In this document: positions 1 to 64,000 of the stretch, piece after piece
Numbering within the stretch: the first letter of the stretch is position 1
How the letters are laid out: each line of letters starts with the position of its first letter
DNA from: Corallococcus sp. AS-1-6
GTDB lineage: Bacteria; Myxococcota; Myxococcia; Myxococcales; Myxococcaceae
Reading direction: 5' to 3'
Assembly: GCF_020037015.1 (NCBI RefSeq)
Contig: NZ_JAIQDE010000025.1
Location: 62,001 to 126,000, forward strand
DNA: 64,000 nucleotides
Notes under the pieces: generated by a model
Database searches by the model: none
Told to the model about the DNA's origin: nothing
Seen by the model: only the letters and a program-made list of their open reading frames with translations
Made by a program: the position numbers and the translations under genes

Positions 1-1001
1 CTGCCCGCGTCCTGGATGTCCTTCGCGATGGCGGCCATCTCCTCGCCGCGCTTGGAGCGCCCCGGCACGTTGCGGATGTAGACGCAGCGGATGCGGCCCG
101 GGTACTCGCGCACGATGGTGCGGTAGTGCTCCGCGTCCTCCTGGCCGCTGTCCCCAATCAGCACGAAGGGCAGGTGCGCCAGCGTCTCCAGCACGCCGCG
201 GATCTTGTCCAGCTTGTGCCCGTGTCCCCCGCCCGGCGCGAAGCCGTGCCGCGACAGGCCCCAGTCGCGCAACAGCAGCGGGCCAATGGGGATGCGGTGG
301 ATGGCGAGGAACTCGTCCAGGTGCTCGTAGAGGTTCCACGGGCTGCTGGACACGTAGAAGATGGGGTTGTCCGCCCCGCCGCTCGCGCCCGCCTGGAGCG
401 CCGCGTAGAACGCGTCCACGCCCGGGAAGGGCAGCCGCACGCGGTGCTCCGTGAGGAACAGCGCCCACGCGCGCTTGAGCGGATCCGTCACCCCCGTGGC
501 GATGACCGTGTCGTCGATGTCGCTGATGACGCCCAGCTCCGCGCTCGTGCCCGCCACCCGCACCGGCGCGGACACGCGCGGCACGCCCTCCGCCTCCGGG
601 GACAGCAGCTCCAGCTCCACCATGTGCCAGCCGGAGCGCACGCCTTCAGGGGGCGGCACCCACAGCTCCAGGAAGCCCTCCTCGTCCGTCACGCCCTCCC
701 AGCGCTTGTCCCCCCAGCGCACCGCCACGTGCGCGCTGGAGATTTCGCGCGTCATGTAGCGCTTGTAGGAGGCCACGGCGCTGCTCCACAGCGTGTGGCG
801 CTGGCGCTGGGGCGTCACCTTGCGCTCCTCCAGCACGCGCGCCTTGATGACCACGCGCTCCGGGGTTCCGTAGCCCCGGTACGGCAGGATGCGCAGCGGC
901 GGGGCGATGCCCAACCCCTTGCGCACGCGGCGGCTCAGCACGTCGTAGTGGGCATCCGCCTTGACGGCGAAGCGGAACAGCAGCGGGTACAGGTCGGGCA
1001 T
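1..1001 (-). CDS. App1-type (DUF2183) phosphatase domain protein, 3' end cut by the window
   Basis: The minus-strand reading starts at an ATG at 1001 (MPDLYPLLFRFAVKAD) and runs off the left edge, so the C-terminus is missing. Near residue 158 it has the acidic motif DIDDTV, followed by a segment reading FYVSSSPWNLYEHLDEF and later GDSGQEDAEHY. This is the set of motifs of the App1/DUF2183 phosphatidate-phosphatase-like, HAD-fold family. The N-terminal 150 residues look like a beta-rich domain. It lies 31 nt downstream of the GH15 gene in the same direction, so it is probably the last gene of that operon. The family acts on phosphatidate in yeast; the bacterial substrate is not known, so a lipid role is only inferred. 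Confidence 0.8.
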   Translation of the reverse strand, partial: MPDLYPLLFRFAVKADAHYDVLSRRVRKGLGIAPPLRILPYRGYGTPERVVIKARVLEERKVTPQRQRHTLWSSAVASYKRYMTREISSAHVAVRWGDKRWEGVTDEEGFLELWVPPPEGVRSGWHMVELELLSPEAEGVPRVSAPVRVAGTSAELGVISDIDDTVIATGVTDPLKRAWALFLTEHRVRLPFPGVDAFYAALQAGASGGADNPIFYVSSSPWNLYEHLDEFLAIHRIPIGPLLLRDWGLSRHGFAPGGGHGHKLDKIRGVLETLAHLPFVLIGDSGQEDAEHYRTIVREYPGRIRCVYIRNVPGRSKRGEEMAAIAKDIQDAG

Positions 1002-1032
1002 GGCGGGTGCGCGCGAGTCTACCGTCCCCCCG

Positions 1033-2886
1033 TCAATCGTGGCGGCCCAACGTCCGGTCCAGGTTGTACGCGGCGCTGATGAGCGACAGGTGCGTGAGCG
1101 CCTGCGGGAAGTTGCCCATCGCCTCGCCGGACATGCCCGTCTGCTCCGCGTACAGCCCCACGTGGTTCGCGTAGCCCTGCATCCGCTCGAAGATGAGCCG
1201 CGCCTCGTCCAGCAGGTCCGGCCGCACGGTGCTCGCGCGCGTCATCGCCTCCACCAGCCAGAAGCTGCACAGGTTGAAGGTGCCTTCGCTGCCCTCAATC
1301 CCATCCAGCTTCTCGTCCGCCTCGTAGCGGAACACCAGGCCGTCCGACGTGAGGCCCCCCTCCTTCGGCGCCTTGCGGATGACGTCCAGCGTGGAGAGCA
1401 TCCGCGGATCCACCGGGGACAGGAAGAACACCAGCGGCATCAGGAGGTTCGCCGCGTCCAGCGCCTCGTGCCCGTAGGCCTGGATGAAGGCGCCCTTCTT
1501 CTGGCACCAGCCCTTCTCCATGATCTCCTCGAAGATGGCGTCGCGCGTCTTCAGCCACTTGGCCCGGTCCGCCGGCAGGCTGCGCTTGTCCGCCAGCCGG
1601 ATGGCCCGGTCCACCGCCACCCAGCACATCAGCTTCGAATACACGAAGTGCCGGCGCGAGCCGCGGATCTCCCAGATGCCCTCGTCCTCGGTGTGCCAAT
1701 GGTCGCAGACCCAGTCCACCAGCCGCCGCAGGTGCCTCCAGAAGTCATACGAGATGGGCGCGGCGTACTTGTTGGACAGGTACACGGAGTCCATCAGCTC
1801 CCCGTAGATGTCCAACTGGAGCTGGTGCGCCGCCGCGTTGCCGATGCGCACCGGCCGCGCGCCGCCGTAGCCGCGCAGGTGCTGGAGCTCCTCCTCCTTG
1901 GGCACCGGGCTGCCGTCCAGGCGGAACATCAGGGGCAGCGGCCCGTCCCCGTTCTCCGCGCAGCGCTTCTCCACCCAGCGCATGAACGCGGCGGCCTCCT
2001 CGTTGAAGCCGACGCGGATGAACGCGTAGACGGTGAAGGCCGCGTCCCTCAGCCAGCAGAAGCGGTAGTCCCAGTTGCGCGTGCCGCCCGCGGACTCCGG
2101 CAGGCTGCACGTGGGCGCGGCGATGATGGCCCCGGACGGCTCGAAGGTCATCAGCTTCAGGGCCAGCGCCGAGCGCTGCACCATCTCCCGCCACCGCCCC
2201 GTGTACTTGCACTTGGACAGCCAGTGGCGCCAGTAGTCCACCGTGTCGCGGAAGAGCTTCTCCGCGGAGTCGTGCGTGTGCAGGTGGTGGTGGCAGCCCT
2301 CCTTGCCGCCCTCGCGCAGGGTGAAGACCGCGGACTGGCTCTCCCTCAGCGTGAAGTGCGCGACGACGCCGTCCTTGTCCTTCTGGAGCGGCACGTCCGT
2401 CACCAACTGCATGCTCAGGTCCTTGGAGAGGAAGGCCGCGCCGCCCTTCACCACGTGCGTCTCGTGCGCGTCCCGGGCGTAGTTGAACGCCGGGAAGCAC
2501 TCCATGCGGAAGGACATCTCCCCGCGCACCACGCGGATGCGCCGCAGCACCTCGCGCCCCTCCGCCCGCGCCCCCTTGCCCAGGGGCATCAGGTCGATGA
2601 GCTCCCCCACGCCGGCCGGCGTGTAGAAGCGCGTCACCAGCACGTTGGTGTCCGGCCAGTAGAACTGCCGCTTCATCACCCCGTCCGGCTCCGGGGACAC
2701 GCGCCAGTACCCGCCCTTCTCCGGGTCCAGCAGCGCCGCGAAGATGCTGGGGCTGTCGAAGTGCGGATAGCACAGCCAGTCGATGGTGCCCTCGTTGCCC
2801 ACCAGCGCCACCGTGCGCAGGTCGCCGATGATGCCGTGGTCTTCAATCGCGATGCCGCCCTTCAGGTCCGAGTGGTGGGGATTCAC
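1033..2886 (-). CDS. Glycoside hydrolase family 15 protein (glucoamylase/trehalase-like)
   Basis: This 617-residue protein begins IAIEDHGIIGDLRTVALVG, the usual opening of bacterial GH15 enzymes of the trehalase/glucoamylase-like type. It continues with IDWLCYPHFDSPSIFAALLD, then NWDYRFCWLRDAAFT near residue 270, DEGIWEIRG, and EGTF near residue 530. The last two hold the expected acid and base glutamates. The GTG start at 2886 is chosen because it overlaps the upstream dehydrogenase stop as GTGA, which implies translational coupling. The open frame extends further upstream, but that part has no family character. No signal peptide is visible, so the enzyme is probably cytoplasmic and would release glucose from trehalose or alpha-glucans for the adjacent glucose dehydrogenase. 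The exact substrate is not settled by sequence. Confidence 0.9.
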   Translation of the reverse strand: MNPHHSDLKGGIAIEDHGIIGDLRTVALVGNEGTIDWLCYPHFDSPSIFAALLDPEKGGYWRVSPEPDGVMKRQFYWPDTNVLVTRFYTPAGVGELIDLMPLGKGARAEGREVLRRIRVVRGEMSFRMECFPAFNYARDAHETHVVKGGAAFLSKDLSMQLVTDVPLQKDKDGVVAHFTLRESQSAVFTLREGGKEGCHHHLHTHDSAEKLFRDTVDYWRHWLSKCKYTGRWREMVQRSALALKLMTFEPSGAIIAAPTCSLPESAGGTRNWDYRFCWLRDAAFTVYAFIRVGFNEEAAAFMRWVEKRCAENGDGPLPLMFRLDGSPVPKEEELQHLRGYGGARPVRIGNAAAHQLQLDIYGELMDSVYLSNKYAAPISYDFWRHLRRLVDWVCDHWHTEDEGIWEIRGSRRHFVYSKLMCWVAVDRAIRLADKRSLPADRAKWLKTRDAIFEEIMEKGWCQKKGAFIQAYGHEALDAANLLMPLVFFLSPVDPRMLSTLDVIRKAPKEGGLTSDGLVFRYEADEKLDGIEGSEGTFNLCSFWLVEAMTRASTVRPDLLDEARLIFERMQGYANHVGLYAEQTGMSGEAMGNFPQALTHLSLISAAYNLDRTLGRHD

Positions 2887-3977
2887 CGGGCATGCTCCTG
2901 GAACGAGATGACGCGCTTGATGCCGCCCTTCGCCTCCACCACCTGGGCGAACTCCGACGGCGGGTGGCGCTGGGTGATGAGGGCCTCCAGCCGCCCCGGC
3001 CACTTCGCGCGGAAGCGGGCCAGGTCCTCCAGCGCCTCACGGAAGTCGCTGTCGGACGCGTTCACCGTGCCGAACATCACCCGGTTGCCCAGGACGAGCT
3101 GCCCCAGGACCTGGTCACCCTGCAGCTCCAGCGGCTCCTCGCGTCCGGGCACGCCGGTGAAGATGAGCACGCCGTTCTCCTCCAGCACCTGGAGCGAGTC
3201 GAAGGCCACCTTCGACGCCCCCGTCGCCTCGTAGATGACGTCCACGCCGCCCAGCCGTTTCCGCAGCGCCTCCACCGTCACCTCCTTGGAGGAGAAGTAC
3301 GGCGCGCCCACCGCCTCGGCCGCGGCGGCCTTCTCGTTGGGCTTGGGGCTGCGCGAGTACACCGTCACGTCGAAGCCCGCGCGCAGCAGCGCCATGACGC
3401 CCAACTGCGCCACCGGCCCCGCGCCCAGCACCAGCGCCTTGCCGGGGCTCAGCTTCCACGGCAGGCGGGACTGGATGTGCGAAAGCTCGCGCAGGCCCTT
3501 CTCCGCGATGGTGAGCGGCTCGGTGAGCACCGCCACGCCGCGCAGGGAGTCCTCCGCCTTGTGCAGGTAGGCCGCGTCCTCCACGAAGTGCTCCGCGCAG
3601 AAGCCGTGCGCGCCCTGGATGCCGCGCTCCGTGTAGTCCCCCGTCACGCAGAAGTCCGGGTGGCCGTGGCGGCACGCGGGGCAGCGCGTGTGCGGACAGG
3701 GCCTGCGCACCCGGGGCACCACCAGGTCCCCCGGCTTCAGGCCCTGCACGTGCGCGCCCACCTCCATCACCTCGCCCAGGCACTCGTGGCCCAGGATGAG
3801 GTGGTCCTCCCCCTTCGGCGCCGCGCCGTGGTGGCCCTTCAGGATGTCCTGGTCGGTGCCGCACACGCCCACCTCCAGCGTGCGCACCTTGACCTGGGTG
3901 GGCGAGTGCAGCCGCGGTTCGGGAACGTCGAGGACGCGCACCTCGCGCGAGGGGAACATGACGGCCACGGCCTTCAT
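2883..3977 (-). CDS. Glucose 1-dehydrogenase-like medium-chain zinc dehydrogenase
   Basis: This 364-residue member of the zinc alcohol-dehydrogenase superfamily has the catalytic zinc region VGVCGTDQDILKGHHG near residue 35 and GHECLGEV near 65. A structural zinc lobe of the type CPHTRCPACRHGHPDFC follows, then the nucleotide-binding turn VLGAGPVAQLG. The motif GDYTERGIQGAHGF and the tail ITQRHPPSEF resemble archaeal glucose 1-dehydrogenases more than threonine or sorbitol dehydrogenases. The ATG at 3977 has a GGAAGGAG ribosome site about 8 nt upstream. The stop overlaps the GH15 start by 4 nt. The predicted reaction is NAD(P)-dependent oxidation of glucose to gluconolactone, using sugar released by the neighbouring hydrolase. 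Confidence 0.82.
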   Translation of the reverse strand: MKAVAVMFPSREVRVLDVPEPRLHSPTQVKVRTLEVGVCGTDQDILKGHHGAAPKGEDHLILGHECLGEVMEVGAHVQGLKPGDLVVPRVRRPCPHTRCPACRHGHPDFCVTGDYTERGIQGAHGFCAEHFVEDAAYLHKAEDSLRGVAVLTEPLTIAEKGLRELSHIQSRLPWKLSPGKALVLGAGPVAQLGVMALLRAGFDVTVYSRSPKPNEKAAAAEAVGAPYFSSKEVTVEALRKRLGGVDVIYEATGASKVAFDSLQVLEENGVLIFTGVPGREEPLELQGDQVLGQLVLGNRVMFGTVNASDSDFREALEDLARFRAKWPGRLEALITQRHPPSEFAQVVEAKGGIKRVISFQEHAR

Positions 3978-4185
3978 GGGTGGATGGCTCCTTCCGGGCG
4001 AAGTGCTGAAAGTCCCAGGACAAGGGGTGCGGACTTGGGCCCCATGCCGCAAGTGCCCGTCCGCCGCCCCGCCAGGGGGGACCGCCGCTGAACAGCCCGG
4101 ACCGCCCGCCTGCCTGGAGGGCGACACTCCCGGGCCCGGTGAAAGCGCTGCCGCCCCGGCGCGCGCGGGTCTATAGAAACAGGCC

Positions 4186-4731
4186 GTGCGTGCGCCCCCC
4201 GCCTCCCGACGCAGCCGCGCCACCGCCATCGGTGCCACGGCCTTCCTGATGCTCGCCCTGCCCTTCCTGGTGCTGGGGGTGTTCTTCCTCGGCCAGAAGG
4301 CGCGCATGGACCTGCGCTGCCAGCCCCAGGGCCCGTGCGTCCTCAGCCGCTCCAGTTGGCTGACCCGGGAGGAGGTGGGCCGCTACGCGCCCGGGGACAT
4401 CCAGGGCGTGGAGGTGGCCCGCAGCCGCAGCACCCGCAGGGGCGCCGCGCCCATCTTCCGGGTCCAGTTGCGGACGGCCGCCGGGGTCCAGCCGCTCGCC
4501 TACCAGTGGACGGAGTCCGAACCGGAGGCCCAGGCCTTCGCGGACACCGTGCGGCGCTACCTCACGGGTCCCCGCACGGACGCGCTGGAGGTGTTCCAGG
4601 ACGACCGCCAGGCGTCGCTGCGCGTGGGCGGCGCCTTCACCGGCGTGGGCCTGGGCGTGCTCGCCCTGAGCCTGTGGCTGCTCTCCCGCACGCTGGCGCA
4701 CCGCAAGGCGGAGCGGGCCGCGGCCGCCTGA
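4186..4731 (+). CDS. Hypothetical two-helix membrane protein
   Basis: A GTG-started protein of 181 residues that I do not recognise. After a basic N-terminus there is a hydrophobic helix (about residues 15-37, AFLMLALPFLVLGVFFLG), a soluble middle domain of about 110 residues with two cysteines close to the membrane, and a second helix (about 148-168, GGAFTGVGLGVLALSLWLL) followed by a basic tail. This topology resembles small DUF3592-like or PH-like membrane proteins, but no signature is clear. It is divergent from the glucose dehydrogenase gene and lies 134 nt upstream of the ABC transporter, on the same strand. A functional link to the transporter is not evident. Confidence 0.6.
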   Translation: MRAPPASRRSRATAIGATAFLMLALPFLVLGVFFLGQKARMDLRCQPQGPCVLSRSSWLTREEVGRYAPGDIQGVEVARSRSTRRGAAPIFRVQLRTAAGVQPLAYQWTESEPEAQAFADTVRRYLTGPRTDALEVFQDDRQASLRVGGAFTGVGLGVLALSLWLLSRTLAHRKAERAAAA

Positions 4732-4778
4732 CAGGCGACAGGGCGCGCCGAAAAAGCAGCCGGCCAGTCGCCTCCGAC

Positions 4779-4801
4779 TTCACTTCCTGTCCTACAGTGA
4801 A
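4779..4801. promoter_or_regulatory. Inverted repeat upstream of the ABC transporter
   Basis: TTCACT and AGTGAA face each other across an 11-nt spacer in the 134-nt gap before the transporter ATPase gene. The size suits a dimeric regulator site. A GC-rich imperfect hairpin (CCTGCCC facing GGGCAGG) lies between this repeat and the ATG at 4866. No regulator or effector can be named from sequence. Confidence 0.3.
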
Positions 4802-4865
4802 AGGCGCCTGCCCGCTTCCAGGCCCCTCCTGTGCGACCGCGGGGCAGGTGAATAGGTTGTGGCGA

Positions 4866-5783
4866 ATGTTTCGACGCCTCATCGAGCGGATGCGGGGCCT
4901 GCGCCAGGCGGCGCCCCACCTGCTGCGGCCCGCGAACGTGGACGCGGACCGGGCGAAGATCTCCATCGCCCAGTTGGATCACCACTACGCCAACAAGGTC
5001 GTGGCGCTGAGGGACGTGAACCTCAACGTCCGCTCGGGTGAGTTCGTCTGCCTGCTCGGCCCGTCCGGCTGCGGCAAGTCCACGCTGCTCTACGCGCTCG
5101 CCGGCCACGTGGTGCCCACCGGGGGCCGCGTGGCCATTGACGGCAAGCCCATCCACGGGCCGGGGCCGGACCGGCTGCTGATGTTCCAGGAGGCCGCGCT
5201 GTTCCCGTGGCTCACCGTGCGCGGCAACATCACCTTCGCGCTGGCCGCCCGGGGCGTGCCCCGCGCCGAGCGCCGCGAGCGGGCCAACGCCTTCATCCAG
5301 CGCGTGCGCCTGGAGGGCTTCGAGGACACGCTGCCCCACCAGCTCTCCGGCGGCATGAAGATGCGCGCCAGCCTGGCCCGGGCGCTCGCGGTGGACCCCA
5401 CCGTGCTGCTGATGGACGAACCCTTTGGCGCGCTGGACGCCCAGACGCGCGTGCACATGCAGGAGCTTTTGCAGTCCATCTGGCTGCGCTCCGGCAAGAC
5501 CGTCGTGTTCGTCACCCACGACGTGCAGGAGGCGCTGATGCTGGGCACCCGCGTGGTGCTGATGGCGCCCCGGCCGGGCCGCGTGGTGCAGGACCTGGTG
5601 ATCGAGCTGCCCATGCCGCGCTCGCTGGAGGACCCGTCCCTGGACGCCATGGCGCGCGACATCCGCCACCGCCTGCGCGCCGTGGAGGGGCCCTCCGTGG
5701 AGGCGCCGCCCGCGGAGCCCCTGCAGCGCCGCACGCGCACGCCGTCCAGCCTGCCGCGCCAGAGCGTCGTGACCGGCCGTTAG
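4866..5783 (+). CDS. ABC transporter ATP-binding protein (SsuB/TauB/NrtD type)
   Basis: This 305-residue ATPase has Walker A GPSGCGKST near residue 67, a Q-loop in LLMFQEAALFPWLTV, the signature LSGGMKMR, Walker B VLLMDEPFGALD and the switch histidine in FVTHD. The FPWLTV wording and the closing APRPGRVVQDL are typical of the nitrate/sulfonate/taurine subfamily. About 45 N-terminal residues precede the first strand, and the last 50 residues are a Pro/Arg-rich tail. It is the first gene of a three-gene importer, with the permease following after 13 nt. It would supply energy for uptake across the inner membrane. The substrate cannot be fixed by sequence alone. Confidence 0.92.
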   Translation: MFRRLIERMRGLRQAAPHLLRPANVDADRAKISIAQLDHHYANKVVALRDVNLNVRSGEFVCLLGPSGCGKSTLLYALAGHVVPTGGRVAIDGKPIHGPGPDRLLMFQEAALFPWLTVRGNITFALAARGVPRAERRERANAFIQRVRLEGFEDTLPHQLSGGMKMRASLARALAVDPTVLLMDEPFGALDAQTRVHMQELLQSIWLRSGKTVVFVTHDVQEALMLGTRVVLMAPRPGRVVQDLVIELPMPRSLEDPSLDAMARDIRHRLRAVEGPSVEAPPAEPLQRRTRTPSSLPRQSVVTGR

Positions 5784-5796
5784 AGGGGACACCACC

Positions 5797-6558
5797 ATGC
5801 TGAAGTGGGCGCAGAAGCTGGGGATGATCGCGCTGCTCTTCGCGCTCTGGGAGGGGCTGTCGCGCTCGGGCGTGTGGAACAAGCACCTGTTCCCCGGGCC
5901 GCTGGAGGTCATCCAGACGCTCATCGCCATGGCCCGGGACGGGCAGTTGGGCGGCGCCACGCTGCGGTCGCTGGGCCGGCTGACGCACGCCTATGTCCTG
6001 TCCGTGGGCATCGGCGTCCCGCTGGGGCTGTGCATCGCGCGGCTGGCCTTCTTCCGCAACGCGGTGAAGCCGGTGGTGATGGGCCTGCAGGCCCTACCCT
6101 CCATCTGCTGGCTGCCGCTGGCCCTCTTGTGGTTCGGCCTCAACGACAGCGCCATCCTCTTCGTGGTGGTGATGGGCAGCGTGCTGGGCATCGCCATCGC
6201 CACCGAGGACGCGGTCAACGGCCTGGACCCGCAGCTCTCCCGCGTGGCCAGCACCCTGGGCGTGCGGGGCCCGCGCTTCTACTTCGGCGTGCTGCTGCCC
6301 GGCGCGCTGCCCGGCATCGTCACCGGCCTCAAGCTGGGGTGGAGCTTCGCGTGGCGCGCGCTGCTCGCGGGCGAGCTGCTCTTCGTCTCCGGCGGCCTGG
6401 GCCAACTGCTCACCATGGGCCGCGAGCTGATGGACGTGTCCCAGGTGATGGCGGTGATGCTGGCCATCATCCTCATCGGCATCACGGTGGACCGCGTCCT
6501 CTTCCAGACGGTGGAGACGCGCCTGAGGCGCCGGTGGGGCCTGACGGCGTCCGTGTGA
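5797..6558 (+). CDS. ABC transporter permease (SsuC/TauC/NrtB type)
   Basis: This 253-residue integral membrane protein has about six hydrophobic segments and the inner-membrane loop EDAVNGLDPQLSRVASTLG...LLPGALPGIVTGLKLGWSFAWRALLAGEL. That is the EAA-type ATPase-docking loop of the BPD transport family and is typical of sulfonate/nitrate permeases. The segment LQALPSICWLPLALLWFGL is another subfamily hallmark. The gene starts 13 nt after the ATPase gene, and the ATG follows an AGGGGACACC stretch. It should form the channel with the preceding ATPase and the following lipoprotein binder. Confidence 0.92.
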   Translation: MLKWAQKLGMIALLFALWEGLSRSGVWNKHLFPGPLEVIQTLIAMARDGQLGGATLRSLGRLTHAYVLSVGIGVPLGLCIARLAFFRNAVKPVVMGLQALPSICWLPLALLWFGLNDSAILFVVVMGSVLGIAIATEDAVNGLDPQLSRVASTLGVRGPRFYFGVLLPGALPGIVTGLKLGWSFAWRALLAGELLFVSGGLGQLLTMGRELMDVSQVMAVMLAIILIGITVDRVLFQTVETRLRRRWGLTASV

Positions 6559-6625
6559 GCCGAAAGACGCTTCGGCCCTCGTGGGCATTGATAACAGGCG
6601 GGGAACCTCCATTAGCGTGACACGT

Positions 6626-7642
6626 ATGTCTTCCGCGCGTCCGCTGTCCCTGGTCCTCGGTGTCTGCGCCGTCCTCCTGACGGGTGTCACGTCCTGCAAG
6701 AAGGACACGCCCTCTGGCGCCAACGCGCCCCTGCGCGTGGCCTTCTTCCCCAACATCACGCACGCGCAGGCGCTGGTGGCGAACGCGGAGGGGCTCTTCG
6801 GGTCGCAGCCCGGCATGGGCCACGTGGAGGTGCGGCAGTTCAACGCGGGCCCCGCGGCCATGGAGGCGCTGGTGGCGGGCTCCGTGGACGTGGCCTACGT
6901 GGGGCCGGGCCCCGCCATCAACACGTACCTCAAGGCCGGCAAGGAATTGCGCATCATCGCGGGCGCGGTGAACGGCGGCGCGGTGCTGGTGGTGAAGAAC
7001 GTGAAGACGGCCGCGGAACTCAAGGGCAGGAAGCTGGCGACCCCCCAGCTTGGCAACACCCAGGACATCGCCCTGCGCACCTGGCTGAAGGCCCAGGGCT
7101 TGAGCCTGGCCACGGACGCGGGCGGCGACGTGCAGGTGATTCCCATCAGCAACCCGGACATCCTGGCCCAGTACCTCCAGGGCGCCATCGAGGGGGCGTG
7201 GGTGCCCGAGCCCTGGGGCGCGCGCATGCTCGCCGAGGGGGGCGGTCACATCCTGGTGGACGAGCGTGACCTCTGGCCGGACAGGCGCTTCCCCACCACG
7301 GTGGTGGTGACGACGAAGAAGGTGCTGGAGACGCAGCGCCCGCGCATCGCGGCGCTGCTGCGCATCCACACCCAGCTCACCGAGCGCTGGCGCGCGGACC
7401 CGGCGGCCTTCGCCACGTCCGTCAACGCCGCCTTCGGCCAGCTCACGCGCAAGCCCCTGAAGGCGCCCGTGCTCCAGGACGCGTTCTCCCGCCTGGAGCC
7501 GAGCCTGGATCCGGTGCCCTCCGCGCTGAAGACGTCCGCCGAGCACGCGAAGGCCCTGGGCTTCATCCCCGGGGATGACCTCGCGGGGCTCGTGGACCTG
7601 AGCGTCCTGGACGAGGTGCGCGGCGGCGCGAAGCCGGACTAG
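6626..7642 (+). CDS. ABC transporter substrate-binding lipoprotein (SsuA/TauA/NMT1-like)
   Basis: A 338-residue periplasmic binding protein with a lipobox ending VTSC, where Cys24 would be lipidated. The binding-fold motifs are RVAFFPNITHAQALVA, FNAGPAAMEALVAGSVDVAYVGPGPAI and KGRKLATPQLGNTQDI, which match the nitrate/sulfonate/taurine and NMT1/THI5-like type II fold. The ATG at 6626 is preferred to an upstream in-frame start because it places the signal peptide correctly. It ends the importer operon. The stop codon shares bases with the stop of the convergent downstream gene (CTAG at 7639-7642). Likely ligands are an organosulfonate, taurine or nitrate; this is inferred from the family only. 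Confidence 0.9.
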   Translation: MSSARPLSLVLGVCAVLLTGVTSCKKDTPSGANAPLRVAFFPNITHAQALVANAEGLFGSQPGMGHVEVRQFNAGPAAMEALVAGSVDVAYVGPGPAINTYLKAGKELRIIAGAVNGGAVLVVKNVKTAAELKGRKLATPQLGNTQDIALRTWLKAQGLSLATDAGGDVQVIPISNPDILAQYLQGAIEGAWVPEPWGARMLAEGGGHILVDERDLWPDRRFPTTVVVTTKKVLETQRPRIAALLRIHTQLTERWRADPAAFATSVNAAFGQLTRKPLKAPVLQDAFSRLEPSLDPVPSALKTSAEHAKALGFIPGDDLAGLVDLSVLDEVRGGAKPD

Positions 7643-8103
7643 TCCAGCTTCTCCCCCTGGAGGGACAGGGCCACGTTGTCCGTCTGGTCCACCTGGTAGA
7701 GGGCCAGGACCTGCTGTCCCTTCTCCGGCTGCTTGGTGATGGTCAGGTTGCTCATGTCCAGCGGCACCACCGGCCCGGTCACGTCGTGCACGTACAGGAT
7801 CATCCCGGAGCGCTTCACCACCGGGCCGCTGACCTGCCGCATCTTGTCCGGGTCCAGGGTGATCTGCCGCACGGACCGGCCCGGGGAGACGAAGTCCGGC
7901 GTCAGCGTGGGCACGGTGCTGACGACGTTCGACCGGCTGGTGCTCGCGGGCTCGGCGTTCGGCGATTCGTAGCCCGGGCCCGCGTCATAGCCCCTGCCAA
8001 TCTGGGGCTCACGCGCCAGCGCGGGCCCCGCGCACAACAAGAGGCCGAGCGTCGGTGCGGTCCACGCCATGGCTCGCCAACGTCGGGTGAATCCGTGCAT
8101 CAT
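7639..8103 (-). CDS. Exported hypothetical protein
   Basis: This 154-residue protein has a Sec signal peptide (TAPTLGLLLCAGPALA, cleavage near residue 31) and a polar, Ser/Pro/Thr-rich stretch. A compact C-terminal domain follows, containing SGPVVKRSGMILYVHDVTGPVVPLDMSNLTI, which looks beta-rich. I do not recognise a family. The first of two adjacent ATGs is used because a GGAGG sits 7 nt upstream of it. The gene converges on the ABC binder, sharing the CTAG stop overlap, and is divergent from the NYN gene 170 nt away. It may bind to or act in the periplasm or outer surface; no activity is predicted. Confidence 0.65.
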   Translation of the reverse strand: MMHGFTRRWRAMAWTAPTLGLLLCAGPALAREPQIGRGYDAGPGYESPNAEPASTSRSNVVSTVPTLTPDFVSPGRSVRQITLDPDKMRQVSGPVVKRSGMILYVHDVTGPVVPLDMSNLTITKQPEKGQQVLALYQVDQTDNVALSLQGEKLD

Positions 8104-8273
8104 GGTGCCACCTCCGTGTCACGGGGGCGCTGCCCCCGGGGTCTGTCCCAACGTAGGGTGGGTGGCACTGAATGTTCAGCGGCGGAACACGGGCCGTGCG
8201 TGAGGCAGCTTCCCCACAGTAGGGTGGCGCGCACGCGAGCCAAGGACCGCTCGCATACGAATACGAGGCACCT

Positions 8274-9272
8274 TTGGCTGGACGTACCGACGAGCAGCAC
8301 CGCATCGCCCTCTTCATCGACTTCGAGAACCTGGTCACCAACACCGGCATCAGCGCCAACAACTTCGACCTGCAGCCCGCCCTGGACCAGCTCCTGGAGC
8401 AGGGCAAGGTCGTCTTCCGCCGCGCGTACTGCAACTGGTCGCGCTTCGAGGACGCGAAGCAGCGCCTGCACGACGTGGGCGTGGAGCTGGTGGACGTGCC
8501 CCCCTCCACCCGCGCCGGCAAGAACAGCGCGGACATGCGCCTGGTCATCGACGCGCTGGAGCTGTGCTACGCGCGCGAGCAGATCGACACCTTCGTCATC
8601 GCCTCCGGCGACAGCGACTTCTGCCCCCTGGCGTACAAGCTGCGTGAGAACGGCCGCACCGTCATCGGCCTGGCCGTGCGCGAGGCCAGCTCCCAGATGT
8701 TCGTGCGGGCGTGCGACCAGTTCATCTACATGAAGCCCAAGCACAAGGGCGACGGCTCCCACAAGGAGAAGGACCGCGACCACGGCGGCCGGGGCTCCAA
8801 GTCCGACGAGGGCAAGGGCGGCAAGCGGGGCGGGAAGGGCCACGACAAGGGCCACGACGCCAAGGCTGGCGGCAAGGAGGCCGCCGAGTCCAAGGGCGGC
8901 AAGCCCAAGGCGGAGGTGCCCGCCGTGGCGCGCGAGGTGGTGCAGAGCCTGCTGCGCCGGGCGACCGGCCCGCTCAACCCGTCGCTCATCAAGGAGACCA
9001 TCGTCCGCAAGGAGCCCGACTTCGACGAGCGCGACCACGGCTTCTCCACCTTCGCGCGCCTGCTGGAGGCGCTGGAGCAGGAGGGGCTCCTGCGCCGCAT
9101 CCAGCAGGGGCGCCAGGGCTACATCGTGGGCCCGGACTCGGACTTCGGCGCGCCCGCGCAGGAGAGCAAGGGCGGCAAGGGGCGCCACGCCAAGGCGCCC
9201 GCCCCGGTGGCGGTGGAGGAGGAGGAAGAGGAGCTGGAGTCCTATCCGGACCCGGACGACGAGGGGCTGTAG
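8274..9272 (+). CDS. NYN-domain (LabA/DUF88) ribonuclease-like protein with C-terminal OST-HTH/LOTUS domain
   Basis: This 332-residue protein starts at TTG, with ACGAGG upstream. Residues 10-155 form a NYN/PIN-like domain: ALFIDFENL (Asp16), KNSADMRLVIDALEL, and FVIASGDSDFCPLAYKLRE. The aspartates are placed to bind metal. Residues about 160-215 are a Lys/Gly/His/Asp-rich low-complexity linker. Residues about 218-285 (VAREVVQSLLRRATGPLNPS...LLEALEQEGLLRRIQQ) match the OST-HTH/LOTUS fold that binds RNA in the same architecture elsewhere. The tail is highly acidic. It is probably an RNA-processing or RNA-decay factor. It stands alone, convergent with the PilZ-type gene. Confidence 0.88.
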   Translation: MAGRTDEQHRIALFIDFENLVTNTGISANNFDLQPALDQLLEQGKVVFRRAYCNWSRFEDAKQRLHDVGVELVDVPPSTRAGKNSADMRLVIDALELCYAREQIDTFVIASGDSDFCPLAYKLRENGRTVIGLAVREASSQMFVRACDQFIYMKPKHKGDGSHKEKDRDHGGRGSKSDEGKGGKRGGKGHDKGHDAKAGGKEAAESKGGKPKAEVPAVAREVVQSLLRRATGPLNPSLIKETIVRKEPDFDERDHGFSTFARLLEALEQEGLLRRIQQGRQGYIVGPDSDFGAPAQESKGGKGRHAKAPAPVAVEEEEEELESYPDPDDEGL

Positions 9273-9307
9273 CCGCCCCTCGCGTCACTGCCTGAAGCGA
9301 GCCGCCA

Positions 9308-11350
9308 CTACGCCGCGCGCGGCGTGGTGGACTCGCAGAGGTGCTCCAGGAACTCCGGCAGCAGGCGGGCGGACATCACCCACAGCTTGCCGTCGCCCAG
9401 GTCCGCCAGGGACACGCGCTCCGCGTACTCCACGCAGGTGGCCTCCACGTAGTGGACGAACACCTTGCGGTCGCGCGCGCGGTACCACTCCGCCGCGCGG
9501 CCCAGCAGCGCCACGAACGCGTCCTGCACCTCCGGGCGCGCGTCGTCCTCCAGCGGCACCAGGCGCACGCCGTCCAGCACGTTGAAGAGGTTCAGGCCCG
9601 GCTGCGCGGACTCGAACACCGCGAAGGCCACGGCGCGGCCCTCGTGGCGGGCCACCACCAGCTCGCGCTCGCGGGACAGGCCCGCGTCACCCCAGCCGGT
9701 GCGCGTGGTCTCCAGGTCGAAGCGCTCCGGCACCAGGTCCAGCGCCTCCCGGTAGGCCTCCGGGCGCGTGTGGGCCACGCGGGCGAAGAAGCTGGCGCGC
9801 TCCTCCTGGGTGGGCGAGCCCACGGCGATGGTCTCCGGCCGCGTCCAGGCGCTGTCCACCTCGCCCTCCATCAGGCGGAAGGGCACCAGGCACGTCTGGC
9901 CGGTGTGCGCGTACCAGGTGGCGAAGTCGAACTTCGTGTAGCGCACCCAGCGCACGTTCGCCTCGCAGTAGGCGAAGAACCACTTCACCTCCGGGTCCGC
10001 CTGGGTGGGCTCGTAGCCGCGCAGGTAGATGTCGCGCAGGGCCTCGCGGGCGGTGGAGCGGCTGCCCGGGGGCTGGTGCCGCGCCAGTTGGTGCGCCATC
10101 CAACTGCCCGCGTACGGCTTGAGCACGGACAGCGTGGCCTCCATGCCCTCCTCCGCGGGGCGCACCACGCGGTAGCCCAGCAGCGGCGCCTCCTGGAGCT
10201 TGTCCTGCGTGCGGGAGAACTGGTCGCGCAGGCTGGTGAACTTCTCCGGCTCCTTGCCCGGCAGGCGGAAGTAGCCGGAGCGCTCGAAGAGCTTCCAGGT
10301 GGCGTCGTTCCAGTCGCCCTCCACCTTGGTGGTGGGGTGGGCCTGGGCCTCCACCAGCGCGCGCCACGCGCGGGCCCCTTCGGCGTCCAGGGGCCGGACG
10401 CTCACGCCGCAGCGGCGGCCGTGGGGCGTGCTGGAGATGTTGCGCACCTCCGCGCGCAGGCGCACCGGCGCGTGGCCCTCCAGCCCCACCTCCATCACCG
10501 GCAGGCGCAGGCCCGGGTACATCAGGTCCTCGCCGGGCTCGGTGAGGAAGGACAGGCCTTCATAGGAGACATCCAGCAGGCCGCGGTGCACGTGCACCTG
10601 GGGCCAGAGCGGGTGGTCGAACTCCACCGTGCAGGACGCGTGGGCCTGCGTGCGGCGCAGCCAGCGGTGGCGGAAGCGCACCAGCGACGTGGGCGCCGGC
10701 AGCAGCAGCAGGCCGCCCTCCACGCGCGCGGCGTCCGCCTGGAAGTGCACCACGCTGGAGTAGCCGAACGCCTCCAGGGTGAGGGGCCCGGGAGGGAACG
10801 TCCCGTGCAACTGCCAGCCGAACGCGTCCTGGAGCGGCTCGAAGAAGGCGCAGGTGACCTCCACCACGGCCTGGCCGTCACGCGAGCGCAGCACGCCGCG
10901 GGCCTGGCGGGACGCGAGCGCTTCACAGATGCGCGCGACGCGGTCCGCGTGGTCAATTTGCTCGCGCCACACGGGCCGCGTCTCCGGCGTGAGCAACAGG
11001 CCGTTGTCCCGCAGCGACTCCAGCAGGCCCACGATGCGGCGGCCCGCGTCCAGCGGCGGCGCGACGAAGCGCAGGCTCACCTCCGGGCGCATGGCGTTGA
11101 CGCCAATCACCTCCGCGTCCAGCGCGGTGGCCCACCGCTCGCCCTCACCCACCACCACGGACGCGGCCTGTCCCTTGCGGGGCACCGTGCGCGACTCCAG
11201 GTGGAGCGTCAGGTGCTCCAGCGACAACTGCACCAGACGTCCGGGAGAGAAGTCCTCGCCAAACGAGGCCGCCGCGCTGAGCTCCGTTCCCACCCGGTAT
11301 CCGAGGAGTGCTTCGCGGCCGGCCGGCGCGTCGTGAGTGTCGGTGTGCAT
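9308..11350 (-). CDS. PilZ-domain protein with C-terminal acetyltransferase-like region
   Basis: A 680-residue protein whose residues about 225-330 carry RFRHR and, about 25 residues later, DVSYEGLSF. This is the RxxxR plus D/N-x-S-x-x-G pattern by which PilZ domains bind cyclic di-GMP. The first 110 residues look like a second, degenerate PilZ-like barrel. The C-terminal half (GRAVAFAVFESAQPGLNLFNVLDG, then YRARDRKVFVHYVEATCVEYAER) resembles the GNAT fold with an expected cofactor strand. The start at 11350 has GGGAG 7 nt upstream; an ATG at 11380 is an alternative. It is probably a cytoplasmic c-di-GMP-responsive effector; the acyl target is unknown. Confidence 0.72.
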   Translation of the reverse strand: MHTDTHDAPAGREALLGYRVGTELSAAASFGEDFSPGRLVQLSLEHLTLHLESRTVPRKGQAASVVVGEGERWATALDAEVIGVNAMRPEVSLRFVAPPLDAGRRIVGLLESLRDNGLLLTPETRPVWREQIDHADRVARICEALASRQARGVLRSRDGQAVVEVTCAFFEPLQDAFGWQLHGTFPPGPLTLEAFGYSSVVHFQADAARVEGGLLLLPAPTSLVRFRHRWLRRTQAHASCTVEFDHPLWPQVHVHRGLLDVSYEGLSFLTEPGEDLMYPGLRLPVMEVGLEGHAPVRLRAEVRNISSTPHGRRCGVSVRPLDAEGARAWRALVEAQAHPTTKVEGDWNDATWKLFERSGYFRLPGKEPEKFTSLRDQFSRTQDKLQEAPLLGYRVVRPAEEGMEATLSVLKPYAGSWMAHQLARHQPPGSRSTAREALRDIYLRGYEPTQADPEVKWFFAYCEANVRWVRYTKFDFATWYAHTGQTCLVPFRLMEGEVDSAWTRPETIAVGSPTQEERASFFARVAHTRPEAYREALDLVPERFDLETTRTGWGDAGLSRERELVVARHEGRAVAFAVFESAQPGLNLFNVLDGVRLVPLEDDARPEVQDAFVALLGRAAEWYRARDRKVFVHYVEATCVEYAERVSLADLGDGKLWVMSARLLPEFLEHLCESTTPRAA

Positions 11351-11771
11351 GCGGGGGCTCCCTGATGTCCTACGGGGCATGATTCTACGACGTCCGAAGT
11401 AACTGTGTTGTCCCCAGTTACGCGTGACCCGGGGAACTCGGATTCCCACAGAGTGGAGATCCTTCACCCCTTGTGCACTGAGACCTTCGGGCCGGATCGT
11501 CGGCCACGCATTGGACTGTCGCGAATTGGTTTCTCACCAGTCGGGGATTTCCTTCACGGACAGGAGCATCGCCTTTCAAGACAGGTTCAGCCCCGTCCCT
11601 CCCCTCGGGTCGTGTGGACCCCGGAAACACAGGGTGATTCCGACACATGGAACACGCAGGGCATGTCGCATGTCGACTGGTGACACATGGCTTGCCTTGG
11701 AGGACGGAGGCCGGCGCGACACACGTCGGGGATGACTCGCCCGCCCGCGAGGCGTTATCCCCTGGCGCGCC
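11351..11771. other. Intergenic region between divergent genes
   Basis: No convincing gene is present in these 421 nt. The frames open here on either strand lack ribosome sites and family character. The region is less GC-rich than its surroundings. It holds the inverted repeat listed separately and two copies of GACACATGG (about 11641 and 11684). It must contain promoters for the PilZ-type gene and the cysteine-cluster gene. Confidence 0.5.
11399..11421. promoter_or_regulatory. Inverted repeat GTAACTG-N9-CAGTTAC
   Basis: Two perfect 7-nt arms separated by 9 nt lie 49-71 nt upstream of the PilZ-type gene start. The arms and spacing suit a homodimeric transcription factor covering the promoter. 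No poly-U tract follows on either strand, so a terminator is unlikely. Confidence 0.4.
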
Positions 11772-12263
11772 ATGTCCTCCGCCCTCTCCACCCTCTGTCT
11801 CCACTGCGGCATGTGCTGTGACGGCACCCTCTTCACCCAGGTGCCGCTCCGGCCCGCCGAGGCGGAGGTCCTGCGCCAGCGGGGCCTGTCGCTGGCGGTG
11901 AAGGAGGACGGCGCGGTGGTGCTGCCCCAGCGCTGCGCCGCGCTGGAGGGCCTGTGCTGCACGGTCTACGCGGAGCGTCCGGAGGCCTGCCGCCGCTACC
12001 GCTGCCAGTTGTTCAACGCGCTGGCGGAGGGAGAGGTGTCCCTGGAGGAGGCGAAGGGCGTGGTGGATGCCGCGCACGCGAAGGTGGACGCGGTGGTGGG
12101 CGGTGTGGGTTCCGCTGAGGGCGGAAGGGGTCCCGCGATGCGCCAGGCGCGGGTGGCCGCGGCCTCGCTGACCCTGGCTCCCGAGACGCGGGAATCGCTG
12201 GCGCGCGCGGAGGTGTACCTGGACCAGCACTTCCGGGGGCGCTTCCGCCGCTCGGGGGGCTAG
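11772..12263 (+). CDS. YkgJ-family cysteine-cluster protein
   Basis: This 163-residue protein opens with CLHCGMCCDGTLF (CxxCxxCC) and continues with RCAALEGLCCTVYAERPEACRRYRC. Together these make the eight-cysteine pattern of the YkgJ/UPF0153 family, thought to bind zinc or an iron-sulfur cluster. The C-terminal half is helical and poorly conserved. It starts at the ATG at 11772 and is followed 39 nt later by an exported protein on the same strand. Cytoplasmic location is expected since there is no signal peptide. The biochemical role of the family is not established. Confidence 0.85.
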   Translation: MSSALSTLCLHCGMCCDGTLFTQVPLRPAEAEVLRQRGLSLAVKEDGAVVLPQRCAALEGLCCTVYAERPEACRRYRCQLFNALAEGEVSLEEAKGVVDAAHAKVDAVVGGVGSAEGGRGPAMRQARVAAASLTLAPETRESLARAEVYLDQHFRGRFRRSGG

Positions 12264-12302
12264 CGTGGCGCCGTCCTGCTCACCGACCGAGGTCCTGCTC
12301 CC

Positions 12303-13040
12303 GTGAAGACATCCCTGCTGGCCGTGTTGCCGTCCGCCGTGCTGTTCGCTGGTGCGCCTGTGTTCGCGCAGGACAGCGGGTTCGTGAAGTCCGCGCAGGT
12401 GGACCTGGACGGGGACGGCAAGCCGGAGGCGGTGTCGCTCACGGCGGGGGAGGACGGGAAGTTCACGTTGAAGGTGGGCGGCGCGACGTCGAAGGGCGAC
12501 GCGGCCGGCAACGAGGTGTCTGGCTTCCAGGTGGTGGACCTGGACACGGGCGACAGGTGGAAGGAGCTGCGGGTCCAGACGCTGGGGGAGGTGGACGACG
12601 GTCACCGCTATTTCGTCTACGGCTACGACGGCAAGGCGGTGAAGCTGCTGGGGGACATGCACGCGCTGACGGAGGCGAAGGGCAACGGCATCGTCCTGGT
12701 CGATCGCTGGATGGGCTTCTGGCAGAAGCGGGACAAGTACACGCTGGACCGCAAGGCGTGGAAGCTGGTGCACGTGCCGCAGGAGCTGTACGCGGTGACG
12801 TACGCGCCCGGCCAGGAGGTCACGGCCACGGTGAAGAAGTCGTTCCCGCTGACGCAGGGCCGCACGGGCTCCGCGGTGGTGGCCACGACGGCGCAGGGCA
12901 CCCAGGTGAAGGTGCTGGCCGCGAGCGTCCCCGCGAAGGGCGAGGTCCTGTACCTGGTGAGGTCCTCCACCGGGCTGGTGGGCTGGGTGCCCGGCAACGT
13001 CCTGGTGGAGTCCACGGACGGGTTGCCGCTGGCGGGGTGA
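12303..13040 (+). CDS. Exported protein with DxDxDG repeat and SH3-like C-terminal domain
   Basis: A 245-residue protein with a signal peptide (about residues 1-22, ending APVFAQ), started by GTG. Just after it comes VDLDGDGKPEAVSLTA, an FG-GAP/VCBS-like calcium-binding loop, so the N-terminal part may be a single beta-propeller-type blade unit. The last 80 residues (VKKSFPLTQGRTGSAVV...VLYLVRSSTGLVGWVPGNVLV) resemble a bacterial SH3 domain, typical of cell-wall-associated proteins. It follows the cysteine-cluster gene after 39 nt. The probable location is the periplasm or cell surface. No enzymatic motif is visible. Confidence 0.7.
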   Translation: MKTSLLAVLPSAVLFAGAPVFAQDSGFVKSAQVDLDGDGKPEAVSLTAGEDGKFTLKVGGATSKGDAAGNEVSGFQVVDLDTGDRWKELRVQTLGEVDDGHRYFVYGYDGKAVKLLGDMHALTEAKGNGIVLVDRWMGFWQKRDKYTLDRKAWKLVHVPQELYAVTYAPGQEVTATVKKSFPLTQGRTGSAVVATTAQGTQVKVLAASVPAKGEVLYLVRSSTGLVGWVPGNVLVESTDGLPLAG

Positions 13041-13104
13041 GAGGATTTCGTGTCTGTGTTTCAGGCTTGGACATCCGTGTCTGGGATGTCCAGGCCTGAC
13101 GGCC

Positions 13105-15057
13105 CTACTCGACCAGGGCGAACTCCACCCGGCCCAGTTGCTCATCCGTGGAGACGACCTTCACGGTGATGGGCATGCCCACGGTGAAGGTCCGCGTCTT
13201 GCCCACCATGGACAGCTCGCGCGCGTCCGGGCGGTAGGGGCCGCCCGCGAGCCCTTCCGCCGGGACCATGCCCTCCACCCACATGCCATCCAGTTGCGTG
13301 ACGAGGCCGAAGGGCTTCACGCGCACGATGCGCGCGGGGAACTGCTGCCCGATGCGGGTGGACATGAAGCGCGCCTCCAGCTCGTGGTGGCGGTCCACCT
13401 CCGCGCGGTTGGCGGAGCGGGCGCGCACGTTGATGTGCTGGGAGAGCTTCTCGATCTCCGGGTCCTCGTGCACGAAGTCGCGCCGGCCGTGGAGGTACGC
13501 CTTGATGAGCCGGTGCACGGCCAGGTCCGCGTACCGGCGGATGGGGGACGTGAAGTGCAGGTACAGCGGCGCCGCGAGCCCGAAGTGCGGGCCCGGCTTC
13601 ACCGTGTAGCGGGACGGGCCCAGCGAGCGGCGCAGCACCGAGCGCAGCGCGGCCTCCGCCTTCGCTCCGGAGATCTGCCGGTCGAACGCGGCCAGGGCCA
13701 GCGGAGTGATGTGCGCGCCGAAGCCCGCCGCGAACCCCGAGTGCAGCGCGAACGCGTTCACGTCCGCCACGCGCTGCGGATCCGGCTGCTCATGCACGCG
13801 GTACACGGTGGGCACGCCACGGGTCATCATCCAGGTGGCGATGGCCTCGTTGGCCGCGACCATGAAGCGCTCGATCATGTTGTGCGCGGAGGTGTCCTTC
13901 TCCCCGGCGAGCCCGGACACGGCGCCCGTGGCCGTGTCGAAGGTGAAGCGCGCCTCGTCGCGGGACATGGCCATGCCGCCGCGAGCCCCGCGCGACACGG
14001 CGAGCCGCGCGGAGGCCAGGCGGAACCAGGGCATGGCGTCGCGCACGGGCTCCATGGCGGGGGAGATGGCGTTGTCATCGAGGAAGGCCGCGACCTCGTC
14101 GTAGTTCAGCCGTGCCCAGGAGCGGATGAGGCTTTCATAGACATCCGCGGAGGTGACGCGGCCGTCGGGGTCGATGCGCAATTCGACGGTGAGACAGTGG
14201 CGCTCCTCGTTGGGCACCAGGCTGAGCCAGTGCGCGGACAGCTCCTCCGGGAGCATGGGGAGCACGCGGCCGGCCAGGTAGACGCTGGTGGCGCGGGCGC
14301 GGGCCTCCAGGTCCAGGGGGGTGCCTTCCTTCACGGACTCGCTCACGTCCGCGATGGACACGAGCAGGCGCAGGGCACCGTCAGGGCCGGCGGGCAGCAC
14401 GGAGATGGCGTCGTCGATGTCGCGGGTGGACGGCGCGTCCACGGTGACGGTGGGGATGGAGCGCAGGTCGCGCCGGGCGCCGCCCAGGGCGTGGGGGGTC
14501 TCCTTCGCGCGGAGGGCCTCCTGGACGACCTCCGCGGGGAAGTCCCGGTGGAGGCCGTGGCGGGCGATGACGCGCTCCAGGGAGCGGTCGGCGCCGGACT
14601 CCAGACGGTAGAGGAGGACGACCTTGCCGTCCGCGATGCGGGCGACGACGGCGTCGTTGTGCTGGACGGGGGTGGTGCCCGGGTCCAGGGGCCAGTCGGT
14701 GTTGGAGACCTCGCGGTCGATGCGCAGGAAGAAGGCGCCCTTGCGCGACACGACCTCGCCATAGACGGCGGTGCGGGTGCGCTCCACGAGCGACAGGCCG
14801 GACGCGGTCCACCGGTCCTCGCCAGAGGCGGTCACGGTGGCGGAGACGACGTCGCCCGCGAAGAAGGGGTTCAGCTCCGGGGGCGGGATGAAGGCGGACA
14901 GCACCTCCAGGGTGCCGGGCTTCTGCACGGTGAGGAAGCCGAAGCCACGGGGGTGCACGTCGACGCGGCCGGTGACGGTGCGCGGGGAGGCGGAGGTGTC
15001 CATGTCGGTGCCGTCGTAGCCCACCTCACGGGTAAGCGGGGAGATGTTGGAATGCAT
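13105..15057 (-). CDS. RNB-domain exoribonuclease (RNase R/RNase II family)
   Basis: This 650-residue protein is in the size range of RNase II rather than full-length RNase R. An OB-fold cold-shock-like region (GRVDVHPRGFGFLTV) begins near residue 29. The catalytic RNB domain has TVTVDAPSTRDIDDAISV (metal-binding aspartates), LNYDEVAAFLDD, and the 3' signature YLHFTSPIRRYADLAVHRLI. A C-terminal S1-like barrel contains FPARIVRVKPFGLVTQLDG. It degrades RNA 3' to 5'. The start could be 15057 or the in-frame ATG at 15003; neither has a strong ribosome site. It is divergent from the toxin-antitoxin pair. Confidence 0.93.
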   Translation of the reverse strand: MHSNISPLTREVGYDGTDMDTSASPRTVTGRVDVHPRGFGFLTVQKPGTLEVLSAFIPPPELNPFFAGDVVSATVTASGEDRWTASGLSLVERTRTAVYGEVVSRKGAFFLRIDREVSNTDWPLDPGTTPVQHNDAVVARIADGKVVLLYRLESGADRSLERVIARHGLHRDFPAEVVQEALRAKETPHALGGARRDLRSIPTVTVDAPSTRDIDDAISVLPAGPDGALRLLVSIADVSESVKEGTPLDLEARARATSVYLAGRVLPMLPEELSAHWLSLVPNEERHCLTVELRIDPDGRVTSADVYESLIRSWARLNYDEVAAFLDDNAISPAMEPVRDAMPWFRLASARLAVSRGARGGMAMSRDEARFTFDTATGAVSGLAGEKDTSAHNMIERFMVAANEAIATWMMTRGVPTVYRVHEQPDPQRVADVNAFALHSGFAAGFGAHITPLALAAFDRQISGAKAEAALRSVLRRSLGPSRYTVKPGPHFGLAAPLYLHFTSPIRRYADLAVHRLIKAYLHGRRDFVHEDPEIEKLSQHINVRARSANRAEVDRHHELEARFMSTRIGQQFPARIVRVKPFGLVTQLDGMWVEGMVPAEGLAGGPYRPDARELSMVGKTRTFTVGMPITVKVVSTDEQLGRVEFALVE

Positions 15058-15075
15058 GTTGCGGCTACGACGACT

Positions 15076-15112
15076 GTCTGGGTGACATCCTGACCTGGAT
15101 TGTCCGGGTGAC
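15076..15112. promoter_or_regulatory. Paired 11-nt direct repeats, candidate autoregulatory operator
   Basis: GTCTGGGTGAC (15076-15086) recurs as GTCCGGGTGAC (15102-15112), starting 26 nt later. With flanking bases the first copy is also a small inverted repeat, TGTC-TGGGT-GACA. The pair lies just upstream of the antitoxin gene, where type II systems usually carry their operators. It also lies upstream of the exoribonuclease gene on the other strand. Confidence 0.4.
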
Positions 15113-15168
15113 TTGCGTTTGCGTCGGATATGCCCATGATTCTTGAGGATCCGCGCCAGGAGGAACCC

Positions 15169-15660
15169 ATGACTTCACCCACCGCTGATGGTCTTCCGCC
15201 CCGGACGTCGGAGCCCGTCGCTGCTAGCGACGTGACGCTGGATCAGGTGCGGAAGCTCGCGCAGCTCATCACCCGGGAACTGAGCGACAAAGGCGGCGGA
15301 CACCCGCTCTTCTCGCTGCTCGGCCCGAACCATGAATCCGTACCGTTGCCTACGGATGTGCTCGCGCTGATGCAGCAGTTGCTCGCCATCCTCGCGTCCG
15401 GGGACGCCGTCACCGTGGTCCCCGTCCACAAGGAGCTCACGACCCAGCAGGCCGCGAACCTGCTCAATGTCTCGCGGCAGTACCTGGTGCAGCTCCTCGA
15501 CGAGGGCCGGATTCCCTTCCACCGCACAGGCACCCATCGTCGCGTCTACAGCAAGGACGTCCTCGAATACCGCGCACGGCAGAAGGCCGACCGCCGCTCC
15601 CAGCTCGACGCGATGATGCGCGAGAGCCAGGACGCCGGGGGCTATCCCGAACTCGACTGA
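15169..15660 (+). CDS. Antitoxin-like HTH protein (excisionase-type DNA-binding domain)
   Basis: This 163-residue protein has a C-terminal HTH_17/excisionase-type winged helix (about residues 87-137), ELTTQQAANLLNVSRQYLVQLLDEGRIPF...RRVYSKDVLEYR. The N-terminal half is helical and may contact the toxin. The ATG at 15169 is chosen over one 39 nt upstream because AGGAGG lies 5 nt before it. It precedes a PIN-domain gene by 23 nt on the same strand, the usual antitoxin-toxin order. It probably neutralises that protein and represses the operon through the repeats just upstream. Confidence 0.85.
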   Translation: MTSPTADGLPPRTSEPVAASDVTLDQVRKLAQLITRELSDKGGGHPLFSLLGPNHESVPLPTDVLALMQQLLAILASGDAVTVVPVHKELTTQQAANLLNVSRQYLVQLLDEGRIPFHRTGTHRRVYSKDVLEYRARQKADRRSQLDAMMRESQDAGGYPELD

Positions 15661-15683
15661 AGAGCGCGAGGACGCCCTACCCC

Positions 15684-16253
15684 GTGATTCATGCTCCGTT
15701 TCCTGTCGTCCTCGATGCGAACGTCCTGATTCCCCTCACCGTCTGTGACACGTTGTTGAGCGCGGCGCATGAAGGGCTCATCCAGATTCACTGGACGGAG
15801 CTCATCCTCGAGGAGACGCGCCGCAACCTGGTCAAGGCCATCGGCCTTTCGGAAGAGAAGGCCGCACGGCGCGTCGCCGCCATGAAGGCTGCCTTTCCCG
15901 AGGCCATGGTGACGGGCCATGAGGGACTCATCGCCTCCATGACCAACTCGGAGAAGGATCGGCACGTCCTCGCCGCCGCGGTCCACGTGGGGGCCCAGAC
16001 GCTCGTCACGAGCAACCTGCGGGACTTCGAGAAACAACACCTGCCCGCGACGCTCCAGGCGCAAGCACCCGACACCTTCCTTCAACACCTGCTGAGCCAG
16101 GCGCCCGACGTCGTGCTGGAGATGCTCCGGGCCCAGGCCGAAGCCCTGCGCAATCCCCCCATCTCCCTGATGAGGCTCGTGGACGGATTGGCGCGCAGCG
16201 TGCCGGGTTTCGCCCGCGAGGTGCGCGAGCTTCTGCCCCCTTCCCTCATCTGA
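15684..16253 (+). CDS. PIN-domain toxin (VapC-like ribonuclease)
   Basis: This 189-residue protein opens with PVVLDANVLIPLTVCDTLL. Asp11 is the first metal ligand of the PIN fold. ELILEETRRNL supplies the conserved glutamate, and EKDRHVLAAAVHVGAQTLVTSNLRDF carries the remaining acidic cluster. This longer PIN family (COG2402/DUF-like) is usually paired with excisionase-type antitoxins, as here. The start is GTG. About 60 C-terminal residues beyond the PIN core are helical. The expected activity is Mg-dependent RNA cleavage that stops growth when the antitoxin is lost. Confidence 0.85.
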   Translation: MIHAPFPVVLDANVLIPLTVCDTLLSAAHEGLIQIHWTELILEETRRNLVKAIGLSEEKAARRVAAMKAAFPEAMVTGHEGLIASMTNSEKDRHVLAAAVHVGAQTLVTSNLRDFEKQHLPATLQAQAPDTFLQHLLSQAPDVVLEMLRAQAEALRNPPISLMRLVDGLARSVPGFAREVRELLPPSLI

Positions 16254-16391
16254 CTGCCCCATCGCTGGGCGTGCTCCGCTGTCCCTCGGTCCCGGAGGCG
16301 GCCCTTCGGGTAAACCCTGGCATCCGGTCAGAAACGGGGGTCCGGGCCTTTCGCGCCGGTGCCTGCCCCGGTGTAGAGTCGGACCCCTTCA

Positions 16392-19535
<3,144 letters not shown>

Positions 19536-19656
19536 CCCCGTCCGGCGCGCGGACCGGTCCGCGCGGCACCACGCAATCAACCGCCGGGGTCCTCCGTACC
19601 CGAGGCATTCCGCCGGGACGTGCTCCCACGTCCTCGCGCCTCGTCCGGAGCCGACC

Positions 19657-20379
19657 ATGAGGATGTCCTCGCTGTCCCTGCTCGCCGCCTGCTGCCTCGC
19701 CACCACCGCCTGCACCGCCCACGCGGAGGACGCGGTGAAGTCCTCCCAGGGCTCCGGTGAGACGCGCCAGGTGGAGGACTTCCACGGCGTCTCCGTGGGG
19801 CACGGCATGCACGCCGAGGTGAAGGTGGGCCCCAAGTCCGTCCGCCTGGAGGGCTCTCCTGAAAACCTCGCCCGCATCAAGCTGGAGGTGGAGGACGGCA
19901 TCCTCACCACGCGCGTGGAGCGCAAGGGCTGGAGCGGCCTCAACGGCAGGGTGAAGCTCATCGTGTCCTCGCCCCGCATCGACCACGTGGAGGCCAGCGG
20001 CGGCAGCCACATGAACGCGGACGTCACCGCGTCCGGCGAGCTCGACGCCGAGGCCAGCGGCGGCTCCGTCCTCACCGTGCGCGGCGTGGACGCCAAGAAG
20101 GTGGAGGCCGAGTCCAGCGGCGGCTCCGAAATCACCCTGACCGGCCGCGCGACCCAACTGGAGGCCGAGGCCAGCGGCGGCGCGCAGGTGCACGCCCAGA
20201 AGCTCCAGGGCGTCACCGACCTGAAGGTGGAGGCCAGCGGCGGCTCCATCGTGGAGGCCGATGCCCCCTCCAGCGTCTCCGGTGACGCCTCCGGCGGCAG
20301 CATCATCCGCCTGTCGAAGCGGCCCCAGAACACCAACGTGGACGTCAGCGGCGGCTCGCGCCTCGACGCCTCGAACTAG
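19657..20379 (+). CDS. DUF2807-family exported protein (head GIN domain, repeat beta-helix)
   Basis: This 240-residue protein has a short signal peptide, and LATTAC could be a lipobox with Cys19. The mature part reads FHGVSVGHGMHAEVKVG, then repeated strands of the form VEASGGSxxxA at about 20-residue spacing (at least six SGGS/SGGA turns). This is the pattern of DUF2807/head-GIN proteins, which fold as a right-handed beta-helix. The ATG at 19657 is 121 nt after the kinase stop, and a strong hairpin follows the stop. It is probably on the outer membrane or in the periplasm. The family has no known activity. Confidence 0.85.
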   Translation: MRMSSLSLLAACCLATTACTAHAEDAVKSSQGSGETRQVEDFHGVSVGHGMHAEVKVGPKSVRLEGSPENLARIKLEVEDGILTTRVERKGWSGLNGRVKLIVSSPRIDHVEASGGSHMNADVTASGELDAEASGGSVLTVRGVDAKKVEAESSGGSEITLTGRATQLEAEASGGAQVHAQKLQGVTDLKVEASGGSIVEADAPSSVSGDASGGSIIRLSKRPQNTNVDVSGGSRLDASN

Positions 20380-20401
20380 CCGCGGGACCGGGAAAGGTTA
20401 G

Positions 20402-20430
20402 CCGGGCCCCGGGGAGTTCCCGGGGCCCGG
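20402..20430 (+). terminator. GC-rich 12-bp hairpin after the DUF2807 gene
   Basis: CCGGGCCCCGGG and CCCGGGGCCCGG form a perfect 12-bp stem around the 5-nt loop GAGTT, 23 nt after the stop at 20379. No U-tract follows, so it may end transcription weakly or protect the 3' end. Confidence 0.55.
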
Positions 20431-20431
20431 A

Positions 20432-20701
20432 TAGGCCCCCCACGAAGCAAAAGAGGACGCCGCACACCGGACCTCCAAGGTCATCCGGGCGACCGTCCTA
20501 CCTTCCACGTGACCGCCGGTCGCACCGCAGTGCCGCCGGACAGGCGCGTGGGCCCCATGGAACGCGCTCGAGTGACCGAACGCTTCGCAGTCCCCAAGAT
20601 ATCGGGACTCCGTCCCAATCCCAAACACCCAGCGTCGCTTTCGCCGCAGGACTCGCAGGGGAACCCGCCTCCCACCGCGCCTGCCGTCCCCAACGGACTG
20701 T
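20432..20701. other. Intergenic stretch without a supported gene
   Basis: These 270 nt between the DUF2807 gene and the terminator of the aldo/keto reductase gene show no convincing coding region. A 64-residue plus-strand frame (20509-20703) is Pro/Arg-rich, lacks a ribosome site and runs into the terminator. Composition is less GC-rich than in genes. I see no RNA gene. Confidence 0.4.
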
Positions 20702-20731
20702 AAAAAAGAAGGCACCGCTTTCACACGGTGC
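20702..20731 (-). terminator. Intrinsic terminator of the aldo/keto reductase gene
   Basis: Read on the minus strand, GCACCG-N8-CGGTGC forms a 6-bp stem followed by CTTCTTTTTT. It lies 80 nt beyond the reductase stop at 20811. Confidence 0.75.
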
Positions 20732-20810
20732 GTCGTTGAGACGCGGCAGGTCGGGTCCATCCAGCGATGATGGAAAAGTCCGGACGTGCGGGACTCCGCG
20801 AGCACCCGGT

Positions 20811-21830
20811 TCAGCGGGCCGGGGGGAGGCGGTCCGCGTTCTGACGCTCCACCATCCAGCCCGGGTACTCGGGGGGCAGCTTGGAGACGGCGTCCAGCTT
20901 CGCGAGCTGCTCCGAGCCGAGGCGCAGCTCGGACGCGGCCAGGTTGTCCTCCAGTTGGGCCTGCGTCTTCGCGCCGAGGATGACGGTGGTGACGTGCGGC
21001 TGGTGCAGCAGCCACGCGAGCGCCACGCGCGCCACGCTGGTGCCCGTCTCCTTCGCGACCTCATCCATCACGTCGATGGCGTTGTACGCGCGCTCGCGGT
21101 CCACGGGCGGGAAGTCGAAGGTGGTGCGGCGGGCGCCCTCGGGGCCACCGGCGCCGCGGCGGTATTTGCCGGAGAGGAAGCCGCCCGCGAGCGGGCTCCA
21201 CACCATCAGGCCCACCTGCTGGTCCTTCATCAGCGGCACCAGCTCGCGCTCCAGGTCGCGGCCGGCGATGGAGTAGTAGGCCTGGAGCGATTCGAAGCGG
21301 GACAGGCCGCGGTGGTCGCTGATGCCCAGCGCCTTCATCAACTGCCACGCGGCCAGGTTGGACGCGCCCAGGTAGCGCACCTTGCCCTGGCGCACGAGGT
21401 CGTCCAGCGCGCGCAGCGTCTCCTCCAGCGGCGTGGCCACGTCGTAGCCGTGGATCTGCAGGAGGTCGATGTGGTCCGTGCCCAGGCGCTTGAGGCTCGC
21501 GTGCACGGAGTCGAAGATGTGGTAGCGGGACAGGCCGGTCTCGTTCTGGCCCGGGCCCATGCGGCCGCGCACCTTGGTGGCCAGCACCACCTGCGAGCGC
21601 TTCTGCGCCAACGCCTTGCCGAGCAGCTCCTCCGACTGCCCGTTCGAATACACGTTCGCGGTGTCGAAGAAGTTGATGCCCGCGTCCAGGCACCGGCCCA
21701 CCAGCGCGTCCGCCTCCGCCTGGCCCTGCTGCCCGATGTTCTTCCAGATGCCCTCGCCGCCGAAGGTCATCGCGCCGAAACACAGTTCAGAGACAAACAG
21801 GCCGGTGCGGCCCAGCGGACGGTAGTGCAT
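20811..21830 (-). CDS. Aldo/keto reductase
   Basis: This 339-residue TIM-barrel oxidoreductase begins MHYRPLGRTGLFVSELCFGAMTFG. It has the catalytic set Asp/Tyr in FFDTANVYSNG, Lys in VVLATKVRG and His in LLQIHGYD, plus LGASNLAAWQL and the C-terminal cofactor region LGAKTQAQLEDNL. The length and the YSNGQSEELLGKAL motif match the YhdN/AKR11-12-like group. The ATG at 21830 has AAGGTGA about 9 nt upstream; the open frame upstream of it is not coding. It should reduce aldehydes or ketones with NADPH. The natural substrate is unknown. It is divergent from the DUF429-like gene. Confidence 0.93.
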   Translation of the reverse strand: MHYRPLGRTGLFVSELCFGAMTFGGEGIWKNIGQQGQAEADALVGRCLDAGINFFDTANVYSNGQSEELLGKALAQKRSQVVLATKVRGRMGPGQNETGLSRYHIFDSVHASLKRLGTDHIDLLQIHGYDVATPLEETLRALDDLVRQGKVRYLGASNLAAWQLMKALGISDHRGLSRFESLQAYYSIAGRDLERELVPLMKDQQVGLMVWSPLAGGFLSGKYRRGAGGPEGARRTTFDFPPVDRERAYNAIDVMDEVAKETGTSVARVALAWLLHQPHVTTVILGAKTQAQLEDNLAASELRLGSEQLAKLDAVSKLPPEYPGWMVERQNADRLPPAR

Positions 21831-21908
21831 GTGCGTGTCACCTTGGGTGGAAGTGAAGGCGGCCCCTCTTAACGTCCGGTGCATGGCCCCGCAGCAGGAA
21901 GGCACGCG

Positions 21909-22622
21909 GTGACGGACGCGCGCCGCTTCGTGGGCTGGGACCTGACGGACCCCTTCGCCCGTTCGCCCCGCCCCGTGGACGAGGCCGTCGTGGATGGTGA
22001 CGGCCGCGTGAGCTTCTCCCAGCGCGTGTGGCCCGTGACGCTGGATCCGGAGGCGCTCGCGGAGGCCTTCTCCATCAGGCCCGGTGACGTGGTGGTGGTG
22101 GACGGGCCGCAGGCGCTGGCCAACCCCGGCGCGAAGGTGCGGGACGCGGAAGCGCGGCTGCGCGCCCCGGGCCGCACCCCGGACGTGCTGCCCCTGCCCG
22201 GTGCGCCCTTCGCGGGCTTCGTGCGCGGCAGCGTGCTGCTGTTCGCCGCGCTGCGGGCCCACGCCCGGGTGCCGATGCTGGACCTGGACACGCCGTCGCT
22301 GTCACACGCGCGCCTGTTCGAGGCCTTCCCCGGCGCCACCTGGCGCGCGCTGGCTGTGGAGAAGTTGGGGGCAAAGTCCACGCCGGAGGGACGCGCCCGG
22401 AGACAGGCCCTGCTGGAGGCGTCCGGACTGCGCTTCGAGGACGCGCGGACGTGCACGCACGACCAGCTGGATGCCGCGCTCTGCGCGTGGCTGGGATGGC
22501 TCACGCGCACGCGGCCCGGGCACGTCTTCGCGGTGGGCCTGCCCCTCGCGCAGGACACGGATGGAACCTTGCGCGAGGGGCGAATCCTGGACGTGAAGCG
22601 CGGTGTCCGGACCGCGCCATGA
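21909..22622 (+). CDS. DUF429-like protein (predicted RNase H-fold)
   Basis: This 237-residue protein starts FVGWDLTDPFARSPRPVD and continues VVVVDGPQAL, LFEAFPGATW and CTHDQLDAALCAWLG. These are an acidic first strand, a central Asp and a late D(x)DAxxxA motif, as in DUF429 proteins with a predicted nuclease fold. The GTG at 21909 has AGGAAGG 6 nt upstream and is preferred to the GTG at 21879. The stop lies 4 nt before the convergent lipoprotein gene's stop. The function of the family is unknown. Confidence 0.65.
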   Translation: MTDARRFVGWDLTDPFARSPRPVDEAVVDGDGRVSFSQRVWPVTLDPEALAEAFSIRPGDVVVVDGPQALANPGAKVRDAEARLRAPGRTPDVLPLPGAPFAGFVRGSVLLFAALRAHARVPMLDLDTPSLSHARLFEAFPGATWRALAVEKLGAKSTPEGRARRQALLEASGLRFEDARTCTHDQLDAALCAWLGWLTRTRPGHVFAVGLPLAQDTDGTLREGRILDVKRGVRTAP

Positions 22623-22625
22623 CGC

Positions 22626-23993
22626 TCAGGGCAACAGGGCCGGCCACCAGCGGTAGGCGCAGGTCTTGATGGACACGTCGGACTCCGGGGGGCGCTCGCT
22701 GACGACGGGGAAGGTCTCGATGACGGTGCCGTCGGGGCCCCGGCTCAGGGTACCGCAGAAGTTCGGGGCCTCGGGGTACAGCGGGGGGAAGCGCGTCGTG
22801 CCGCAGGACTTGCCCGAGGGCGTGAGGAACTCCGCCGCGTTCTGGCAGGCGGACGTGCGGCGCCACCGGATGTAGCCCTTGCCGCTCTCCAGGCGCGACA
22901 GCGTCACCGTCTCCGCTGGATCGCTCTGGAGCCAGGCGGGGCCCGGGCGGCCCTGGGGTTCCAGGGGCGCGAAGGCCGTCCACGTCTTCGGCGTATCCCG
23001 GTTCGAGGTGCCCAGGAACAGGCCCTCCGTCGCCTGCGGAACGAGCTCATAGAAGGCGAACCAGCCGATGGGCGCCTGCGCGAGCGCGAGGAACGGGTTG
23101 CCCGGCTGTCCCGAGGCGTCCACCCAGAGGCCCTGGGCTTGCGTCGTCCCCCCGACGTCGTAGCCCTCCGCCACGATGATCAGGGTGTTGCCGCGGGCAT
23201 CCACCCCCATCGCCCGCACGTATCCCCTCATCGGGGTGGAGGCGCTCCAGAGGAGCTCGCCGGTCGGGCCGTAGGCCTTGAGGGTCCCGTCATCCAGGAG
23301 GCCTCGCGCGCCGCCGTTGGGGTCCGCCGCCGCACTCACGAAGTAGCCGTCCTGATCGAGCGGATGGTGGGTGACCTCACCGGTGCGGCTGTCCAGGTAC
23401 GTGACCGAGTCGTGGTAGGCGCTGTTGAAGTTCAGGAAGCCCCGGGGCTGACCGAACGCCAGGAAACGGTCGGTCGGCAGGAAGACGCCGCGGGACTCGA
23501 GTGACGCGGGCGACCCCTCTCCCCAGAACCACATGTGGAGGTTCATGGCGTAGCTCTGGTCGGTGCTGAAGTGGGAGAAGACGACGCTGCCCACGCCGTC
23601 CGAAGCCGACGGACCGCACTGCATGTACTTGTCTCCGGACCTCGAATGCTCCCTCCATTGCGCGGGCGCCTCCGGCATGACCGGCGGCATCGCGGCGCAC
23701 TCCGGGTCGAGAGGAGGGGGCGCCTCGGGCAGCGGTCCCGCGTCGACCGTGCCCGCATCAGGGCTCCCCGCGTCGACCGTGCCCGGGTCCACGCTTCCAC
23801 CGTCCAGCCCGGGCTCCGGCGCCGGGTCCTCCGTCGCGGTGCCTCCTCCGTTCGAAGGCCCATCCCCGGCCTCGTCCGGCTGCACGAAGGGCGCTTCCAC
23901 ACCGCCTCCGGAAACCGCCCCTCCGCAACCCGCACCCAACGCACCGATGAGGATTCCCACCGGGATGGACCACCGCCCCCTGCGCACCGCCAT
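22626..23993 (-). CDS. Lipoprotein with beta-propeller-like domain
   Basis: A 455-residue hypothetical lipoprotein whose signal peptide ends LGAGC (Cys23). It is followed by about 70 residues rich in Gly, Pro, Asp and Thr (repeats of VDAG), a surface-spacer composition. The rest alternates short strands such as SVTYLDSRTGEVTHHPLD, GLLDDGTLKAYGPTGELLWSA and VRAMGVDARGNTLIIVAEG. These resemble PQQ/SBBP-type propeller blades, and there are several late cysteines. The ATG at 23993 has GGAG 7 nt upstream. It is probably outer-membrane anchored. The composition resembles the next gene upstream (24141-26312), so the two may be related in function. Confidence 0.7.
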   Translation of the reverse strand: MAVRRGRWSIPVGILIGALGAGCGGAVSGGGVEAPFVQPDEAGDGPSNGGGTATEDPAPEPGLDGGSVDPGTVDAGSPDAGTVDAGPLPEAPPPLDPECAAMPPVMPEAPAQWREHSRSGDKYMQCGPSASDGVGSVVFSHFSTDQSYAMNLHMWFWGEGSPASLESRGVFLPTDRFLAFGQPRGFLNFNSAYHDSVTYLDSRTGEVTHHPLDQDGYFVSAAADPNGGARGLLDDGTLKAYGPTGELLWSASTPMRGYVRAMGVDARGNTLIIVAEGYDVGGTTQAQGLWVDASGQPGNPFLALAQAPIGWFAFYELVPQATEGLFLGTSNRDTPKTWTAFAPLEPQGRPGPAWLQSDPAETVTLSRLESGKGYIRWRRTSACQNAAEFLTPSGKSCGTTRFPPLYPEAPNFCGTLSRGPDGTVIETFPVVSERPPESDVSIKTCAYRWWPALLP

Positions 23994-24016
23994 ACCGTCA
24001 CTCCGTTCCACTCGGG

Positions 24017-24041
24017 CCACCTGCACTGCAAGTGCAGGTGG
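24017..24041. promoter_or_regulatory. Perfect 11-bp inverted repeat upstream of the lipoprotein gene
   Basis: CCACCTGCACT and AGTGCAGGTGG flank a 3-nt centre (GCA), 24 nt upstream of the ATG at 23993. No U-tract follows on either strand. It is either an operator or a stable hairpin in the 5' untranslated region close to the ribosome site. Confidence 0.5.
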
Positions 24042-24140
24042 AGACGCATCCGGTGGAACGCCAGGGCGGGATCCCTTCTGACTTTGGGAATGTCAGGTGT
24101 TGAAAGTCTTTGGGCGTGACCTGTCCTGATTCAATTCCTT

Positions 24141-26312
24141 TCAGCGCCCGCGCACCGGGTCCTCGTGATGGTCATGCCCTGGCCCGCCGAACGTCCCGGG
24201 CCAGGGTTCCTCCGCGGGCTTCAGGCCGGGGACCGGAAAGCGCCGGAAGCGCGCCTGGCTGTAGGCATACGGCGGATCGCAATCGCCGCAGGACGTGGCC
24301 CCGTCCATCATCACCACGCTGTCCGGCCCCAGCTCCAGGAACTGCGCGGGCGTGGACGCGTTCGACACCGGGCACTGGAACACCTCGGCGCCGTCCTTCG
24401 CGCTCACCGCGAACAGCACCGGCCCCGCCGCGCTCATGCCCGTGCCCAGCACCACCGTCTCCGGCGGCTGGCCCGGCCAGGTCTCCCAGCTCGCCAGCCG
24501 CGCCTCCGGCGCCACCGGCCCTGGCCACCCCTGGAACCCGTGCGTCCAGGACGGCGTGAGCTCCGGCAACGCGTAGCCCTCCAGCGTCCACCCGCCCGCG
24601 GCGTCCTCGGAGGCCGAGGGGATGACGTGCGAGGACGTCGCCAGCGCGCGGCCCAGCCCCTGGGGGAAGGACCGTGAACCCACCGCCTGCCCGTCCTGCG
24701 TGCGCAGCGCCTGGGTGGAGCGCTCGTTGAGCAGCAGCCCGTTCACGATGGCCAGCTCCCCCGCGGCGAAGGCCTCCGTCTTGCGCCAGCGCGGCACCCC
24801 GTCCTGCGAGAACGCCATCAACAACGTCGGCGCTCCCGGGTACAGCGGCGCCCCCACGTTCTGCGTGGGGCCGAACGCCACGTACAAATCCCCCGCCGCG
24901 TCGGACGCGACGCCATACGGATGCGGGTGGTTGCACTCCGCGAGCAGCGGGTCCCGCAGCGCCTGCGCGGACACCATGCCGCCAAAGGCATCCAACACCA
25001 CCAGGAAGTACTGCCGGCACAGCGTGTCGCGCGACGTGCCCGCCGGGTACGCCTCGAAGAGGGCCGCCAGCCGGTCCGGCTGCATCACCCCCAGCCGCGC
25101 CATGAACACCGTCGTCAGCCCCTGCGTGAAGTCCGGCCGCGCCGTCGCCAGGTCGAACGTCCACCGCGGCGAACCCGTCACCCGGTCCAGCAGCGACACC
25201 TGCCCGGACAGCGGCAGGTCCATGCACAACAGCCGGTCGTTCCACAGCATGCACCGGCGCCCGGACGTGCTCGCGCGCACCGGCACCGGGCCCGCCGCGT
25301 CCAGCAGCGCGGGCACGAAGAAGCCCACCAGCGTCACGTCCCCCGTGGGCCCCACCAGCAGGTCGTGCAGCGACTCCCCGTTGGAGGCCGCGTCGTAGGT
25401 CCAGTCCGGCGCCAGCGCCGTGGCGGCGGGGCGCTCGCAGACGGAGCCCCTGCACCTCCCCGGCCCCTGGCAGGGGCTGGACGGCGCGCAGGTGAAGTTG
25501 TCCGGCGGGTCGCGGCGCTGGCACGCCCCGTCCAGGCACACGTCCGCCGCGTCACAGCCGCGCTCCGGGCCGCAGAACGTCCCGTCCGGCGCCTTCGCCA
25601 GCGTGCACCCCACCTTCGGGTCGCACGCGCCCACCTGGCACTTCCCGTCCCCCGGACACGGCGGCGCCGGCACCGACGTGCAGCCGTCCAGCGGGCTGCA
25701 CACGTCCGTGGTGCACGCGTCGCCGTCGTCGCAGACGCGCTCCGTCCCCCTGCACCGCCCGGCCGTGCACGTGGCGCCCTGGATGCACGCGTTGCCCGGG
25801 TCGCACGCGGTGCCGTCCGGCTCCTGCGTCTCCACACACTGCTCCGTCGCCACGTCGAACGTGGAGGTGTGGCAGGCCACCGGCGTGGGGCAGTCCGGGT
25901 ACGGGTTCGCCTCCCCGCGCAGCTCCACCCGCACCTCGCCGCCCCCCGGCGCCCGGCCCACCAGCGTGGCCGTCAGCACGCCCGTGGCCTCCGGCCGGTA
26001 GGACAGCCGGACCGGGACCTCCCCCGGCCCCATCCGCGTGGGCAGCCCGTCCGCCGAGAAGGGGGCGGCCAGCGCCGTCCACTCCACGTCCAGCGTCGTC
26101 CGGCCCGCGTTCACCACCCGGAGCTCCACCCCGCGCTCCACCCCGGGGTAGCTGGCCGGGAACGCCACGGCCTCCTGGGAGACCCGTAGGAGGCTCCGGG
26201 CGCCCGTCAGCGGGGGCTCGTCCCGGCAGGCGCTTCCGAAGGCCACCAGGGCCGCCAGGGCCATTGCCAGGGCCGTCCGGCCCCCACTGCCCACCGTCCG
26301 CGTGCGCGCCAT
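24141..26312 (-). CDS. Large exported Cys-rich protein, possible lipoprotein
   Basis: A 723-residue protein with a signal peptide ending FGSAC; Cys29 may be lipidated, though Gly at -3 is unusual. Residues about 45-135 (VAFPASYPGVERGVELRVVNAG...LSYRPEATGVLTATLVG) look like an ASPM/SPD-2/Hydin-type Ig-like domain. About 140-295 is a Cys-rich region with repeats of the form CDDGDACTTDVCSPLDGC, common in myxobacterial surface proteins. The remaining 430 residues resemble a propeller-like domain with strands of the type LLDRVTGSPRWTFDLATARP. It is transcribed in the same direction as the next lipoprotein, 147 nt apart. Its role is unknown, probably cell surface. Confidence 0.75.
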   Translation of the reverse strand: MARTRTVGSGGRTALAMALAALVAFGSACRDEPPLTGARSLLRVSQEAVAFPASYPGVERGVELRVVNAGRTTLDVEWTALAAPFSADGLPTRMGPGEVPVRLSYRPEATGVLTATLVGRAPGGGEVRVELRGEANPYPDCPTPVACHTSTFDVATEQCVETQEPDGTACDPGNACIQGATCTAGRCRGTERVCDDGDACTTDVCSPLDGCTSVPAPPCPGDGKCQVGACDPKVGCTLAKAPDGTFCGPERGCDAADVCLDGACQRRDPPDNFTCAPSSPCQGPGRCRGSVCERPAATALAPDWTYDAASNGESLHDLLVGPTGDVTLVGFFVPALLDAAGPVPVRASTSGRRCMLWNDRLLCMDLPLSGQVSLLDRVTGSPRWTFDLATARPDFTQGLTTVFMARLGVMQPDRLAALFEAYPAGTSRDTLCRQYFLVVLDAFGGMVSAQALRDPLLAECNHPHPYGVASDAAGDLYVAFGPTQNVGAPLYPGAPTLLMAFSQDGVPRWRKTEAFAAGELAIVNGLLLNERSTQALRTQDGQAVGSRSFPQGLGRALATSSHVIPSASEDAAGGWTLEGYALPELTPSWTHGFQGWPGPVAPEARLASWETWPGQPPETVVLGTGMSAAGPVLFAVSAKDGAEVFQCPVSNASTPAQFLELGPDSVVMMDGATSCGDCDPPYAYSQARFRRFPVPGLKPAEEPWPGTFGGPGHDHHEDPVRGR

Positions 26313-26455
26313 CGACCCCTCCGTCCCCTGCCTTTACACCCCTCTCCATCCCCGTGTCCCACGGCACCCCACCCCCCGGGGCTTCAGGATTGGGCACTTC
26401 CCTGCCTGAGTTTTTTTCAGCCCCCAGGGCCCTGGGTCCTTCCAACCCCCCGGAA

Positions 26456-26469
26456 CGACAGGCCTGTCG
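26456..26469. promoter_or_regulatory. Perfect 14-bp palindrome CGACAGGCCTGTCG
   Basis: The palindrome lies 7 nt before the ATG at 26476 and 143 nt upstream of the divergent lipoprotein start at 26312. A second palindrome, CCCAGGGCCCTGGG, lies about 20 nt further upstream. This looks like a control region between divergent genes. Confidence 0.35.
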
Positions 26470-26475
26470 CAGGGT

Positions 26476-26790
26476 ATGGTTCTAGCAACGGGCGCGGGGA
26501 TGACCCTGGCTGGCCCGCCACACGACTCTCCGGGATTGCAGGCATTCACGGTGCTCATCGCCCGGGGCGTGCAGTCCACGGTGAACGGGCTGTCGGCGGA
26601 GGTCCGGCGGGCGGTGCTGGCCGAGCTGTTCCGCATGGGCGCTCGCGCCTGCGAGGCCCACTCGGGGCAGGCCGCCTGTCCTCCCTACACCCTGCGCCTG
26701 GACGTGGCGGACTGCCGGATGCACGTGGAGCTGGACCCGACGCGCACCCGGCTGTCGCTGACAGGCCTCACCCGGCCCCGGCCGCACTAG
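26476..26790 (+). CDS. Hypothetical small protein
   Basis: A 104-residue protein I do not recognise. The core GVQSTVNGLSAEVRRAVLAELFRMGARACEA is helical, with a closing stretch YTLRLDVADCRMHVELDPTRTRLSLTGL that should be a beta hairpin. An in-frame ATG at 26500 is an alternative start, and ribosome sites are weak for both. The next gene begins 8 nt after its stop, so the two are probably co-transcribed. Codon use matches its neighbours. Confidence 0.55.
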   Translation: MVLATGAGMTLAGPPHDSPGLQAFTVLIARGVQSTVNGLSAEVRRAVLAELFRMGARACEAHSGQAACPPYTLRLDVADCRMHVELDPTRTRLSLTGLTRPRPH

Positions 26791-26798
26791 AGGCCCGG

Positions 26799-27125
26799 GT
26801 GAGCGAGCGGTGGACGTATGGGCAGATGCTGCCCCGGCGCGCGGGCTACGAGGAGAGCTGGGAGCTCACCTACCGCGTGGAGCAGCTCCGGGAGCTGGTG
26901 GGCCAGGAGCTGCACCTGGACCCGGCGCTCGCGGAGGAGCTGGACGACACCCTGGCCCGCCTGGTCCAGCGCAACCAGCGCCTGCGGGGCCTGCAGCGCA
27001 TGATGGCCGCGGACCGGGAGCCGGAGGACCTGGTCATGCACCGCGCCGCGCTGGAGGACCTGGACCGGCAACTGCTCCAGGAGCTGCCCGGCCTGCTGGA
27101 GCGGCTTCGCGCCACGCTCCTGTAG
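26799..27125 (+). CDS. Hypothetical helical protein
   Basis: A 108-residue, GTG-started, Leu/Glu/Arg-rich protein with long amphipathic helices (YRVEQLRELVGQELHLDPAL, then LDDTLARLVQRNQRLRGLQ). It probably forms a coiled coil or helical bundle. It sits 8 nt after another small gene. No family is recognised. It precedes the DnaA-box-like cluster and the second kinase gene. Confidence 0.6.
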   Translation: MSERWTYGQMLPRRAGYEESWELTYRVEQLRELVGQELHLDPALAEELDDTLARLVQRNQRLRGLQRMMAADREPEDLVMHRAALEDLDRQLLQELPGLLERLRATLL

Positions 27126-27242
27126 CAGCGTGTCCCCTGGCCGGATGCCTGTCGGTCTCCGACTTGTGCACGGGCCCCGCTTCTTTTCACCAGTCTAATT
27201 GGAGTGTTGATCAACTGGTGGAAGCAGTAGGGGAAGCCGAGT

Positions 27243-27394
27243 TGGGGACAAGTCAGCAAGCTTCCGGATTCATTCACGAATCGGCGATCTGCTACATGTG
27301 GGCAAGTTGCCGGTTTCCCCCGGGCATCCACAGGCGGGCCCTTGAGCCCCCGGTTGTCCACAGGGCCGCCCACACCATCCACAGGTGATCCACA
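27243..27394 (+). promoter_or_regulatory. Cluster of DnaA-box-like sites
   Basis: The 309-nt gap 27126-27434 holds no gene. It has four plus-strand nonamers ending ATCCACA or GTCCACA: GCATCCACA (27324), TTGTCCACA (27354), CCATCCACA (27375) and TGATCCACA (27386). Two differ from the consensus TTATCCACA at one position and two at two positions. Their starts are 30, 21 and 11 nt apart, close to three, two and one helical turns. A weaker minus-strand TTGTCCCCA lies at 27243-27251. Just upstream is a relatively AT-rich stretch with CACCAGT-N19-ACTGGTG around GTTGATCAAC. The cluster could be a DnaA-controlled promoter or an origin element. Confidence 0.45.
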
Positions 27395-27434
27395 GGGATC
27401 AGGGGGGCGTGACACCGGCAAGGAAGGACCCCGG

Positions 27435-29162
27435 ATGCAACAGCCCTGTTATGGTCCGGCCCTGCTTTCTTCACGACGCGGGCGCCATTTTCCCAAGGCG
27501 CTGGAGGATGAGCTCATCGACTTCCATCGGGGCGAGCGCATCGGGAAGTACGAGGTGCTCACGCAGTTGACCGTGGGCGGCATGGCGGAGCTGTTCCTGG
27601 GCTACACGTCGGGCCCGGGCGGCTTCCGCAAGTACGTGGTCATCAAGCGCATCCTCCCGGACGCGCGCTCCAATGATCAGTTCGTCCGCATGTTCCTGGA
27701 CGAGGCGCGCATCACCGCGGCCTTCAACCACCCGAACATCGCGCAGGTGTTCGACCTGGGGGAGGAGGACGACGGGCTCTACCTGGCCATGGAGTTCATC
27801 GGCGGGCAGAACCTCAACCAGGTCACGAGCGCGTGCCTGAAGAAGCGCCAGCCGGTGCCGCTGGCCTTCACCCTGTCCGTGGCCCGCGACGTGTGCCTGG
27901 CGCTGCACTACGCGCACACCTTCACGACCCCCGGCGGCGAGGCGAGCCCCGTCATCCACCGCGACGTGGCGCAGAAGAACATCATGGTGACGTACGACGG
28001 CACCGTGAAGCTGCTCGACTTCGGCATCGCCAAGGCGAAGAACAGCCTGGAGCGCACCAGCGTGGGCACGGTGAAGGGCACCACCGGCTACATGTCCCCG
28101 GAGCAGGTGCGCGGCGATCCGCTGGACGGCAGGAGCGACCTGTTCTCCGTGGGCGTGGTGATGCACGAGCTCATCACCGGCGAGCGGCTCTTCGCGGGCA
28201 AGACCGAGCGCGACGAGATGGTGAAGATCCTCGAGGACGCCATCCCGTGGCCGTCCGTGCTGCTGCCGCACATCTCCGAGGACATCTCCCGCGTGGTGAT
28301 GCGCGCGCTGGAGCGCAACGTGGACCGCCGCTACCCGTCCGGGCGGGACATGGCGCGCGCCATCGAGAAGGCGGCCGGCGGCAAGCTGATGGACGCCGAG
28401 CAGCGCGCCGCCCTCATGAAGGGCCTGTTCGCGGAGCGCATGGCGGCCACGCGGTCCCTGCTGGAGAGCGCGGACGTCACCACGAGCAGCCAGGTGCTGG
28501 CGTCGGCGAAGCGCGCGCTCCAGAAGGATGACGGCCCCTACCTGCCGGAGCGCAAGGCCACCGCGCTCAGCGTCGTGGAGGCGCGCAAGAAGGCGGAGAT
28601 CGCGAAGCTTCGCGCGGAGAGCCCCGGCAGCGACGAGACCGCGCCCCCGGTGAAGCGCTCGAAGCTGGGCGCGGTGTGGGCGCTCCTGTCGCTGTCGCTG
28701 TTCCTGGGCCTGGCCTACGGCGCGTTCCGGCTCACCCAACTGCTGGAGGCCGAGGAGACGGCACCCCCTCCCCCGCCCATGGGCCTGGGCGCGATGGTCC
28801 CCATCCGTCCGCCCGACGCCCCCGCGCCCGACGCGGACGCGGCCGTCGCGGACAAGGACAAGGACCGCGAGCGGACGCCGAAGGACCGGGACAACGACCG
28901 GGACGAGTCCACCGCCAACCGGAGCAGCCGCAAGGGCAAGGGCAAGGGCGAGGTGACGCTCTTCCTGGACGAGCCCGCGGAGGTCTTCCTCAACAACAAG
29001 TCCCTGGGGCAGGCGCCGCTGGTGAAGAAGTCCCTGCCGGTGGGGCAGGCGGAGCTGATCCTGGTGGGCGAGGACAAGAAGCGCCGCGTGCTCGCCGTGC
29101 CGGTGGAGGCGGGCAAGCCCGTGCGCCTCAACCTCAAGCTGAGGGAGCTGCCGGGCCGCTAG
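27435..29162 (+). CDS. Membrane Ser/Thr protein kinase with C-terminal PEGA domain
   Basis: This 575-residue protein has a kinase domain at about residues 36-310: LTVGGMAELF, VVIKRILPD, HRDVAQKN near 175, LLDFGIAK and GYMSPEQ. Like the kinase at 16392 it lacks the D+2 Lys of the catalytic loop. A charged linker leads to one transmembrane helix (about 411-433, AVWALLSLSLFLGLAYGAF), a Lys/Asp/Arg-rich spacer and a PEGA domain (GEVTLFLDEPAEVFLNNKSLG). The ATG at 27435 has GGAAGGA about 6 nt upstream; in-frame TTG codons lie within the DnaA-box-like cluster. The two kinases are clearly paralogous. It is probably an envelope-sensing kinase. Confidence 0.92.
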   Translation: MQQPCYGPALLSSRRGRHFPKALEDELIDFHRGERIGKYEVLTQLTVGGMAELFLGYTSGPGGFRKYVVIKRILPDARSNDQFVRMFLDEARITAAFNHPNIAQVFDLGEEDDGLYLAMEFIGGQNLNQVTSACLKKRQPVPLAFTLSVARDVCLALHYAHTFTTPGGEASPVIHRDVAQKNIMVTYDGTVKLLDFGIAKAKNSLERTSVGTVKGTTGYMSPEQVRGDPLDGRSDLFSVGVVMHELITGERLFAGKTERDEMVKILEDAIPWPSVLLPHISEDISRVVMRALERNVDRRYPSGRDMARAIEKAAGGKLMDAEQRAALMKGLFAERMAATRSLLESADVTTSSQVLASAKRALQKDDGPYLPERKATALSVVEARKKAEIAKLRAESPGSDETAPPVKRSKLGAVWALLSLSLFLGLAYGAFRLTQLLEAEETAPPPPPMGLGAMVPIRPPDAPAPDADAAVADKDKDRERTPKDRDNDRDESTANRSSRKGKGKGEVTLFLDEPAEVFLNNKSLGQAPLVKKSLPVGQAELILVGEDKKRRVLAVPVEAGKPVRLNLKLRELPGR

Positions 29163-29242
29163 GGCCCTGTCCGTTCCGGCGTGGACGGACCTGCGCGAAG
29201 GAGCGGCACGGGCGGAGGGCGTCCGCTATCTTCCGCCCCCAC

Positions 29243-30196
29243 ATGGCCCTCTCCCTAGGCTTCCTGATGGACCCGCTCGAGAGCGTGCGGGTGGACCACG
29301 ACACGACGTTCTCGCTGATGCTGGAAGCCCAGCGGCGGGGGCACGACGTCTACTACTTCGAACAGGGCTGGCTGCGCTTCAACGGCCGGTGCTCGGAGGC
29401 GCGCATGCGCCGGGTCCGGGTGCGGCGGGAGCCAGGGCAGCACTTCGACGTGCTGGACGAGGACGTGCGGCCCCTGTCGAAGCTGGACGTGCTCTTCCTG
29501 CGCAAGGACCCGCCGGTGGACGCGGACTATCTGCACGCCACGCAGTTGGTGGAGCTGTGTCCGGACCGCGCGCCCATCTTCATCAACAACCCGTCCGGCA
29601 TCCGCGACGCGAACGAGAAGCTCTTCACGCTGAACTTCCCGGACCTGATGCCGGAGACGCGCGTGACGCGCGAGCTGTCCGTGGTGCTGGAGTTCGCGGC
29701 GAAGAACGCGCAGGGCACCATCCTGAAGCCCATTGATGGCTTCGGCGGCAAGGGCATCCTCTTCCTCGCGCCGGGGGACCGCAACGCGCGCTCCATGGTG
29801 GAGCTGCTCACGCAGGGCTTCAAGGAGCCCATCCTCGCGCAGGCGTACGTGCCGGAGAGCCGCCTGGGCGACAAGCGCATCATCCTGGTGGACGGAGACC
29901 CGGTGGGCGCGGTGCTGCGCGTGCCGTCGGACGCGGACCACCGGGGCAACATGGCCGCGGGCGGCACGCCCATGAAGGCGGACATCACCGAGCGCGACCT
30001 CTACATCTGCAAGCGCCTCAAGCCGTCGCTCCAGGAGAAGGGGCTGACGCTGGTGGGCATCGACGTGCTGGGCGACTACCTCACGGAGGTGAACGTCACC
30101 AGCCCCACGGGCCTGGTGGAGGCCAGCCACCTGGACGGCGTCTCCTGCGAGGCGCGCGTGCTGGACGTGGCCGAGCGGATGCACGGCGCGCGCTGA
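29243..30196 (+). CDS. gshB: Glutathione synthetase
   Basis: This 317-residue protein is the usual GshB length. It begins LSLGFLMDPLESVRVDHDTTFSLMLEAQRRGHDVYYF, then LFLRKDPPVDADY, INNPSGIRDANEKLF, ATP-grasp motifs ILKPIDGFGGKGILFL and ADHRGNMAAGG, and TEVNVTSPTGLVEAS. It joins gamma-glutamylcysteine and glycine using ATP in the cytoplasm. No gshA lies in the window. The ATG at 29243 is 80 nt after the kinase stop. The next gene begins 2 nt after its stop, so the two form an operon. Confidence 0.95.
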   Translation: MALSLGFLMDPLESVRVDHDTTFSLMLEAQRRGHDVYYFEQGWLRFNGRCSEARMRRVRVRREPGQHFDVLDEDVRPLSKLDVLFLRKDPPVDADYLHATQLVELCPDRAPIFINNPSGIRDANEKLFTLNFPDLMPETRVTRELSVVLEFAAKNAQGTILKPIDGFGGKGILFLAPGDRNARSMVELLTQGFKEPILAQAYVPESRLGDKRIILVDGDPVGAVLRVPSDADHRGNMAAGGTPMKADITERDLYICKRLKPSLQEKGLTLVGIDVLGDYLTEVNVTSPTGLVEASHLDGVSCEARVLDVAERMHGAR

Positions 30197-30198
30197 AC

Positions 30199-30984
30199 GT
30201 GGCCGCTCCCGACAGGATGCCGGAGGACGGCGAGACGCTGGACTCCATTGGCACCGCGGACGTGCGCGTGTTCCAGCGCCGCGCGGGCTACCGCTTCACG
30301 TTGGACGCGGTGCTGCTGGCGCACTTCGCGGCCACGGAGGGGCAGGACCTGCCCGGGCCGGTGCTGGAGCTGGGCGCGGGCAGCGGCGTGGTGTCGCTGC
30401 TCCTGGTGAAGCAGTTCGGCGTCGCGGGCCCGGTGGACGCGCTGGAGCTCCAGCCCGCGGTGCACGAACGGCTGACGCGCGCGGTGGCGCTCAACGGGTG
30501 CGAGGGCCGGGTGCGGCCGGTGCTCGGGGACCTGCGGCAGGCGCGGTCGCTGTTCACGCCCGGGGCGTACGGGCAGGTGGTGTCCAACCCGCCGTTCCGC
30601 CGGGCCGAGGCGGGCGTGGTGAGCCCGGACGCGGAGCGGGCCATGTCCAAGTCGGAGGTGGCGTGTGACGCGCCGTCCGTGGTCGCGGCGGCGCGGCATG
30701 CCCTGCGGCCCGGGGGCGGCGTGAGCCTGGTGTATCCGGCGGCGCGGCTGGCGGAGGTGCTGGGGGTGCTCGCGGGCGCGCGGTTGTTCCCCCGGGTGCT
30801 GCGCGCCGTGCACGCGCGGGTGGACGCGCCCGCCACGCGCTTCCTGGTGCAGGCGCTGCGGGACCAGGACCGGGGCCTGTCCGTGCGTCCGCCGCTCATC
30901 GTGCATGGTGACGGAGCCGGTGGGTACGGCGCGGAGGTGGCGGCGCTGATGGACGTGCCGCTGGCGGAGCGGAGCGGGGGTTGA
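30199..30984 (+). CDS. tRNA1(Val) (adenine-N6)-methyltransferase-like SAM enzyme (TrmN6 family)
   Basis: This 261-residue, GTG-started Rossmann methyltransferase has motif I VLELGAGSGVVSLLL, the acidic VDALELQPAVHERL and the catalytic VVSNPPFRR. It resembles the YfiC/TrmN6 family that makes m6A37 in tRNA-Val: VFQRRAGYRFTLDAVLLAHF is the typical N-terminus and RPPLIVHGDGAGGYGAEV the typical C-terminus. It is co-transcribed with gshB. Another small-molecule or RNA adenine methyltransferase is possible. Confidence 0.85.
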   Translation: MAAPDRMPEDGETLDSIGTADVRVFQRRAGYRFTLDAVLLAHFAATEGQDLPGPVLELGAGSGVVSLLLVKQFGVAGPVDALELQPAVHERLTRAVALNGCEGRVRPVLGDLRQARSLFTPGAYGQVVSNPPFRRAEAGVVSPDAERAMSKSEVACDAPSVVAAARHALRPGGGVSLVYPAARLAEVLGVLAGARLFPRVLRAVHARVDAPATRFLVQALRDQDRGLSVRPPLIVHGDGAGGYGAEVAALMDVPLAERSGG

Positions 30985-31099
30985 GCGCCCGGCCGCCGGA
31001 CGTGGGGCCCTGCGAGCGTCGGGGCCGGATGGGGGGATGCATCACAACGTAAGGGGCACTTCACCCACCGGACGTCCGCGTCCCGAAGAGGAGAGCCCC

Positions 31100-31606
31100 A
31101 TGAACGTGACGATGCTCAACGAACAACCGTCGCTGCTGAAGTCGGCCGCGCTGCTGCCCCCGCGCCTGTCCCTGGGCGCGACGATGATCCACCACGGCCT
31201 GGAGAAGCTGAAGAAGGAGAGCATCGAGCAGCAGGCGGGCATGTTCGAGCAACTGGGCATCAAGCCCGGCAAGCAGTGGCTGCTGGCCACGGGCATCACG
31301 GAGCTGGTGGCCGGGGTGAGCTCCATCCTGGGCATCGCGACGCGCTTCACGGCGGTGTCGGTCATCGTCACGCAGGCGATGGCCATCGCGAAGGTGCACA
31401 GGAAGAACGGCTTCGACATCACCAAGGGCGGCTACGAGTTCAACGTGGCGCTCATCGCCATCGCGCTCGGGACGCTGATGCGCGGGCCGGGGCGGCTGTC
31501 CCTGCACAGCGCGCTGGAGCGGCGGGTGAAGCGCCGGGAGCTGAGGCACTTCCGGCTGCTGCCCCGTCAGCGCCGGGGCTCCATGCTGCTCGACGCGCTG
31601 GGGTAG
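31100..31606 (+). CDS. DoxX-family membrane protein
   Basis: This 168-residue protein has a DoxX-like four-helix core: LSLGATMIHHGLEKLK, an amphipathic loop ending MFEQLGIKPG, LLATGITELVAGVSSILG, and TAVSVIVTQAMAIAKVH, then a final helix VALIAIALGTLMRGPG. The C-terminus is a basic cytoplasmic tail. AGAGGAGAG lies just before the ATG at 31100. DoxX proteins are inner-membrane proteins of varied role, often linked to redox or thiol stress. The proximity of gshB is suggestive only. Confidence 0.82.
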   Translation: MNVTMLNEQPSLLKSAALLPPRLSLGATMIHHGLEKLKKESIEQQAGMFEQLGIKPGKQWLLATGITELVAGVSSILGIATRFTAVSVIVTQAMAIAKVHRKNGFDITKGGYEFNVALIAIALGTLMRGPGRLSLHSALERRVKRRELRHFRLLPRQRRGSMLLDALG

Positions 31607-31711
31607 CCGGGGCCTTGGAGGGGTGTGGGGGTGTCGCCTGCCCGGCTGCCAGCGAACCGGGCCCGCCGGTGGCGCCCCTGCCTCCGCTTCATCCCGTAAG
31701 ATGCGCGGGCC

Positions 31712-33457
31712 ATGGCCCCCCCGTCCGTCCTGCTGATGCTGGCGCTCGCCGCGCCCGCCGCGTCTGTCCCCAACTTCTCCACAGCCGAGCCCTCCAGCAC
31801 CGCGCGCCTCACGGAAGCGGGCCTGGCCTCCGTGCGCTCCGTCATCCGGGATACGAGCGCCGGGCGGCTCGAAGTCGCGGGCCTCGCGTCCGTGACGGCC
31901 GCCACGCGGACCCGTGCCAGTGATTCCGAGACGCCCGCCGCGGTGCGGATGCCCGCGGGCTTCGCCGAGTCCATCCCGACGCCGCCCCGCGAGCCGGCCA
32001 CGGTGCCGGCCACGGGCGCCGCGCAAAGCCAGACAGAATCCCTCTCAGAAGCCGGCCGCATCGCCGTGGAGGCCAGCGTCGGGGCCCTGCGCGCCGCGGC
32101 CATGGCGATGCACGGCAAGGCCGGCGCGTCCGGCCTGGCCACCGTGGGCAACCCGGACGAGCACTACGCCCGGGGCGTCGCCGCCCTCCAGTCCAAGGAC
32201 TCGCGCACCGCCATCGCGGAGCTGTCCGCGTGCGTGCAGGCCGCGCCGTCCCGCGCGGACTGCCGCTGGGAGCTCGGCTGGGCGTACTCCGTGGAAGGCC
32301 GCTGGGCGGACTCCCTCACGCAGTGGACGCAGGTGCGCGCGCTCAATCCCAGCCAGCCGGACCTGGAGGGCGCGCTCACGCAGGCCCGCAACCAGGCCGC
32401 GCTCCAGGCGAAGCTCGCGCAGCCCGTGGACAGCGCGCCCCGCCCTCCCCCGCCGCCGGGCGCGAAGCTGCGCATCCGCGCCGCGGGTGACCTGATGCTC
32501 GGCACCACCGTGCCGGAGGGCTACCTGCCCCCGGAGGGCGGCGGCAGCGTCATCGCGGCCGTGCGCCCCCTGCTGGAGGACGCGGACCTCACCTTCGTGA
32601 ACCTGGAAGGGCCGCTCTGCGACACCGGTAAAACCACCAAGTGCCGCTCGCCCGCGAACTGCTACGCGTTCCGCTCCCCCACGTCCTTCGGTGACTACCT
32701 CAAGGAGGCCGGCGTGGACGTGGTCTCCACCGCGAACAACCACTCCGGCGACTTCGGCGAGGAGTGCCGCCGCGCCACCGAGTCCACCCTGGACGCGCTG
32801 GGCATCGCCTGGAGCGGCCCGCCGGGCAGCGTGGCCACCGTGGAGCGCAACGGCCTGAAGATTGGGCTGGTGGCCTTCCACACGTCCGCGGGCTGCAACC
32901 ACCTGAACAACCTGCCCACCGCCACGGCGCTGGTGAAGCAGACCGCCGCCACGCACGACATCGTCATCGTCTCCTTCCACGGCGGCGCGGAGGGCGGCAA
33001 GGCCCTGCACGTCCCGGCCGGCAGGGAGATGTTCTTCGGCGAGGACCGCGGCGACCTGCGCGCCTTCACCCACGCGGTGGTGGACGCGGGCGCGCACCTG
33101 GTGCTCGGCCACGGCCCGCACGTCGCGCGCGCCATGGAGTTCTACCAGGGCCGCCTCATCGCCTACTCCATGGGCAACTTCGCCACCTACGGCCGCTTCA
33201 ACCTCAAGGGTCCGCAGGGCCTGGGCATGATCCTGGAGGTGGAGCTGGACGCCAACGGCCGCTTCTCCAACGGCCGCATCCTCCCCACCAAACAGATTGG
33301 TGAAGGCATCACCCAGCCGGACCCGGCCGCCAACGTCGTCTCGCTGGTGCGCAAGCTCACCACGGAGGACTTCCCCGACACGGGCGCCCGCATCGCGGAC
33401 GACGGCCGCGTCTCTCCGCGCAAGTCGCCTGTCACGGCCTCCAGCGCCGCGCCGTAG
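31712..33457 (+). CDS. CapA-family (PGA_cap) metallophosphatase-like protein with TPR-like N-terminal part
   Basis: A 581-residue exported protein with a signal-like N-terminus and about 130 residues of low complexity. A tetratricopeptide-like segment follows (about 145-215, YARGVAALQSKDSRTAIAEL). The CapA domain starts near 255 with AAGDLMLGTTV, NLEGPLCD, VVSTANNHSGDFG, VSFHGGAEGG, LVLGHGPHVARAMEF and YSMGNFATYG, so all metal-binding His/Asn/Asp positions are present. CapA-type proteins support polyglutamate or other capsule assembly, but many bacterial members have no known target. A clear terminator follows. Confidence 0.88.
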   Translation: MAPPSVLLMLALAAPAASVPNFSTAEPSSTARLTEAGLASVRSVIRDTSAGRLEVAGLASVTAATRTRASDSETPAAVRMPAGFAESIPTPPREPATVPATGAAQSQTESLSEAGRIAVEASVGALRAAAMAMHGKAGASGLATVGNPDEHYARGVAALQSKDSRTAIAELSACVQAAPSRADCRWELGWAYSVEGRWADSLTQWTQVRALNPSQPDLEGALTQARNQAALQAKLAQPVDSAPRPPPPPGAKLRIRAAGDLMLGTTVPEGYLPPEGGGSVIAAVRPLLEDADLTFVNLEGPLCDTGKTTKCRSPANCYAFRSPTSFGDYLKEAGVDVVSTANNHSGDFGEECRRATESTLDALGIAWSGPPGSVATVERNGLKIGLVAFHTSAGCNHLNNLPTATALVKQTAATHDIVIVSFHGGAEGGKALHVPAGREMFFGEDRGDLRAFTHAVVDAGAHLVLGHGPHVARAMEFYQGRLIAYSMGNFATYGRFNLKGPQGLGMILEVELDANGRFSNGRILPTKQIGEGITQPDPAANVVSLVRKLTTEDFPDTGARIADDGRVSPRKSPVTASSAAP

Positions 33458-33487
33458 CGCCGAGCCTTCACGACAACGCCGCACCCG

Positions 33488-33521
33488 CACCCACGGACGC
33501 CTCGGCCTCCGTGGGTGTTTT
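33488..33521 (+). terminator. Intrinsic terminator after the CapA-like gene
   Basis: CACCCACGGA and TCCGTGGGTG form a 10-bp stem around a 10-nt loop, followed by TTTT and GTATG. It starts 30 nt after the stop at 33457. Confidence 0.85.
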
Positions 33522-33649
33522 GTATGTCACGCATCGCGCTTCGTTGAAGCCGGGCTGCTGCCTGGGCTGCCGTGCGCTTCATTGCGCCTCCAAGCGTGCC
33601 GCGCCGTGCAAGGCATGCGCGTGCGGCGTGCGCTAAGACAGGCTCCGAC

Positions 33650-34924
33650 GTGCCTGCTCATCGACTGCCCAGACTGACTTCGCTTCGCCCGTTCGAATAC
33701 CCCGGCTACTTCGCCGTGTGGTTGGGCGCGCTCATCTCCAACATCGGCACCTGGATGGAGACGGTGGCGATGGGCGTGTACGTCACGCAGACCACGGGCC
33801 GCGCGGAGTGGACGGGCGCCATCGTCGCGCTGTCCTTCCTGCCCGCGGTGGTGCTGGCGCCGGTGGGCGGCGCGCTGGCGGACCGCTTCGACCGGCGCGC
33901 GTACGCGGGGCTGGGCGCGCTGCTCCAGGCGGCGCTCGCGGCGGTGCTGACGGTGCTGGCGTTCCGCGGGCAGTTGTCGGTGTCCATCATCGGCGTCATC
34001 TCGTTCCTCAACGGGTGCGTGAGCACGCTCACCTATCCGGCCTTCTCCGCGCTGCTGGCGGAATTGGTGCCGCCGGAGGACCTGCACCTGTCCACCAGCC
34101 TCAACTCCGCGCAGTTCAACCTGGGCCGCATCATGGGGCCCACGCTGGCCGCGGTGGTGTTGCAGGCGGGCGGGCCCGCGTGGGCGCTGCTCGCGAACAC
34201 GCTGTCCTTCTTCGCGGTGCTGGTGGCGCTGTGGCGCGTGGTGCCGCCGGCGCGGGACAAGGCCGCGAAGCGCGAGCCGCTGTGGGACGGCATCCGCCGC
34301 GGCATCACCGTGGCGCGGGACGACGAGGACATCTCGCTGGTGCTGGTGGCCACCTTCTTCGTGGCCGCGCTGGTGGCGCCCTTCATCGGCCTGGTGCCGG
34401 TGTTCGCCATCCGCGAGCTGGGCCAGGGCGCGGCGGCCACGTCGCTGCTGGTGACGTGTCAGGGCGCGGGCGCGGTGACGGCGGCGCTGTGCGTGGGCAC
34501 GCTCGCGGAGCTCTTCGGGCAGCGCAAGCTGCGCGGCTACTCGGCCACGACCATCGCGGTGCTGGCGGGCGTGTACTGGCTGGCGCCCACGCTCCAGGTG
34601 GCGGCGGTGTGCATCTTCTTCCTGGGCGCCAACTACCTGGTCCTGATGAGCAGCCTGAGCGCGTCCTGCCAGGGCCGCGTGCCGCGTGAATTGCAGGCGC
34701 GCATGGGCAGCCTCTACAGCATGGTGTTGGGCGCGGGCTATTCGCTGGGCGTCTGGTTCCAGGGCGCGCTGGCGGACCGCATGAACCTGCGCTTCGTGAC
34801 CATCGCGTGCAGCGCCATCTTCCTCGCGCTGGTGCTCACCACGCGCCTGCTCAAGCCCGCCCGCTTCGAGAACGAGCCGCTGGTCCAGGCGGACGTCCAG
34901 CCGTTCTCCGACAGCGCGCACTGA
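33650..34924 (+). CDS. MFS transporter (MFS_3/EntS-like exporter)
   Basis: This 424-residue permease (from the GTG at 33650) has about twelve hydrophobic helices. It begins LRPFEYPGYFAVWLGALISNIGTWMETVA, and motif A reads GGALADRFDRR. This is the MFS_3 family of exporters related to enterobactin exporter EntS. The central loop (PPARDKAAKREPLWDGIRRG) separates the two halves. A GTG at 33572 would add 26 basic residues; neither start has a strong ribosome site. Likely a proton-driven exporter in the inner membrane; its substrate is unknown and no siderophore genes are nearby. Confidence 0.85.
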   Translation: MPAHRLPRLTSLRPFEYPGYFAVWLGALISNIGTWMETVAMGVYVTQTTGRAEWTGAIVALSFLPAVVLAPVGGALADRFDRRAYAGLGALLQAALAAVLTVLAFRGQLSVSIIGVISFLNGCVSTLTYPAFSALLAELVPPEDLHLSTSLNSAQFNLGRIMGPTLAAVVLQAGGPAWALLANTLSFFAVLVALWRVVPPARDKAAKREPLWDGIRRGITVARDDEDISLVLVATFFVAALVAPFIGLVPVFAIRELGQGAAATSLLVTCQGAGAVTAALCVGTLAELFGQRKLRGYSATTIAVLAGVYWLAPTLQVAAVCIFFLGANYLVLMSSLSASCQGRVPRELQARMGSLYSMVLGAGYSLGVWFQGALADRMNLRFVTIACSAIFLALVLTTRLLKPARFENEPLVQADVQPFSDSAH

Positions 34925-34936
34925 GCGCGCGCGCCG

Positions 34937-35056
34937 TCAGTCCTCCTCCTCCAGGTCCCGCTTCAGCTTCGTCAGCAGCTTCACCGCGTGCGTGGCGTAG
35001 GAGCTGATCCACCGCGCGTGGATGTCCTGGATGGGCGCCGCGTTGAGGTAGTGTCC
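34937..35056 (-). pseudogene. C-terminal remnant of a regulator (ArsR-like)
   Basis: A 39-residue minus-strand fragment reads GHYLNAAPIQDIHARWIS, then SYATHAVKLLTKLKRDLEEED and a TGA at 34937. It resembles the C-terminal helix of ArsR-type regulators that pair with SRPBCC (AHSA1-like) genes. Upstream, in the same frame, the likeness stops and there is no helix-turn-helix. It lies directly beside an SRPBCC gene but in the opposite orientation. The best reading is a regulator gene lost by deletion. Confidence 0.4.
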
Positions 35057-35073
35057 CCGGCAAGGGGTGCCCC

Positions 35074-35511
35074 ATGGAGCCGAAGTTCCAGGTGCAGTTG
35101 AAGATCCGCAAGCCGGTGGCGCAGGTGTTCGAGGCGGTGGTGAACCCCGCGAAGCTGAGCGGCTACTTCGTGAAGACGAGCAGCGGTCCGCTGGCGGCGG
35201 GCACCACGGTGAAGTGGAGCTTCGCGGAGGCGCCGGGCGAGTTCGACGTCATCACGCGCGAGGTGACTCCCCACGAGCGCATCGTCTTCGAGTGGCCCGC
35301 GGACGGCGGCTACAACACGCGCGTGGAGATGAACTTCGTGCCGCTGGACGCGGGCAACACGCTGGTGAAGATCAGCGAGTCCGGATGGAAGCCGGATGCG
35401 CAGGGCATCAAGGCGTCCTACGACAACGCGGGCGGCTGGATGCACATGATGCTCTGCCTCAAGGGCTCCTTGGAGTTCGGCATCAACCTTCGGGAGGGCG
35501 GGGCGTTCTGA
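35074..35511 (+). CDS. SRPBCC/AHSA1-like protein
   Basis: This 145-residue protein has the START-like helix-grip fold pattern of AHSA1-type SRPBCC proteins: KIRKPVAQVFEAVVNPAKLSGYF, VKWSFAEAPGEFDVITREV, HERIVFEWPADGGYNTRVEM, and a C-terminal helix GGWMHMMLCLKGSLEFG. These proteins bind hydrophobic ligands or act with ArsR-type regulators. A possible remnant of such a regulator lies just upstream on the other strand. The ATG at 35074 is the only sensible start. It is followed 69 nt later by a hydrolase gene. Confidence 0.88.
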   Translation: MEPKFQVQLKIRKPVAQVFEAVVNPAKLSGYFVKTSSGPLAAGTTVKWSFAEAPGEFDVITREVTPHERIVFEWPADGGYNTRVEMNFVPLDAGNTLVKISESGWKPDAQGIKASYDNAGGWMHMMLCLKGSLEFGINLREGGAF

Positions 35512-35580
35512 AAACCGCGACGCGGGGGAATGTCGCGGCCAGACTGCCGTTCCCTCGCGTCCCGTCGCCGAAGGAGCCCC

Positions 35581-36600
35581 ATGCCGTCCGTCCGCGTCCC
35601 CGCCCTGCTGCTCTCCGCCCTGCTGCTCTCCGCGCCCGCCGCGAACGCGCAGGAAGCGAAACGCGCCCCGGAGGCGCTGGGCCTGGGCATGGAGGGCTAC
35701 GCCTACCCTGCCCCCGTGCAGTTCCTGTCCGTCAAGCTGGAGGGCCAGGACCTGCGCATGGCGTACATGGACGTGAAGCCCACGGGCAACGCCAACGGGC
35801 GCACGGTGGTGCTGCTGCACGGCAAGAACTTCTTCGGCGCGTACTGGAAGGACACGATCCGCGTCCTCTCCGGCGCGGGCTACCGCGTCGTGGTGCCGGA
35901 TCAGATCGGCTTCGGCAAGTCGTCCAAGCCGGCCATCGCGTACAGCTTCCACACGCTCGCGTCGCTGACGCGGCAGGTGCTGGAGGAGCTGGGGGTGAAG
36001 CAGGCCGCGGTGGTGGGGCACAGCATGGGCGGCATGCTCGCGACGCGCTTCGCGCTGATGTACCCGGAGGTGACGACGCAGTTGGTGCTGGAGAACCCCA
36101 TCGGCCTGGAGGACTACCGCGAGTCCGTCCCCTGGAAGTCCACCGAGGACCTCTACCAGGAGAACCTCAAGGCCACGGAGGAGGGGCTGCGCAAGTACCA
36201 GCGCGGCTACTACGTGAAGTGGAAGCCCGAGTACGACGAATACGTCCAGGTGCTCTACCGCCAGACGCTGAGCGGTGAGTACCCGCGCCTGGCCTGGGTG
36301 TCCGCCGCCACGCAGACGATGATCTACGAGCAGCCGGTGGTGCACGAGTTCCCGCGGGTGAAGGTCCCCACGCTGGTGGTGATTGGCCAGGAGGACCGCA
36401 CGGTGGTGGGCAAGGGCAGCGTGCCGCCCGCGCTGCTGCCGAAGCTGGGGCAGTACCCGGCGCTGGGCAAGAAGACCGCCGCGGCCATCCCGGGCGCCAC
36501 GCTGGTGGAGCTCCCCAACGTGGGCCACATCCCCCACTTCGAATCGCCGGAGAAGTGGCACGCGGCCCTGCTGGGCTTCCTGAGCAAGGTTTCGAAGTAG
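35581..36600 (+). CDS. Exported alpha/beta hydrolase
   Basis: This 339-residue protein has a signal peptide (VPALLLSALLLSAPAANAQ). The core has VVLLHGKNFFGAYW, the nucleophile elbow VVGHSMGGMLATRF (Ser), a late acid in VVIGQEDRTV, and LPNVGHIPHFESPEKW (His). The region VPDQIGFGKSSKP is typical of haloalkane/epoxide hydrolase-like enzymes, so an ester or epoxide substrate is possible. AAGGAGC lies just before the ATG at 35581. The protein should act in the periplasm or outside the cell. Confidence 0.9.
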   Translation: MPSVRVPALLLSALLLSAPAANAQEAKRAPEALGLGMEGYAYPAPVQFLSVKLEGQDLRMAYMDVKPTGNANGRTVVLLHGKNFFGAYWKDTIRVLSGAGYRVVVPDQIGFGKSSKPAIAYSFHTLASLTRQVLEELGVKQAAVVGHSMGGMLATRFALMYPEVTTQLVLENPIGLEDYRESVPWKSTEDLYQENLKATEEGLRKYQRGYYVKWKPEYDEYVQVLYRQTLSGEYPRLAWVSAATQTMIYEQPVVHEFPRVKVPTLVVIGQEDRTVVGKGSVPPALLPKLGQYPALGKKTAAAIPGATLVELPNVGHIPHFESPEKWHAALLGFLSKVSK

Positions 36601-36611
36601 TCTCCCGCCGC

Positions 36612-37469
36612 ATGCATCGCATCCGCGTGGTACGCCACGCGTCCGAGCGGGGCGGCTGGGAGATGGCGCTGGCCACGCCGCCCCCGGCGCTGGCGCCGCT
36701 CATCCGGGACTACTGCGGCTTCCGCGAGGCCATGCCCCAGCCCATGCGCCGGCAGGAGCTGCCCGGGGTGCAGGTGGTGCTCATCCTGGAGTTCGGCCCG
36801 CTGCTGAAGCACCTGGACGACGCGGGCGCGGTGACGCGGCACCGCTCCGGCTTCGTCGCGGGGCTGGACGAGCGCTGGAGCACCACCGAGCACAACGGCG
36901 AGTCCCACGGGCTCCAGGTGAACCTCACGCCGCTGGGGGCCCGGCGCCTCTTCGGCCTGCCCATGCACGAGCTGTCCCACCGGGTGACGGGCCTGGAGGA
37001 CCTCTGGGGCGCCGAGGCGCGGCGGCTGGTGGAGGCCTTGGCGGAGGCGCGGGACTGGGCGGCGCGGTTCGCGCTCGCGGACGCGTTCCTCTTGAGGCGC
37101 GCGGAGCGGGGGCCGGCGGTGGACGCGGGGGTGACGTGGGCGGTGGAGCGCATCCAGCGGACGGGAGGCCAGGTGGACATCGCCACGCTCGCGACCGAGC
37201 TGGGCCACAGCCACAAGCACCTCATCCACCAGTTCCACGAGCAGGTGGGGCTGCCTCCGCGCAGGCTGGCGCGCCTGCTGCGCTTCGACCGGGCGGTGGA
37301 GCGGATCAAGTCCGGGGGCCCGGTGCGCTGGGCGGAGCTCGCGCTGGAGCTGGGCTACTTCGACCAGGCGCACCTGAACCGGGACTTCCGCCAGTTCACC
37401 GGCGGGCCACCGTCCGCCCTCCTGCGCCGTGCACTGCCGGACGCGGGCGGGTTCGAATCCGGCGCGTAG
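36612..37469 (+). CDS. AraC-family transcriptional regulator
   Basis: This 285-residue protein has the AraC C-terminal double HTH (about residues 180-275): GGQVDIATLATELGHSHKHLIHQFHEQVGLPPRRLARLLRF, then VRWAELALELGYFDQAHLNRDFRQFTG. The FDQAHL-RDFR motif in the second HTH is diagnostic. The N-terminal half (about 1-160) is a DUF6597-like or cupin-type sensing region. It starts 12 nt after the hydrolase stop, so it may be co-transcribed with it and control it or the following VOC gene. Confidence 0.9.
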   Translation: MHRIRVVRHASERGGWEMALATPPPALAPLIRDYCGFREAMPQPMRRQELPGVQVVLILEFGPLLKHLDDAGAVTRHRSGFVAGLDERWSTTEHNGESHGLQVNLTPLGARRLFGLPMHELSHRVTGLEDLWGAEARRLVEALAEARDWAARFALADAFLLRRAERGPAVDAGVTWAVERIQRTGGQVDIATLATELGHSHKHLIHQFHEQVGLPPRRLARLLRFDRAVERIKSGGPVRWAELALELGYFDQAHLNRDFRQFTGGPPSALLRRALPDAGGFESGA

Positions 37470-37534
37470 GTAAAATCCGTCCAAGAAGGTCCGCGGGCGG
37501 ATGGGCAGGATGCGCGGTGAAAGGAAGACACACC

Positions 37535-37951
37535 ATGTCCCTGCCCAGCCTGTATCCCTTCATCCACTACGCCGACCCCGAAGCCGCCCTGCGCTTCCTG
37601 AAGCAGGCCTTCGGCTGCGAGGAGCGGGTCGTCTACCGCAAGCCTGACGGCGCCATCGCCCATGTCGAGCTGACGCTGGGCCATGGGCTGGTGATGTTCG
37701 GCGGCGCGGAGGGCGGCCGGCTGAAGATGGCGGCGTCGAAGGACGTGCCCCTGAAGAACCTGGGCATCTACGTGGTGGTGACGGACCCGGATGCGCTGTA
37801 CGCGCGGGCGAAGGCGGCGGGCGCGACCATCGCGATGGAGCTGCACGACACGGACTACGGCTCGCGGGACTTCAGCGCGCTGGACCCCGAGGGGAACGTC
37901 TGGAGCTTCGGCACGTACCAGCCGCTCGCGGTGCCTCCGCCGAAGGGGTGA
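37535..37951 (+). CDS. VOC-family (glyoxalase/bleomycin-resistance-like) protein
   Basis: This 138-residue protein has the paired beta-alpha-beta units of the VOC fold: PFIHYADPEAALRFLKQAFG, AIAHVELTLGHGLVMFGG, DPDALYARAKAAGATIAMEL, and the closing YGSRDFSALDPEGNVWSFG. This is the PhnB/YlbA-like short subgroup. AAGGAAG precedes the ATG at 37535 by about 8 nt. The gene follows the AraC regulator by 65 nt. The substrate is unknown. Confidence 0.88.
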   Translation: MSLPSLYPFIHYADPEAALRFLKQAFGCEERVVYRKPDGAIAHVELTLGHGLVMFGGAEGGRLKMAASKDVPLKNLGIYVVVTDPDALYARAKAAGATIAMELHDTDYGSRDFSALDPEGNVWSFGTYQPLAVPPPKG

Positions 37952-37996
37952 GGCGCCTTCGTCGACGGGGCGGGGCGTCCATGCAAGGCTTTCCCC

Positions 37997-39790
37997 ATGA
38001 AGCTCTTGTTGGGGCCCCTCCTGTACGCCCGGGCGCAGGCCACGCCGGACCCGAAGTCCCATGACGTGTGGAGCTTCTTCGTCAACGTGTTCCTGGACAG
38101 CACGTCGGCGAAGAAGCCCCCGGCGTTGAGGCTGTGCTTCCGGGACGCGAAGGGCCACCAGGTCGCCGTCTTCGACGAGGTGAAGGCCGCCGCGGACCTC
38201 ACCGCCCTGCCCAAGGACACCCGGGGCGTGGTGTGGCGCTGGGAGGTCGTCCTTCCGCGCACGGACGAGGCCCGGCGGTTGTCCTATCACTTCGAATCGC
38301 CAGACACGCCGGGCGTGCCGGTGACCTTCGAGCGTCCGCCGCCGCGAGACGACCGGCCGTGGTCCACGAAGGTCATCCCGCCGGAGCCGCTGGTGGTGTC
38401 CGACGTGGTCGTCCCGGCGAAGGGCGTGTCGCCCAACATCGCGTTCTTCTCCTGCAACGGCGCCAGCCGTGCGAGCGATTGGAGCAACCTGGCGCAGCCC
38501 TTCGCGCTCTGGGAGCGGATGCTGCAGCAGCACCAGCGGGAGCCCACGGACCCGGCGAAGACGCCGGGCTTCCAGTTGTTGCTCGGGGGTGGGGATCAGC
38601 TCTACGCGGACTCGCTGCACAACACGCTGGATGTGTTGAACGCGTTCATGAAGCTGCCCCGGTCGGAGCGGTTGAAGCTGCAGGTGCCGGACGGGTTCTC
38701 GGAGCGGTTGTTCGCGGAGTACGTCTGGCTGTACCGGGAGCGGTGGGGTGGCAGCCAGGGCATCGCGCCGTTGCTGCGGCGGGTGCCGGGGCTGTTCATG
38801 TGGGACGACCACGACATCTTCGACGGCTGGGGTTCGCACGAGGACCTCCAGCAGGCGCCCTGGTATCGCGCCATCTACAGCGCGGCGGCGCGGGCGTTCG
38901 AGGCCTTCCAGCGGGGCTGGTTGGAGCAGCCGGCGAAGGCGCGCGAGCCGGACGACCGGGGCGTGGTGGAGCCCGCGCGGCACTATTTCCAGACGTTCTG
39001 TTTCTCCACGGCGGACTGCGACCTGGACGTGGTGTTGTTGGACTTGAGGAGCGGCCGGACCAGCCGGGTGTTGGACACCGGAAACGCGCATCCGCAGACC
39101 GAGTTCACGGTGATGAGCCGGTCCCAGTGGGACGCCTTCGACGCGTGGCGCGAGGAGCACCGCCAGCGGCCGGAGAACGGCAAGAAGGCGCGGCACGTGT
39201 TGGTGGTGTCGTCGGTGCCGCTGGTGCACCTGCGGTTCGGTCCGGCGATGGAGCGGATGAGCGGAGGCGGGGTCGAGCTGCGCGACGACCTGTTGGACCA
39301 GTGGGAGTCCTCGGTGCACCGGGGCGAGCGGACGCGGTTGTTGATGAACCTGTTCTCGCTGGCGAAGAAGTCCTACTGCGCGGTGACGGTGTTGTCCGGG
39401 GACGTGCACGTGGGAGCGAGGGCGCGCGTGCGTTCACGCAACCCGGACCACCTGGTGCCCGCGTTGGGGACAGTGGGCGAGGTGTTCATCGAACAGGCGA
39501 CGTCCTCGCCCATCGTGCATCCGCCGCCGGGGTGGCTCGCGTTCAAGGGGATGTTGGCGTTGTCGCAGGATTCGAGGGAGGACCTGCCGGGGTTCCTGCA
39601 GACGGAGCTGTTGCCAGTGGGCAAGGAGCTGTACCTGCGGGACCGCAACTGGCTGTCCATCCGGCTGGAGCGGCCCAAGCACCGGGACACGATCGCGCGT
39701 CCGAAGTTGTGGGTGAAGTGGATCGCGGAGAAGGAGAACCTGCCCATGGAGGTGGTGGTGGAGCCACCGCCCTTCCCCACCGTGGGCTGA
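37997..39790 (+). CDS. PhoD-like alkaline phosphatase domain protein
   Basis: A 597-residue protein with the PhoD-like metallophosphatase motifs: FFSCNGASRASDWSNL, LLGGGDQLYADS near 198, PGLFMWDDHDIFDGWGS near 267, LLDLRSGRTS, and VTVLSGDVHVGARARV near 468. The first 120 residues form an N-terminal Ig-like domain as in PhoD proteins. No signal peptide is visible, unlike the Tat-exported enzyme of Bacillus, so this member may be cytoplasmic. It probably hydrolyses phosphodiesters with Ca/Fe. It converges on the minus-strand double-CXXCG gene, 5 nt away. Confidence 0.88.
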   Translation: MKLLLGPLLYARAQATPDPKSHDVWSFFVNVFLDSTSAKKPPALRLCFRDAKGHQVAVFDEVKAAADLTALPKDTRGVVWRWEVVLPRTDEARRLSYHFESPDTPGVPVTFERPPPRDDRPWSTKVIPPEPLVVSDVVVPAKGVSPNIAFFSCNGASRASDWSNLAQPFALWERMLQQHQREPTDPAKTPGFQLLLGGGDQLYADSLHNTLDVLNAFMKLPRSERLKLQVPDGFSERLFAEYVWLYRERWGGSQGIAPLLRRVPGLFMWDDHDIFDGWGSHEDLQQAPWYRAIYSAAARAFEAFQRGWLEQPAKAREPDDRGVVEPARHYFQTFCFSTADCDLDVVLLDLRSGRTSRVLDTGNAHPQTEFTVMSRSQWDAFDAWREEHRQRPENGKKARHVLVVSSVPLVHLRFGPAMERMSGGGVELRDDLLDQWESSVHRGERTRLLMNLFSLAKKSYCAVTVLSGDVHVGARARVRSRNPDHLVPALGTVGEVFIEQATSSPIVHPPPGWLAFKGMLALSQDSREDLPGFLQTELLPVGKELYLRDRNWLSIRLERPKHRDTIARPKLWVKWIAEKENLPMEVVVEPPPFPTVG

Positions 39791-39795
39791 GAGCG

Positions 39796-40521
39796 TCAGC
39801 GGACCGGGAGCTCCCGGAAGGAGATGCCCGTCCAACCACCCTGCTCCACCGCGTCCTTGAAGCGCTCCGTGCCGATGATCATGGTGCTGAAGTTGTCCAA
39901 GCGGAACAGGTCCCTGTCCGTGGGCAACGAAGCACCGTCGAGGATGGGGTCGTCCGGACGGCGGAAACCCTGTCGTCCGCAGGTGGGACAGGGCGGCTCC
40001 AGGTCGGGAGGAAGGCAGTCGCGGTGCAGCAGGCCGCGCGGTTCGATCTGAATCTCGAGGATGTCTGGGGGCGTCTTCTGCCGGAACCGCAGCTCCGTCT
40101 TGCAACCCAGCAGCCCACGAACGCCCGCGGCCTGGAGACCGTCGAGTGCGTCGCGGCGGATGAGCATCAGCGAGGTCCCCTGCCAGGTGAACGGCCCGAA
40201 CTGACCGGACGCAGTGCCCGTGAGCGGACCGAAGCTTGTCCCGGGAGAAAGCGATGCACTCGGTGGCACCAGCGGGCGCACCAGCTCGCGGAGACGGACG
40301 AATTCATGAAACGGCTCGGGCCGGGGCTCTTCAAATTCCCGATGCTCGGGGATGAGTGAAAGGTCCACGACTGGGTACTGACGCCCTGATTGGCTCCACG
40401 TCAGGCCGCACCCCGGACAATCTTTGAGGCCAGGAAGTCCCCATCTATGTGCGGCATCGAAGTCTCCGCTGAAACGGGATGTGGCTGCTTCGTCGTCGCG
40501 GAGCCAGAAGAAGGGGGGCAT
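39796..40521 (-). CDS. Double-CXXCG motif protein (TIGR02264-like), probable immunity protein
   Basis: This 241-residue protein has two CxxC pairs, CPGCG near residue 35 and CPTCG near 180. It also has GLKDCPGCGLTWSQSGRQYP and the closing TERFKDAVEQGGWTGISF. I recognise it as the myxobacterial double-CXXCG family. It has no signal peptide. It lies 29 nt downstream of a lipoprotein with nuclease motifs. Members of this family commonly sit behind such lipoproteins, which fits an immunity role like SitI of the myxobacterial Sit toxins. Zinc binding is likely. The immunity role is inferred from position. Confidence 0.8.
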   Translation of the reverse strand: MPPFFWLRDDEAATSRFSGDFDAAHRWGLPGLKDCPGCGLTWSQSGRQYPVVDLSLIPEHREFEEPRPEPFHEFVRLRELVRPLVPPSASLSPGTSFGPLTGTASGQFGPFTWQGTSLMLIRRDALDGLQAAGVRGLLGCKTELRFRQKTPPDILEIQIEPRGLLHRDCLPPDLEPPCPTCGRQGFRRPDDPILDGASLPTDRDLFRLDNFSTMIIGTERFKDAVEQGGWTGISFRELPVR

Positions 40522-40550
40522 GGACCGTCAGGCCTCGGATGGATGAAGGC

Positions 40551-41201
40551 TCAGTTGTACTGCTGGATGGGGCCACCCAGGAGCTGGAAGCGATAGATCA
40601 GTTCCCCGGCATGCTTGAAGATTTCTTGAGGTGGAGCGAGGTCGTTCTCGTTCTTGAACTCGCGCCAGGCCTTGTTCCACAAGCCACCGCTGGATCCTCC
40701 ACTGTGAATGCGCCGGTGGACGTGTACGGGAATGGGGATCGTGTACTGGTGGATGTCGATCCCCTTTCTCGTGAACCACTCAGCCAGGTCCCGGGCCTGC
40801 GGGAAGATGTGGTGCTTCTCGAACTTCCCCGCCGGCAACTGCCGCTGAGGAGGCACGGGCTTGGGGTTCCCGTACCAGGGGAACACCATCACCGGTTCCA
40901 CATCACCTGGCAGCCCCATGGCGCCGCCCCAGTTGCGCCGGGGCCCGCTTCCCGGCGCGGGGGCCACGGCCACGGGTGGCGGACGGGGCGGCGGGCCCCG
41001 TGCCAGCACCACCTCTCCGGGCACGTCCTCGCACCGGAAGAAGCCGCAGGCCGTGTCCCCACACACGAGGGTCACACAGGCGTCGCTGCTTGCGTCACCG
41101 CACTCCGCTTCGGCTTCATCCCAGCGCTGCTGGAGCGGCGTGCTGGACGCGCACGCCGCCATCCACAGCACCAGCGCACAGAACGTCAGGCTCTTCCCCA
41201 T
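40551..41201 (-). CDS. TIGR02269-like lipoprotein with HNH/AHH-type nuclease C-terminus (Sit-like toxin)
   Basis: A 216-residue lipoprotein with signal SLTFCALVLWMAAC (Cys17). A Cys-containing middle follows (CGDASSDACVTLVCGDTACG), then a Pro-rich linker and a C-terminal domain: FEKHHIFPQARDLAEWF, IHQYTIPIPVHVHRRIH and WNKAWREFKNEND. The HHIFPQ and HRRIH histidines resemble HNH/AHH-superfamily nuclease motifs. Lipoprotein toxins of this kind are passed between myxobacteria by outer-membrane exchange (Sit system). An in-frame ATG at 41219, 6 nt after the thrA stop, is an alternative start. The putative immunity gene follows directly. Toxicity is inferred. Confidence 0.8.
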   Translation of the reverse strand: MGKSLTFCALVLWMAACASSTPLQQRWDEAEAECGDASSDACVTLVCGDTACGFFRCEDVPGEVVLARGPPPRPPPVAVAPAPGSGPRRNWGGAMGLPGDVEPVMVFPWYGNPKPVPPQRQLPAGKFEKHHIFPQARDLAEWFTRKGIDIHQYTIPIPVHVHRRIHSGGSSGGLWNKAWREFKNENDLAPPQEIFKHAGELIYRFQLLGGPIQQYN

Positions 41202-41225
41202 GGCGGAAAAGCCTAACATCCGTGC

Positions 41226-43682
41226 TCAGGGCAACGGCCCCTCCACCAATCGCAACACATCCGCGAGCACCCCCGCCGCCGTCACCGCCGCGCCCGCGCC
41301 GTAGCCTCGAATCACCAGCGGCGTGGGGCTGTACCGCTCCGACAGGAAGCTCAGCGCGTTCTCGCCTCCCTTCACCGCCGCCAGCGGATGCTCCAGCGGC
41401 ACCGGCACCAGGCCCACGCGCACGCCCTCCGGCCCCACGCTGCCCACGTAGCGCAGCACCTTGCCTTCCTTCCGGTGCGCGTCCACCCGCTTCTGGAAGA
41501 TCTCATCCGCCTGCGGCAGCCGCGCCAGGAACTCCGGCAGCGGTCCCTTCGCGTCGAACTCCTCCGGCAACAGCGACGCCAGCGCCACCTCCTCCAACTC
41601 CAGCGACCGCCCCAGCTCTCGCGCCAGGATGAGCACCTTGCGCGCCACGTCCGTGCCCTCCAGGTCGTCTCGCGGGTCCGGCTCCGTGAAGCCCTTCTCC
41701 ATCGCCGTGCCCACCGCCTTCGACAGCGGCACCCCGGCTTCCGTCAGCCCCAGGATGAACGACAGCGAACCGGACAGGATGCCCTCCACCCGGTGCACCG
41801 TGTCTCCCGTGCGCAGCATGTTCTTCAACGTGTCGATGACCGGCAGCCCCGCCCCCACGTTCGTCTCGTAGAGGAACCTCCGCTGGTGCCGCGCCGCCGT
41901 CTCCCGCAGCGCCCTCCAGTGCTCCTGCCGCCCCGCATTGGCCTTCTTGTTCGCCGTCACCACATGCAGCCCGGACGCCATCAACGCGGGGTAGCCCAAC
42001 GCCACGTCCTGGCTGCTCGTGCAGTCCACGAAGATGGGCCGGCCCGGCCGCCTCGCCTTCGCCCACGCCTGGAACGTGTCCAGCGTGAACCCGGACTCGC
42101 TCGCCTCCAGCCGCGCCTTCCACCCCTCCAGCGCCACCCCCTCCGGCGCCACCAGGCTGTGTCTGCTGTTGGCAATGGCACACACCCGCAAATCCAACCC
42201 GTGCGCCCGCAGCTTCGGCGCCTGCTGGTGGATCTGCCGCAGCAGCTCCCCGCCCACCGTGCCCACGCCCGCCACCAGCAGCTCCACCACCTCCGTGGTG
42301 CCAAAGGCCTTGCGGTGCACGTGCGCCATCGCACGCGGCCCGTCCTCGCGCGAAATCACCGCGGAGATGCTCCGCTCGCTCGACCCCTGCGCGATGGCCG
42401 CGATGCTGCAATCCACGTCCGCCAGCGCGCTGAAGAACGTCCCCGCCACGCCCACCCGGTGCCGCATCCCGTCTCCCACGATGCTCAGCACCGCGAGCCC
42501 CGGCTGGTGCTCGATGGGGTCCACCTTCCCCGCCTCGCGCTCCACCTCGAACGCGTCCTCCAGCGCCAGCACCGCCCGCCGGGCCTCCGCCTCCCCCACG
42601 CAGAAGCTGATGGAGGACTCGCTGGAGCCCTGCGTGATCAGCACCACGGAGATGGACGCCATCGCCATCGCCTCGAAGACGCGCGCGGCCGTGCCCGGCA
42701 CGCCCTTCAACCCCGCGCCCGCGATGTTGATGAGCGCGATGTCCGGCAGGAACGACAACCCCCGCACCGGGTGCCGCGAAGCCGGCGCCGTGGCCGTCAC
42801 CCGCGTGCCCGGGTGCTCCGGCCGGAAGCTGTTGCACACCCGCACCGGGATGCCCCGCTCCCTCGCGGGGGCAATCGTCTTCGGATGCAGCACCTTCGCG
42901 CCGAAGTAGGCCAGCTCCATCGCCTCCTCGAAGCTCACCTCCTCCAGCGCGAACGCCTCCGGCACCAGCCGCGGGTCCGCGCTGAAGATGCCGTCCACGT
43001 CCGTCCAGATCTCCAGCAGCCGCGCGTCCAGCGCCGCCGCCGCCAGCGCCGCCGAGTAGTCCGACCCTCCCCGCCCCAGCGACATCGTCTTGCCGCGCGC
43101 ATCCCCACCGAAGAAGCCCGGCATCAACATCAGCCCCGGCCCGTCCTCGCGCAGCGGCGCGAACCGCGCGCGGATCTCCTCCAGCCGGGGCGTCGCCTGC
43201 AGCGGATCTCCCGAGCACACCAGCACCTGCCTCGGGTCCACGCTCACGGGCGCAAGCCCCCGCGCCTCCATCAGCGCCGTGAGCAGCAGGCACGACGCCC
43301 GCTCCCCCAGCCCCGACAGGTGCGCCAGCACGGACGGCGAGCACTCCCGCAGCAACCCCACGCCCTGCAACAGCCCGCGCAGCTCCACCCCCAACGCCAC
43401 CAACCCCTCCGCGAGCGGCCGCGTCTGCGCGGGCTTCAGGTCCACGCTCAGCGCCTTCGCGATGACGGAGTGCGTGTCGTCGAACCGGGCGCAGGCCTCC
43501 TGCACGGACGCGCCCTCCTCCGCCACCCTCGCCGCCTCCACCAGGAGGTTCGTGATGCCCGACACCGCGGACGCCACCACCATCACCCGCTCGGCCTTGC
43601 GCGCCTCCTCCACCAGCGCCACCACGCCGCGCATCCGTTCCGCATCCCCGACACTGGTGCCACCGAATTTCATCACGCGCAT
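41226..43682 (-). CDS. thrA: Bifunctional aspartate kinase/homoserine dehydrogenase
   Basis: This 818-residue protein is full length for ThrA/MetL-type fusions. The aspartokinase half starts MRVMKFGGTSVGDAERM and includes LGRGGSDYSAALAAAAL. Two ACT-like regulatory regions follow (about 310-450). The homoserine dehydrogenase half has VAGVGTVGGELLRQI near 470, YETNVGAGLPVIDTLKNML near 610 and GTMEKGFTEPDPRDDLEGTDVARK-type wording (here GTAMEKGFTEPDPRDDLEG). It catalyses the first and third steps from aspartate to Thr/Met. The ATG at 43682 has GGAGG 7 nt upstream. Upstream lies a Thr-rich leader and terminator. Downstream is a toxin-like lipoprotein gene. Confidence 0.96.
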   Translation of the reverse strand: MRVMKFGGTSVGDAERMRGVVALVEEARKAERVMVVASAVSGITNLLVEAARVAEEGASVQEACARFDDTHSVIAKALSVDLKPAQTRPLAEGLVALGVELRGLLQGVGLLRECSPSVLAHLSGLGERASCLLLTALMEARGLAPVSVDPRQVLVCSGDPLQATPRLEEIRARFAPLREDGPGLMLMPGFFGGDARGKTMSLGRGGSDYSAALAAAALDARLLEIWTDVDGIFSADPRLVPEAFALEEVSFEEAMELAYFGAKVLHPKTIAPARERGIPVRVCNSFRPEHPGTRVTATAPASRHPVRGLSFLPDIALINIAGAGLKGVPGTAARVFEAMAMASISVVLITQGSSESSISFCVGEAEARRAVLALEDAFEVEREAGKVDPIEHQPGLAVLSIVGDGMRHRVGVAGTFFSALADVDCSIAAIAQGSSERSISAVISREDGPRAMAHVHRKAFGTTEVVELLVAGVGTVGGELLRQIHQQAPKLRAHGLDLRVCAIANSRHSLVAPEGVALEGWKARLEASESGFTLDTFQAWAKARRPGRPIFVDCTSSQDVALGYPALMASGLHVVTANKKANAGRQEHWRALRETAARHQRRFLYETNVGAGLPVIDTLKNMLRTGDTVHRVEGILSGSLSFILGLTEAGVPLSKAVGTAMEKGFTEPDPRDDLEGTDVARKVLILARELGRSLELEEVALASLLPEEFDAKGPLPEFLARLPQADEIFQKRVDAHRKEGKVLRYVGSVGPEGVRVGLVPVPLEHPLAAVKGGENALSFLSERYSPTPLVIRGYGAGAAVTAAGVLADVLRLVEGPLP

Positions 43683-43789
43683 GACACGGCCTCCTTCTGG
43701 AACGGCGGGACTCGGGGGCTGGGGCGGCACATCGGGAGCGGCGTCATACGGGTCCTCGGGGGTGGCTGCTGACGGGTGTGGGGGCAACG

Positions 43790-43821
43790 AAAAAGCCCCG
43801 CGCTCGGGAGGAGCGCGGGGC
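43790..43821 (-). terminator. Attenuator terminator in the thrA leader
   Basis: On the minus strand GCCCCGCGCTC and GAGCGCGGGGC form a perfect 11-bp stem around CTCCC, followed by five U residues. It is 108 nt upstream of the thrA ATG. No minus-strand gene ends upstream, because the next gene there runs the other way. The hairpin therefore fits premature termination of the thrA transcript. Confidence 0.85.
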
Positions 43822-43881
43822 CGGGTTCGGAAGGAGGGACCTCCAGGAGGTCCACTTCGGAAGTCAGGCGGTCCGCGCTCC
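43810..43881 (-). promoter_or_regulatory. Antiterminator pairing and middle hairpin of the thrA attenuator
   Basis: The leader segment GGAGCGCGG (43873-43881, inside the last codons of the leader peptide) is exactly complementary to CCGCGCTCC in the 5' arm of the terminator (43810-43818). A 7-bp hairpin GGACCTC-CTG-GAGGTCC (43837-43853) lies between them. A ribosome at the leader stop would cover the first segment and allow termination. A ribosome stalled on upstream Thr codons would leave it free to break the terminator. Confidence 0.65.
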
Positions 43882-43995
43882 GCGAGGAGTCAGGCCGGTG
43901 CGAGTGCAAGTCTCGGTCAGCACGGTCCGCGCGCGCGCGCCCACGGGGGACGTCGTCCCCTCGTGCCGCTGGCTGTTCCCGCTGCGTCCGGCCAT
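43864..43995 (-). CDS. thrL: Threonine-rich leader peptide of the thrA attenuator
   Basis: A 43-residue reading frame starts at an ATG at 43995 with GGGGA a few nt upstream and ends at TGA 43864. Its last 20 residues, TVLTETCTRTGLTPRGARTA, contain seven threonines, and two more come earlier. The frame ends 42 nt before the terminator hairpin, and its last codons hold the antiterminator strand. This is the arrangement of thrL in enterobacteria, but with no Ile codons, suggesting a response to threonine alone. The sequence is unrelated to enterobacterial thrL. An internal start would not change the logic. Confidence 0.65.
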   Translation of the reverse strand: MAGRSGNSQRHEGTTSPVGARARTVLTETCTRTGLTPRGARTA

Positions 43996-44059
43996 GGAGT
44001 CCCCATCCTAGCCGCTTTCCGCGCGCCAGGGTCAGGGGGCGGGCAACCAATCCCCTGCC

Positions 44060-44077
44060 CCACGGTCCCCACCGTGG
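44060..44077. promoter_or_regulatory. Inverted repeat in the thrA promoter region
   Basis: CCACGGT and ACCGTGG flank CCCC, about 65 nt upstream of the leader peptide start and 67 nt upstream of the divergent small gene. No U-tract is present, so an operator is likelier than a terminator. No clear -35/-10 pair can be assigned. Confidence 0.3.
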
Positions 44078-44143
44078 TGCTCGCGGCCAGGGCTGCCGAC
44101 ATTGTGAGTGTGTGAGCTGTCCCACCCCCTTCCGGAGCACCCC

Positions 44144-44428
44144 ATGGCCACCCGCAAGAAGAGCGACACCGCCCACAAGCCTGGCTTCGCCAAGGACCGC
44201 GTGGAGGGCGGGCTGGAGGCGGACGACACCAAGCCCCTGTACGCGGACGATGCCAAGCACTCCACCGAGGAGCAGAAGTTCGCCCTCGACAGCGACGGCC
44301 CCGTCGGCGGCCCCCGCAACAACCCCCAGAGCGTCATGGACGACATCGACGACGAGGAGCGCGAGGAGCGCGGCCGCCTCAAGGCCGAGGCCCGCCAGCA
44401 GGAGGAGAACGAGCCCACCCGGGAATGA
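44144..44428 (+). CDS. Small acidic hypothetical protein
   Basis: A 94-residue protein with a basic N-terminus (MATRKKSDTAHKPG) and a long acidic, Glu/Asp/Arg-rich remainder ending DDIDDEEREERGRLKAEARQQEENEPTRE-like wording in short helices. It has almost no hydrophobic core, so it is probably disordered. GGAGC lies 8 nt before the ATG. It is divergent from thrA. No family recognised. Its stop overlaps the A-run of the minus-strand terminator that follows. Confidence 0.65.
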   Translation: MATRKKSDTAHKPGFAKDRVEGGLEADDTKPLYADDAKHSTEEQKFALDSDGPVGGPRNNPQSVMDDIDDEEREERGRLKAEARQQEENEPTRE

Positions 44429-44466
44429 AAAAAACCGGGGCCCCGACACCCGCGTCGGGACCCCGG
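44428..44466 (-). terminator. Intrinsic terminator of the M16 peptidase operon
   Basis: On the minus strand a 13-bp stem with one mismatch (CCGGGGTCCCGAC facing GTCGGGGCCCCGG, 6-nt loop) is followed by seven U residues. It starts 28 nt beyond the stop at 44495. Confidence 0.85.
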
Positions 44467-44494
44467 CCTCCGCACCTTGAGGTGAGGCGCTCCG

Positions 44495-46003
44495 CTACTT
44501 GGAGGCAGGCTTTGACGCCGGCGTCTCCACCAGCGTGAGCTTGCCCAGGTGGAGCGGCGTCACCTGCTCCTGGATGACCAGCGGGTCGCCCACGAGCACC
44601 ACCTGCATGTTGGCCGGGTCCAGGTAGGACTCGGCCACGCGCTGCACCTCCGCGGCGCTGGCGTTCTCCAGGCCCTCCACGGCGCGCTTGAAGTCGTCCA
44701 TGGGGCGGCGGTGGAAGTAGAGCTGCGCGGCGCTGCCGCCCAGGCCCTCCACCGTCTCGAAGGCGCCCGGGAAGCCGCGGATGAGGCCTTCGCGCGCGGC
44801 GGCCAGCTCCTTCTCCGTGATGGGCCTGGACTTGATGCCGGCCAGCTCCTGGATGAACTCGTGGAGCGCCGGGCCCGTCACGTCCTGCCGCACGGCCGCG
44901 TACGCGGTGAGCGGTCCCACGCCCAGGCGCGTGCCCAGGTGCGCGTTGGCGCCGTAGCTGTAGCCCTTGTCCTCGCGGATGTTCATGTTGAGCCGGCTGC
45001 CGAAGAAGCCGCCGAACACCGTGGTGGCCAGCTCCAGCGGGTACTCGTCCGGGTGGCCCGCGGAGAGGCCGGGGCGGCCCACCAGCACCACCGTCTGCTC
45101 CAGGCCCGGCTTGGGCACCACGCGCACCTGCTGGCGCGGCGGCGCGGGCGGCGCGGGCGGCGGCTTGGGCGCCACGGCCCCGCCCTTCCACCCGCCGAAG
45201 TACTTCTTCCCCCACTCCACCGCCTGCTGGAGCGTCACGTCACCGGCCATGATGAGCGCCGCGGCGCGAGGGCCCGTGTTCTTCGTGTAGAAGTTCTTCG
45301 CGTCCGCCAGCGTGAGCGCCTCCACCGTCTTCGGCGTCCCGCCGGACGTGTGGCCATACGGGTGGTCCGCGCCGAACACCGCCTGGTAGTAGGCCTGCTG
45401 CGCCAGGAAGTTCGGGTCGCCCATGCGGCGCACCAGCTCGCCCAACTGCTGCTTCTTGCGGCGCTCGAAGGCCTTCGCGTCGAAGGTGGGCCGCAGGACG
45501 ACGTCCGACAGCAGGCTCATCGCCGCGTCCACGTTGGTGGTGAGCACGCGCGCGCCCACGAAGGCGCCGTCCGGGTCCACCGACATGGCGGGCGACACGC
45601 CCAGGTCCGCGAACGCGTTGTCCAGCGCCACCGTGTCGCGCTTGCCCGCGCCCTCCAGCAGCATGCGGTAGGACAGGTCCGCGATGCCCAGCTTCGCGGC
45701 GGGCTCTTGCGACACGCCCGCGGCGAAGGCGATGCCCACGAACACCAGCGGCAATTCCTTGCGCGTGCTGACGATGACGGTGAGGCCGTTGTCCAGCTTC
45801 GCCTGCTCGAAGGTGGGCAGCACCAGCTCCGGCGGCTTGCCGGGCGCGGGCGGCTGGTCGCGGAACGCCTCCGCGTCCGGAGCCGGTGTCTGGGGTTGCG
45901 GCTGCGCGGCCGGCGCCGTTTCAGCCGGCGTCTCCGCGGGCTTCGTGGTGGCGCAGCCGGCGATGGACAGCGTGAGGAGGGCAGTGAGGATTCGGCGGTG
46001 CAT
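44495..46003 (-). CDS. M16-family lipoprotein lacking the zinc motif
   Basis: This 502-residue lipoprotein has a signal ending SIAGC (Cys17) and a Pro/Ala/Thr-rich spacer. It then has the M16 fold: AKLDNGLTVIVSTRKELPLVFVGIAF, and a position reading LSYRMLLEGAGKRD where active members have HxxEH. FGADHPYGHTSGG, GFFGSRLNMNIREDKGYSYGA and YLDPANMQVVLVGDP are standard M16 C-terminal motifs. It therefore looks like the non-catalytic partner of the adjacent M16 peptidase, as in alpha/beta processing-peptidase pairs. The ATG is 2 nt after the upstream gene's stop. Confidence 0.9.
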   Translation of the reverse strand: MHRRILTALLTLSIAGCATTKPAETPAETAPAAQPQPQTPAPDAEAFRDQPPAPGKPPELVLPTFEQAKLDNGLTVIVSTRKELPLVFVGIAFAAGVSQEPAAKLGIADLSYRMLLEGAGKRDTVALDNAFADLGVSPAMSVDPDGAFVGARVLTTNVDAAMSLLSDVVLRPTFDAKAFERRKKQQLGELVRRMGDPNFLAQQAYYQAVFGADHPYGHTSGGTPKTVEALTLADAKNFYTKNTGPRAAALIMAGDVTLQQAVEWGKKYFGGWKGGAVAPKPPPAPPAPPRQQVRVVPKPGLEQTVVLVGRPGLSAGHPDEYPLELATTVFGGFFGSRLNMNIREDKGYSYGANAHLGTRLGVGPLTAYAAVRQDVTGPALHEFIQELAGIKSRPITEKELAAAREGLIRGFPGAFETVEGLGGSAAQLYFHRRPMDDFKRAVEGLENASAAEVQRVAESYLDPANMQVVLVGDPLVIQEQVTPLHLGKLTLVETPASKPASK

Positions 46004-46005
46004 GA

Positions 46006-47421
46006 CTAGCGGGCCTCCTTGCCCGGGGCGGAAGACGGCGCGGCCCTGCCGGCGGACGGCACGGCGTGGAGCACGACGCGCGCGTCGGGGCGCAGCACGT
46101 CGTTGGCGAACTGCTTCACCGCGTCGGGGGTGACCTCCTGGTAGCGCGCCAGGTCCTGCGCGACGTAGCTGGGCTCGCCCACGAACTGGTTGTAGCTCTG
46201 GAGCGTGTCGGACTTGCTGCCGCTGCCGCCCACCGCCTGCAGGCCCGCGAGCTGGCGCGTGTCATAGCGGGTGCGCGCGCGGACGATCTCCTCCTGCGTG
46301 ACGCCTTCCTCGCGGACCTCGTCCAGCACCGCGTCGATCTCCTTCTTCAGCGTGTCCGTGGTGACGCCGGGCCGGGCCACCGCCTCGATGGAGAAGACGG
46401 ACTGCGCGCCCTGGCTCTGCTGCACGGCCTCCACGCTCTGCGCCAGTTGCTTGTCCAGCACCAGCCGGCGGTACAGGCGGCTCGCGCGGCCGGTGCCCAG
46501 CGCGGTGGCGAGCACGTCCGCCGTCGCGTCCCCGGGCTTCAGGTACGGGGCGGTGAGCCAGGACATGGTGAGCAGGGGCAGCGTGGCCACCTTCTCTTCG
46601 TGGCGGAGGGTCGTCTCGCGCGTGACCTTCACGGGCTTCACGTCCGGACGCTGGGGCTTGGGCCCGGAGGGCAGCGTGGCGAAGTACTTCTCCACCAGCG
46701 CCTTGGCCTTCGCGGGGTCGAAGTCGCCCACGATGGCGAGCGTCGCGTTGGAGGGCGCGTACCACTTGCGGAAGAACGCCTTCACGTCGTCCACCGTGGC
46801 CGCGTCCAGGTCCTTCATGGACCCGATCACGTTGCCGGAGTACGGGTGCGGCGCGGGGAACAGCGCCTGCCACGCCTTCTCCTGCGCTTCACCGTAGGGG
46901 GCCGTCTCCACGCCCTGGCGGCGCTCGTTCTTCACGACCTCCTTCTGCGTCTGGAGCTTCTTCTCCGTGAGCGAGTCCAGCAGGAAGCCCATGCGGTCGC
47001 TCTCCAACCACAGCGCCGTCTCCAGCAGGTTGCTGGGCACGGTCTCGTAGTAGTTGGTGCGGTCGAAGCTGGTGGTGCCGTTGAGGTCCGTGGCGCCCGC
47101 CTGCTCCAGCAGGCCGATGTGCACGTCGTCCGGCACGTGCTTGGAGCCCTGGAACATCATGTGCTCGAAGAGGTGCGCGAAGCCGGTGCGGCCCGGTGTC
47201 TCGTCGTAGGCGCCCACGTGGTACCAGACGTTGACGGCCACCACGGGCAGCTTGCGGTCCACGGAGAGGATGACCTCCATGCCGTTGGGCAGCGTGTACT
47301 TCTCATACGGGATGGCCAGGTTTTCGCGGCCGGGCTCCAGCGGCTTCGCCTCGGGGGTCTGCGCGAGCGCCGGAAGCCCCACGAACAGGGCCGCTGCGGC
47401 GAGGGCCTTCAATCGGGACAA
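46006..47421 (-). CDS. M16-family zinc metallopeptidase, catalytic subunit
   Basis: This 471-residue exported protein starts at TTG (47421) with GGAGGA close upstream. It has a signal peptide (LKALAAAALFVGLPALAQ). The inverted zinc motif is in GFAHLFEHMMFQGS (HLFEH), and the downstream glutamate is in the helix KEVVKNERRQGVE. It also has PHPYSGNVIGSMKDLDAAT and the C-terminal TGRASRLYRRLVLDK. It probably works in the periplasm on short peptides with the lipoprotein partner encoded 2 nt downstream. The longer frame upstream is non-coding. Confidence 0.93.
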   Translation of the reverse strand: MSRLKALAAAALFVGLPALAQTPEAKPLEPGRENLAIPYEKYTLPNGMEVILSVDRKLPVVAVNVWYHVGAYDETPGRTGFAHLFEHMMFQGSKHVPDDVHIGLLEQAGATDLNGTTSFDRTNYYETVPSNLLETALWLESDRMGFLLDSLTEKKLQTQKEVVKNERRQGVETAPYGEAQEKAWQALFPAPHPYSGNVIGSMKDLDAATVDDVKAFFRKWYAPSNATLAIVGDFDPAKAKALVEKYFATLPSGPKPQRPDVKPVKVTRETTLRHEEKVATLPLLTMSWLTAPYLKPGDATADVLATALGTGRASRLYRRLVLDKQLAQSVEAVQQSQGAQSVFSIEAVARPGVTTDTLKKEIDAVLDEVREEGVTQEEIVRARTRYDTRQLAGLQAVGGSGSKSDTLQSYNQFVGEPSYVAQDLARYQEVTPDAVKQFANDVLRPDARVVLHAVPSAGRAAPSSAPGKEAR

Positions 47422-47544
47422 GGTTCCTCCACGGTTCAGGACGGTCTGTCGCGCGCTTAGCACGCACTCCGGGCGCTGTAAGCCGGAAGGCGGCGGGGTG
47501 GGCTCGGGGGTGCCGGGTGTTGCTCGCCGTGCGACACTGCGGCC

Positions 47545-48366
47545 ATGAGCCTGGAGGTGCCCTCGTCCCCGCAGGGCCGCTGCGCGGTCCACCCGGACCT
47601 GCCCGCGGGCGGCACGTGTTTCCGCTGCGGGAGCTTCATCTGCGCGGACTGCGCCACGTCCGTGGCGGGGCTGGAGGCACGGCTGTACTGCCAGGCGTGC
47701 GCGGCGCGCCCGGACGTGAACTACCTGGAGGCCCTGCGTCAGCGCTACCTGGGCCGGCGCGATGAGTGGGCGTGGGTGGTGGGGGGCGTGACGGTGCTGC
47801 TCTGCGTGGCCACGGCCGCCGCCCTGGCGCAGTGGGGGCTGCGCGCGACGAGGGGGTCGCTCTTCACGCTCCTGCCGCTGGTGCCCGTTCCGGTGGGCGT
47901 GGCCTTCTTCCTGGGCCAGCGCTGGGCGCGGCACGCCCTGCTGGTGACGCCGCTGGTGATGGCGGTGGTGGCGGATGCCCTGGTGCCGGACGGGCGCTTC
48001 CTCTACTTCCTGTGCGCCATCCCCGGCGTGCTCACCGGGCTGCACGTCCACCGGGACGTGCGCAACCAGCTCTTCTTCCGGCTGCCGGTGTCGCCCGGGG
48101 CGCTGAAGGCGCTGTGGGACCAGCGCTACAACAACCCGATGGCCCGTCAGGCCCTGCGGTTGGGGTACAGCTCGCTGATCATGCCCCTGCTCGCGCCCTT
48201 CGCGGTGATCTGCGGCGCGGTGGCGCTCCGGCGCGTGGACCCGGCGGCCACCCCGCCCATCGGCCGCGGGGGGCAGGCCCTCGCGGGCCTGGTCCTGGGG
48301 CTCCTCGGTCCGCTGCTGTGGGGGGTCGCCGTGCTGCCGTGGCTGTCCGACCGGCTCCACTCCTGA
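47545..48366 (+). CDS. B-box-like zinc-binding membrane protein
   Basis: This 273-residue protein has an N-terminal Cys/His cluster, CAVHPDLPAGGTCFRCGSF followed by ICADC and LYCQAC. It is the B-box-like motif seen in many myxobacterial membrane proteins. Five or six hydrophobic helices follow (WAWVVGGVTVLLCVATAAALA onwards). The last helix pair (RGGQALAGLVLGLLGPLLWGVAVL) resembles a DUF4190-like end. Likely an inner-membrane protein with a cytoplasmic zinc finger; no function is known. It converges on the lipoprotein gene 9 nt away. Confidence 0.75.
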   Translation: MSLEVPSSPQGRCAVHPDLPAGGTCFRCGSFICADCATSVAGLEARLYCQACAARPDVNYLEALRQRYLGRRDEWAWVVGGVTVLLCVATAAALAQWGLRATRGSLFTLLPLVPVPVGVAFFLGQRWARHALLVTPLVMAVVADALVPDGRFLYFLCAIPGVLTGLHVHRDVRNQLFFRLPVSPGALKALWDQRYNNPMARQALRLGYSSLIMPLLAPFAVICGAVALRRVDPAATPPIGRGGQALAGLVLGLLGPLLWGVAVLPWLSDRLHS

Positions 48367-48375
48367 CCGCGGCGG

Positions 48376-49188
48376 TCAGCGGTGGGAAGCGCGGAGCACC
48401 TTGGCGCTGGTTTCGATCTGGTCTTGCATTCGCACGGCGGCGTCCGCGCACGCACCCTTCCCGGTCTCCAGGCGCAGCGTGGTGCCGTCCAGGGTCAGGT
48501 CCCCTGAAGCCAGACAGGCCTCCACGGGGATGAAGTCGAGCCACGTGGTCAACTCCAGGCTGCCCACCACGAGCGCGCTTTCGCCCCCGCTGAGGATGTC
48601 CAGGGGATCTCGTGCCTCGAAGCGCAGGGGCGCGGTGGAGGGGAAGGCCACTTCCAGGACATGGCGCTGGTCCTTCCAGGTGAAGCTCGCGTTCATGCTG
48701 AAGCTGGGGAGCGCGGGCGCGCTCTGGCCCAGGCGGGCCTCGACGGAGCCATAGATTCCCGGGGGGATGCGGAGCGGCCAGTCCGGAAGGACGGTGGCGT
48801 TCATCCAATCCACCTCCAGGGGCTCGCGCGCGCTCAGCATCCCGGGCTTGCCGTCCACCGCGTCGGTGCAGGTGATCAACGGATCCAACTGGCCCTCGTA
48901 GTCCGAGCACTCGCGCCCGGGAGGCAGATACAGACGCACGTCGAACAGCGTGGCTTTGGCGGACTCCACCGTGAACACGAGGCCGTCATCCGAGCGGAAG
49001 GAGGGGGGCGGTAGCGGAGACTCCATCGCCGTCCGCCGGGAGGAGGACTCCGCCGTCAGCGGCCGCGTGTAGGTCGAGGGGTTGATGCCGAAGCGCAGCT
49101 CGGTGGTGTCCGAGCCGCTGTCACAGGCAGACAGACACAGCACGGCGACAGCAAGGCCGGAAGCACGCAACCAGGGGATGGAGGGCAT
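48376..49188 (-). CDS. Hypothetical lipoprotein
   Basis: A 270-residue protein with a lipobox LSAC (Cys22). The mature part is rich in beta-strand patterns: GLVFTVESAKATLFDVRLYLPPG, WPLRIPPGIYGSVEARLG, FSMNASFTWKDQRHVLEVAFP, and ESALVVGSLELTTWLDFIPV, with pairs of cysteines. It resembles exported DUF4382-like myxobacterial lipoproteins, but no family is certain. The ATG at 49188 lacks a strong ribosome site; the open frame upstream is not protein-like. It is divergent from the CBS gene. Confidence 0.7.
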   Translation of the reverse strand: MPSIPWLRASGLAVAVLCLSACDSGSDTTELRFGINPSTYTRPLTAESSSRRTAMESPLPPPSFRSDDGLVFTVESAKATLFDVRLYLPPGRECSDYEGQLDPLITCTDAVDGKPGMLSAREPLEVDWMNATVLPDWPLRIPPGIYGSVEARLGQSAPALPSFSMNASFTWKDQRHVLEVAFPSTAPLRFEARDPLDILSGGESALVVGSLELTTWLDFIPVEACLASGDLTLDGTTLRLETGKGACADAAVRMQDQIETSAKVLRASHR

Positions 49189-49374
49189 GTCGGAAGCACT
49201 ACGCGAGGGGGAGCACCTCCGGCCGGGTGTCCCGATGCGAGGACCCCGGAGGGCCCGCGAAGCCCCAGCATGCCCGAGGCCCGGGGAAATGGATAGACGC
49301 GCGCGGTGGCGGCGCATGCCCGTGGACAGGCGGGTGCCCACGCTGAAGGAGGAACCCCTCACAGGAGAGACGCC

Positions 49375-49815
49375 ATGGCAACGCAACGAGTGAGCGACGT
49401 GATGACATCCGACGTGGAGGTCGTCCGTCCGTCTGACTCCCTGAGGCTGGCCGCGGAGAAGATGCGCCTGCTGAACGTGGGCCCCATCCCCGTGTGTGAC
49501 GGCGACGAGCTGGTGGGCATCGTCACGGACCGGGACATCGTCATCCGCGCCGTGGCGCAGGGGCTGGACGCCGAGCGCACCCAGGTGGCCCAGGCGATGA
49601 CCCGGGGCGTGGAGTTCGTCTACGACGACGATGACCTCACCCAGGCGGCCCAGAAGATGAGGGCCTCGCAGATCCGCCGCATCCTGGTGTTGAACCGGGC
49701 GAAGCGGCTGGTGGGCATCCTCTCCTTGGGAGACATCTCCGCGGAGCTCAGCGACCAGGAGAGCGGCAGGACGCTGGAGGAGGTCTCCGCCCCGTCACAG
49801 CCGGCCGCGCCCTGA
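49375..49815 (+). CDS. CBS-domain pair protein
   Basis: This 146-residue protein is made of two CBS domains: [25 protein letters not shown]...[19 protein letters not shown] and [25 protein letters not shown]...[19 protein letters not shown]. Stand-alone CBS pairs bind adenine nucleotides and act as energy or stress sensors. CAGGAGAG lies 6 nt before the ATG at 49375. It converges on dnaA with only 6 nt between the stops. Confidence 0.93.
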
Positions 49816-49821
49816 CGCGGG

Positions 49822-51237
49822 CTACATGCCGCCGAGCTTCGTCTCCAGCTCCGACAGGTCGCGGTGCACGGCCGCGTCCGTCTCGCGCAGGCCTTCGACC
49901 TTGCGCACGGCGGAGATGACGGTGGAGTGGTCCTTGTTGAAGCGCGAGGCGATCTCCGGGAAGGAGCTCTTGGTCAGCTTGCGGCTCAGGTACATGGCCA
50001 CCTGGCGCGCGTGCGCGAGCGCCTTGTGGCGCCGGTCCTCCTTCAGCGCCTCGACCGTCACCTTGTAGAAGCGGGCCACCTCCCGCTGGATGGCCTCCAC
50101 GTCCACGGTGCGCTGCGCGGGCAGGATGTCGCGCAGCACCTGGGACGCGAACTCCTCCGTCACCGGCTGCTTGGTGAGGCTGTGCATCGCGGACAGCTTC
50201 ACGAGCGCGCCTTCCAGCTCGCGCACGTTCTTCTGCACGTGCTTCGCGATGAAGTGCGCCACGGGGTCCGGCAGGTTGAGGCCCTCCTGCTCGGCCTTCT
50301 TCTGGAGGATGGCGACGCGCGTCTCGTAGGTGGGCTCGCGGATGTCCGCCATCAGGCCCATGGCGAAGCGGCTGCGCAGGCGGTCCTCCATGCCGGGGAC
50401 CTCCGCGGGCACCATGTCGCTGGTGAGCACGATGGCCTTGTTGAGGCCGAAGAGCGTCTCGAAGGTGTAGAAGAACTCCTTCTGCGTCTCCTCGCGCTTG
50501 CCCAGGAACTGGATGTCGTCGATGAGGAGCACGTCGCACTCCTCGCGGAACTTCCGGCGGAAGTCCGTCATGCGGTGCTCGCGCACGCTCTCCACGTACT
50601 CGTTCGTGAACTGCTCGCTGGAGAGGTAGACGATGCGCTGGGTGGGGTCCTTCTCCCAGATGTGGTTTCCCACGGCCTGGAGCAGGTGCGTCTTGCCCAG
50701 GCCGGTGCCGCCGTAGATGTAGAGCGGGTTGTAGTTGTGGCCCGGCCGGTGGGCCACGGCCTGCGCGGCGGCGGCGGGGAGCTGGTTGCTGTCCGCGACG
50801 ACGTAGGTGTCGAAGGTGAAGCGCGGGTTGAGCCGCGCGGGCCGCATCGAGTTCACCTTGACGGTGGGCGTGGGCGGCAGGTCCGCGGTCGGCGGCGGGC
50901 CGACGACGACCTCATAGGCGACGCGGCCCAGGGACGGCTCCAGCCGGGCCAGGTGCGTCTCCAGCATGGAGCGGTAGTGGTCATCCACCCAGTCGCGGAA
51001 GAAGCGGTCCGGCACGCCCAGGACCAGGGCGTTCTCGCGCACCTCCATGGGGCGCATCCGCTCCAGCCAGGTGAGGGCGTAGTGCAGGCCCTCCTGACGG
51101 ATGGCTTCCAGCGTGCGGGTCCAGATGACGCCGGCACTGGGAAGCGAAGGCGAAGGGGCTTGGGCGAGGGCGTTCACTTGGAGGCTCAGGGACGGCGCGG
51201 AAGGAGGCAACCCGCGGACGTCCGGCGGTGCTAACAC
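49822..51237 (-). CDS. dnaA: Chromosomal replication initiator protein DnaA
   Basis: This 471-residue protein has domain I ([21 protein letters not shown]), a linker, and the AAA+ core with [19 protein letters not shown], Walker [15 protein letters not shown] near 175 and Walker [13 protein letters not shown]. The domain IV DNA-binding signature is [23 protein letters not shown]. It binds DnaA boxes and opens the origin. The GTG at 51237 has GGAGAG upstream; a GTG at 51177 fits the family length slightly better but has no ribosome site. No DnaA-box cluster is seen around it. dnaN is not adjacent. Confidence 0.97.
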
Positions 51238-51330
51238 CCGCTCTCCGGCTGATCAAGGAACCGGCCTGTAGCACGGATCAGCGCGACGCCCCGGCGGGTG
51301 GGGGCGGAGCGCGTAAGTCCTCCCCCACTC

Positions 51331-51765
51331 CTACGTTGGATCCAGCCTCATGAGGACTTCGCCCGGATCCTCGTGGGGAACGGTGTGGAAGCCACACTTC
51401 TCCAGGACGCGGATCGACGCGAGGTTGTGGGCGGCGACCCACGCGTGCAGCGGCCGGGTGGGCACGAGCCGGAGGAACTCGGAGAGCGCCCGGGTGGCGA
51501 GGCCCCGGCCCCAATGCTCGCGGCCAATCCAGTAGCCAACAAGGCGCTGGCCCTCCTGCTCCCAACTGCCGATGTTCCCCACCACCCCGCCGTCCATCAC
51601 GATGGTGCGGTTGACGTTCCCGGGGCGCAGGACGTTCGTGCGCCAGTGGGTCATGAACGCATCGCGCTCCCGCGATGGAAATCCGGCCATGCGCGCCGCT
51701 TCGGGGTCGCGCTGGTGTTCGAAGAACAGGGGGAGGTCCTCATCCTTGACGTCGCGGAGGATCAT
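51331..51765 (-). CDS. GNAT-family N-acetyltransferase (RimJ/RimL-like)
   Basis: This 144-residue protein opens MILRDVKDEDLPLFFEHQRDPEAARMAG. It has VGNIGSWEQEGQRLVGYWIG and the acetyl-CoA site HWGRGLATRALSEFL, then VAAHNLASIRVLEKCGFH. These are the motifs of small RimJ/RimL-type acetyltransferases. The likely start is the ATG at 51765. The gene lies between dnaA and the second lipoprotein toxin locus, all on the minus strand. The acceptor is unknown. Confidence 0.88.
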   Translation of the reverse strand: MILRDVKDEDLPLFFEHQRDPEAARMAGFPSRERDAFMTHWRTNVLRPGNVNRTIVMDGGVVGNIGSWEQEGQRLVGYWIGREHWGRGLATRALSEFLRLVPTRPLHAWVAAHNLASIRVLEKCGFHTVPHEDPGEVLMRLDPT

Positions 51766-51812
51766 CCTGGAGAGGCTACTCGAAGTACCGGAAGGGTGAC
51801 GGTGCTGCCCGG

Positions 51813-52568
51813 TCAAGGCGCTGAACGGCCACCGATTTCCGGAAAGCGCTCGTAGGCCCACAGGAGTACCGCCAGGTGCTCACGGTCTCCCAGGTCGAGC
51901 GGAGTATCCGTGAGCCGGACCACCCATCCCCCAGTGGCCGTGCGCCGGGCGCGTGACAGCAACCCGGCATCACGAGAAGGGTCCGGGAACCCGATGGCCT
52001 TCGCGGCCTCGGCAGACCAGTAGTTCAGCCATCCCAGGTGACGTGGAAGCTCGGGAGCGGAGATCGCCTCTGGCAGCTTGAGGGCGGGCAGGCCCAAGGG
52101 GGGCTTTTCGGGCCCATGCCGCTTCGGGCCGGTCTGATCCGCGATGACCTGCATCACGAATGAGGGCGCCAGGATCCCCCAATATGCGCGGACACCCTCC
52201 GCGACGTGCTCCAGCACATCCGCTGCCGCCGCGATGCTGGCTGCGTCCTGAGGCAGCTTCGCATGGACCTGGAGTTGAGGCTGACTGCCCGGACTCGAAC
52301 TGGCGGATCTGCGCAGTCCGGAGATCGTCACGGGGTGGTCCTCATCTCCGTTGCATATGAGCGGAAACTCTCCTCGTGCCGCAGAGGCCGCGAGCCACGC
52401 GTCTCGCTGAGATAGAGCGACGGGCTTTCCTTCCTTGGAGATCTCCCACGCCAGACGCATGCCGGGCATCGCCCGTTCCATGCCTTCAACGACAGCGAGC
52501 GTACGGCCGTCGTCCATCGACAGGGCCGGCGCATGGACATTCAGGATGAGGCGGTCGCGCGTCGTCAT
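51813..52568 (-). CDS. DUF5953-like protein, probable immunity protein
   Basis: A 251-residue protein without a signal peptide: RDRLILNVHAPALSMDDGRTLAVVEG, then DAWLAASAARGEFPLICNGDEDHPVTISG, and a C-terminal GGWVVRLTDTPLDLGDREHLAVL. It resembles the myxobacterial DUF5953 family. The ATG at 52568 overlaps the stop of the upstream lipoprotein nuclease gene as ATGA, so the two are translationally coupled. That tight coupling behind a probable toxin makes an immunity role likely, but this is inference. Confidence 0.7.
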   Translation of the reverse strand: MTTRDRLILNVHAPALSMDDGRTLAVVEGMERAMPGMRLAWEISKEGKPVALSQRDAWLAASAARGEFPLICNGDEDHPVTISGLRRSASSSPGSQPQLQVHAKLPQDAASIAAAADVLEHVAEGVRAYWGILAPSFVMQVIADQTGPKRHGPEKPPLGLPALKLPEAISAPELPRHLGWLNYWSAEAAKAIGFPDPSRDAGLLSRARRTATGGWVVRLTDTPLDLGDREHLAVLLWAYERFPEIGGRSAP

Positions 52569-53482
52569 CGTTCGCACCCCGTGACGACGATATCCAACTC
52601 GTCGGCAATCTCCCTCACCGCGGCTTTATGCGCCTCGCTGCTCACGCCCACCACGAAGGCGCAGCCACATGCCGCCGCGATGTCTCGCTCCTCCAACAGT
52701 TCGGCCACCTGGTCCCTGACCACCTGCGCCTGAAGGAAGTCGCTGTAGGTGTCGAACTGGTCGGTCTTGATCTCCCACAGCACGCGCACACCGACTTGCA
52801 ACGCATCGAAGTGCTTGCCGTTCACGAGCACGTCGTGGCCGGGGTAACGGTTCGGTGGAATCCTGTCGGCGCACCGATTGTGCGCGTCGTCTCCTCCGCG
52901 GTGCTTGACCGGAATGGGTTCGCACCTGGAATGGCGCGTCCGGTCAAGGGGTTCGGGAGGCATCGGGGGCTGCCAGTCCTTCCCAACAGGATCGGGCTCA
53001 AGCTGGGGCTTCCGTTTCGCCACGGCCTCCCGGGGAACGGCTTTCGTGCCGTGCACGGCTCCGGCTTCCTCGGGATAGAGCTGACGTAGCTCGTGGGCCT
53101 CCAGTGCTTCATGGATGGCGACCGCCACCACGACAACGCCGGTGATGATGACTGCGCCTGCGACAATCTCAGGAGCGGCAAGGACGCAAACGCCAAGTCC
53201 CAGGACGGCCGCTTCAGCGGAGGCGACCGTGCATCGCCCCGTCGGATCGTGAAACCGGATCCGGTCGTGGTCCAGCGCCCCGAAGCAGCGCTCCACCACC
53301 ACTGCCCAGGGCTCGGAAGCCTCCTGGACAACGCACCGTCCCCCATCACTCCAGGGCAACGTCGACGCTCGCTGAAGATTGGTGACCCTTGGGGTACGAC
53401 TCACCCGCTCTTCCAGGCTCGGCGTCGATGAAGCGCACGCCGAAAGGAGGATCAGCAGTGGGATGCAGGCGTGAAGTCGCAT
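52565..53482 (-). CDS. DUF6310-like lipoprotein with restriction-endonuclease-like C-terminus (Sit-like toxin)
   Basis: This 305-residue lipoprotein has signal LLILLSAC (Cys16). A hydrophobic hairpin follows at about residues 88-122 (AAVLGLGVCVLAAPEIVAG, AVIITGVVVVAVAIHEAL), then a Pro/Lys-rich linker. The C-terminal domain reads NRYPGHDVLVNGKHFDAL and VRVLWEIKTDQFDTYSDF. The D(x)n-E-x-K arrangement is that of PD-(D/E)xK nucleases. GAGG lies 6 nt before the ATG at 53482. Its architecture matches lipoprotein toxins delivered by outer-membrane exchange in myxobacteria. It is tightly coupled to the downstream putative immunity gene. Toxicity is inferred. Confidence 0.75.
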   Translation of the reverse strand: MRLHACIPLLILLSACASSTPSLEERVSRTPRVTNLQRASTLPWSDGGRCVVQEASEPWAVVVERCFGALDHDRIRFHDPTGRCTVASAEAAVLGLGVCVLAAPEIVAGAVIITGVVVVAVAIHEALEAHELRQLYPEEAGAVHGTKAVPREAVAKRKPQLEPDPVGKDWQPPMPPEPLDRTRHSRCEPIPVKHRGGDDAHNRCADRIPPNRYPGHDVLVNGKHFDALQVGVRVLWEIKTDQFDTYSDFLQAQVVRDQVAELLEERDIAAACGCAFVVGVSSEAHKAAVREIADELDIVVTGCER

Positions 53483-53653
53483 GGCCGACCTCTTCAACCT
53501 GCCAGCCGTTCGCCGGTCAATGCCGGAGGGCACCTGAACAGGTCCGTGTGCCGTGGCCCCTAAAGCCTCTTGCTTGCCCCCTGCTCCCTTTTCCTACATG
53601 ATCGCCCGGTCCACCCGGCGCAGGGCTGCACGGTCGGCGCAGGTGATCCTTGA

Positions 53654-53682
53654 TTGACTTGTCCAGGAAATAGGGTTACGGA
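53654..53682 (+). promoter_or_regulatory. Candidate promoter of the rpmH operon
   Basis: TTGACT at 53654 is followed after 16-17 nt by TTACGG/TACGGA, in a locally AT-rich stretch 70-95 nt upstream of rpmH. The -35 is good and the -10 weak. Confidence 0.4.
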
Positions 53683-53749
53683 CGCCCCCTTTCCAATGTA
53701 CGGGTCGCGCCGTTGATTCAGGCGCTGCCTTCAGCTCTCAGGAGTCGTT

Positions 53750-53902
53750 GTGTCCAAGCGCACGTACCAGCCGTCGAAGATCCGGCGCAACCGCGCCCAC
53801 GGGTTCCGTAAGCGGAACGCCACCAAGTCCGGCCGGGATGTCCTCAAGCGCCGCCGCGCGAAGGGCCGTAAGCGCCTGGTGGTGTCGTCGTTCAAGAAGT
53901 AA
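53750..53902 (+). CDS. rpmH: 50S ribosomal protein L34
   Basis: A 50-residue basic protein begins at GTG with AGGAG just upstream: [19 protein letters not shown], then [20 protein letters not shown] and RKRLVV. This is the L34 signature. The length is a few residues longer than the usual 44-47 because of the SSFKK tail. It opens the conserved rpmH-rnpA-yidD-yidC-jag-mnmE cluster. Confidence 0.98.
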
Positions 53903-53917
53903 CTGGACGCACGGACG

Positions 53918-54340
53918 ATGGCCGAGGGAGCGGCGCCGCGGGTGCCTCAGGCAACCGACGAGCGCTTCCCCAAGGCCCTTCGCCTGCTCCAGCGCCGTGA
54001 GTTCCTCGAAGTCCAGGAGGGCGGTCAGAAGGTTCCGTCCGACTGCCTCCTGGCCCTCGTTCAACGCAACAACCGGGCGCACTCCCGCGTAGGGCTCACC
54101 GTCTCCAGCAAGGTGGGCAACGCGGTGGTGCGCGCGCGCCTGCGCAGAGTGCTCCGCGAGCTGTTCCGCAAGCACCGCGGGCAATGGCCCCCCGGTCTCG
54201 ACGTAGTCCTGGTCGTCCGCTCCTCGGCGAAGGAGGCCTCCTTCGCGCAAGTTTCCCGTGCGTTCGACGGCGTCACCCGTAAGCTGCAACGGCTCTTTCC
54301 AGCACCCCGCGTGCCGCCTAAAGAGCCTGCCGCCCCATGA
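53918..54340 (+). CDS. rnpA: Ribonuclease P protein component
   Basis: This 140-residue protein contains [47 protein letters not shown] (the RNR motif region) and [17 protein letters not shown]. It is the protein subunit that helps RNase P RNA cut pre-tRNA 5' leaders. About 15 N-terminal and 15 C-terminal residues are Pro/Ala-rich extensions. The gene starts 15 nt after rpmH and its stop overlaps the yidD start as ATGA. Confidence 0.96.
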
Positions 54341-54555
54341 GTCCACTCGCCTTCGTCATCGCCCTGCCCATCCGCTTCTACCGGCGGTTCCTGGGGCCGC
54401 TGCTGCCGAAGGCGTGCAGGTTCCACCCCTCGTGCTCCACCTACGCCATGCAGGCGCTGGAGAAGCACGGCGGTTTGAAGGGCAGCGCCCTCACCGTCTG
54501 GCGCCTGCTGCGCTGCCAGCCATTCCACCCCGGTGGATTCGATCCCGTCCCCTGA
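54337..54555 (+). CDS. yidD: Membrane protein insertion efficiency factor YidD
   Basis: This 72-residue protein has the YidD motifs [30 protein letters not shown] and [24 protein letters not shown], including the conserved CRFxPSCS cysteines. It lies between rnpA (4-nt overlap) and yidC, as in most bacteria. It is thought to assist YidC at the inner membrane. Confidence 0.97.
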
Positions 54556-54607
54556 CGGGTTGCTTCCGCCCGCCCTCCGGCGACGTGCCGCCGGCACAGG
54601 GAAATCC

Positions 54608-56431
54608 ATGACGAACGACCCGCTGTCGCCCCAGTCCAACGATTCACAGAAGCGGCTGCTCCTGGCGCTCGCCCTCTCCTTCGCGGCCACCGCCGCCTAC
54701 ACCTTCTTCTTCGCCCCCAAGGGTCCCCCTCCGGGCGCGGAAGGCGCGGATGCGGGCGTGGAAATCGCCGCGACGGCCGACGCCGGCACCCCGGGCATGG
54801 CCGCCGTGCCGCCGCCGGGCGTCACCGGCGAGGACGCGGGCACCCCCGCGGAGGCCCCGCCCCCGCCGGCGCGCACCGTGGAGTTCGCCCGCCCGGAGGT
54901 GAAGTACACCTTCTCCTCCGAAGGCGCGGGCCTCACCTCCGCCGTGCTCCAGGGCACGAAGATGCGCGAGCAGCAGTCGCTCACCGTCAAGGAGGGCTTC
55001 GAGAAGCTCTTCGGCAAGGACATCCCCCCGCCGCCGCAGATGAACGTGGCGCACCCGGTGCCCGGCCAGCCGCTGCCGCTCGCGGTGACGATTGAGGGCA
55101 GCGCGCCGCTGGCCGCGAACACCCGCTACGCCGTGCAGGAGGGCCCCACCGACAACGGCGGCAGCGTGGCCTTCACCGGCCGCCAGGGCCCGTGGGAGAT
55201 CACGAAGACGATTCTGTGGCCGCGCGACGGCTTCGAGTTCACCTACACCCTCCAGGTGCGCAACACCTCCGCGCAGGCGCAGTCGGGTGAGCTCAAGGTG
55301 CACTACGGCCGCGCCATCGACCCGGAGTTCGAGCACGCGCCGTCCTTCTTCGGCGGCGTGGGCAACCTGAGCCGCTCCGCGTGCTGGGTGGAGGACAAGC
55401 TCCACAACCTGTCCCCGGGTGACAAGCCGCCCGAGGAGACGAAGGGCCCCATCGCCTTCTTCGGCATCAACCAGCAGTACTTCCTGTCCGCGCTCTACCC
55501 GCTGGACGGCGCGCTCAACGGCCACTGCACGCTGACCGCCACGCCCACCGCGCGCGAGGTGTCCGCGGGCTTCCCGCTCAACGTGGGCCCCGGCCAGGTG
55601 GCCACGTTCCGCTTCGGCGGCTACCTGGGCCCCAAGGACCCGGACCTGCTGCGCCCGGTGCCCGGCGCGGAGCTGCGCTCGGTGGCCGGCCTGAACGCCA
55701 CGACGTTCCACCCCATGCTGGAGGACACGGTCGACTTCGGCATCTGGGCGGTGGTCTGCAAGATCCTCCTGGCCGTCATGAAGTTCTTCCACGGCATCGT
55801 GGGGAACTGGGGCGTCGCCATCATCCTGCTCACCGTGGTGGTGAAGCTGGTGCTGCTGCCGCTCACCTATCGCTCCATGGTCAGCATGGAGGCGGTGAAG
55901 GTGCTCCAGCCGAAGATGGAGGAGATCCGCAAGAAGTTCGCGGACGACAAGGAGCGCCAGAACCTGGAGATCATGAAGCTGTACCAGGAGGCGAAGGTGA
56001 ACCCCCTGGGCGGCTGCCTGCCGCTGCTCATCCAGATGCCGGTGTGGATCGCCCTGTTCACGTCGCTGCGCAACAGCTTCGAAATCTACGGTGAGCCCTT
56101 CATCGGGCCCATCTGGCGCGACCTCACCTACAAGGACCCGACGTACATCCTGCCGCTGGCGCTGGGCGTGTCGATGATCATCACGCAGAAGATGCAGCCG
56201 CAGATGATGGACGCGGCGCAGGCGCGGATGATGACCTGGGTGATGCCCATCATCTTCACCTTCACGCTGCTCCAGTACCCGGCGGGCCTGTCGCTCTACA
56301 TCTTCACGAACAACGTGCTCTCCATTGGCCAGCAGTGGGGCCTGCGCAAGTGGCTGGACCGCAACAAGAAGAACCAGACGGGCGGCGGGACGCCGGCGGT
56401 GGTCACCGCCGGGGGAGGCAAACGCAAGTGA
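54608..56431 (+). CDS. yidC: Membrane protein insertase YidC
   Basis: A 607-residue protein of the long Gram-negative type. A first transmembrane helix (about 16-36, RLLLALALSFAATAAYTFFFA) is followed by an Ala/Pro-rich spacer and a large periplasmic domain (about 90-375). The conserved 60KD_IMP domain comes next: FFHGIVGNWGVAIILLTVVVKLVLLPLTYRSM, NPLGGCLPLLIQMPVWIALFTSL, and FTLLQYPAGLSLYIFTNNVL. It inserts and folds inner-membrane proteins with or without SecYEG. Its stop overlaps the next start as GTGA. Confidence 0.97.
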   Translation: MTNDPLSPQSNDSQKRLLLALALSFAATAAYTFFFAPKGPPPGAEGADAGVEIAATADAGTPGMAAVPPPGVTGEDAGTPAEAPPPPARTVEFARPEVKYTFSSEGAGLTSAVLQGTKMREQQSLTVKEGFEKLFGKDIPPPPQMNVAHPVPGQPLPLAVTIEGSAPLAANTRYAVQEGPTDNGGSVAFTGRQGPWEITKTILWPRDGFEFTYTLQVRNTSAQAQSGELKVHYGRAIDPEFEHAPSFFGGVGNLSRSACWVEDKLHNLSPGDKPPEETKGPIAFFGINQQYFLSALYPLDGALNGHCTLTATPTAREVSAGFPLNVGPGQVATFRFGGYLGPKDPDLLRPVPGAELRSVAGLNATTFHPMLEDTVDFGIWAVVCKILLAVMKFFHGIVGNWGVAIILLTVVVKLVLLPLTYRSMVSMEAVKVLQPKMEEIRKKFADDKERQNLEIMKLYQEAKVNPLGGCLPLLIQMPVWIALFTSLRNSFEIYGEPFIGPIWRDLTYKDPTYILPLALGVSMIITQKMQPQMMDAAQARMMTWVMPIIFTFTLLQYPAGLSLYIFTNNVLSIGQQWGLRKWLDRNKKNQTGGGTPAVVTAGGGKRK

Positions 56432-57222
56432 GCGGGGCACAGGTGGTGGGGGGCGGCGCGGACTTCCGCCCCCGGGTGGAGAAGCTGCTCACGGACATCC
56501 TCGGGCTGATGGGGTTCCCGGCGCGGCTGGACCTGCAGGACGCCACCGACGGCAGCCTGTCCGTGGCGCTCCACTTCGAGTCCGGCGCGCCTCCGGGCGT
56601 GGAGCCGGGCAAGCGCAGCCAGGTGCTGGATTCGCTCCAGTTCCTGCTCAACAAGATGCTCCACCGCCCCGGCGTGGAGCGCCGTTGGGTGATGCTGGGC
56701 GCGGGCGCGCACCCGGAGCCTCGGCCGCGCCGTGACGCGGCGGCGCAGCAGCCGGCCGCCTCCGCGCCGGTCGCGTCCGTGGCGCAGGCGGCGGCCTCCG
56801 CTCCCGCGCAGCAGCCGGCCCGGGCCGCGGCGCCCGCTCCGGCCGCGCAGCCCCAGCCGCGCAACGCCCGGGGTGGGCAGCCGGCGCAGCAGGCCGCGAA
56901 GCCCGCGCAGGCCCAGGGCCCCGCGAAGAGCGCGGAGGCGGACGAGCGCACGCTGCAGGTCGAGGAGGATCCGGTGTTCCGGGAGGCCGTCCGCAAGCTC
57001 GCGGAGAAGTCCGCCAGCCTGGGGCGCTTCTATGCGTTCGCCGCGATGAAGACTGAGGACCGCGCGCGCGTCCTGAAGGCAGTAGAAGGAGTGGGTGGAG
57101 TGAAGGTGGCGGCGGAAGGCGAAGGCCGCAACCGACGCGTGGTGTTCACCCCGGCGAAGCCCGCCCCGATGCCCAAGCGGAGCCTGCTGCCGGACGACGA
57201 CGAGGACGACGTCGACGCCTGA
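56428..57222 (+). CDS. jag: Jag/SpoIIIJ-associated-like RNA-binding protein (KH and R3H type)
   Basis: This 264-residue, GTG-started protein is in the usual Jag position. The N-terminal part (FRPRVEKLLTDILGLMGFPARLDLQ, then GKRSQVLDSLQFLLNKML) matches the KH-like domain. About 75 residues of Ala/Pro/Gln low complexity follow. The C-terminal part (ERTLQVEEDPVFREAVRKLA, EDRARVLKAVEG, EGRNRRVVFTP) is like an R3H domain, though the Arg-x-x-x-His core is not intact. The tail is acidic. It is likely to bind RNA at the membrane with YidC. It is coupled to yidC by a 4-nt overlap. Confidence 0.85.
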   Translation: MSGAQVVGGGADFRPRVEKLLTDILGLMGFPARLDLQDATDGSLSVALHFESGAPPGVEPGKRSQVLDSLQFLLNKMLHRPGVERRWVMLGAGAHPEPRPRRDAAAQQPAASAPVASVAQAAASAPAQQPARAAAPAPAAQPQPRNARGGQPAQQAAKPAQAQGPAKSAEADERTLQVEEDPVFREAVRKLAEKSASLGRFYAFAAMKTEDRARVLKAVEGVGGVKVAAEGEGRNRRVVFTPAKPAPMPKRSLLPDDDEDDVDA

Positions 57223-57268
57223 GCGGGTGCGCCCGGCTCGGGGCCGCCGGCGGGCGCGAGAGGAGCGA

Positions 57269-57496
57269 ATGGGTAAGGCGAAGGGTTTGAAGGACAAGCT
57301 GTACGGCGCGGCGGTGCTGAAGATGAGCTTCCGCCTGCGAGGGGACGAGGAGTCCCCGGCGTTCCGCTTTGTCTACCCGGGCGTGCTGCGCGACCTGGAG
57401 GTCGACGACGCCGAGGTGGAGAAGTACATCGAGGAGCACCGCGACGATGTGGAGCGCGCCGCTCGCGGCTCCACGCCGCCGCAGGGCGTCCGGTAG
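57269..57496 (+). CDS. Small conserved-looking hypothetical protein
   Basis: A 75-residue protein with AGAGGAG 4 nt before the ATG. It reads KGLKDKLYGAAVLKMSFRLRG, then SPAFRFVYPGVLRDLEVDD and a helical acidic end EVEKYIEEHRDDVERAARG. I do not recognise it. It sits between jag and mnmE on the same strand, 46 and 55 nt away, so it is probably part of the operon. Confidence 0.7.
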   Translation: MGKAKGLKDKLYGAAVLKMSFRLRGDEESPAFRFVYPGVLRDLEVDDAEVEKYIEEHRDDVERAARGSTPPQGVR

Positions 57497-57551
57497 GTGC
57501 TGGGGGCGGGCGTCCTGCCCGCCCGTTCCGCTGGGGGTCCCCTGCCCCGCC

Positions 57552-59159
57552 ATGACGGCTGACTCCGCCACCATCGTCGCCCTGGCCACCGCGCCCGCCG
57601 CGGGGGCGGTGGGCATCCTCCGGGTGTCCGGGCCGGCCGCGCTGGAGGTGGGGCGGAGGCTCGCGCCGGGTGTCCCCGCGTCTCCCACGCCGCGCCATGC
57701 GTACCTGGCGTCGTTCGTGGACGCCGGGGGCGCGGTGCTGGACGAGGGGCTGTTCCTCTACTTCCAGGCGCCCCGGTCCTTCACCGGCGAGGACGTGGTG
57801 GAGCTCCAGGCGCATGGCAGCCCGCGCCTCTTGCGGCTGCTGCTGGCGCGGGCGCTGGAGGACGAGCGGGTGCGGCCGGCGCTTCCCGGCGAGTTCACCC
57901 GGCGCGCGTTCCTGAATGGCCGCATCGACCTGACCCGCGCGGAGGCGGTCGCGGACCTGGTGGCCGCGGATTCGGAGGCCGCCGTGCGCGCCGCCGCGGC
58001 CGGGCTGTCCGGCGCGCTGGCCGAGCGGATCCGCGCGCTGGAGACGCCGCTGCGCGAGCTGCACGCGGACCTGGAGGGCGTCCTCAACTTCCCCGACGAG
58101 GCGGAGGGCGCGGACGCGGAGGCCGGGCCTCGTGTCACCGCGCTGCGCTTCGCCGCGGAGGCGCTGCGCGCGGAGGTGGGCCGTGGCCGGCTGGTGCGCC
58201 AGGGCGCGCGCGTGGCGCTGTACGGGCCGGTGAACGCGGGCAAGTCCACGCTGTTCAACCGGCTGGTGGGCGAGGCCCGCGCGCTGGTGGATGACGAGCC
58301 CGGCACGACCCGCGACGCGCTGGAGGCCCGCGTCGAGTGGGACGGCCTGGGCGTCACCCTCTACGACACCGCCGGCCTGCGAGAGGCGCCCGGCCGCGTG
58401 GAGGCCCTGGGCATCGCGCGCACGCGGGAGCTGCTCGCGGCCGTGGACCTGGCGGTGCTGGTGCTGCCGCCGGGGACTTCGCGCGAAGAGGCCACGTCGT
58501 GGACGCGCGAGGCCGGCGCCACGCCCGTGCTCGTCGTCACCGGCAAGTGCGACGTGACGCCGGAGGCTCGTGAGGAACGGGGTTCGTCCCAGGACAGCGC
58601 GGGCGCGGACCGTTTCGTGTCCACGCCTTCTGAAGATGCGGTGCTCGGGACGAGGCACGCGCCGGGCGTCCTGGATGGCGGAGCGGTGGCGGTGCCCATC
58701 CGCGACGCCCAGGACAGCGCGGGAGCGGACCGTTTCGTGTCCACGCCTTCTGACGATGCGGCGCGCGGGACACGGCGGGCGCCGGGCGTCCTGGACGGCG
58801 GCGCGGCGGCGGTGCCCACCCGCGACGTGGCGTCCGCGGACCTCCCCTCCCCTGCTCCGGCGCGCGTCAGCGGCCTCACGGGCGAAGGCGTGGAGGCGCT
58901 CCGGACCTCCATGCTCACGCGGCTGTGGGGCGGTGGCACTCCCTCCGCGGTGGCGCTCGTCTCCGAGCGTCACGCGGACGCCCTGCGTCGCACCGCCGAG
59001 GCGCTGGGCCGCGCCGAAGCGGCGTCACGCGTGTCCACCCTGGAGGTCCTCTCCGGTGAGGTGGGGCTCGCCCTGGAAGCCCTGGGCGAAGTGTCCGGAA
59101 CGAGCGTCTCCGAAGCACTCCTGGACACCCTCTTCCAGCGCTTCTGCATCGGGAAATAG
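57552..59159 (+). CDS. mnmE: tRNA uridine-5-carboxymethylaminomethyl modification GTPase MnmE
   Basis: A 535-residue protein, about 80 longer than usual. The N-terminal domain has TIVALATAPAAGAVGILRVSG, FTGEDVVELQAHGSPRLL and LPGEFTRRAFLNGRIDL. The G domain has GPVNAGKSTLFN (G1), DEPGTTRD (G2) and LYDTAGLRE (G3). G4 reads TGKCD rather than NKxD, and SGLTGEGV (G5) follows an insertion of two 40-residue repeats. The C-terminal FCIGK holds the Cys needed for modification. With MnmG it modifies wobble uridines. parA/parB do not follow, unlike many relatives. Confidence 0.95.
   Translation: MTADSATIVALATAPAAGAVGILRVSGPAALEVGRRLAPGVPASPTPRHAYLASFVDAGGAVLDEGLFLYFQAPRSFTGEDVVELQAHGSPRLLRLLLARALEDERVRPALPGEFTRRAFLNGRIDLTRAEAVADLVAADSEAAVRAAAAGLSGALAERIRALETPLRELHADLEGVLNFPDEAEGADAEAGPRVTALRFAAEALRAEVGRGRLVRQGARVALYGPVNAGKSTLFNRLVGEARALVDDEPGTTRDALEARVEWDGLGVTLYDTAGLREAPGRVEALGIARTRELLAAVDLAVLVLPPGTSREEATSWTREAGATPVLVVTGKCDVTPEAREERGSSQDSAGADRFVSTPSEDAVLGTRHAPGVLDGGAVAVPIRDAQDSAGADRFVSTPSDDAARGTRRAPGVLDGGAAAVPTRDVASADLPSPAPARVSGLTGEGVEALRTSMLTRLWGGGTPSAVALVSERHADALRRTAEALGRAEAASRVSTLEVLSGEVGLALEALGEVSGTSVSEALLDTLFQRFCIGK
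58590..58829 (+). repeat. Two 120-bp direct repeats within mnmE
   Basis: Two adjacent 120-nt units (58590-58709 and 58710-58829) encode related 40-residue segments. The first begins QDSAGADRFVSTPSEDAVLG and continues through APGVLDGG; the second differs at about eight positions. They lie between the G4 and G5 motifs of the GTPase domain and keep the frame. The duplication looks fairly recent because the DNA is still highly similar. I see no further copy in the window. Confidence 0.9.
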
Positions 59160-59236
59160 CGCCGTCCCGGGCGGCGGTCCGCATGTCAGACCCCTCCCTA
59201 GAATGCCTCGCGTTCACCGGCGCTCCCCGAGGATTC

Positions 59237-59845
59237 ATGACGGCACTCCAGCACCTTCAACCCACCTCCCACTCCCTGCTCTCGGCGCTGCCGTCGGGCT
59301 GGGTGGGGGAAATCCTCGATGGCGAGCTGGTGGCCTCGCCCCGCCTCTCCGTGGCGCCCGCTCGCGCGGCCTTCATGATGGGCGTGGAGCTGGGAGAGCG
59401 GTTGGATCCGCGCCGTGGCGGCAACGGCCGCTGGTGCTTCCTGCGCGCGCCGGAGCTGCACCTGGGCGAGGACATCCTCGTGCCAGACCTGGCCGCCTGG
59501 CGCCGTGAGCGCGTGGCCGCCCCGCTGGAGCCCGGCGCCGCCTTCTTCACCCTGGTGCCGGATTGGGTCTGCGAGGTGCTGACCCCCGCCACCACCGCGC
59601 TGGACCGGGCCCGCAAGCTGCCCCTGTACGCGCGGGCCGGCGTGTCCTACGTCTGGCTGGTGGACCCCGTCGCGCGCACGCTGGAGGTCTACCAGCGGCT
59701 CAAGCGCGGCTGGCTCCTCACCGCGAGCCACGAGGACGACGCCCTGGTGCGCGCCGAGCCCTTCCCGTCCGTCCCCCTGGAGCTGGGCGCGCTGTGGCTC
59801 CCCGACGCGCCGGAGGAGCTGCCCCGGCTGGTCGCGGTGCCCTGA
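59237..59845 (+). CDS. Uma2-family (DUF820) endonuclease-like protein
   Basis: This 202-residue protein has the Uma2 pattern: GWVGEILDGELVASPR, LHLGEDILVPDLAAWRRER, VPDWVCEVLTPATTALDRARK and LYARAGVSYVWLVDP, then LEVYQRLKRGW. The E...VPDLA...CEVL residues are the PD-(D/E)xK-type core of the family. GAGG lies 5 nt before the ATG at 59237. Uma2 genes are common and often multicopy in myxobacteria and cyanobacteria, but their role is not settled. It follows mnmE by 77 nt. Confidence 0.9.
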   Translation: MTALQHLQPTSHSLLSALPSGWVGEILDGELVASPRLSVAPARAAFMMGVELGERLDPRRGGNGRWCFLRAPELHLGEDILVPDLAAWRRERVAAPLEPGAAFFTLVPDWVCEVLTPATTALDRARKLPLYARAGVSYVWLVDPVARTLEVYQRLKRGWLLTASHEDDALVRAEPFPSVPLELGALWLPDAPEELPRLVAVP

Positions 59846-59856
59846 CGCCGCGGCGC

Positions 59857-60867
59857 TCAGCTCGCGTGCTTGAGGCGCGCTTCCCCGGAGGCGCGCGCCA
59901 GCCGCCGCACGGAGCGCAGCAGCAGGTCCGGATCCACCGGCGCCGCCACGAAGCCCCGCGCATGCACGGCCTGCGCGCGGGGCAGGTCCCGCTCCGGCGC
60001 CTTGCCCGCCACCAGCACCTGCGCGCGCAGCCGCTGCGCCAGCACCTCCATCGCGGGCAGCGGCGCCACCACCACCTGCGCCTCGGTCGCGGCGCACACG
60101 TCGCCCGTGCTCGCCACCTTCACCGTGAAGCCCGCCCCGCTCAGCACCCGCACCAGGCCCGCCGCCGCGTCCGCGCCCCAGCCGTACACGAGCACCTGCT
60201 CGCGCACCGTCACGCGCGTCTCCGGCGCGGGCGCCCAGACGGGCTCCAGGGGCGCCAGCATGGGCAGCTCCGCGGTGTCCGCCCGCCGCGCGGGTTCGCG
60301 GACGGGCTCCGGCGCCGGCATGTCCGTCAGCTCCGCCAGGGACGTGCCCACCACCAGGGGCATGGACTCCTCCCACTCCGGCAGGGTGAAGCACTCCATC
60401 CCGGGGCGGCGCCGCGGCGTCGCCGGCTCACCCCGGTACAGCCGCCCGATGGCCCTCCCCAGCGCCGCGTCCGTGGCCAGCCGGGGCACCACCCGCGCCT
60501 TGCCGGACACGCTCTTCACCACGTCCAGCGTGGCCAGGCTCGCGGGCGCGGCCAGGGCCACCACCAGCACCTCCCGCGTCCCCTGCCCCTCCAGCCGCAG
60601 CGGCACCACGCGGTGGGCCTCCGCCACCTTGCCCGGAATCAGCCTGGCGAGCGACGCGTCCAGCGGCTCGGCGTCCAGGTCCACCGCCTCCACGCCGGAC
60701 TGGGCCGCCAGCGCGGACAGCACCGCCTCCGCCGTGCAGAAGCGCTGGTCCACCACCACCTGGCCCAACGCCACGCCCCACTTGCGCTGGTACGCCAGCG
60801 CCGACTGCAACTGCAATGCATCCACCACACCCCGCGCGAGCAGGATGTCCCCCAGACGCTTCTTCAT
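59857..60867 (-). CDS. GspE N-terminal (MshEN-type) domain protein with a receiver-like C-terminus
   Basis: This 336-residue protein begins MKKRLGDILLARGVVDALQLQSALAYQRK, then LGQVVVDQRFCTAEAVLSALAAQSG and VDLDAEPLDASLARLIPG. This is the GspE/PilB N-terminal domain, in which some variants bind cyclic di-GMP. There is no ATPase domain. After a Pro-rich linker the last 120 residues (VLVYGWGADAAAGLVRVLSGAGF, QVVVAPLPAMEVLAQRLRA) look like a degenerate response-regulator receiver. GGAGGAG precedes the ATG at 60867. A role in a signalling or motility system is possible. It converges on the Uma2 gene. Confidence 0.8.
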   Translation of the reverse strand: MKKRLGDILLARGVVDALQLQSALAYQRKWGVALGQVVVDQRFCTAEAVLSALAAQSGVEAVDLDAEPLDASLARLIPGKVAEAHRVVPLRLEGQGTREVLVVALAAPASLATLDVVKSVSGKARVVPRLATDAALGRAIGRLYRGEPATPRRRPGMECFTLPEWEESMPLVVGTSLAELTDMPAPEPVREPARRADTAELPMLAPLEPVWAPAPETRVTVREQVLVYGWGADAAAGLVRVLSGAGFTVKVASTGDVCAATEAQVVVAPLPAMEVLAQRLRAQVLVAGKAPERDLPRAQAVHARGFVAAPVDPDLLLRSVRRLARASGEARLKHAS

Positions 60868-60932
60868 TGCGCGTTCTCCTCCGGCCCCCCTCCGTGCTCC
60901 GGCCGGGACGACCTGCCCACCATGCCCTCCCC

Positions 60933-60960
60933 TTTATGCTGGGAGGGTGTAAAATTACAG
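60933..60960. promoter_or_regulatory. AT-rich island with TGTAA-AA-TTACA between divergent genes
   Basis: The 293-nt gap 60868-61160 holds no supported gene. Its only AT-rich stretch has the inverted repeat TGTAA-AA-TTACA (60948-60959) and, on the minus strand, CATAAA (60938-60933) as a -10-like element. This probably marks the promoter of the GspE-N-domain gene. Confidence 0.35.
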
Positions 60961-61160
60961 CGAAACCAGAGGAAAAGGGGTGTGGACGGGCACCGGATTC
61001 CCAGGTTGGCGGGGAAATCGGTATGCTGGCCCCTTCGTCCCGGCGGCTCTCCGTCCTTCAACGCACCCCGCTCCGATCCTTGAGGGGGGGACGACAAAGC
61101 GGACGTTCATTGGCGGACCCGAGGGTGGCCGGATGTCGCAGACGTTCCTAGCCTGTACGC

Positions 61161-61757
61161 ATGGCTGACGCGTGCCTGAGAGAATTCGTGCGGATGCTCC
61201 GCGCGCGCCGTGCCGCTCCCGGGGGACTCGCGGGGGTGGACGCGCGGATGGCGGGGCTGCGGCTGGAGCCCACCAGCCTCAAGCCCTACCTGCACTTCCT
61301 GCCGGGCCGCTACACGCGCAACCTCGTCCACCGCGACGAGGGAATGGAGGTCATCATCAACTGCTGGTCCCCGGGCGCGGTCTCGCCCATCCACGACCAT
61401 GACGGTCAGGAGTGCTGGTTCAGCATCCAGCGCGGCGAGTTCCTCCTGGAGAACTACCCGCTGCTGGAGGGCGGAACGCAGCCCGGGCTGGCGCGGCTGG
61501 GCGCGCCGGAGCGCCTGGGGCCGGTGGGCGCCGGGCACGTGGACTTCCGCGACCCGGGCGCCTCCATCCACCGCGTGAGCATCGCCGGCAACGCCCCGGG
61601 CATCACGCTGCACGTCTACGCCGGCCCGGTGGCCCGCTGCCTGGTGTTCGACCCGCGCCGTCACCGCTGCGCGCCGCACGCCCTGGGCTACCACAGCATC
61701 TTCGGCCGGCCGGTGCGGCCCTCCGAGGGCCGCGTCCCCATGCCGCTGCACGTCTAG
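61161..61757 (+). CDS. Cysteine dioxygenase
   Basis: This 198-residue cupin has YTRNLVHRDEGMEVIINCWSPG, the metal site SPIHDHDGQECWFSI (HxH), ENYPLLEG and the third ligand in DPGASIHRVSIAG, followed by ITLHVYAGPV. These are the motifs of type I cysteine dioxygenase, which oxidises cysteine to cysteine sulfinate with Fe(II) and oxygen. The length matches bacterial family members. It converges on sppA, with 2 nt between the stops. Confidence 0.9.
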   Translation: MADACLREFVRMLRARRAAPGGLAGVDARMAGLRLEPTSLKPYLHFLPGRYTRNLVHRDEGMEVIINCWSPGAVSPIHDHDGQECWFSIQRGEFLLENYPLLEGGTQPGLARLGAPERLGPVGAGHVDFRDPGASIHRVSIAGNAPGITLHVYAGPVARCLVFDPRRHRCAPHALGYHSIFGRPVRPSEGRVPMPLHV

Positions 61758-61759
61758 CG

Positions 61760-63556
61760 CTACCAGCGCACCTCCGGGAGCGGCGCGTACAGCGCGCGCC
61801 CCTCCGCGCCCTGCCCGGTGAGGCCCAGCTTCGCGCCCACGCGGTACACGGCCCGCACCTGCTCCATCACCTGGGACGACACGGCGGCCTGGCTCCCGGT
61901 GGCCTCGTCATCGCTGTTGTCCGCCTCGTGCTTGCCCAGCAGCTCCGACAGCACCTGGCCCGTGGGCCGGGGGCGCGGGAAGACGACGATGCGGACCGGG
62001 GCGTCCTTCTCCAGCTTCGCGGCCTCCCGGGCCAGCTCCAGCGCCTTCGGGTAGCCGCCGAGCGCGTCCACCAGCCCGCGCTCCAGCGCGTCCTCGCCCG
62101 TCCACACGCGCCCCTTCGCGACCGCCTGCAGCTTCTCCAGCGGCATGTTGCGCGCCTGGGCGGCGCGGCTGGTGAAGTCCAGGTAGATGGTGTCCAGCTC
62201 GGACTCCAACTGCGCGCGCTGCTCGGGGGTGAACTCCTGGTCGGAGCTGGCGAAGGTGGCGTTCTTCCCGAAGGCGATGGTGTCGAAGTTCACGCCCAGC
62301 TTCGCCCACAGCTCGGACGTGACGAACTTGCCGTTGTACACGCCGATGCTCCCCGTCAGCGTGCCCGGCTGGGCGACGATTTTGTCCCCGGCCATGGCCA
62401 CGAAGTAGCCGCCGCTGGCCGCGTACGAGCCCATGGTGACGATGACGGGCTTGCCCGCCTCGCGCGCGCGCTGCACCTCCCGGCGGATGGTGTCGCTGGC
62501 GGAGTAGCTGCCGCCCGGGCTGTCCACGCGGAAGAGGATGGCCTTCACGGACGGGTCCTCCACCGCCTTGCGGAAGGCCGCCGCCACGGTGTCGCCGCCC
62601 ATCACCTGGCCGCCGGAGAGCGGGTTGGACTGGCTCTTGCCGCGCAGCACCTCGCCCACGCCGTAGATGAGCGCGACGGTGGTGCCCGTCTGGTGCGGCC
62701 GGCCCGCGCGCTCCAGGTACTTGTCCACGTAGAGGAACTTCGCGCCCTCCCCGGCCTGCTGCTTCAGCTCGTCGTGGATCTCGTCGCGGTAGCGCAGCCC
62801 GTCCACCAGCTTCGCGTCCACGGCCGCCTGGCCCATGAAGGGCGCGCGGTCGATGAGGGCGCGCACCTCGTCCTCGGACAGCTTGCGGCCCTCCGCCACG
62901 CCCTTCACCACCTGGCGGAAGAGGCCGCCGCCGTAGGCCTCCGTGGCCTCGCGCTGGTGGGGGCCGTAGGACTCGTCGGTGAAGCTGTTGACGGCGTTCT
63001 TGTACTCGGCGCGCTTGCCGAACTCCGGCTTCACGCCCAGCTTCGCGAACGCGTCGCGCGCGAAGGGCGTCTCCATCACCAGGCCGGTGAGCCCCACGTC
63101 GCCGGAGGGCTGGATGTAGACGGAGTCGAAGGCGCTCGCGAGGTAGTAGGCGCCGGTGCCGTTGCCCGCCTCGCCGAAGCCGTCCGCGTAGGCCACCGCC
63201 CGCTTGCCCGACGCGCGGAAGGACTTCACCGCGTCCCGCAGCTCCTGCACCTGCGCGGAGCTGCCCGGCTGGCCGATGCGCACCACCAGCGACTTCACCC
63301 GGGGGTCCGTGGCCGCCTTCTCCAGGCCCTCCACCACGTCCCTCAGCGACGTGGGCTCCTCGCCGAAGGCGCCCGCCAGCGAGGTGTCCAGCGTGTACTC
63401 CGGCAGCGGGTGCTGCAGGTCCAGCTCCAGCACCAGGTTGGACGGCACGCCCGGCTTGCTGGAGGCCGCGAGCATCAACAGCCCCACCACACCCACCACG
63501 AAGAGGATGGACAGCGCTCCAATGAAGGCCAGCGCGCCAATGAAGAAGCGTTTCAT
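61760..63556 (-). CDS. sppA: Signal peptide peptidase SppA, 67K type
   Basis: A 598-residue protein of the double-domain type. A membrane helix (about 4-30, FFIGALAFIGALSILFVVGVVGLLML) is followed by two ClpP-like repeats. The general-base lysine is in GKRAEYKNAVNSFTDE and the nucleophile serine in VTMGSYAASGGYFVA, as expected for Lys-Ser catalysis across repeats. VDSPGGSYSASD and GVYNGKFVTSELWAKLGV are further family motifs. It degrades signal-peptide remnants in the inner membrane. The last 60 residues are an extra tail. Confidence 0.95.
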   Translation of the reverse strand: MKRFFIGALAFIGALSILFVVGVVGLLMLAASSKPGVPSNLVLELDLQHPLPEYTLDTSLAGAFGEEPTSLRDVVEGLEKAATDPRVKSLVVRIGQPGSSAQVQELRDAVKSFRASGKRAVAYADGFGEAGNGTGAYYLASAFDSVYIQPSGDVGLTGLVMETPFARDAFAKLGVKPEFGKRAEYKNAVNSFTDESYGPHQREATEAYGGGLFRQVVKGVAEGRKLSEDEVRALIDRAPFMGQAAVDAKLVDGLRYRDEIHDELKQQAGEGAKFLYVDKYLERAGRPHQTGTTVALIYGVGEVLRGKSQSNPLSGGQVMGGDTVAAAFRKAVEDPSVKAILFRVDSPGGSYSASDTIRREVQRAREAGKPVIVTMGSYAASGGYFVAMAGDKIVAQPGTLTGSIGVYNGKFVTSELWAKLGVNFDTIAFGKNATFASSDQEFTPEQRAQLESELDTIYLDFTSRAAQARNMPLEKLQAVAKGRVWTGEDALERGLVDALGGYPKALELAREAAKLEKDAPVRIVVFPRPRPTGQVLSELLGKHEADNSDDEATGSQAAVSSQVMEQVRAVYRVGAKLGLTGQGAEGRALYAPLPEVRW

Positions 63557-63806
63557 CCGGAAGGACTCCTGGTGCCCGAGTACCCGAGGGGCATTCCCCC
63601 AGCTCCCGGCGGCCTACCATCAACGCACGCGTCCGACGATGCTTGCGTGCGCCGCGGTGATGGACGGCGGACGGGGAGCCAGGGCCCGCCCGTCCTGGTG
63701 GCCGGGGGCCGGGCCGGCGCCTGCCCCGTGCGAGGGCCGCCGCGGTGCACACCGTCCTTCTTGGAGCCAGGGGAAGCCAGGGGCATCCGGCCCCGGGAGG
63801 CATGGG

Positions 63807-64000
63807 ATGCGGAAGCGACGGTTGGGCAATTCCGACATGGACCTCACCGCGCTGGGGTTTGGCGCGTGGGCCATTGGAGGGGGCGGCTGGGCGTTCGCCT
63901 GGGGCGCGCAGGACGACGCGCGGTCCATTGAAGCCATCCAGCGCGCGCTGGATTCGGGCATCAACTGGATCGACACGGCGGCGGTGTATGGGTTGGGGCA
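63807..64000 (+). CDS. Aldo/keto reductase, N-terminal part, cut by the window
   Basis: The reading frame opens at an ATG with GGGAGG 6 nt upstream and continues past the right edge. The visible 64 residues read RLGNSDMDLTALGFGAWAIGG, then IEAIQRALDSGINWIDTAAVYG. This is the cofactor strand and the catalytic Asp/Tyr region of the aldo/keto reductase family. It is a different subgroup from the reductase at 20811, with a GWAFAWGAQDD insertion. Confidence 0.85.
   Translation, partial: MRKRRLGNSDMDLTALGFGAWAIGGGGWAFAWGAQDDARSIEAIQRALDSGINWIDTAAVYGLG

Follow-up and report, generated by a model that had tools for sequence, protein, structure and literature searches.

Does a ribosome-mediated switch of the enterobacterial kind govern threonine synthesis in myxobacteria? 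The question is raised by the DNA in front of thrA in the window, that is, the whole stretch of 64,000 nucleotides analysed here, where an earlier note had read an enterobacterial-type threonine attenuator. In E. coli, thrL encodes a Thr-rich leader peptide with an antiterminator strand at its end, a terminator lies before thrA, and the target is aspartate kinase/homoserine dehydrogenase I (AK-HSD I). At the sequence level the earlier reading is supported, as the arrangement is conserved in 39 of 40 related upstream regions. On these grounds we hold with high confidence that the thrA leader is a classical ribosome-mediated transcription attenuator, which would sense charged tRNA-Thr and control thrA.

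Results

The target gene scored 991 bits against NCBIfam NF006959 (cut-off 726), the AK-HSD I equivalog, and contains the Pfam domains AA_kinase, ACT and Homoserine_dh. The gene downstream of the leader thus belongs to the pathway of the amino acid in question. The 43-residue leader frame with seven Thr in its final 20 residues, as claimed before, was indeed present (Table 1). In random 20-codon frames at 68% GC, at least seven Thr occurred with a P of about 5e-5 (20,000 trials).

Table 1. Features upstream of and including thrA, in window coordinates
Feature	Position	Strand	Description	Basis
Putative promoter	44035-44005	minus	-35-like CTGACC (44035-44030), -10-like TAGGAT (44010-44005)	conservation
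Leader peptide frame	43995-43864	minus	43 codons, MAGRSGNSQRHEGTTSPVGARARTVLTETCTRTGLTPRGARTA plus stop; 9 Thr	ORF list, conservation
Early hairpin-like segment	43953-43931	minus	GGGGACGACGUCCCC; possible pause hairpin	recurrent inverted repeat
Antiterminator 5' strand	43881-43873	minus	GGAGCGCGG; leader codons 39-41; complementary to 43818-43810	kept in 39 genomes
Nested hairpin	43853-43837	minus	GGACCTCCTGGAGGTCC; lies between leader stop and terminator, inside antiterminator	folding in relatives
Intrinsic terminator	43822-43790	minus	hairpin 43822-43795, T5 43794-43790	terminator scan, folding, conservation
Antiterminator 3' strand	43818-43810	minus	CCGCGCTCC; part of terminator 5' arm	
ORF2	43747-43673	minus	24 aa, MTPLPMCRPSPRVPPFQKEAVSCA plus stop; stop overlaps thrA start by 10 nt	
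thrA	43682-41226	minus	bifunctional aspartate kinase/homoserine dehydrogenase I	NCBIfam, Pfam

We then compared 40 thrA upstream regions with a readable terminator, 14 from Corallococcus and 26 from Myxococcus. The window genome clustered with named Corallococcus species, and the orthologues at 79-83% identity were those of Myxococcus (including Pyxidicoccus). A record named Comamonas sp. KCTC 72670 (BNCN01000014.1, L061) also carries a Myxococcus-type thrA, at 80% identity, and its organism name appears to be wrong. The alignment, which the earlier note had proposed as a check on its reading, showed that 39 of the 40 regions retain a leader frame with its Thr codons together with the antiterminator strand and the terminator, and with them both stems. 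This conservation across species excludes a chance origin. Upstream of distant AK-HSD family genes (L043-L046) no such terminator was found, and among the genes examined the element appears to be confined to thrA in Corallococcus and Myxococcus.

Thr codons numbered 455 in the leader frames of the 39 relatives, and the two other reading frames had 87 and 40, so that the conserved frame is enriched in codons for the end product of the pathway. ACC (197), ACG (183) and ACT (75) were all used, and ACA never. Such synonymous usage indicates that the amino acid is kept rather than a DNA repeat. The 26 Myxococcus leaders carry mostly uninterrupted Thr runs of 5-13 codons, which vary in length by whole codons and stop directly before a conserved (R)GAR or RRAR segment, whose RNA contributes the antiterminator strand GGAGCGCGG; the C-terminal ends of these leaders read like STTTTTTTTTRGARAV or LTTTTTTTTTTPRRARVV. 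Across leaders, the distance from the end of the Thr run to the antiterminator strand is nearly fixed. Stretches of six ACN codons in succession are rare in the 9.5 Mb genome to which the window belongs, with only about 18 occurrences. All nine leader Thr positions are invariant across nine Corallococcus species, in which 11 of the 34 other positions vary (P 0.05), with nonsynonymous changes predominating in the non-regulatory remainder. Free evolution of this kind is to be expected if nothing but the regulatory codons and the RNA strand is under constraint. A survey of 12,993 small frames from all loci analysed found at least seven Thr in the last 20 residues in thrA leaders and otherwise at only four sites; two of these belong to loci chosen for their ACN runs, and two are stretches read out of frame in a neighbouring coding gene. 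Near Bacteroidota relatives, Thr-rich frames (L109, L124) were rejected, as they lie out of frame within a coding gene.

The terminator previously described as a perfect 11-bp hairpin with five U residues between frame and thrA was recovered as a G+C-rich hairpin with 11 perfect pairs and one additional G-U, at -26.5 kcal/mol (z -4.8 relative to shuffles). It begins 41 nt after the leader stop, 107 nt separate the end of its T-run from the thrA ATG (43682), and a terminator stands between leader and first structural gene in all 40 genomes. The proposed 9-nt complementarity between the last leader codons and the terminator 5' arm proved exact. The 5' strand lies beyond every leader Thr codon except one (T42 in the window); the antiterminator shares the terminator 5' arm, and the partner of that arm could be masked by a ribosome finishing the leader but not by a stalled one. 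In the window the antiterminator folds at -41.7 kcal/mol (z -4.9; mean z -4.4 over 31 distinct sequences), near-equal to the -43.4 kcal/mol of terminator plus nested hairpin, and this balance is what a switch needs. The sequences themselves thus show the frame and its Thr codons, two structures that exclude one another, the conservation of these features, and what the gene encodes.

Although the flanking sequence diverges widely, hardly any change is seen in the strand GGAGCGCGG, which reads GGGCGCGG in the M. xanthus group, or in the arm CCGCGCTC. Among the 31 distinct sequences, the eight core antiterminator pairs showed a change from A-U to G-U in five and an A-C mismatch in one, and RNAalifold detected no compensatory changes in the core. 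Because the arms are almost invariant, covariation is not demonstrable and counts neither for nor against the pairing; what the core shows is strong conservation. The nested hairpin folds in all 31 sequences (mean z -1.8) despite being lineage-specific in sequence. An inverted repeat near codons 13-17 recurs across species with altered bases, and its fold in the window was no better than shuffles (z 0.07); a role of this early hairpin in pausing is a guess.

The one exception, G025 (L009), has a 10-nt deletion relative to its relatives, by which the antiterminator strand is gone and the leader frame is shifted, so that it would end within the terminator loop. Hence the element has been dispensable at least once. 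In this genome the switch may simply be lost, or a ribosome parked on the terminator may allow constitutive readthrough.

A generic sigma-70 scan found no promoter site before the leader. The putative promoter of Table 1 shows TAGGAT at the same site in Corallococcus (TAGACT in L042), and in Myxococcus TTGACT is spaced 17-18 nt from CAGCCT or CAGCGT, which lies 8-9 nt from the leader start, at the same distance as the Corallococcus element. It predicts a transcript that would start within a few nucleotides of the leader ATG and be near-leaderless.

Between terminator and thrA, ORF2 was found in 40 of 40 genomes, with a length of 21-28 codons. The distance from its start to thrA is only ever 59, 62, 65, 68, 71, 74 or 77 nt, which means that the frame is always preserved. 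The overlap of its stop with the thrA start measures 10 nt, except in the M. xanthus group, where it is 4 nt (ATGA). From this frame-preserving overlap we infer that ORF2 is probably translated and coupled to thrA, supplying ribosomes by translational coupling.

Other amino-acid loci were surveyed as well. Before hisG, a His-rich leader (SLHHHHAHHRPAHDGTVRRAHAWVTH plus stop) with runs of the HHHHAHH type was present in Corallococcus, Myxococcus and a third genus (L167-L172, e.g. L168 1269-1398), with a terminator GGCCCGTCC...GGACGGGCC followed by T6, whose complement GACGGG lies in the leader directly after the His codons. This is likely a His attenuator and, being of the same design, indicates that attenuation is not a single oddity in the family. 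No Trp leader was seen at trpE and no branched-chain leader at ilvB, and a search for leuA gave no gene of the usual type. The thrA gene is not adjacent to thrB or thrC, before neither of which a Thr leader of the thrA type was seen; one Thr-rich frame precedes a thrC copy in L159, and its counterpart is missing in L160.

Discussion

In the mechanism we propose, transcription would begin beside the leader frame, with a ribosome trailing RNA polymerase along the leader. With ample Thr-tRNA the ribosome would reach the stop and cover GGAGCGCGG, the terminator would form, and transcription would stop before thrA. When Thr-tRNA is scarce, the ribosome would stall on the Thr codons upstream of GGAGCGCGG; the free strand could then pair with the terminator 5' arm over the nested hairpin, the terminator would be blocked and thrA transcribed. 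The switch thus very probably turns thrA off when threonine is plentiful. In this scheme the promoter, the stalling, the termination and the response to threonine are what we infer. The attenuator reading is supported by a target gene that encodes an enzyme of the Thr branch and by the His-codon counterpart before hisG.

Could the terminator merely end upstream or antisense transcription, next to a fortuitous frame? Intrinsic terminators are common, and the earlier statement that no minus-strand gene lies upstream was wrong, since an M16-like frame is located on that strand at 46003-44495. This gene, however, ends about 670 nt from the terminator, a plus-strand frame intervenes, and it has its own terminator-like site at 44447-44434; for these reasons it does not explain the terminator before thrA. 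Moreover, if the frame were fortuitous, its Thr codons and the complementary strand would not have persisted across 39 genomes from two genera, and we give this explanation almost no credence. It is also very improbable that the region is a general translation or RNA-folding element, sensing ribosome activity, a small RNA or a metabolite, in which the Thr codons play no part. Any sensor could work through such a terminator and antiterminator, and Rfam yields only sub-threshold look-alikes of hairpin-terminator type. Yet the Thr runs are long, variable in length and synonymously varied, the spacing from their end to the antiterminator strand hardly changes, the gene that follows belongs to the Thr pathway, and Rfam scans of the thrA leader gave no known riboswitch aptamer and no T-box.

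A different place for the sensor is ORF2, in which case control would be mainly translational and the upstream terminator would set only the basal level. The presence of ORF2 in every genome, its frame-preserving overlap and the Thr-rich starts of some copies (MKTQTSTTTTHSP or MTTQTSTTTPSP, in part of Myxococcus) would fit. Its composition fits poorly, as Thr (10%) is less frequent than Pro (20%) and Ser (14%), and ORF2 copies from the M. xanthus group contain just one to three Thr. The upstream leader, on the other hand, retains its Thr codons in all genomes but one. We therefore regard ORF2 as an improbable main sensor. A two-stage control, with leader attenuation followed by a coupled ORF2 that in part of the clade tunes thrA reinitiation through its own Thr codons, is rather unlikely too; if true, transcription attenuation and ORF2-tuned reinitiation would act in series in myxobacteria.

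Returning to the attenuator, its likeness to thrL of E. coli covers the short Thr-rich leader, the terminator before thrA, the antiterminator strand near the leader's end and the AK-HSD I target. In contrast to thrL, the myxobacterial leaders lack the E. coli Ile codons, an Ile run being absent, and Myxococcus has longer pure Thr runs. Here thrA also stands apart from thrB and thrC, unlike in the E. coli thr operon, and a coupled ORF2 follows the terminator; the transcript is probably near-leaderless, and there is no sign of sequence homology. The Rfam Thr_leader covariance model did not match the thrA leader (E up to 1 and up to 10), which thus shares the enterobacterial mode of action but stands outside that sequence family. 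The actinobacterial attenuators of trp, leuS and ilvB (PMC1262725) resemble it in their codon run and their G+C-rich terminator and antiterminator sharing a strand in high-GC genomes, and differ in amino acid and gene; that survey of Actinobacteria reported no conserved RNA structures at threonine operons (PMC1262725). As in reinitiation leaders, the ORF2 stop lies at the start of the structural gene, but ORF2 overlaps the gene start, whereas the study of such leaders covered only non-overlapping ones, one per gene (PMC4833913). No myxobacterial attenuator was found in the literature searched, outside which Vitreschak 2004 and Lopatovskaya 2010 lie, and an earlier prediction for Myxococcus is possible. 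The mechanism belongs to a known class, and what appears to be new is the lineage and the details.

Amino-acid attenuation would thereby be extended to the Myxococcota, bacteria that respond to amino-acid starvation by development and predation. As nearly all Corallococcus and Myxococcus relatives carry the switch, enterobacterial-type control would operate also in social predatory bacteria. It would offer a Thr-tRNA sensor ready for use in the tractable Myxococcus xanthus, and the poly-Thr leaders, with runs of 5 to 13 between species, form a natural series for relating codon number to sensitivity.

Other family members possess a second AK-HSD, about 40% identical, and for either copy the best NCBIfam score is still that of AK-HSD I. 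Before this second thrA paralogue, a SAM-I/IV riboswitch scored above the gathering score in Myxococcus and another genus (L132 632-751, L133, L135, L137, L143). A Thr leader on one copy and a SAM riboswitch on the other would fit a division of labour between the Thr and Met branches, and the His leader together with the SAM riboswitch suggests that amino-acid synthesis in Myxococcota is generally under control at the RNA level. The window's own genome has a second AK-HSD-like gene (L197, G000:C11:142600-145600) with a divergent amino-terminal part and a score of 656, below the AK-HSD I cut-off of 726. In L138-L142 and L049, a very conserved Met-rich frame, PVTRMPMSMEAMLMRGPGMRA, lies about 300 nt before the second paralogue; scanning of two of these loci (L140, L142) gave no SAM riboswitch match near it. 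A TTGACA promoter-like site precedes the frame, alternative helices are possible downstream, and it is a candidate Met-codon leader.

Follow-up and report, generated by a model that had tools for sequence, protein, structure and literature searches.

How does the GTPase domain of MnmE come to hold two tandem copies of a 120-nt sequence next to the motifs that contact the guanine base? MnmE is a tRNA-modification enzyme present in most bacteria, and a GTPase domain is usually regarded as nearly fixed between the G motifs. The question is raised by the mnmE gene of the soil bacterium Corallococcus sp. AS-1-6, which lies in a 64,000-nt stretch of DNA (hereafter, the window). The initial annotation of the window described the repeats and offered a mobile in-frame element or a regulatory loop as their explanation; it also suggested aligning MnmE from relatives, searching the genome for the unit and predicting the structure.

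A tandem array between G4 and G5

In the open reading frame, the domains TrmE_N, MnmE_helical and MMR_HSR1 (50S-type GTPase) each score above the Pfam cut-off, and the protein product scores 256.5 bits against TIGR00450 (cut-off 252.6). Against NF003661 it scores 353.7 bits (cut-off 380), and the best-matching stretch extends only to residue 345, the point at which the inserted units start. TRF identified an array at 58588–58827 with a period of 120, 2.0 copies, 90% match, and a score of 396; of the 29 TRF rows for the window, only a 6.5-copy array at 18212 scores higher. Together with a repeat search, this analysis confirms the in-frame pair of repeats between G4 and G5 that had been placed at 58590–58829, which is the same array moved to codon boundaries (58590 is CAG, codon 347). 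The two units lie head to tail and in frame, they are identical at 108 of 120 sites with 12 spread-out differences, and they make up most of the G4–G5 stretch (Table 1).

Table 1. Features of the mnmE gene in the window.
Feature	Position	Strand	Details
mnmE (trmE)	57552–59159	+	535 aa, with stop codon
G1/P-loop GPVNAGKS	58224–58247	+	Sequence; Asn, Lys, and Ser invariant in 86/86 family members
Altered G4 GKCD (NKxD expected)	58542–58553	+	Sequence; TGKCD spans 58539–58553
Hypervariable G4–G5 loop	58554–58865	+	104 aa in the window genome
Tandem unit 1	58588–58707	+	120 nt, 40 codons long; TRF and repeat search
Tandem unit 2	58708–58827	+	120 nt, 90% identity to unit 1
G5 segment VSGLTGEG	58866–58889	+	SG where SA is usual
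C-terminal FCIGK with catalytic Cys	59142–59156	+	Invariant column C532, Cys in 86/86

The window protein resembles known MnmE/TrmE proteins in its Pfam domains, P-loop (the Asn of which we take to be a potassium-binding residue), TTRD, DTAG, G4 Lys and Asp, and FCIGK. Compared with the proteins of known structure from E. coli, Thermotoga, Nostoc, and Chlorobium, it has Gly for Asn in G4 and Gly for Ala in G5. Its predicted-disordered G4–G5 loop of 104 aa also exceeds the 11–27 aa found for this segment in 66 other bacteria (73 loci, of which 7 were skipped by the motif pattern).

Loop length across the family

We searched 96 genomes of the family (Myxococcaceae), 89 of which gave an MnmE match; 87 sequences were aligned and 86 were placed in a tree. 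The sequences from G094 and G021, which are cut by contig ends, were left out of the alignment, and that of G030, which is in two pieces, was also kept out of the tree. In the 87 aligned proteins, insertions of more than two residues (counted between columns that are ≥90% occupied) were found in the G4–G5 loop only, where they measure up to 213 residues and come in 42 distinct lengths. Within genera g1 and g19 (42 sequences), there was no insertion at any other site of MnmE. Core deletions were limited to 6 of the 86 tree members, which lack more than two neighbouring core columns, the longest run being 10. The G4–G5 connection is probably the one place in the family's MnmE where length is free.

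Loop length in the tree set ranges from 8 to 222 aa (median 15), and 34 of the 86 members carry loops of more than 25 residues. Insertions at this position had been expected to be rarely tolerated; in this family, long ones are common. Fitch parsimony on the core tree requires at least 17 changes between long and short loops, whereas shuffled labels gave a mean of 27, indicating some phylogenetic signal in loop length. Among the members having a neighbour with >95% core identity, loop length differed from that of the nearest neighbour in 32 of 43 comparisons, which overlap and are not 43 independent pairs. A literature search by title and abstract, with subscription journals mostly outside its scope, identified no paper on this pattern in the MnmE loop.

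Guanine-contacting motifs

The reading of G4 as non-canonical holds: the window protein has GKCD where the canonical test expects NKxD, and an alteration at this motif is common to the whole family. At the first position of G4, the 86 family members have Gly (72), Ser (9), Ala (3), or Thr (2), and none has Asn; all 72 members with Gly also have SG, not SA, in G5. In the 66 other bacteria, this position is Asn in 62, Thr in 2, and Ser in 2, with no case of G4 Gly or of G5 SG. In other Myxococcota (n = 41), we found 18 Asn, 12 Ser, 9 Thr, and 2 Gly, with SG accompanying one of the two Gly cases. Because no family MnmE retains G4 Asn, the G4 change is older than the window insertion and was not caused by it. 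G4 Asn has been replaced across the family, by Gly in most members, and G5 Ala has likewise given way to Gly in most. The best reading of these sequences is that the guanine pocket of the family's MnmE is remodelled at both guanine-contacting motifs.

We treat NKxD as typical rather than defining, because Asn is absent from 4 of the 66 other bacteria and from 23 of the 41 other Myxococcota, and because the portion of PMC11594714 used here reports that 43.3% of 298 guanine-binding complexes lack NKxD. That percentage suggests that loss of the motif need not abolish guanine binding. Other key positions are conserved: in addition to the P-loop and C-terminal residues in Table 1, all four residues of TTRD, the Asp and Gly of DTAG, and the G4 Asp are invariant in 86 of 86 members, G4 Lys occurs in 85, and Glu follows DTAGLR in 72. 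A catalytic role for the C-terminal Cys of MnmE is given in the part of PMC12397908 consulted.

Constraint, composition, and predicted structure

The core of mnmE is under strong purifying selection, with dN/dS of 0.07–0.17 between the window gene and 11 Corallococcus relatives (13 were tried, L016 and L020 were dropped because of an extraction mismatch, and G021 and G030 were not included). Between unit 1 and unit 2, dN is 0.08 and dS is 0.19; the ratio of 0.43, obtained from 12 changes, appears compatible with weak constraint or none. In long loops, GC content hardly varies over the three codon positions (0.76/0.67/0.76), whereas cores have a coding-like profile (0.80/0.53/0.88); GC3 is lower than in the core of the same gene for 33 of 34 long loops. 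Hydrophobic residues make up 17.5% of long loops, intermediate between the 19.9% and 13.9% of the two unused frames. Long loops contain 0 stops, compared with 38 and 54 in the unused frames, as expected for any coding stretch, and 0.1% Cys, compared with 3.4 and 4.8%. Protein-level selection on the loop is not wholly absent, and we read the long loops as DNA that was probably gained recently and codes under weak constraint.

AlphaFold2, run with 42 sequences, produced a model with a mean pLDDT of 82.4 that drops below 50 over residues 350–432, so that the loop is predicted to be disordered. The best fold match of the model was the MnmE structure 9hip_A (E 8e-32, TM 0.70 by query, rmsd 10.1 Å over the whole chain), and the G domain of the model aligns with 2gj8_A at 1.9 Å. 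The enzyme presumably still works as an MnmE. According to the cryo-EM description in the consulted part of PMC12397908, MnmG contacts MnmE at the helical domain and the swivel helix and not at the G4–G5 segment; the loop may therefore be free of partners.

From these observations, we consider it likely that the insertion represents the present condition of a loop that changes fast, is probably disordered and near-neutral, and tolerates differences in length, in an otherwise conserved MnmE with a remodelled guanine pocket. The loop is probably tolerated filler.

An adaptive regulatory role for the loop, in which its length would tune guanine-nucleotide exchange or G-domain closure and different lineages would select different lengths, seems unlikely to us. 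Its position between two guanine-contacting motifs, the phylogenetic signal in length, and the avoidance of Cys would suit such a role, as would the frequency of G4 Gly among long loops (33 of 34, vs 39 of 52 short loops), a link between related sequences that is only suggestive. Against it, the loops of different genera are unrelated by eye, loops of 8–12 residues serve many family members, and the MnmG contacts lie elsewhere. The initial annotation had proposed a regulatory loop of this kind, and the length turnover among members with >95% core identity, the low GC3, and the disordered model offer it no positive support.

A more specific proposal starts from the finding that every family member with G4 Gly also has G5 Gly. 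The two glycines could form a rebuilt guanine clamp that holds the base less tightly and so frees the loop, whose length of 8–222 residues would then act as a rheostat on nucleotide exchange, possibly with relaxed nucleotide specificity. We regard this proposal as quite improbable.

Insertions in Der and other linkers

As a control, we fetched 70 Der loci (the 30 best-scoring and 40 from other genera), of which 64 were read and 6 were missed by the pattern. The 30 best matches (23 from g19, 6 from g1, and 1 from g9) showed no internal length change. Across the 64 loci read, insertions of up to 59 and 14 residues occur in the linker joining the two G domains of Der. The G4–G5 stretches of Der vary by at most 7 residues (the maximum lies in the second domain, following G4); elsewhere insertions do not exceed 3 residues, and deletions reach 7. 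Because the Der linker also gains long in-frame insertions, what sets MnmE apart is where such growth occurs and not growth itself. The long insertions of MnmE sit between two nucleotide-binding motifs, whereas those of Der sit in an inter-domain linker.

In some genera the Der linker has gained as many as 59 residues (loci L311–L350), and by eye it is rich in Glu and Ala. The Der match of G018 (C1:5349088-5350227) is shorter than those of its relatives and contains one in-frame TGA, either a sequencing error or real. In the window, the array at 18212–18561, within an open reading frame at 16392–19535 (+), consists of 6.5 copies of a 48-nt (16-residue) unit and occupies a long Pro/Ser/Arg-rich inter-domain linker of a protein that we named by eye as Ser/Thr-kinase-like. 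Growth of the MnmE loop resembles growth of disordered linkers in that the window's kinase-like linker also has in-frame tandem units and the Der linker also shows large differences in length; it differs in that those linkers join domains, whereas the MnmE loop lies inside a catalytic domain.

MnmE and MnmG across the order

In a survey of 145 genomes of the order, MnmE (PF12631) was found in 96 and MnmG (TIGR00136) was found in 96, with 91 of the MnmG matches above cut-off. When the two sets of matches are crossed, both proteins occur in 94 genomes and neither occurs in 47, single-contig G127 included; MnmE occurs alone in 2 (G080 and G090), and MnmG occurs alone in 2 (G013 and G191). The counts for both and neither indicate that some parts of the order lost the two proteins jointly. 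High G+C content was considered as a cause of this loss and rejected, as 8–20 kb samples from 15 genomes showed no clean split (63–76% GC in genomes lacking the pair vs 60–72% in genomes keeping it).

The joint absence of MnmE and MnmG from these 47 genomes, along with a guanine pocket altered throughout the family, might suggest that mnmE is decaying in this order and that the G4 change and the insertions are early signs of loss. We hold this to be very unlikely in view of the low dN/dS of the core, the lack of stops within MnmE among the matches listed, the invariance of key residues, and an mnmG frame that is intact in the window genome (L292, contig C17 of G000, 132400–134900). The MnmE/MnmG pair is kept and constrained in the lineage of the window.

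In TIGR00136 coordinates, MnmG alignments from the family are interrupted between roughly positions 480 and 506, and the match from the window genome falls 19 residues short of the one from G193, which belongs to another family of the order. The part of PMC12397908 consulted places MnmE contacts on MnmG at residues 516–517 in the E. coli numbering.

Origin of the 120-nt unit

A search of the unit against its own genome placed the full array at mnmE only; the other matches span 18–73 nt at E ≤ 10, and no dispersed copy was found among the 40 candidates scored out of 353. We also searched 16 genomes of the genus: of the 15 other than that of the window, 5 had a match at E ≤ 1e-4, of 41–68 nt, and the match in G028 is the mnmE loop itself. 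These short matches in five genomes are above chance if GC bias is ignored, and they are GC-rich by eye. Plasmids and phages yielded no match to the unit.

At the protein level, the fetched loci from other genomes contain a single match to the unit peptide, a degenerate copy in the mnmE loop of G028, a Corallococcus relative. That loop consists of a few residues, then DSPRAGAGADRFALSPSDDAGASPIRDAASAALPSPAPP, which is one shortened relative of the unit, and then a tail nearly as in the window. In G018, the closest relative by core (97.5%), the loop measures 20 residues, and in G029 it measures 18. We infer that the loop of this lineage already contained the unit as a native segment, of which G028 still has a single degenerate copy, and that one duplication in the window species produced the pair.

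Searches of the own genome, the 16 genus genomes, plasmids, phages, and the fetched loci left, apart from mnmE itself, only short matches of 18–73 nt, and a mobile origin was rejected for the 120-nt unit. The reading of the unit as a mobile in-frame element, one of the two proposals in the initial annotation, is largely refuted by its single genomic place and by the results above, and we consider it extremely improbable; what stands of the proposal is that a dispersed repeat does occupy the same site, in frame, in genus g3. The exact array is known from a single draft assembly, but the suggestion that the second unit is an assembly artefact is a weak worry with next to no probability, as a simple assembly duplication would yield identical copies and these differ at 12 of 120 scattered sites, and as the single-contig genomes G062, G069, and G060 also carry long loops (71, 117, and 147 residues).

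A dispersed repeat in genus g3

In five of six g3 genomes, the loop translates as PHPDPLPEGEGIDSGST...L(T/S)PSLSR.(E/A)RG; G004 has PHPGP. The underlying repeat (L142:880-985, ~105 nt) contains two 9-bp hairpins, with CCCTCTCCC stems and GGGAGAGGG-like partners, and its fold z-score of −1.94 lends the hairpins modest support. Of 13 genomes searched, with up to 40 candidates scored in each, 8 contain at least 40 matches each, and G000, G018, G070, G012, and G033 contain none. Copies are present in G006, none of them in mnmE, and the loop of G080 has part of the repeat. Two other copies that we inspected (L181 and L183) are seemingly between genes; around them we recognised, by eye, ileS, coaBC, and a uracil-DNA glycosylase gene.

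According to the consulted part of a review (PMC10969869), Rickettsia palindromic elements (RPEs) often lie in frame inside genes. By its sequence, the g3 loop DNA appears RPE-like in being dispersed, hairpin-forming, and open in frame in mnmE, and the likeness to what the consulted part of that review (PMC10969869) describes extends to the tolerance of in-frame repeat DNA within a housekeeping protein. There are two differences: the window unit occurs at one place only and looks like a local tandem duplication, and RPEs hit many genes, whereas the present analysis concerns a single loop in a single gene.

Growth and proposed loss of loop DNA

We scanned with TRF the 77 loops that a motif pattern cut out, 35 of them long, and found arrays in 16. 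Arrays with a period of ≥15 nt and a score of ≥50 occur in 12 of the 77, every one a long loop, and their periods (15, 18, 21, 24, 39, 60, 63, 75, 78, 84, 108, and 120 nt) are all multiples of three; 23 of the 35 long loops have no array of this kind.

The tandem repeats are many and mutually unrelated, and some copy the G4 or G5 segment. In G069, 60 nt ending in G4 align over their full length with 60 nt of the loop, and a decayed second copy of G4, MVDGEHDV, stands beside MVDGKCDV; the loop of G060 has a similar copy of the G4 segment. In G053, VSGLTAAG stands before the true G5 as its decayed copy, and G062 has 20-residue units with G5-like ends (RVSG..EGG). All four genomes retain an intact first G4 and an intact last G5. 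When flanks were compared with loops, 4 of 68 tests reached p ≤ 0.01, one of them (G027) at the threshold, vs 0.68 expected by chance.

We propose that loop DNA is gained repeatedly by in-frame tandem duplication, which at times would include the G4 or G5 segment, and that in one genus it was gained through the dispersed two-hairpin repeat. Where a motif is copied, the outermost copy would stay intact and the inner copy would decay. Replication slippage or unequal recombination would presumably produce the duplications, and loop DNA would be lost again by in-frame deletion, the likely route by which loops shorten.

Implications

The unusual feature of this locus is wider than a single insertion: the G4–G5 connection is the sole site of long insertions and is reused, in a family in which both guanine motifs have been replaced. 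Tandem duplication and a dispersed repeat appear to exploit the same permissive site in MnmE. The family also constitutes a natural experiment, in which one enzyme with a core >95% identical among many neighbours carries 42 loop lengths beside the nucleotide pocket, accompanied by a coupled change of both guanine-contacting motifs. It lets one ask how much of a G4–G5 connection such a GTPase needs.
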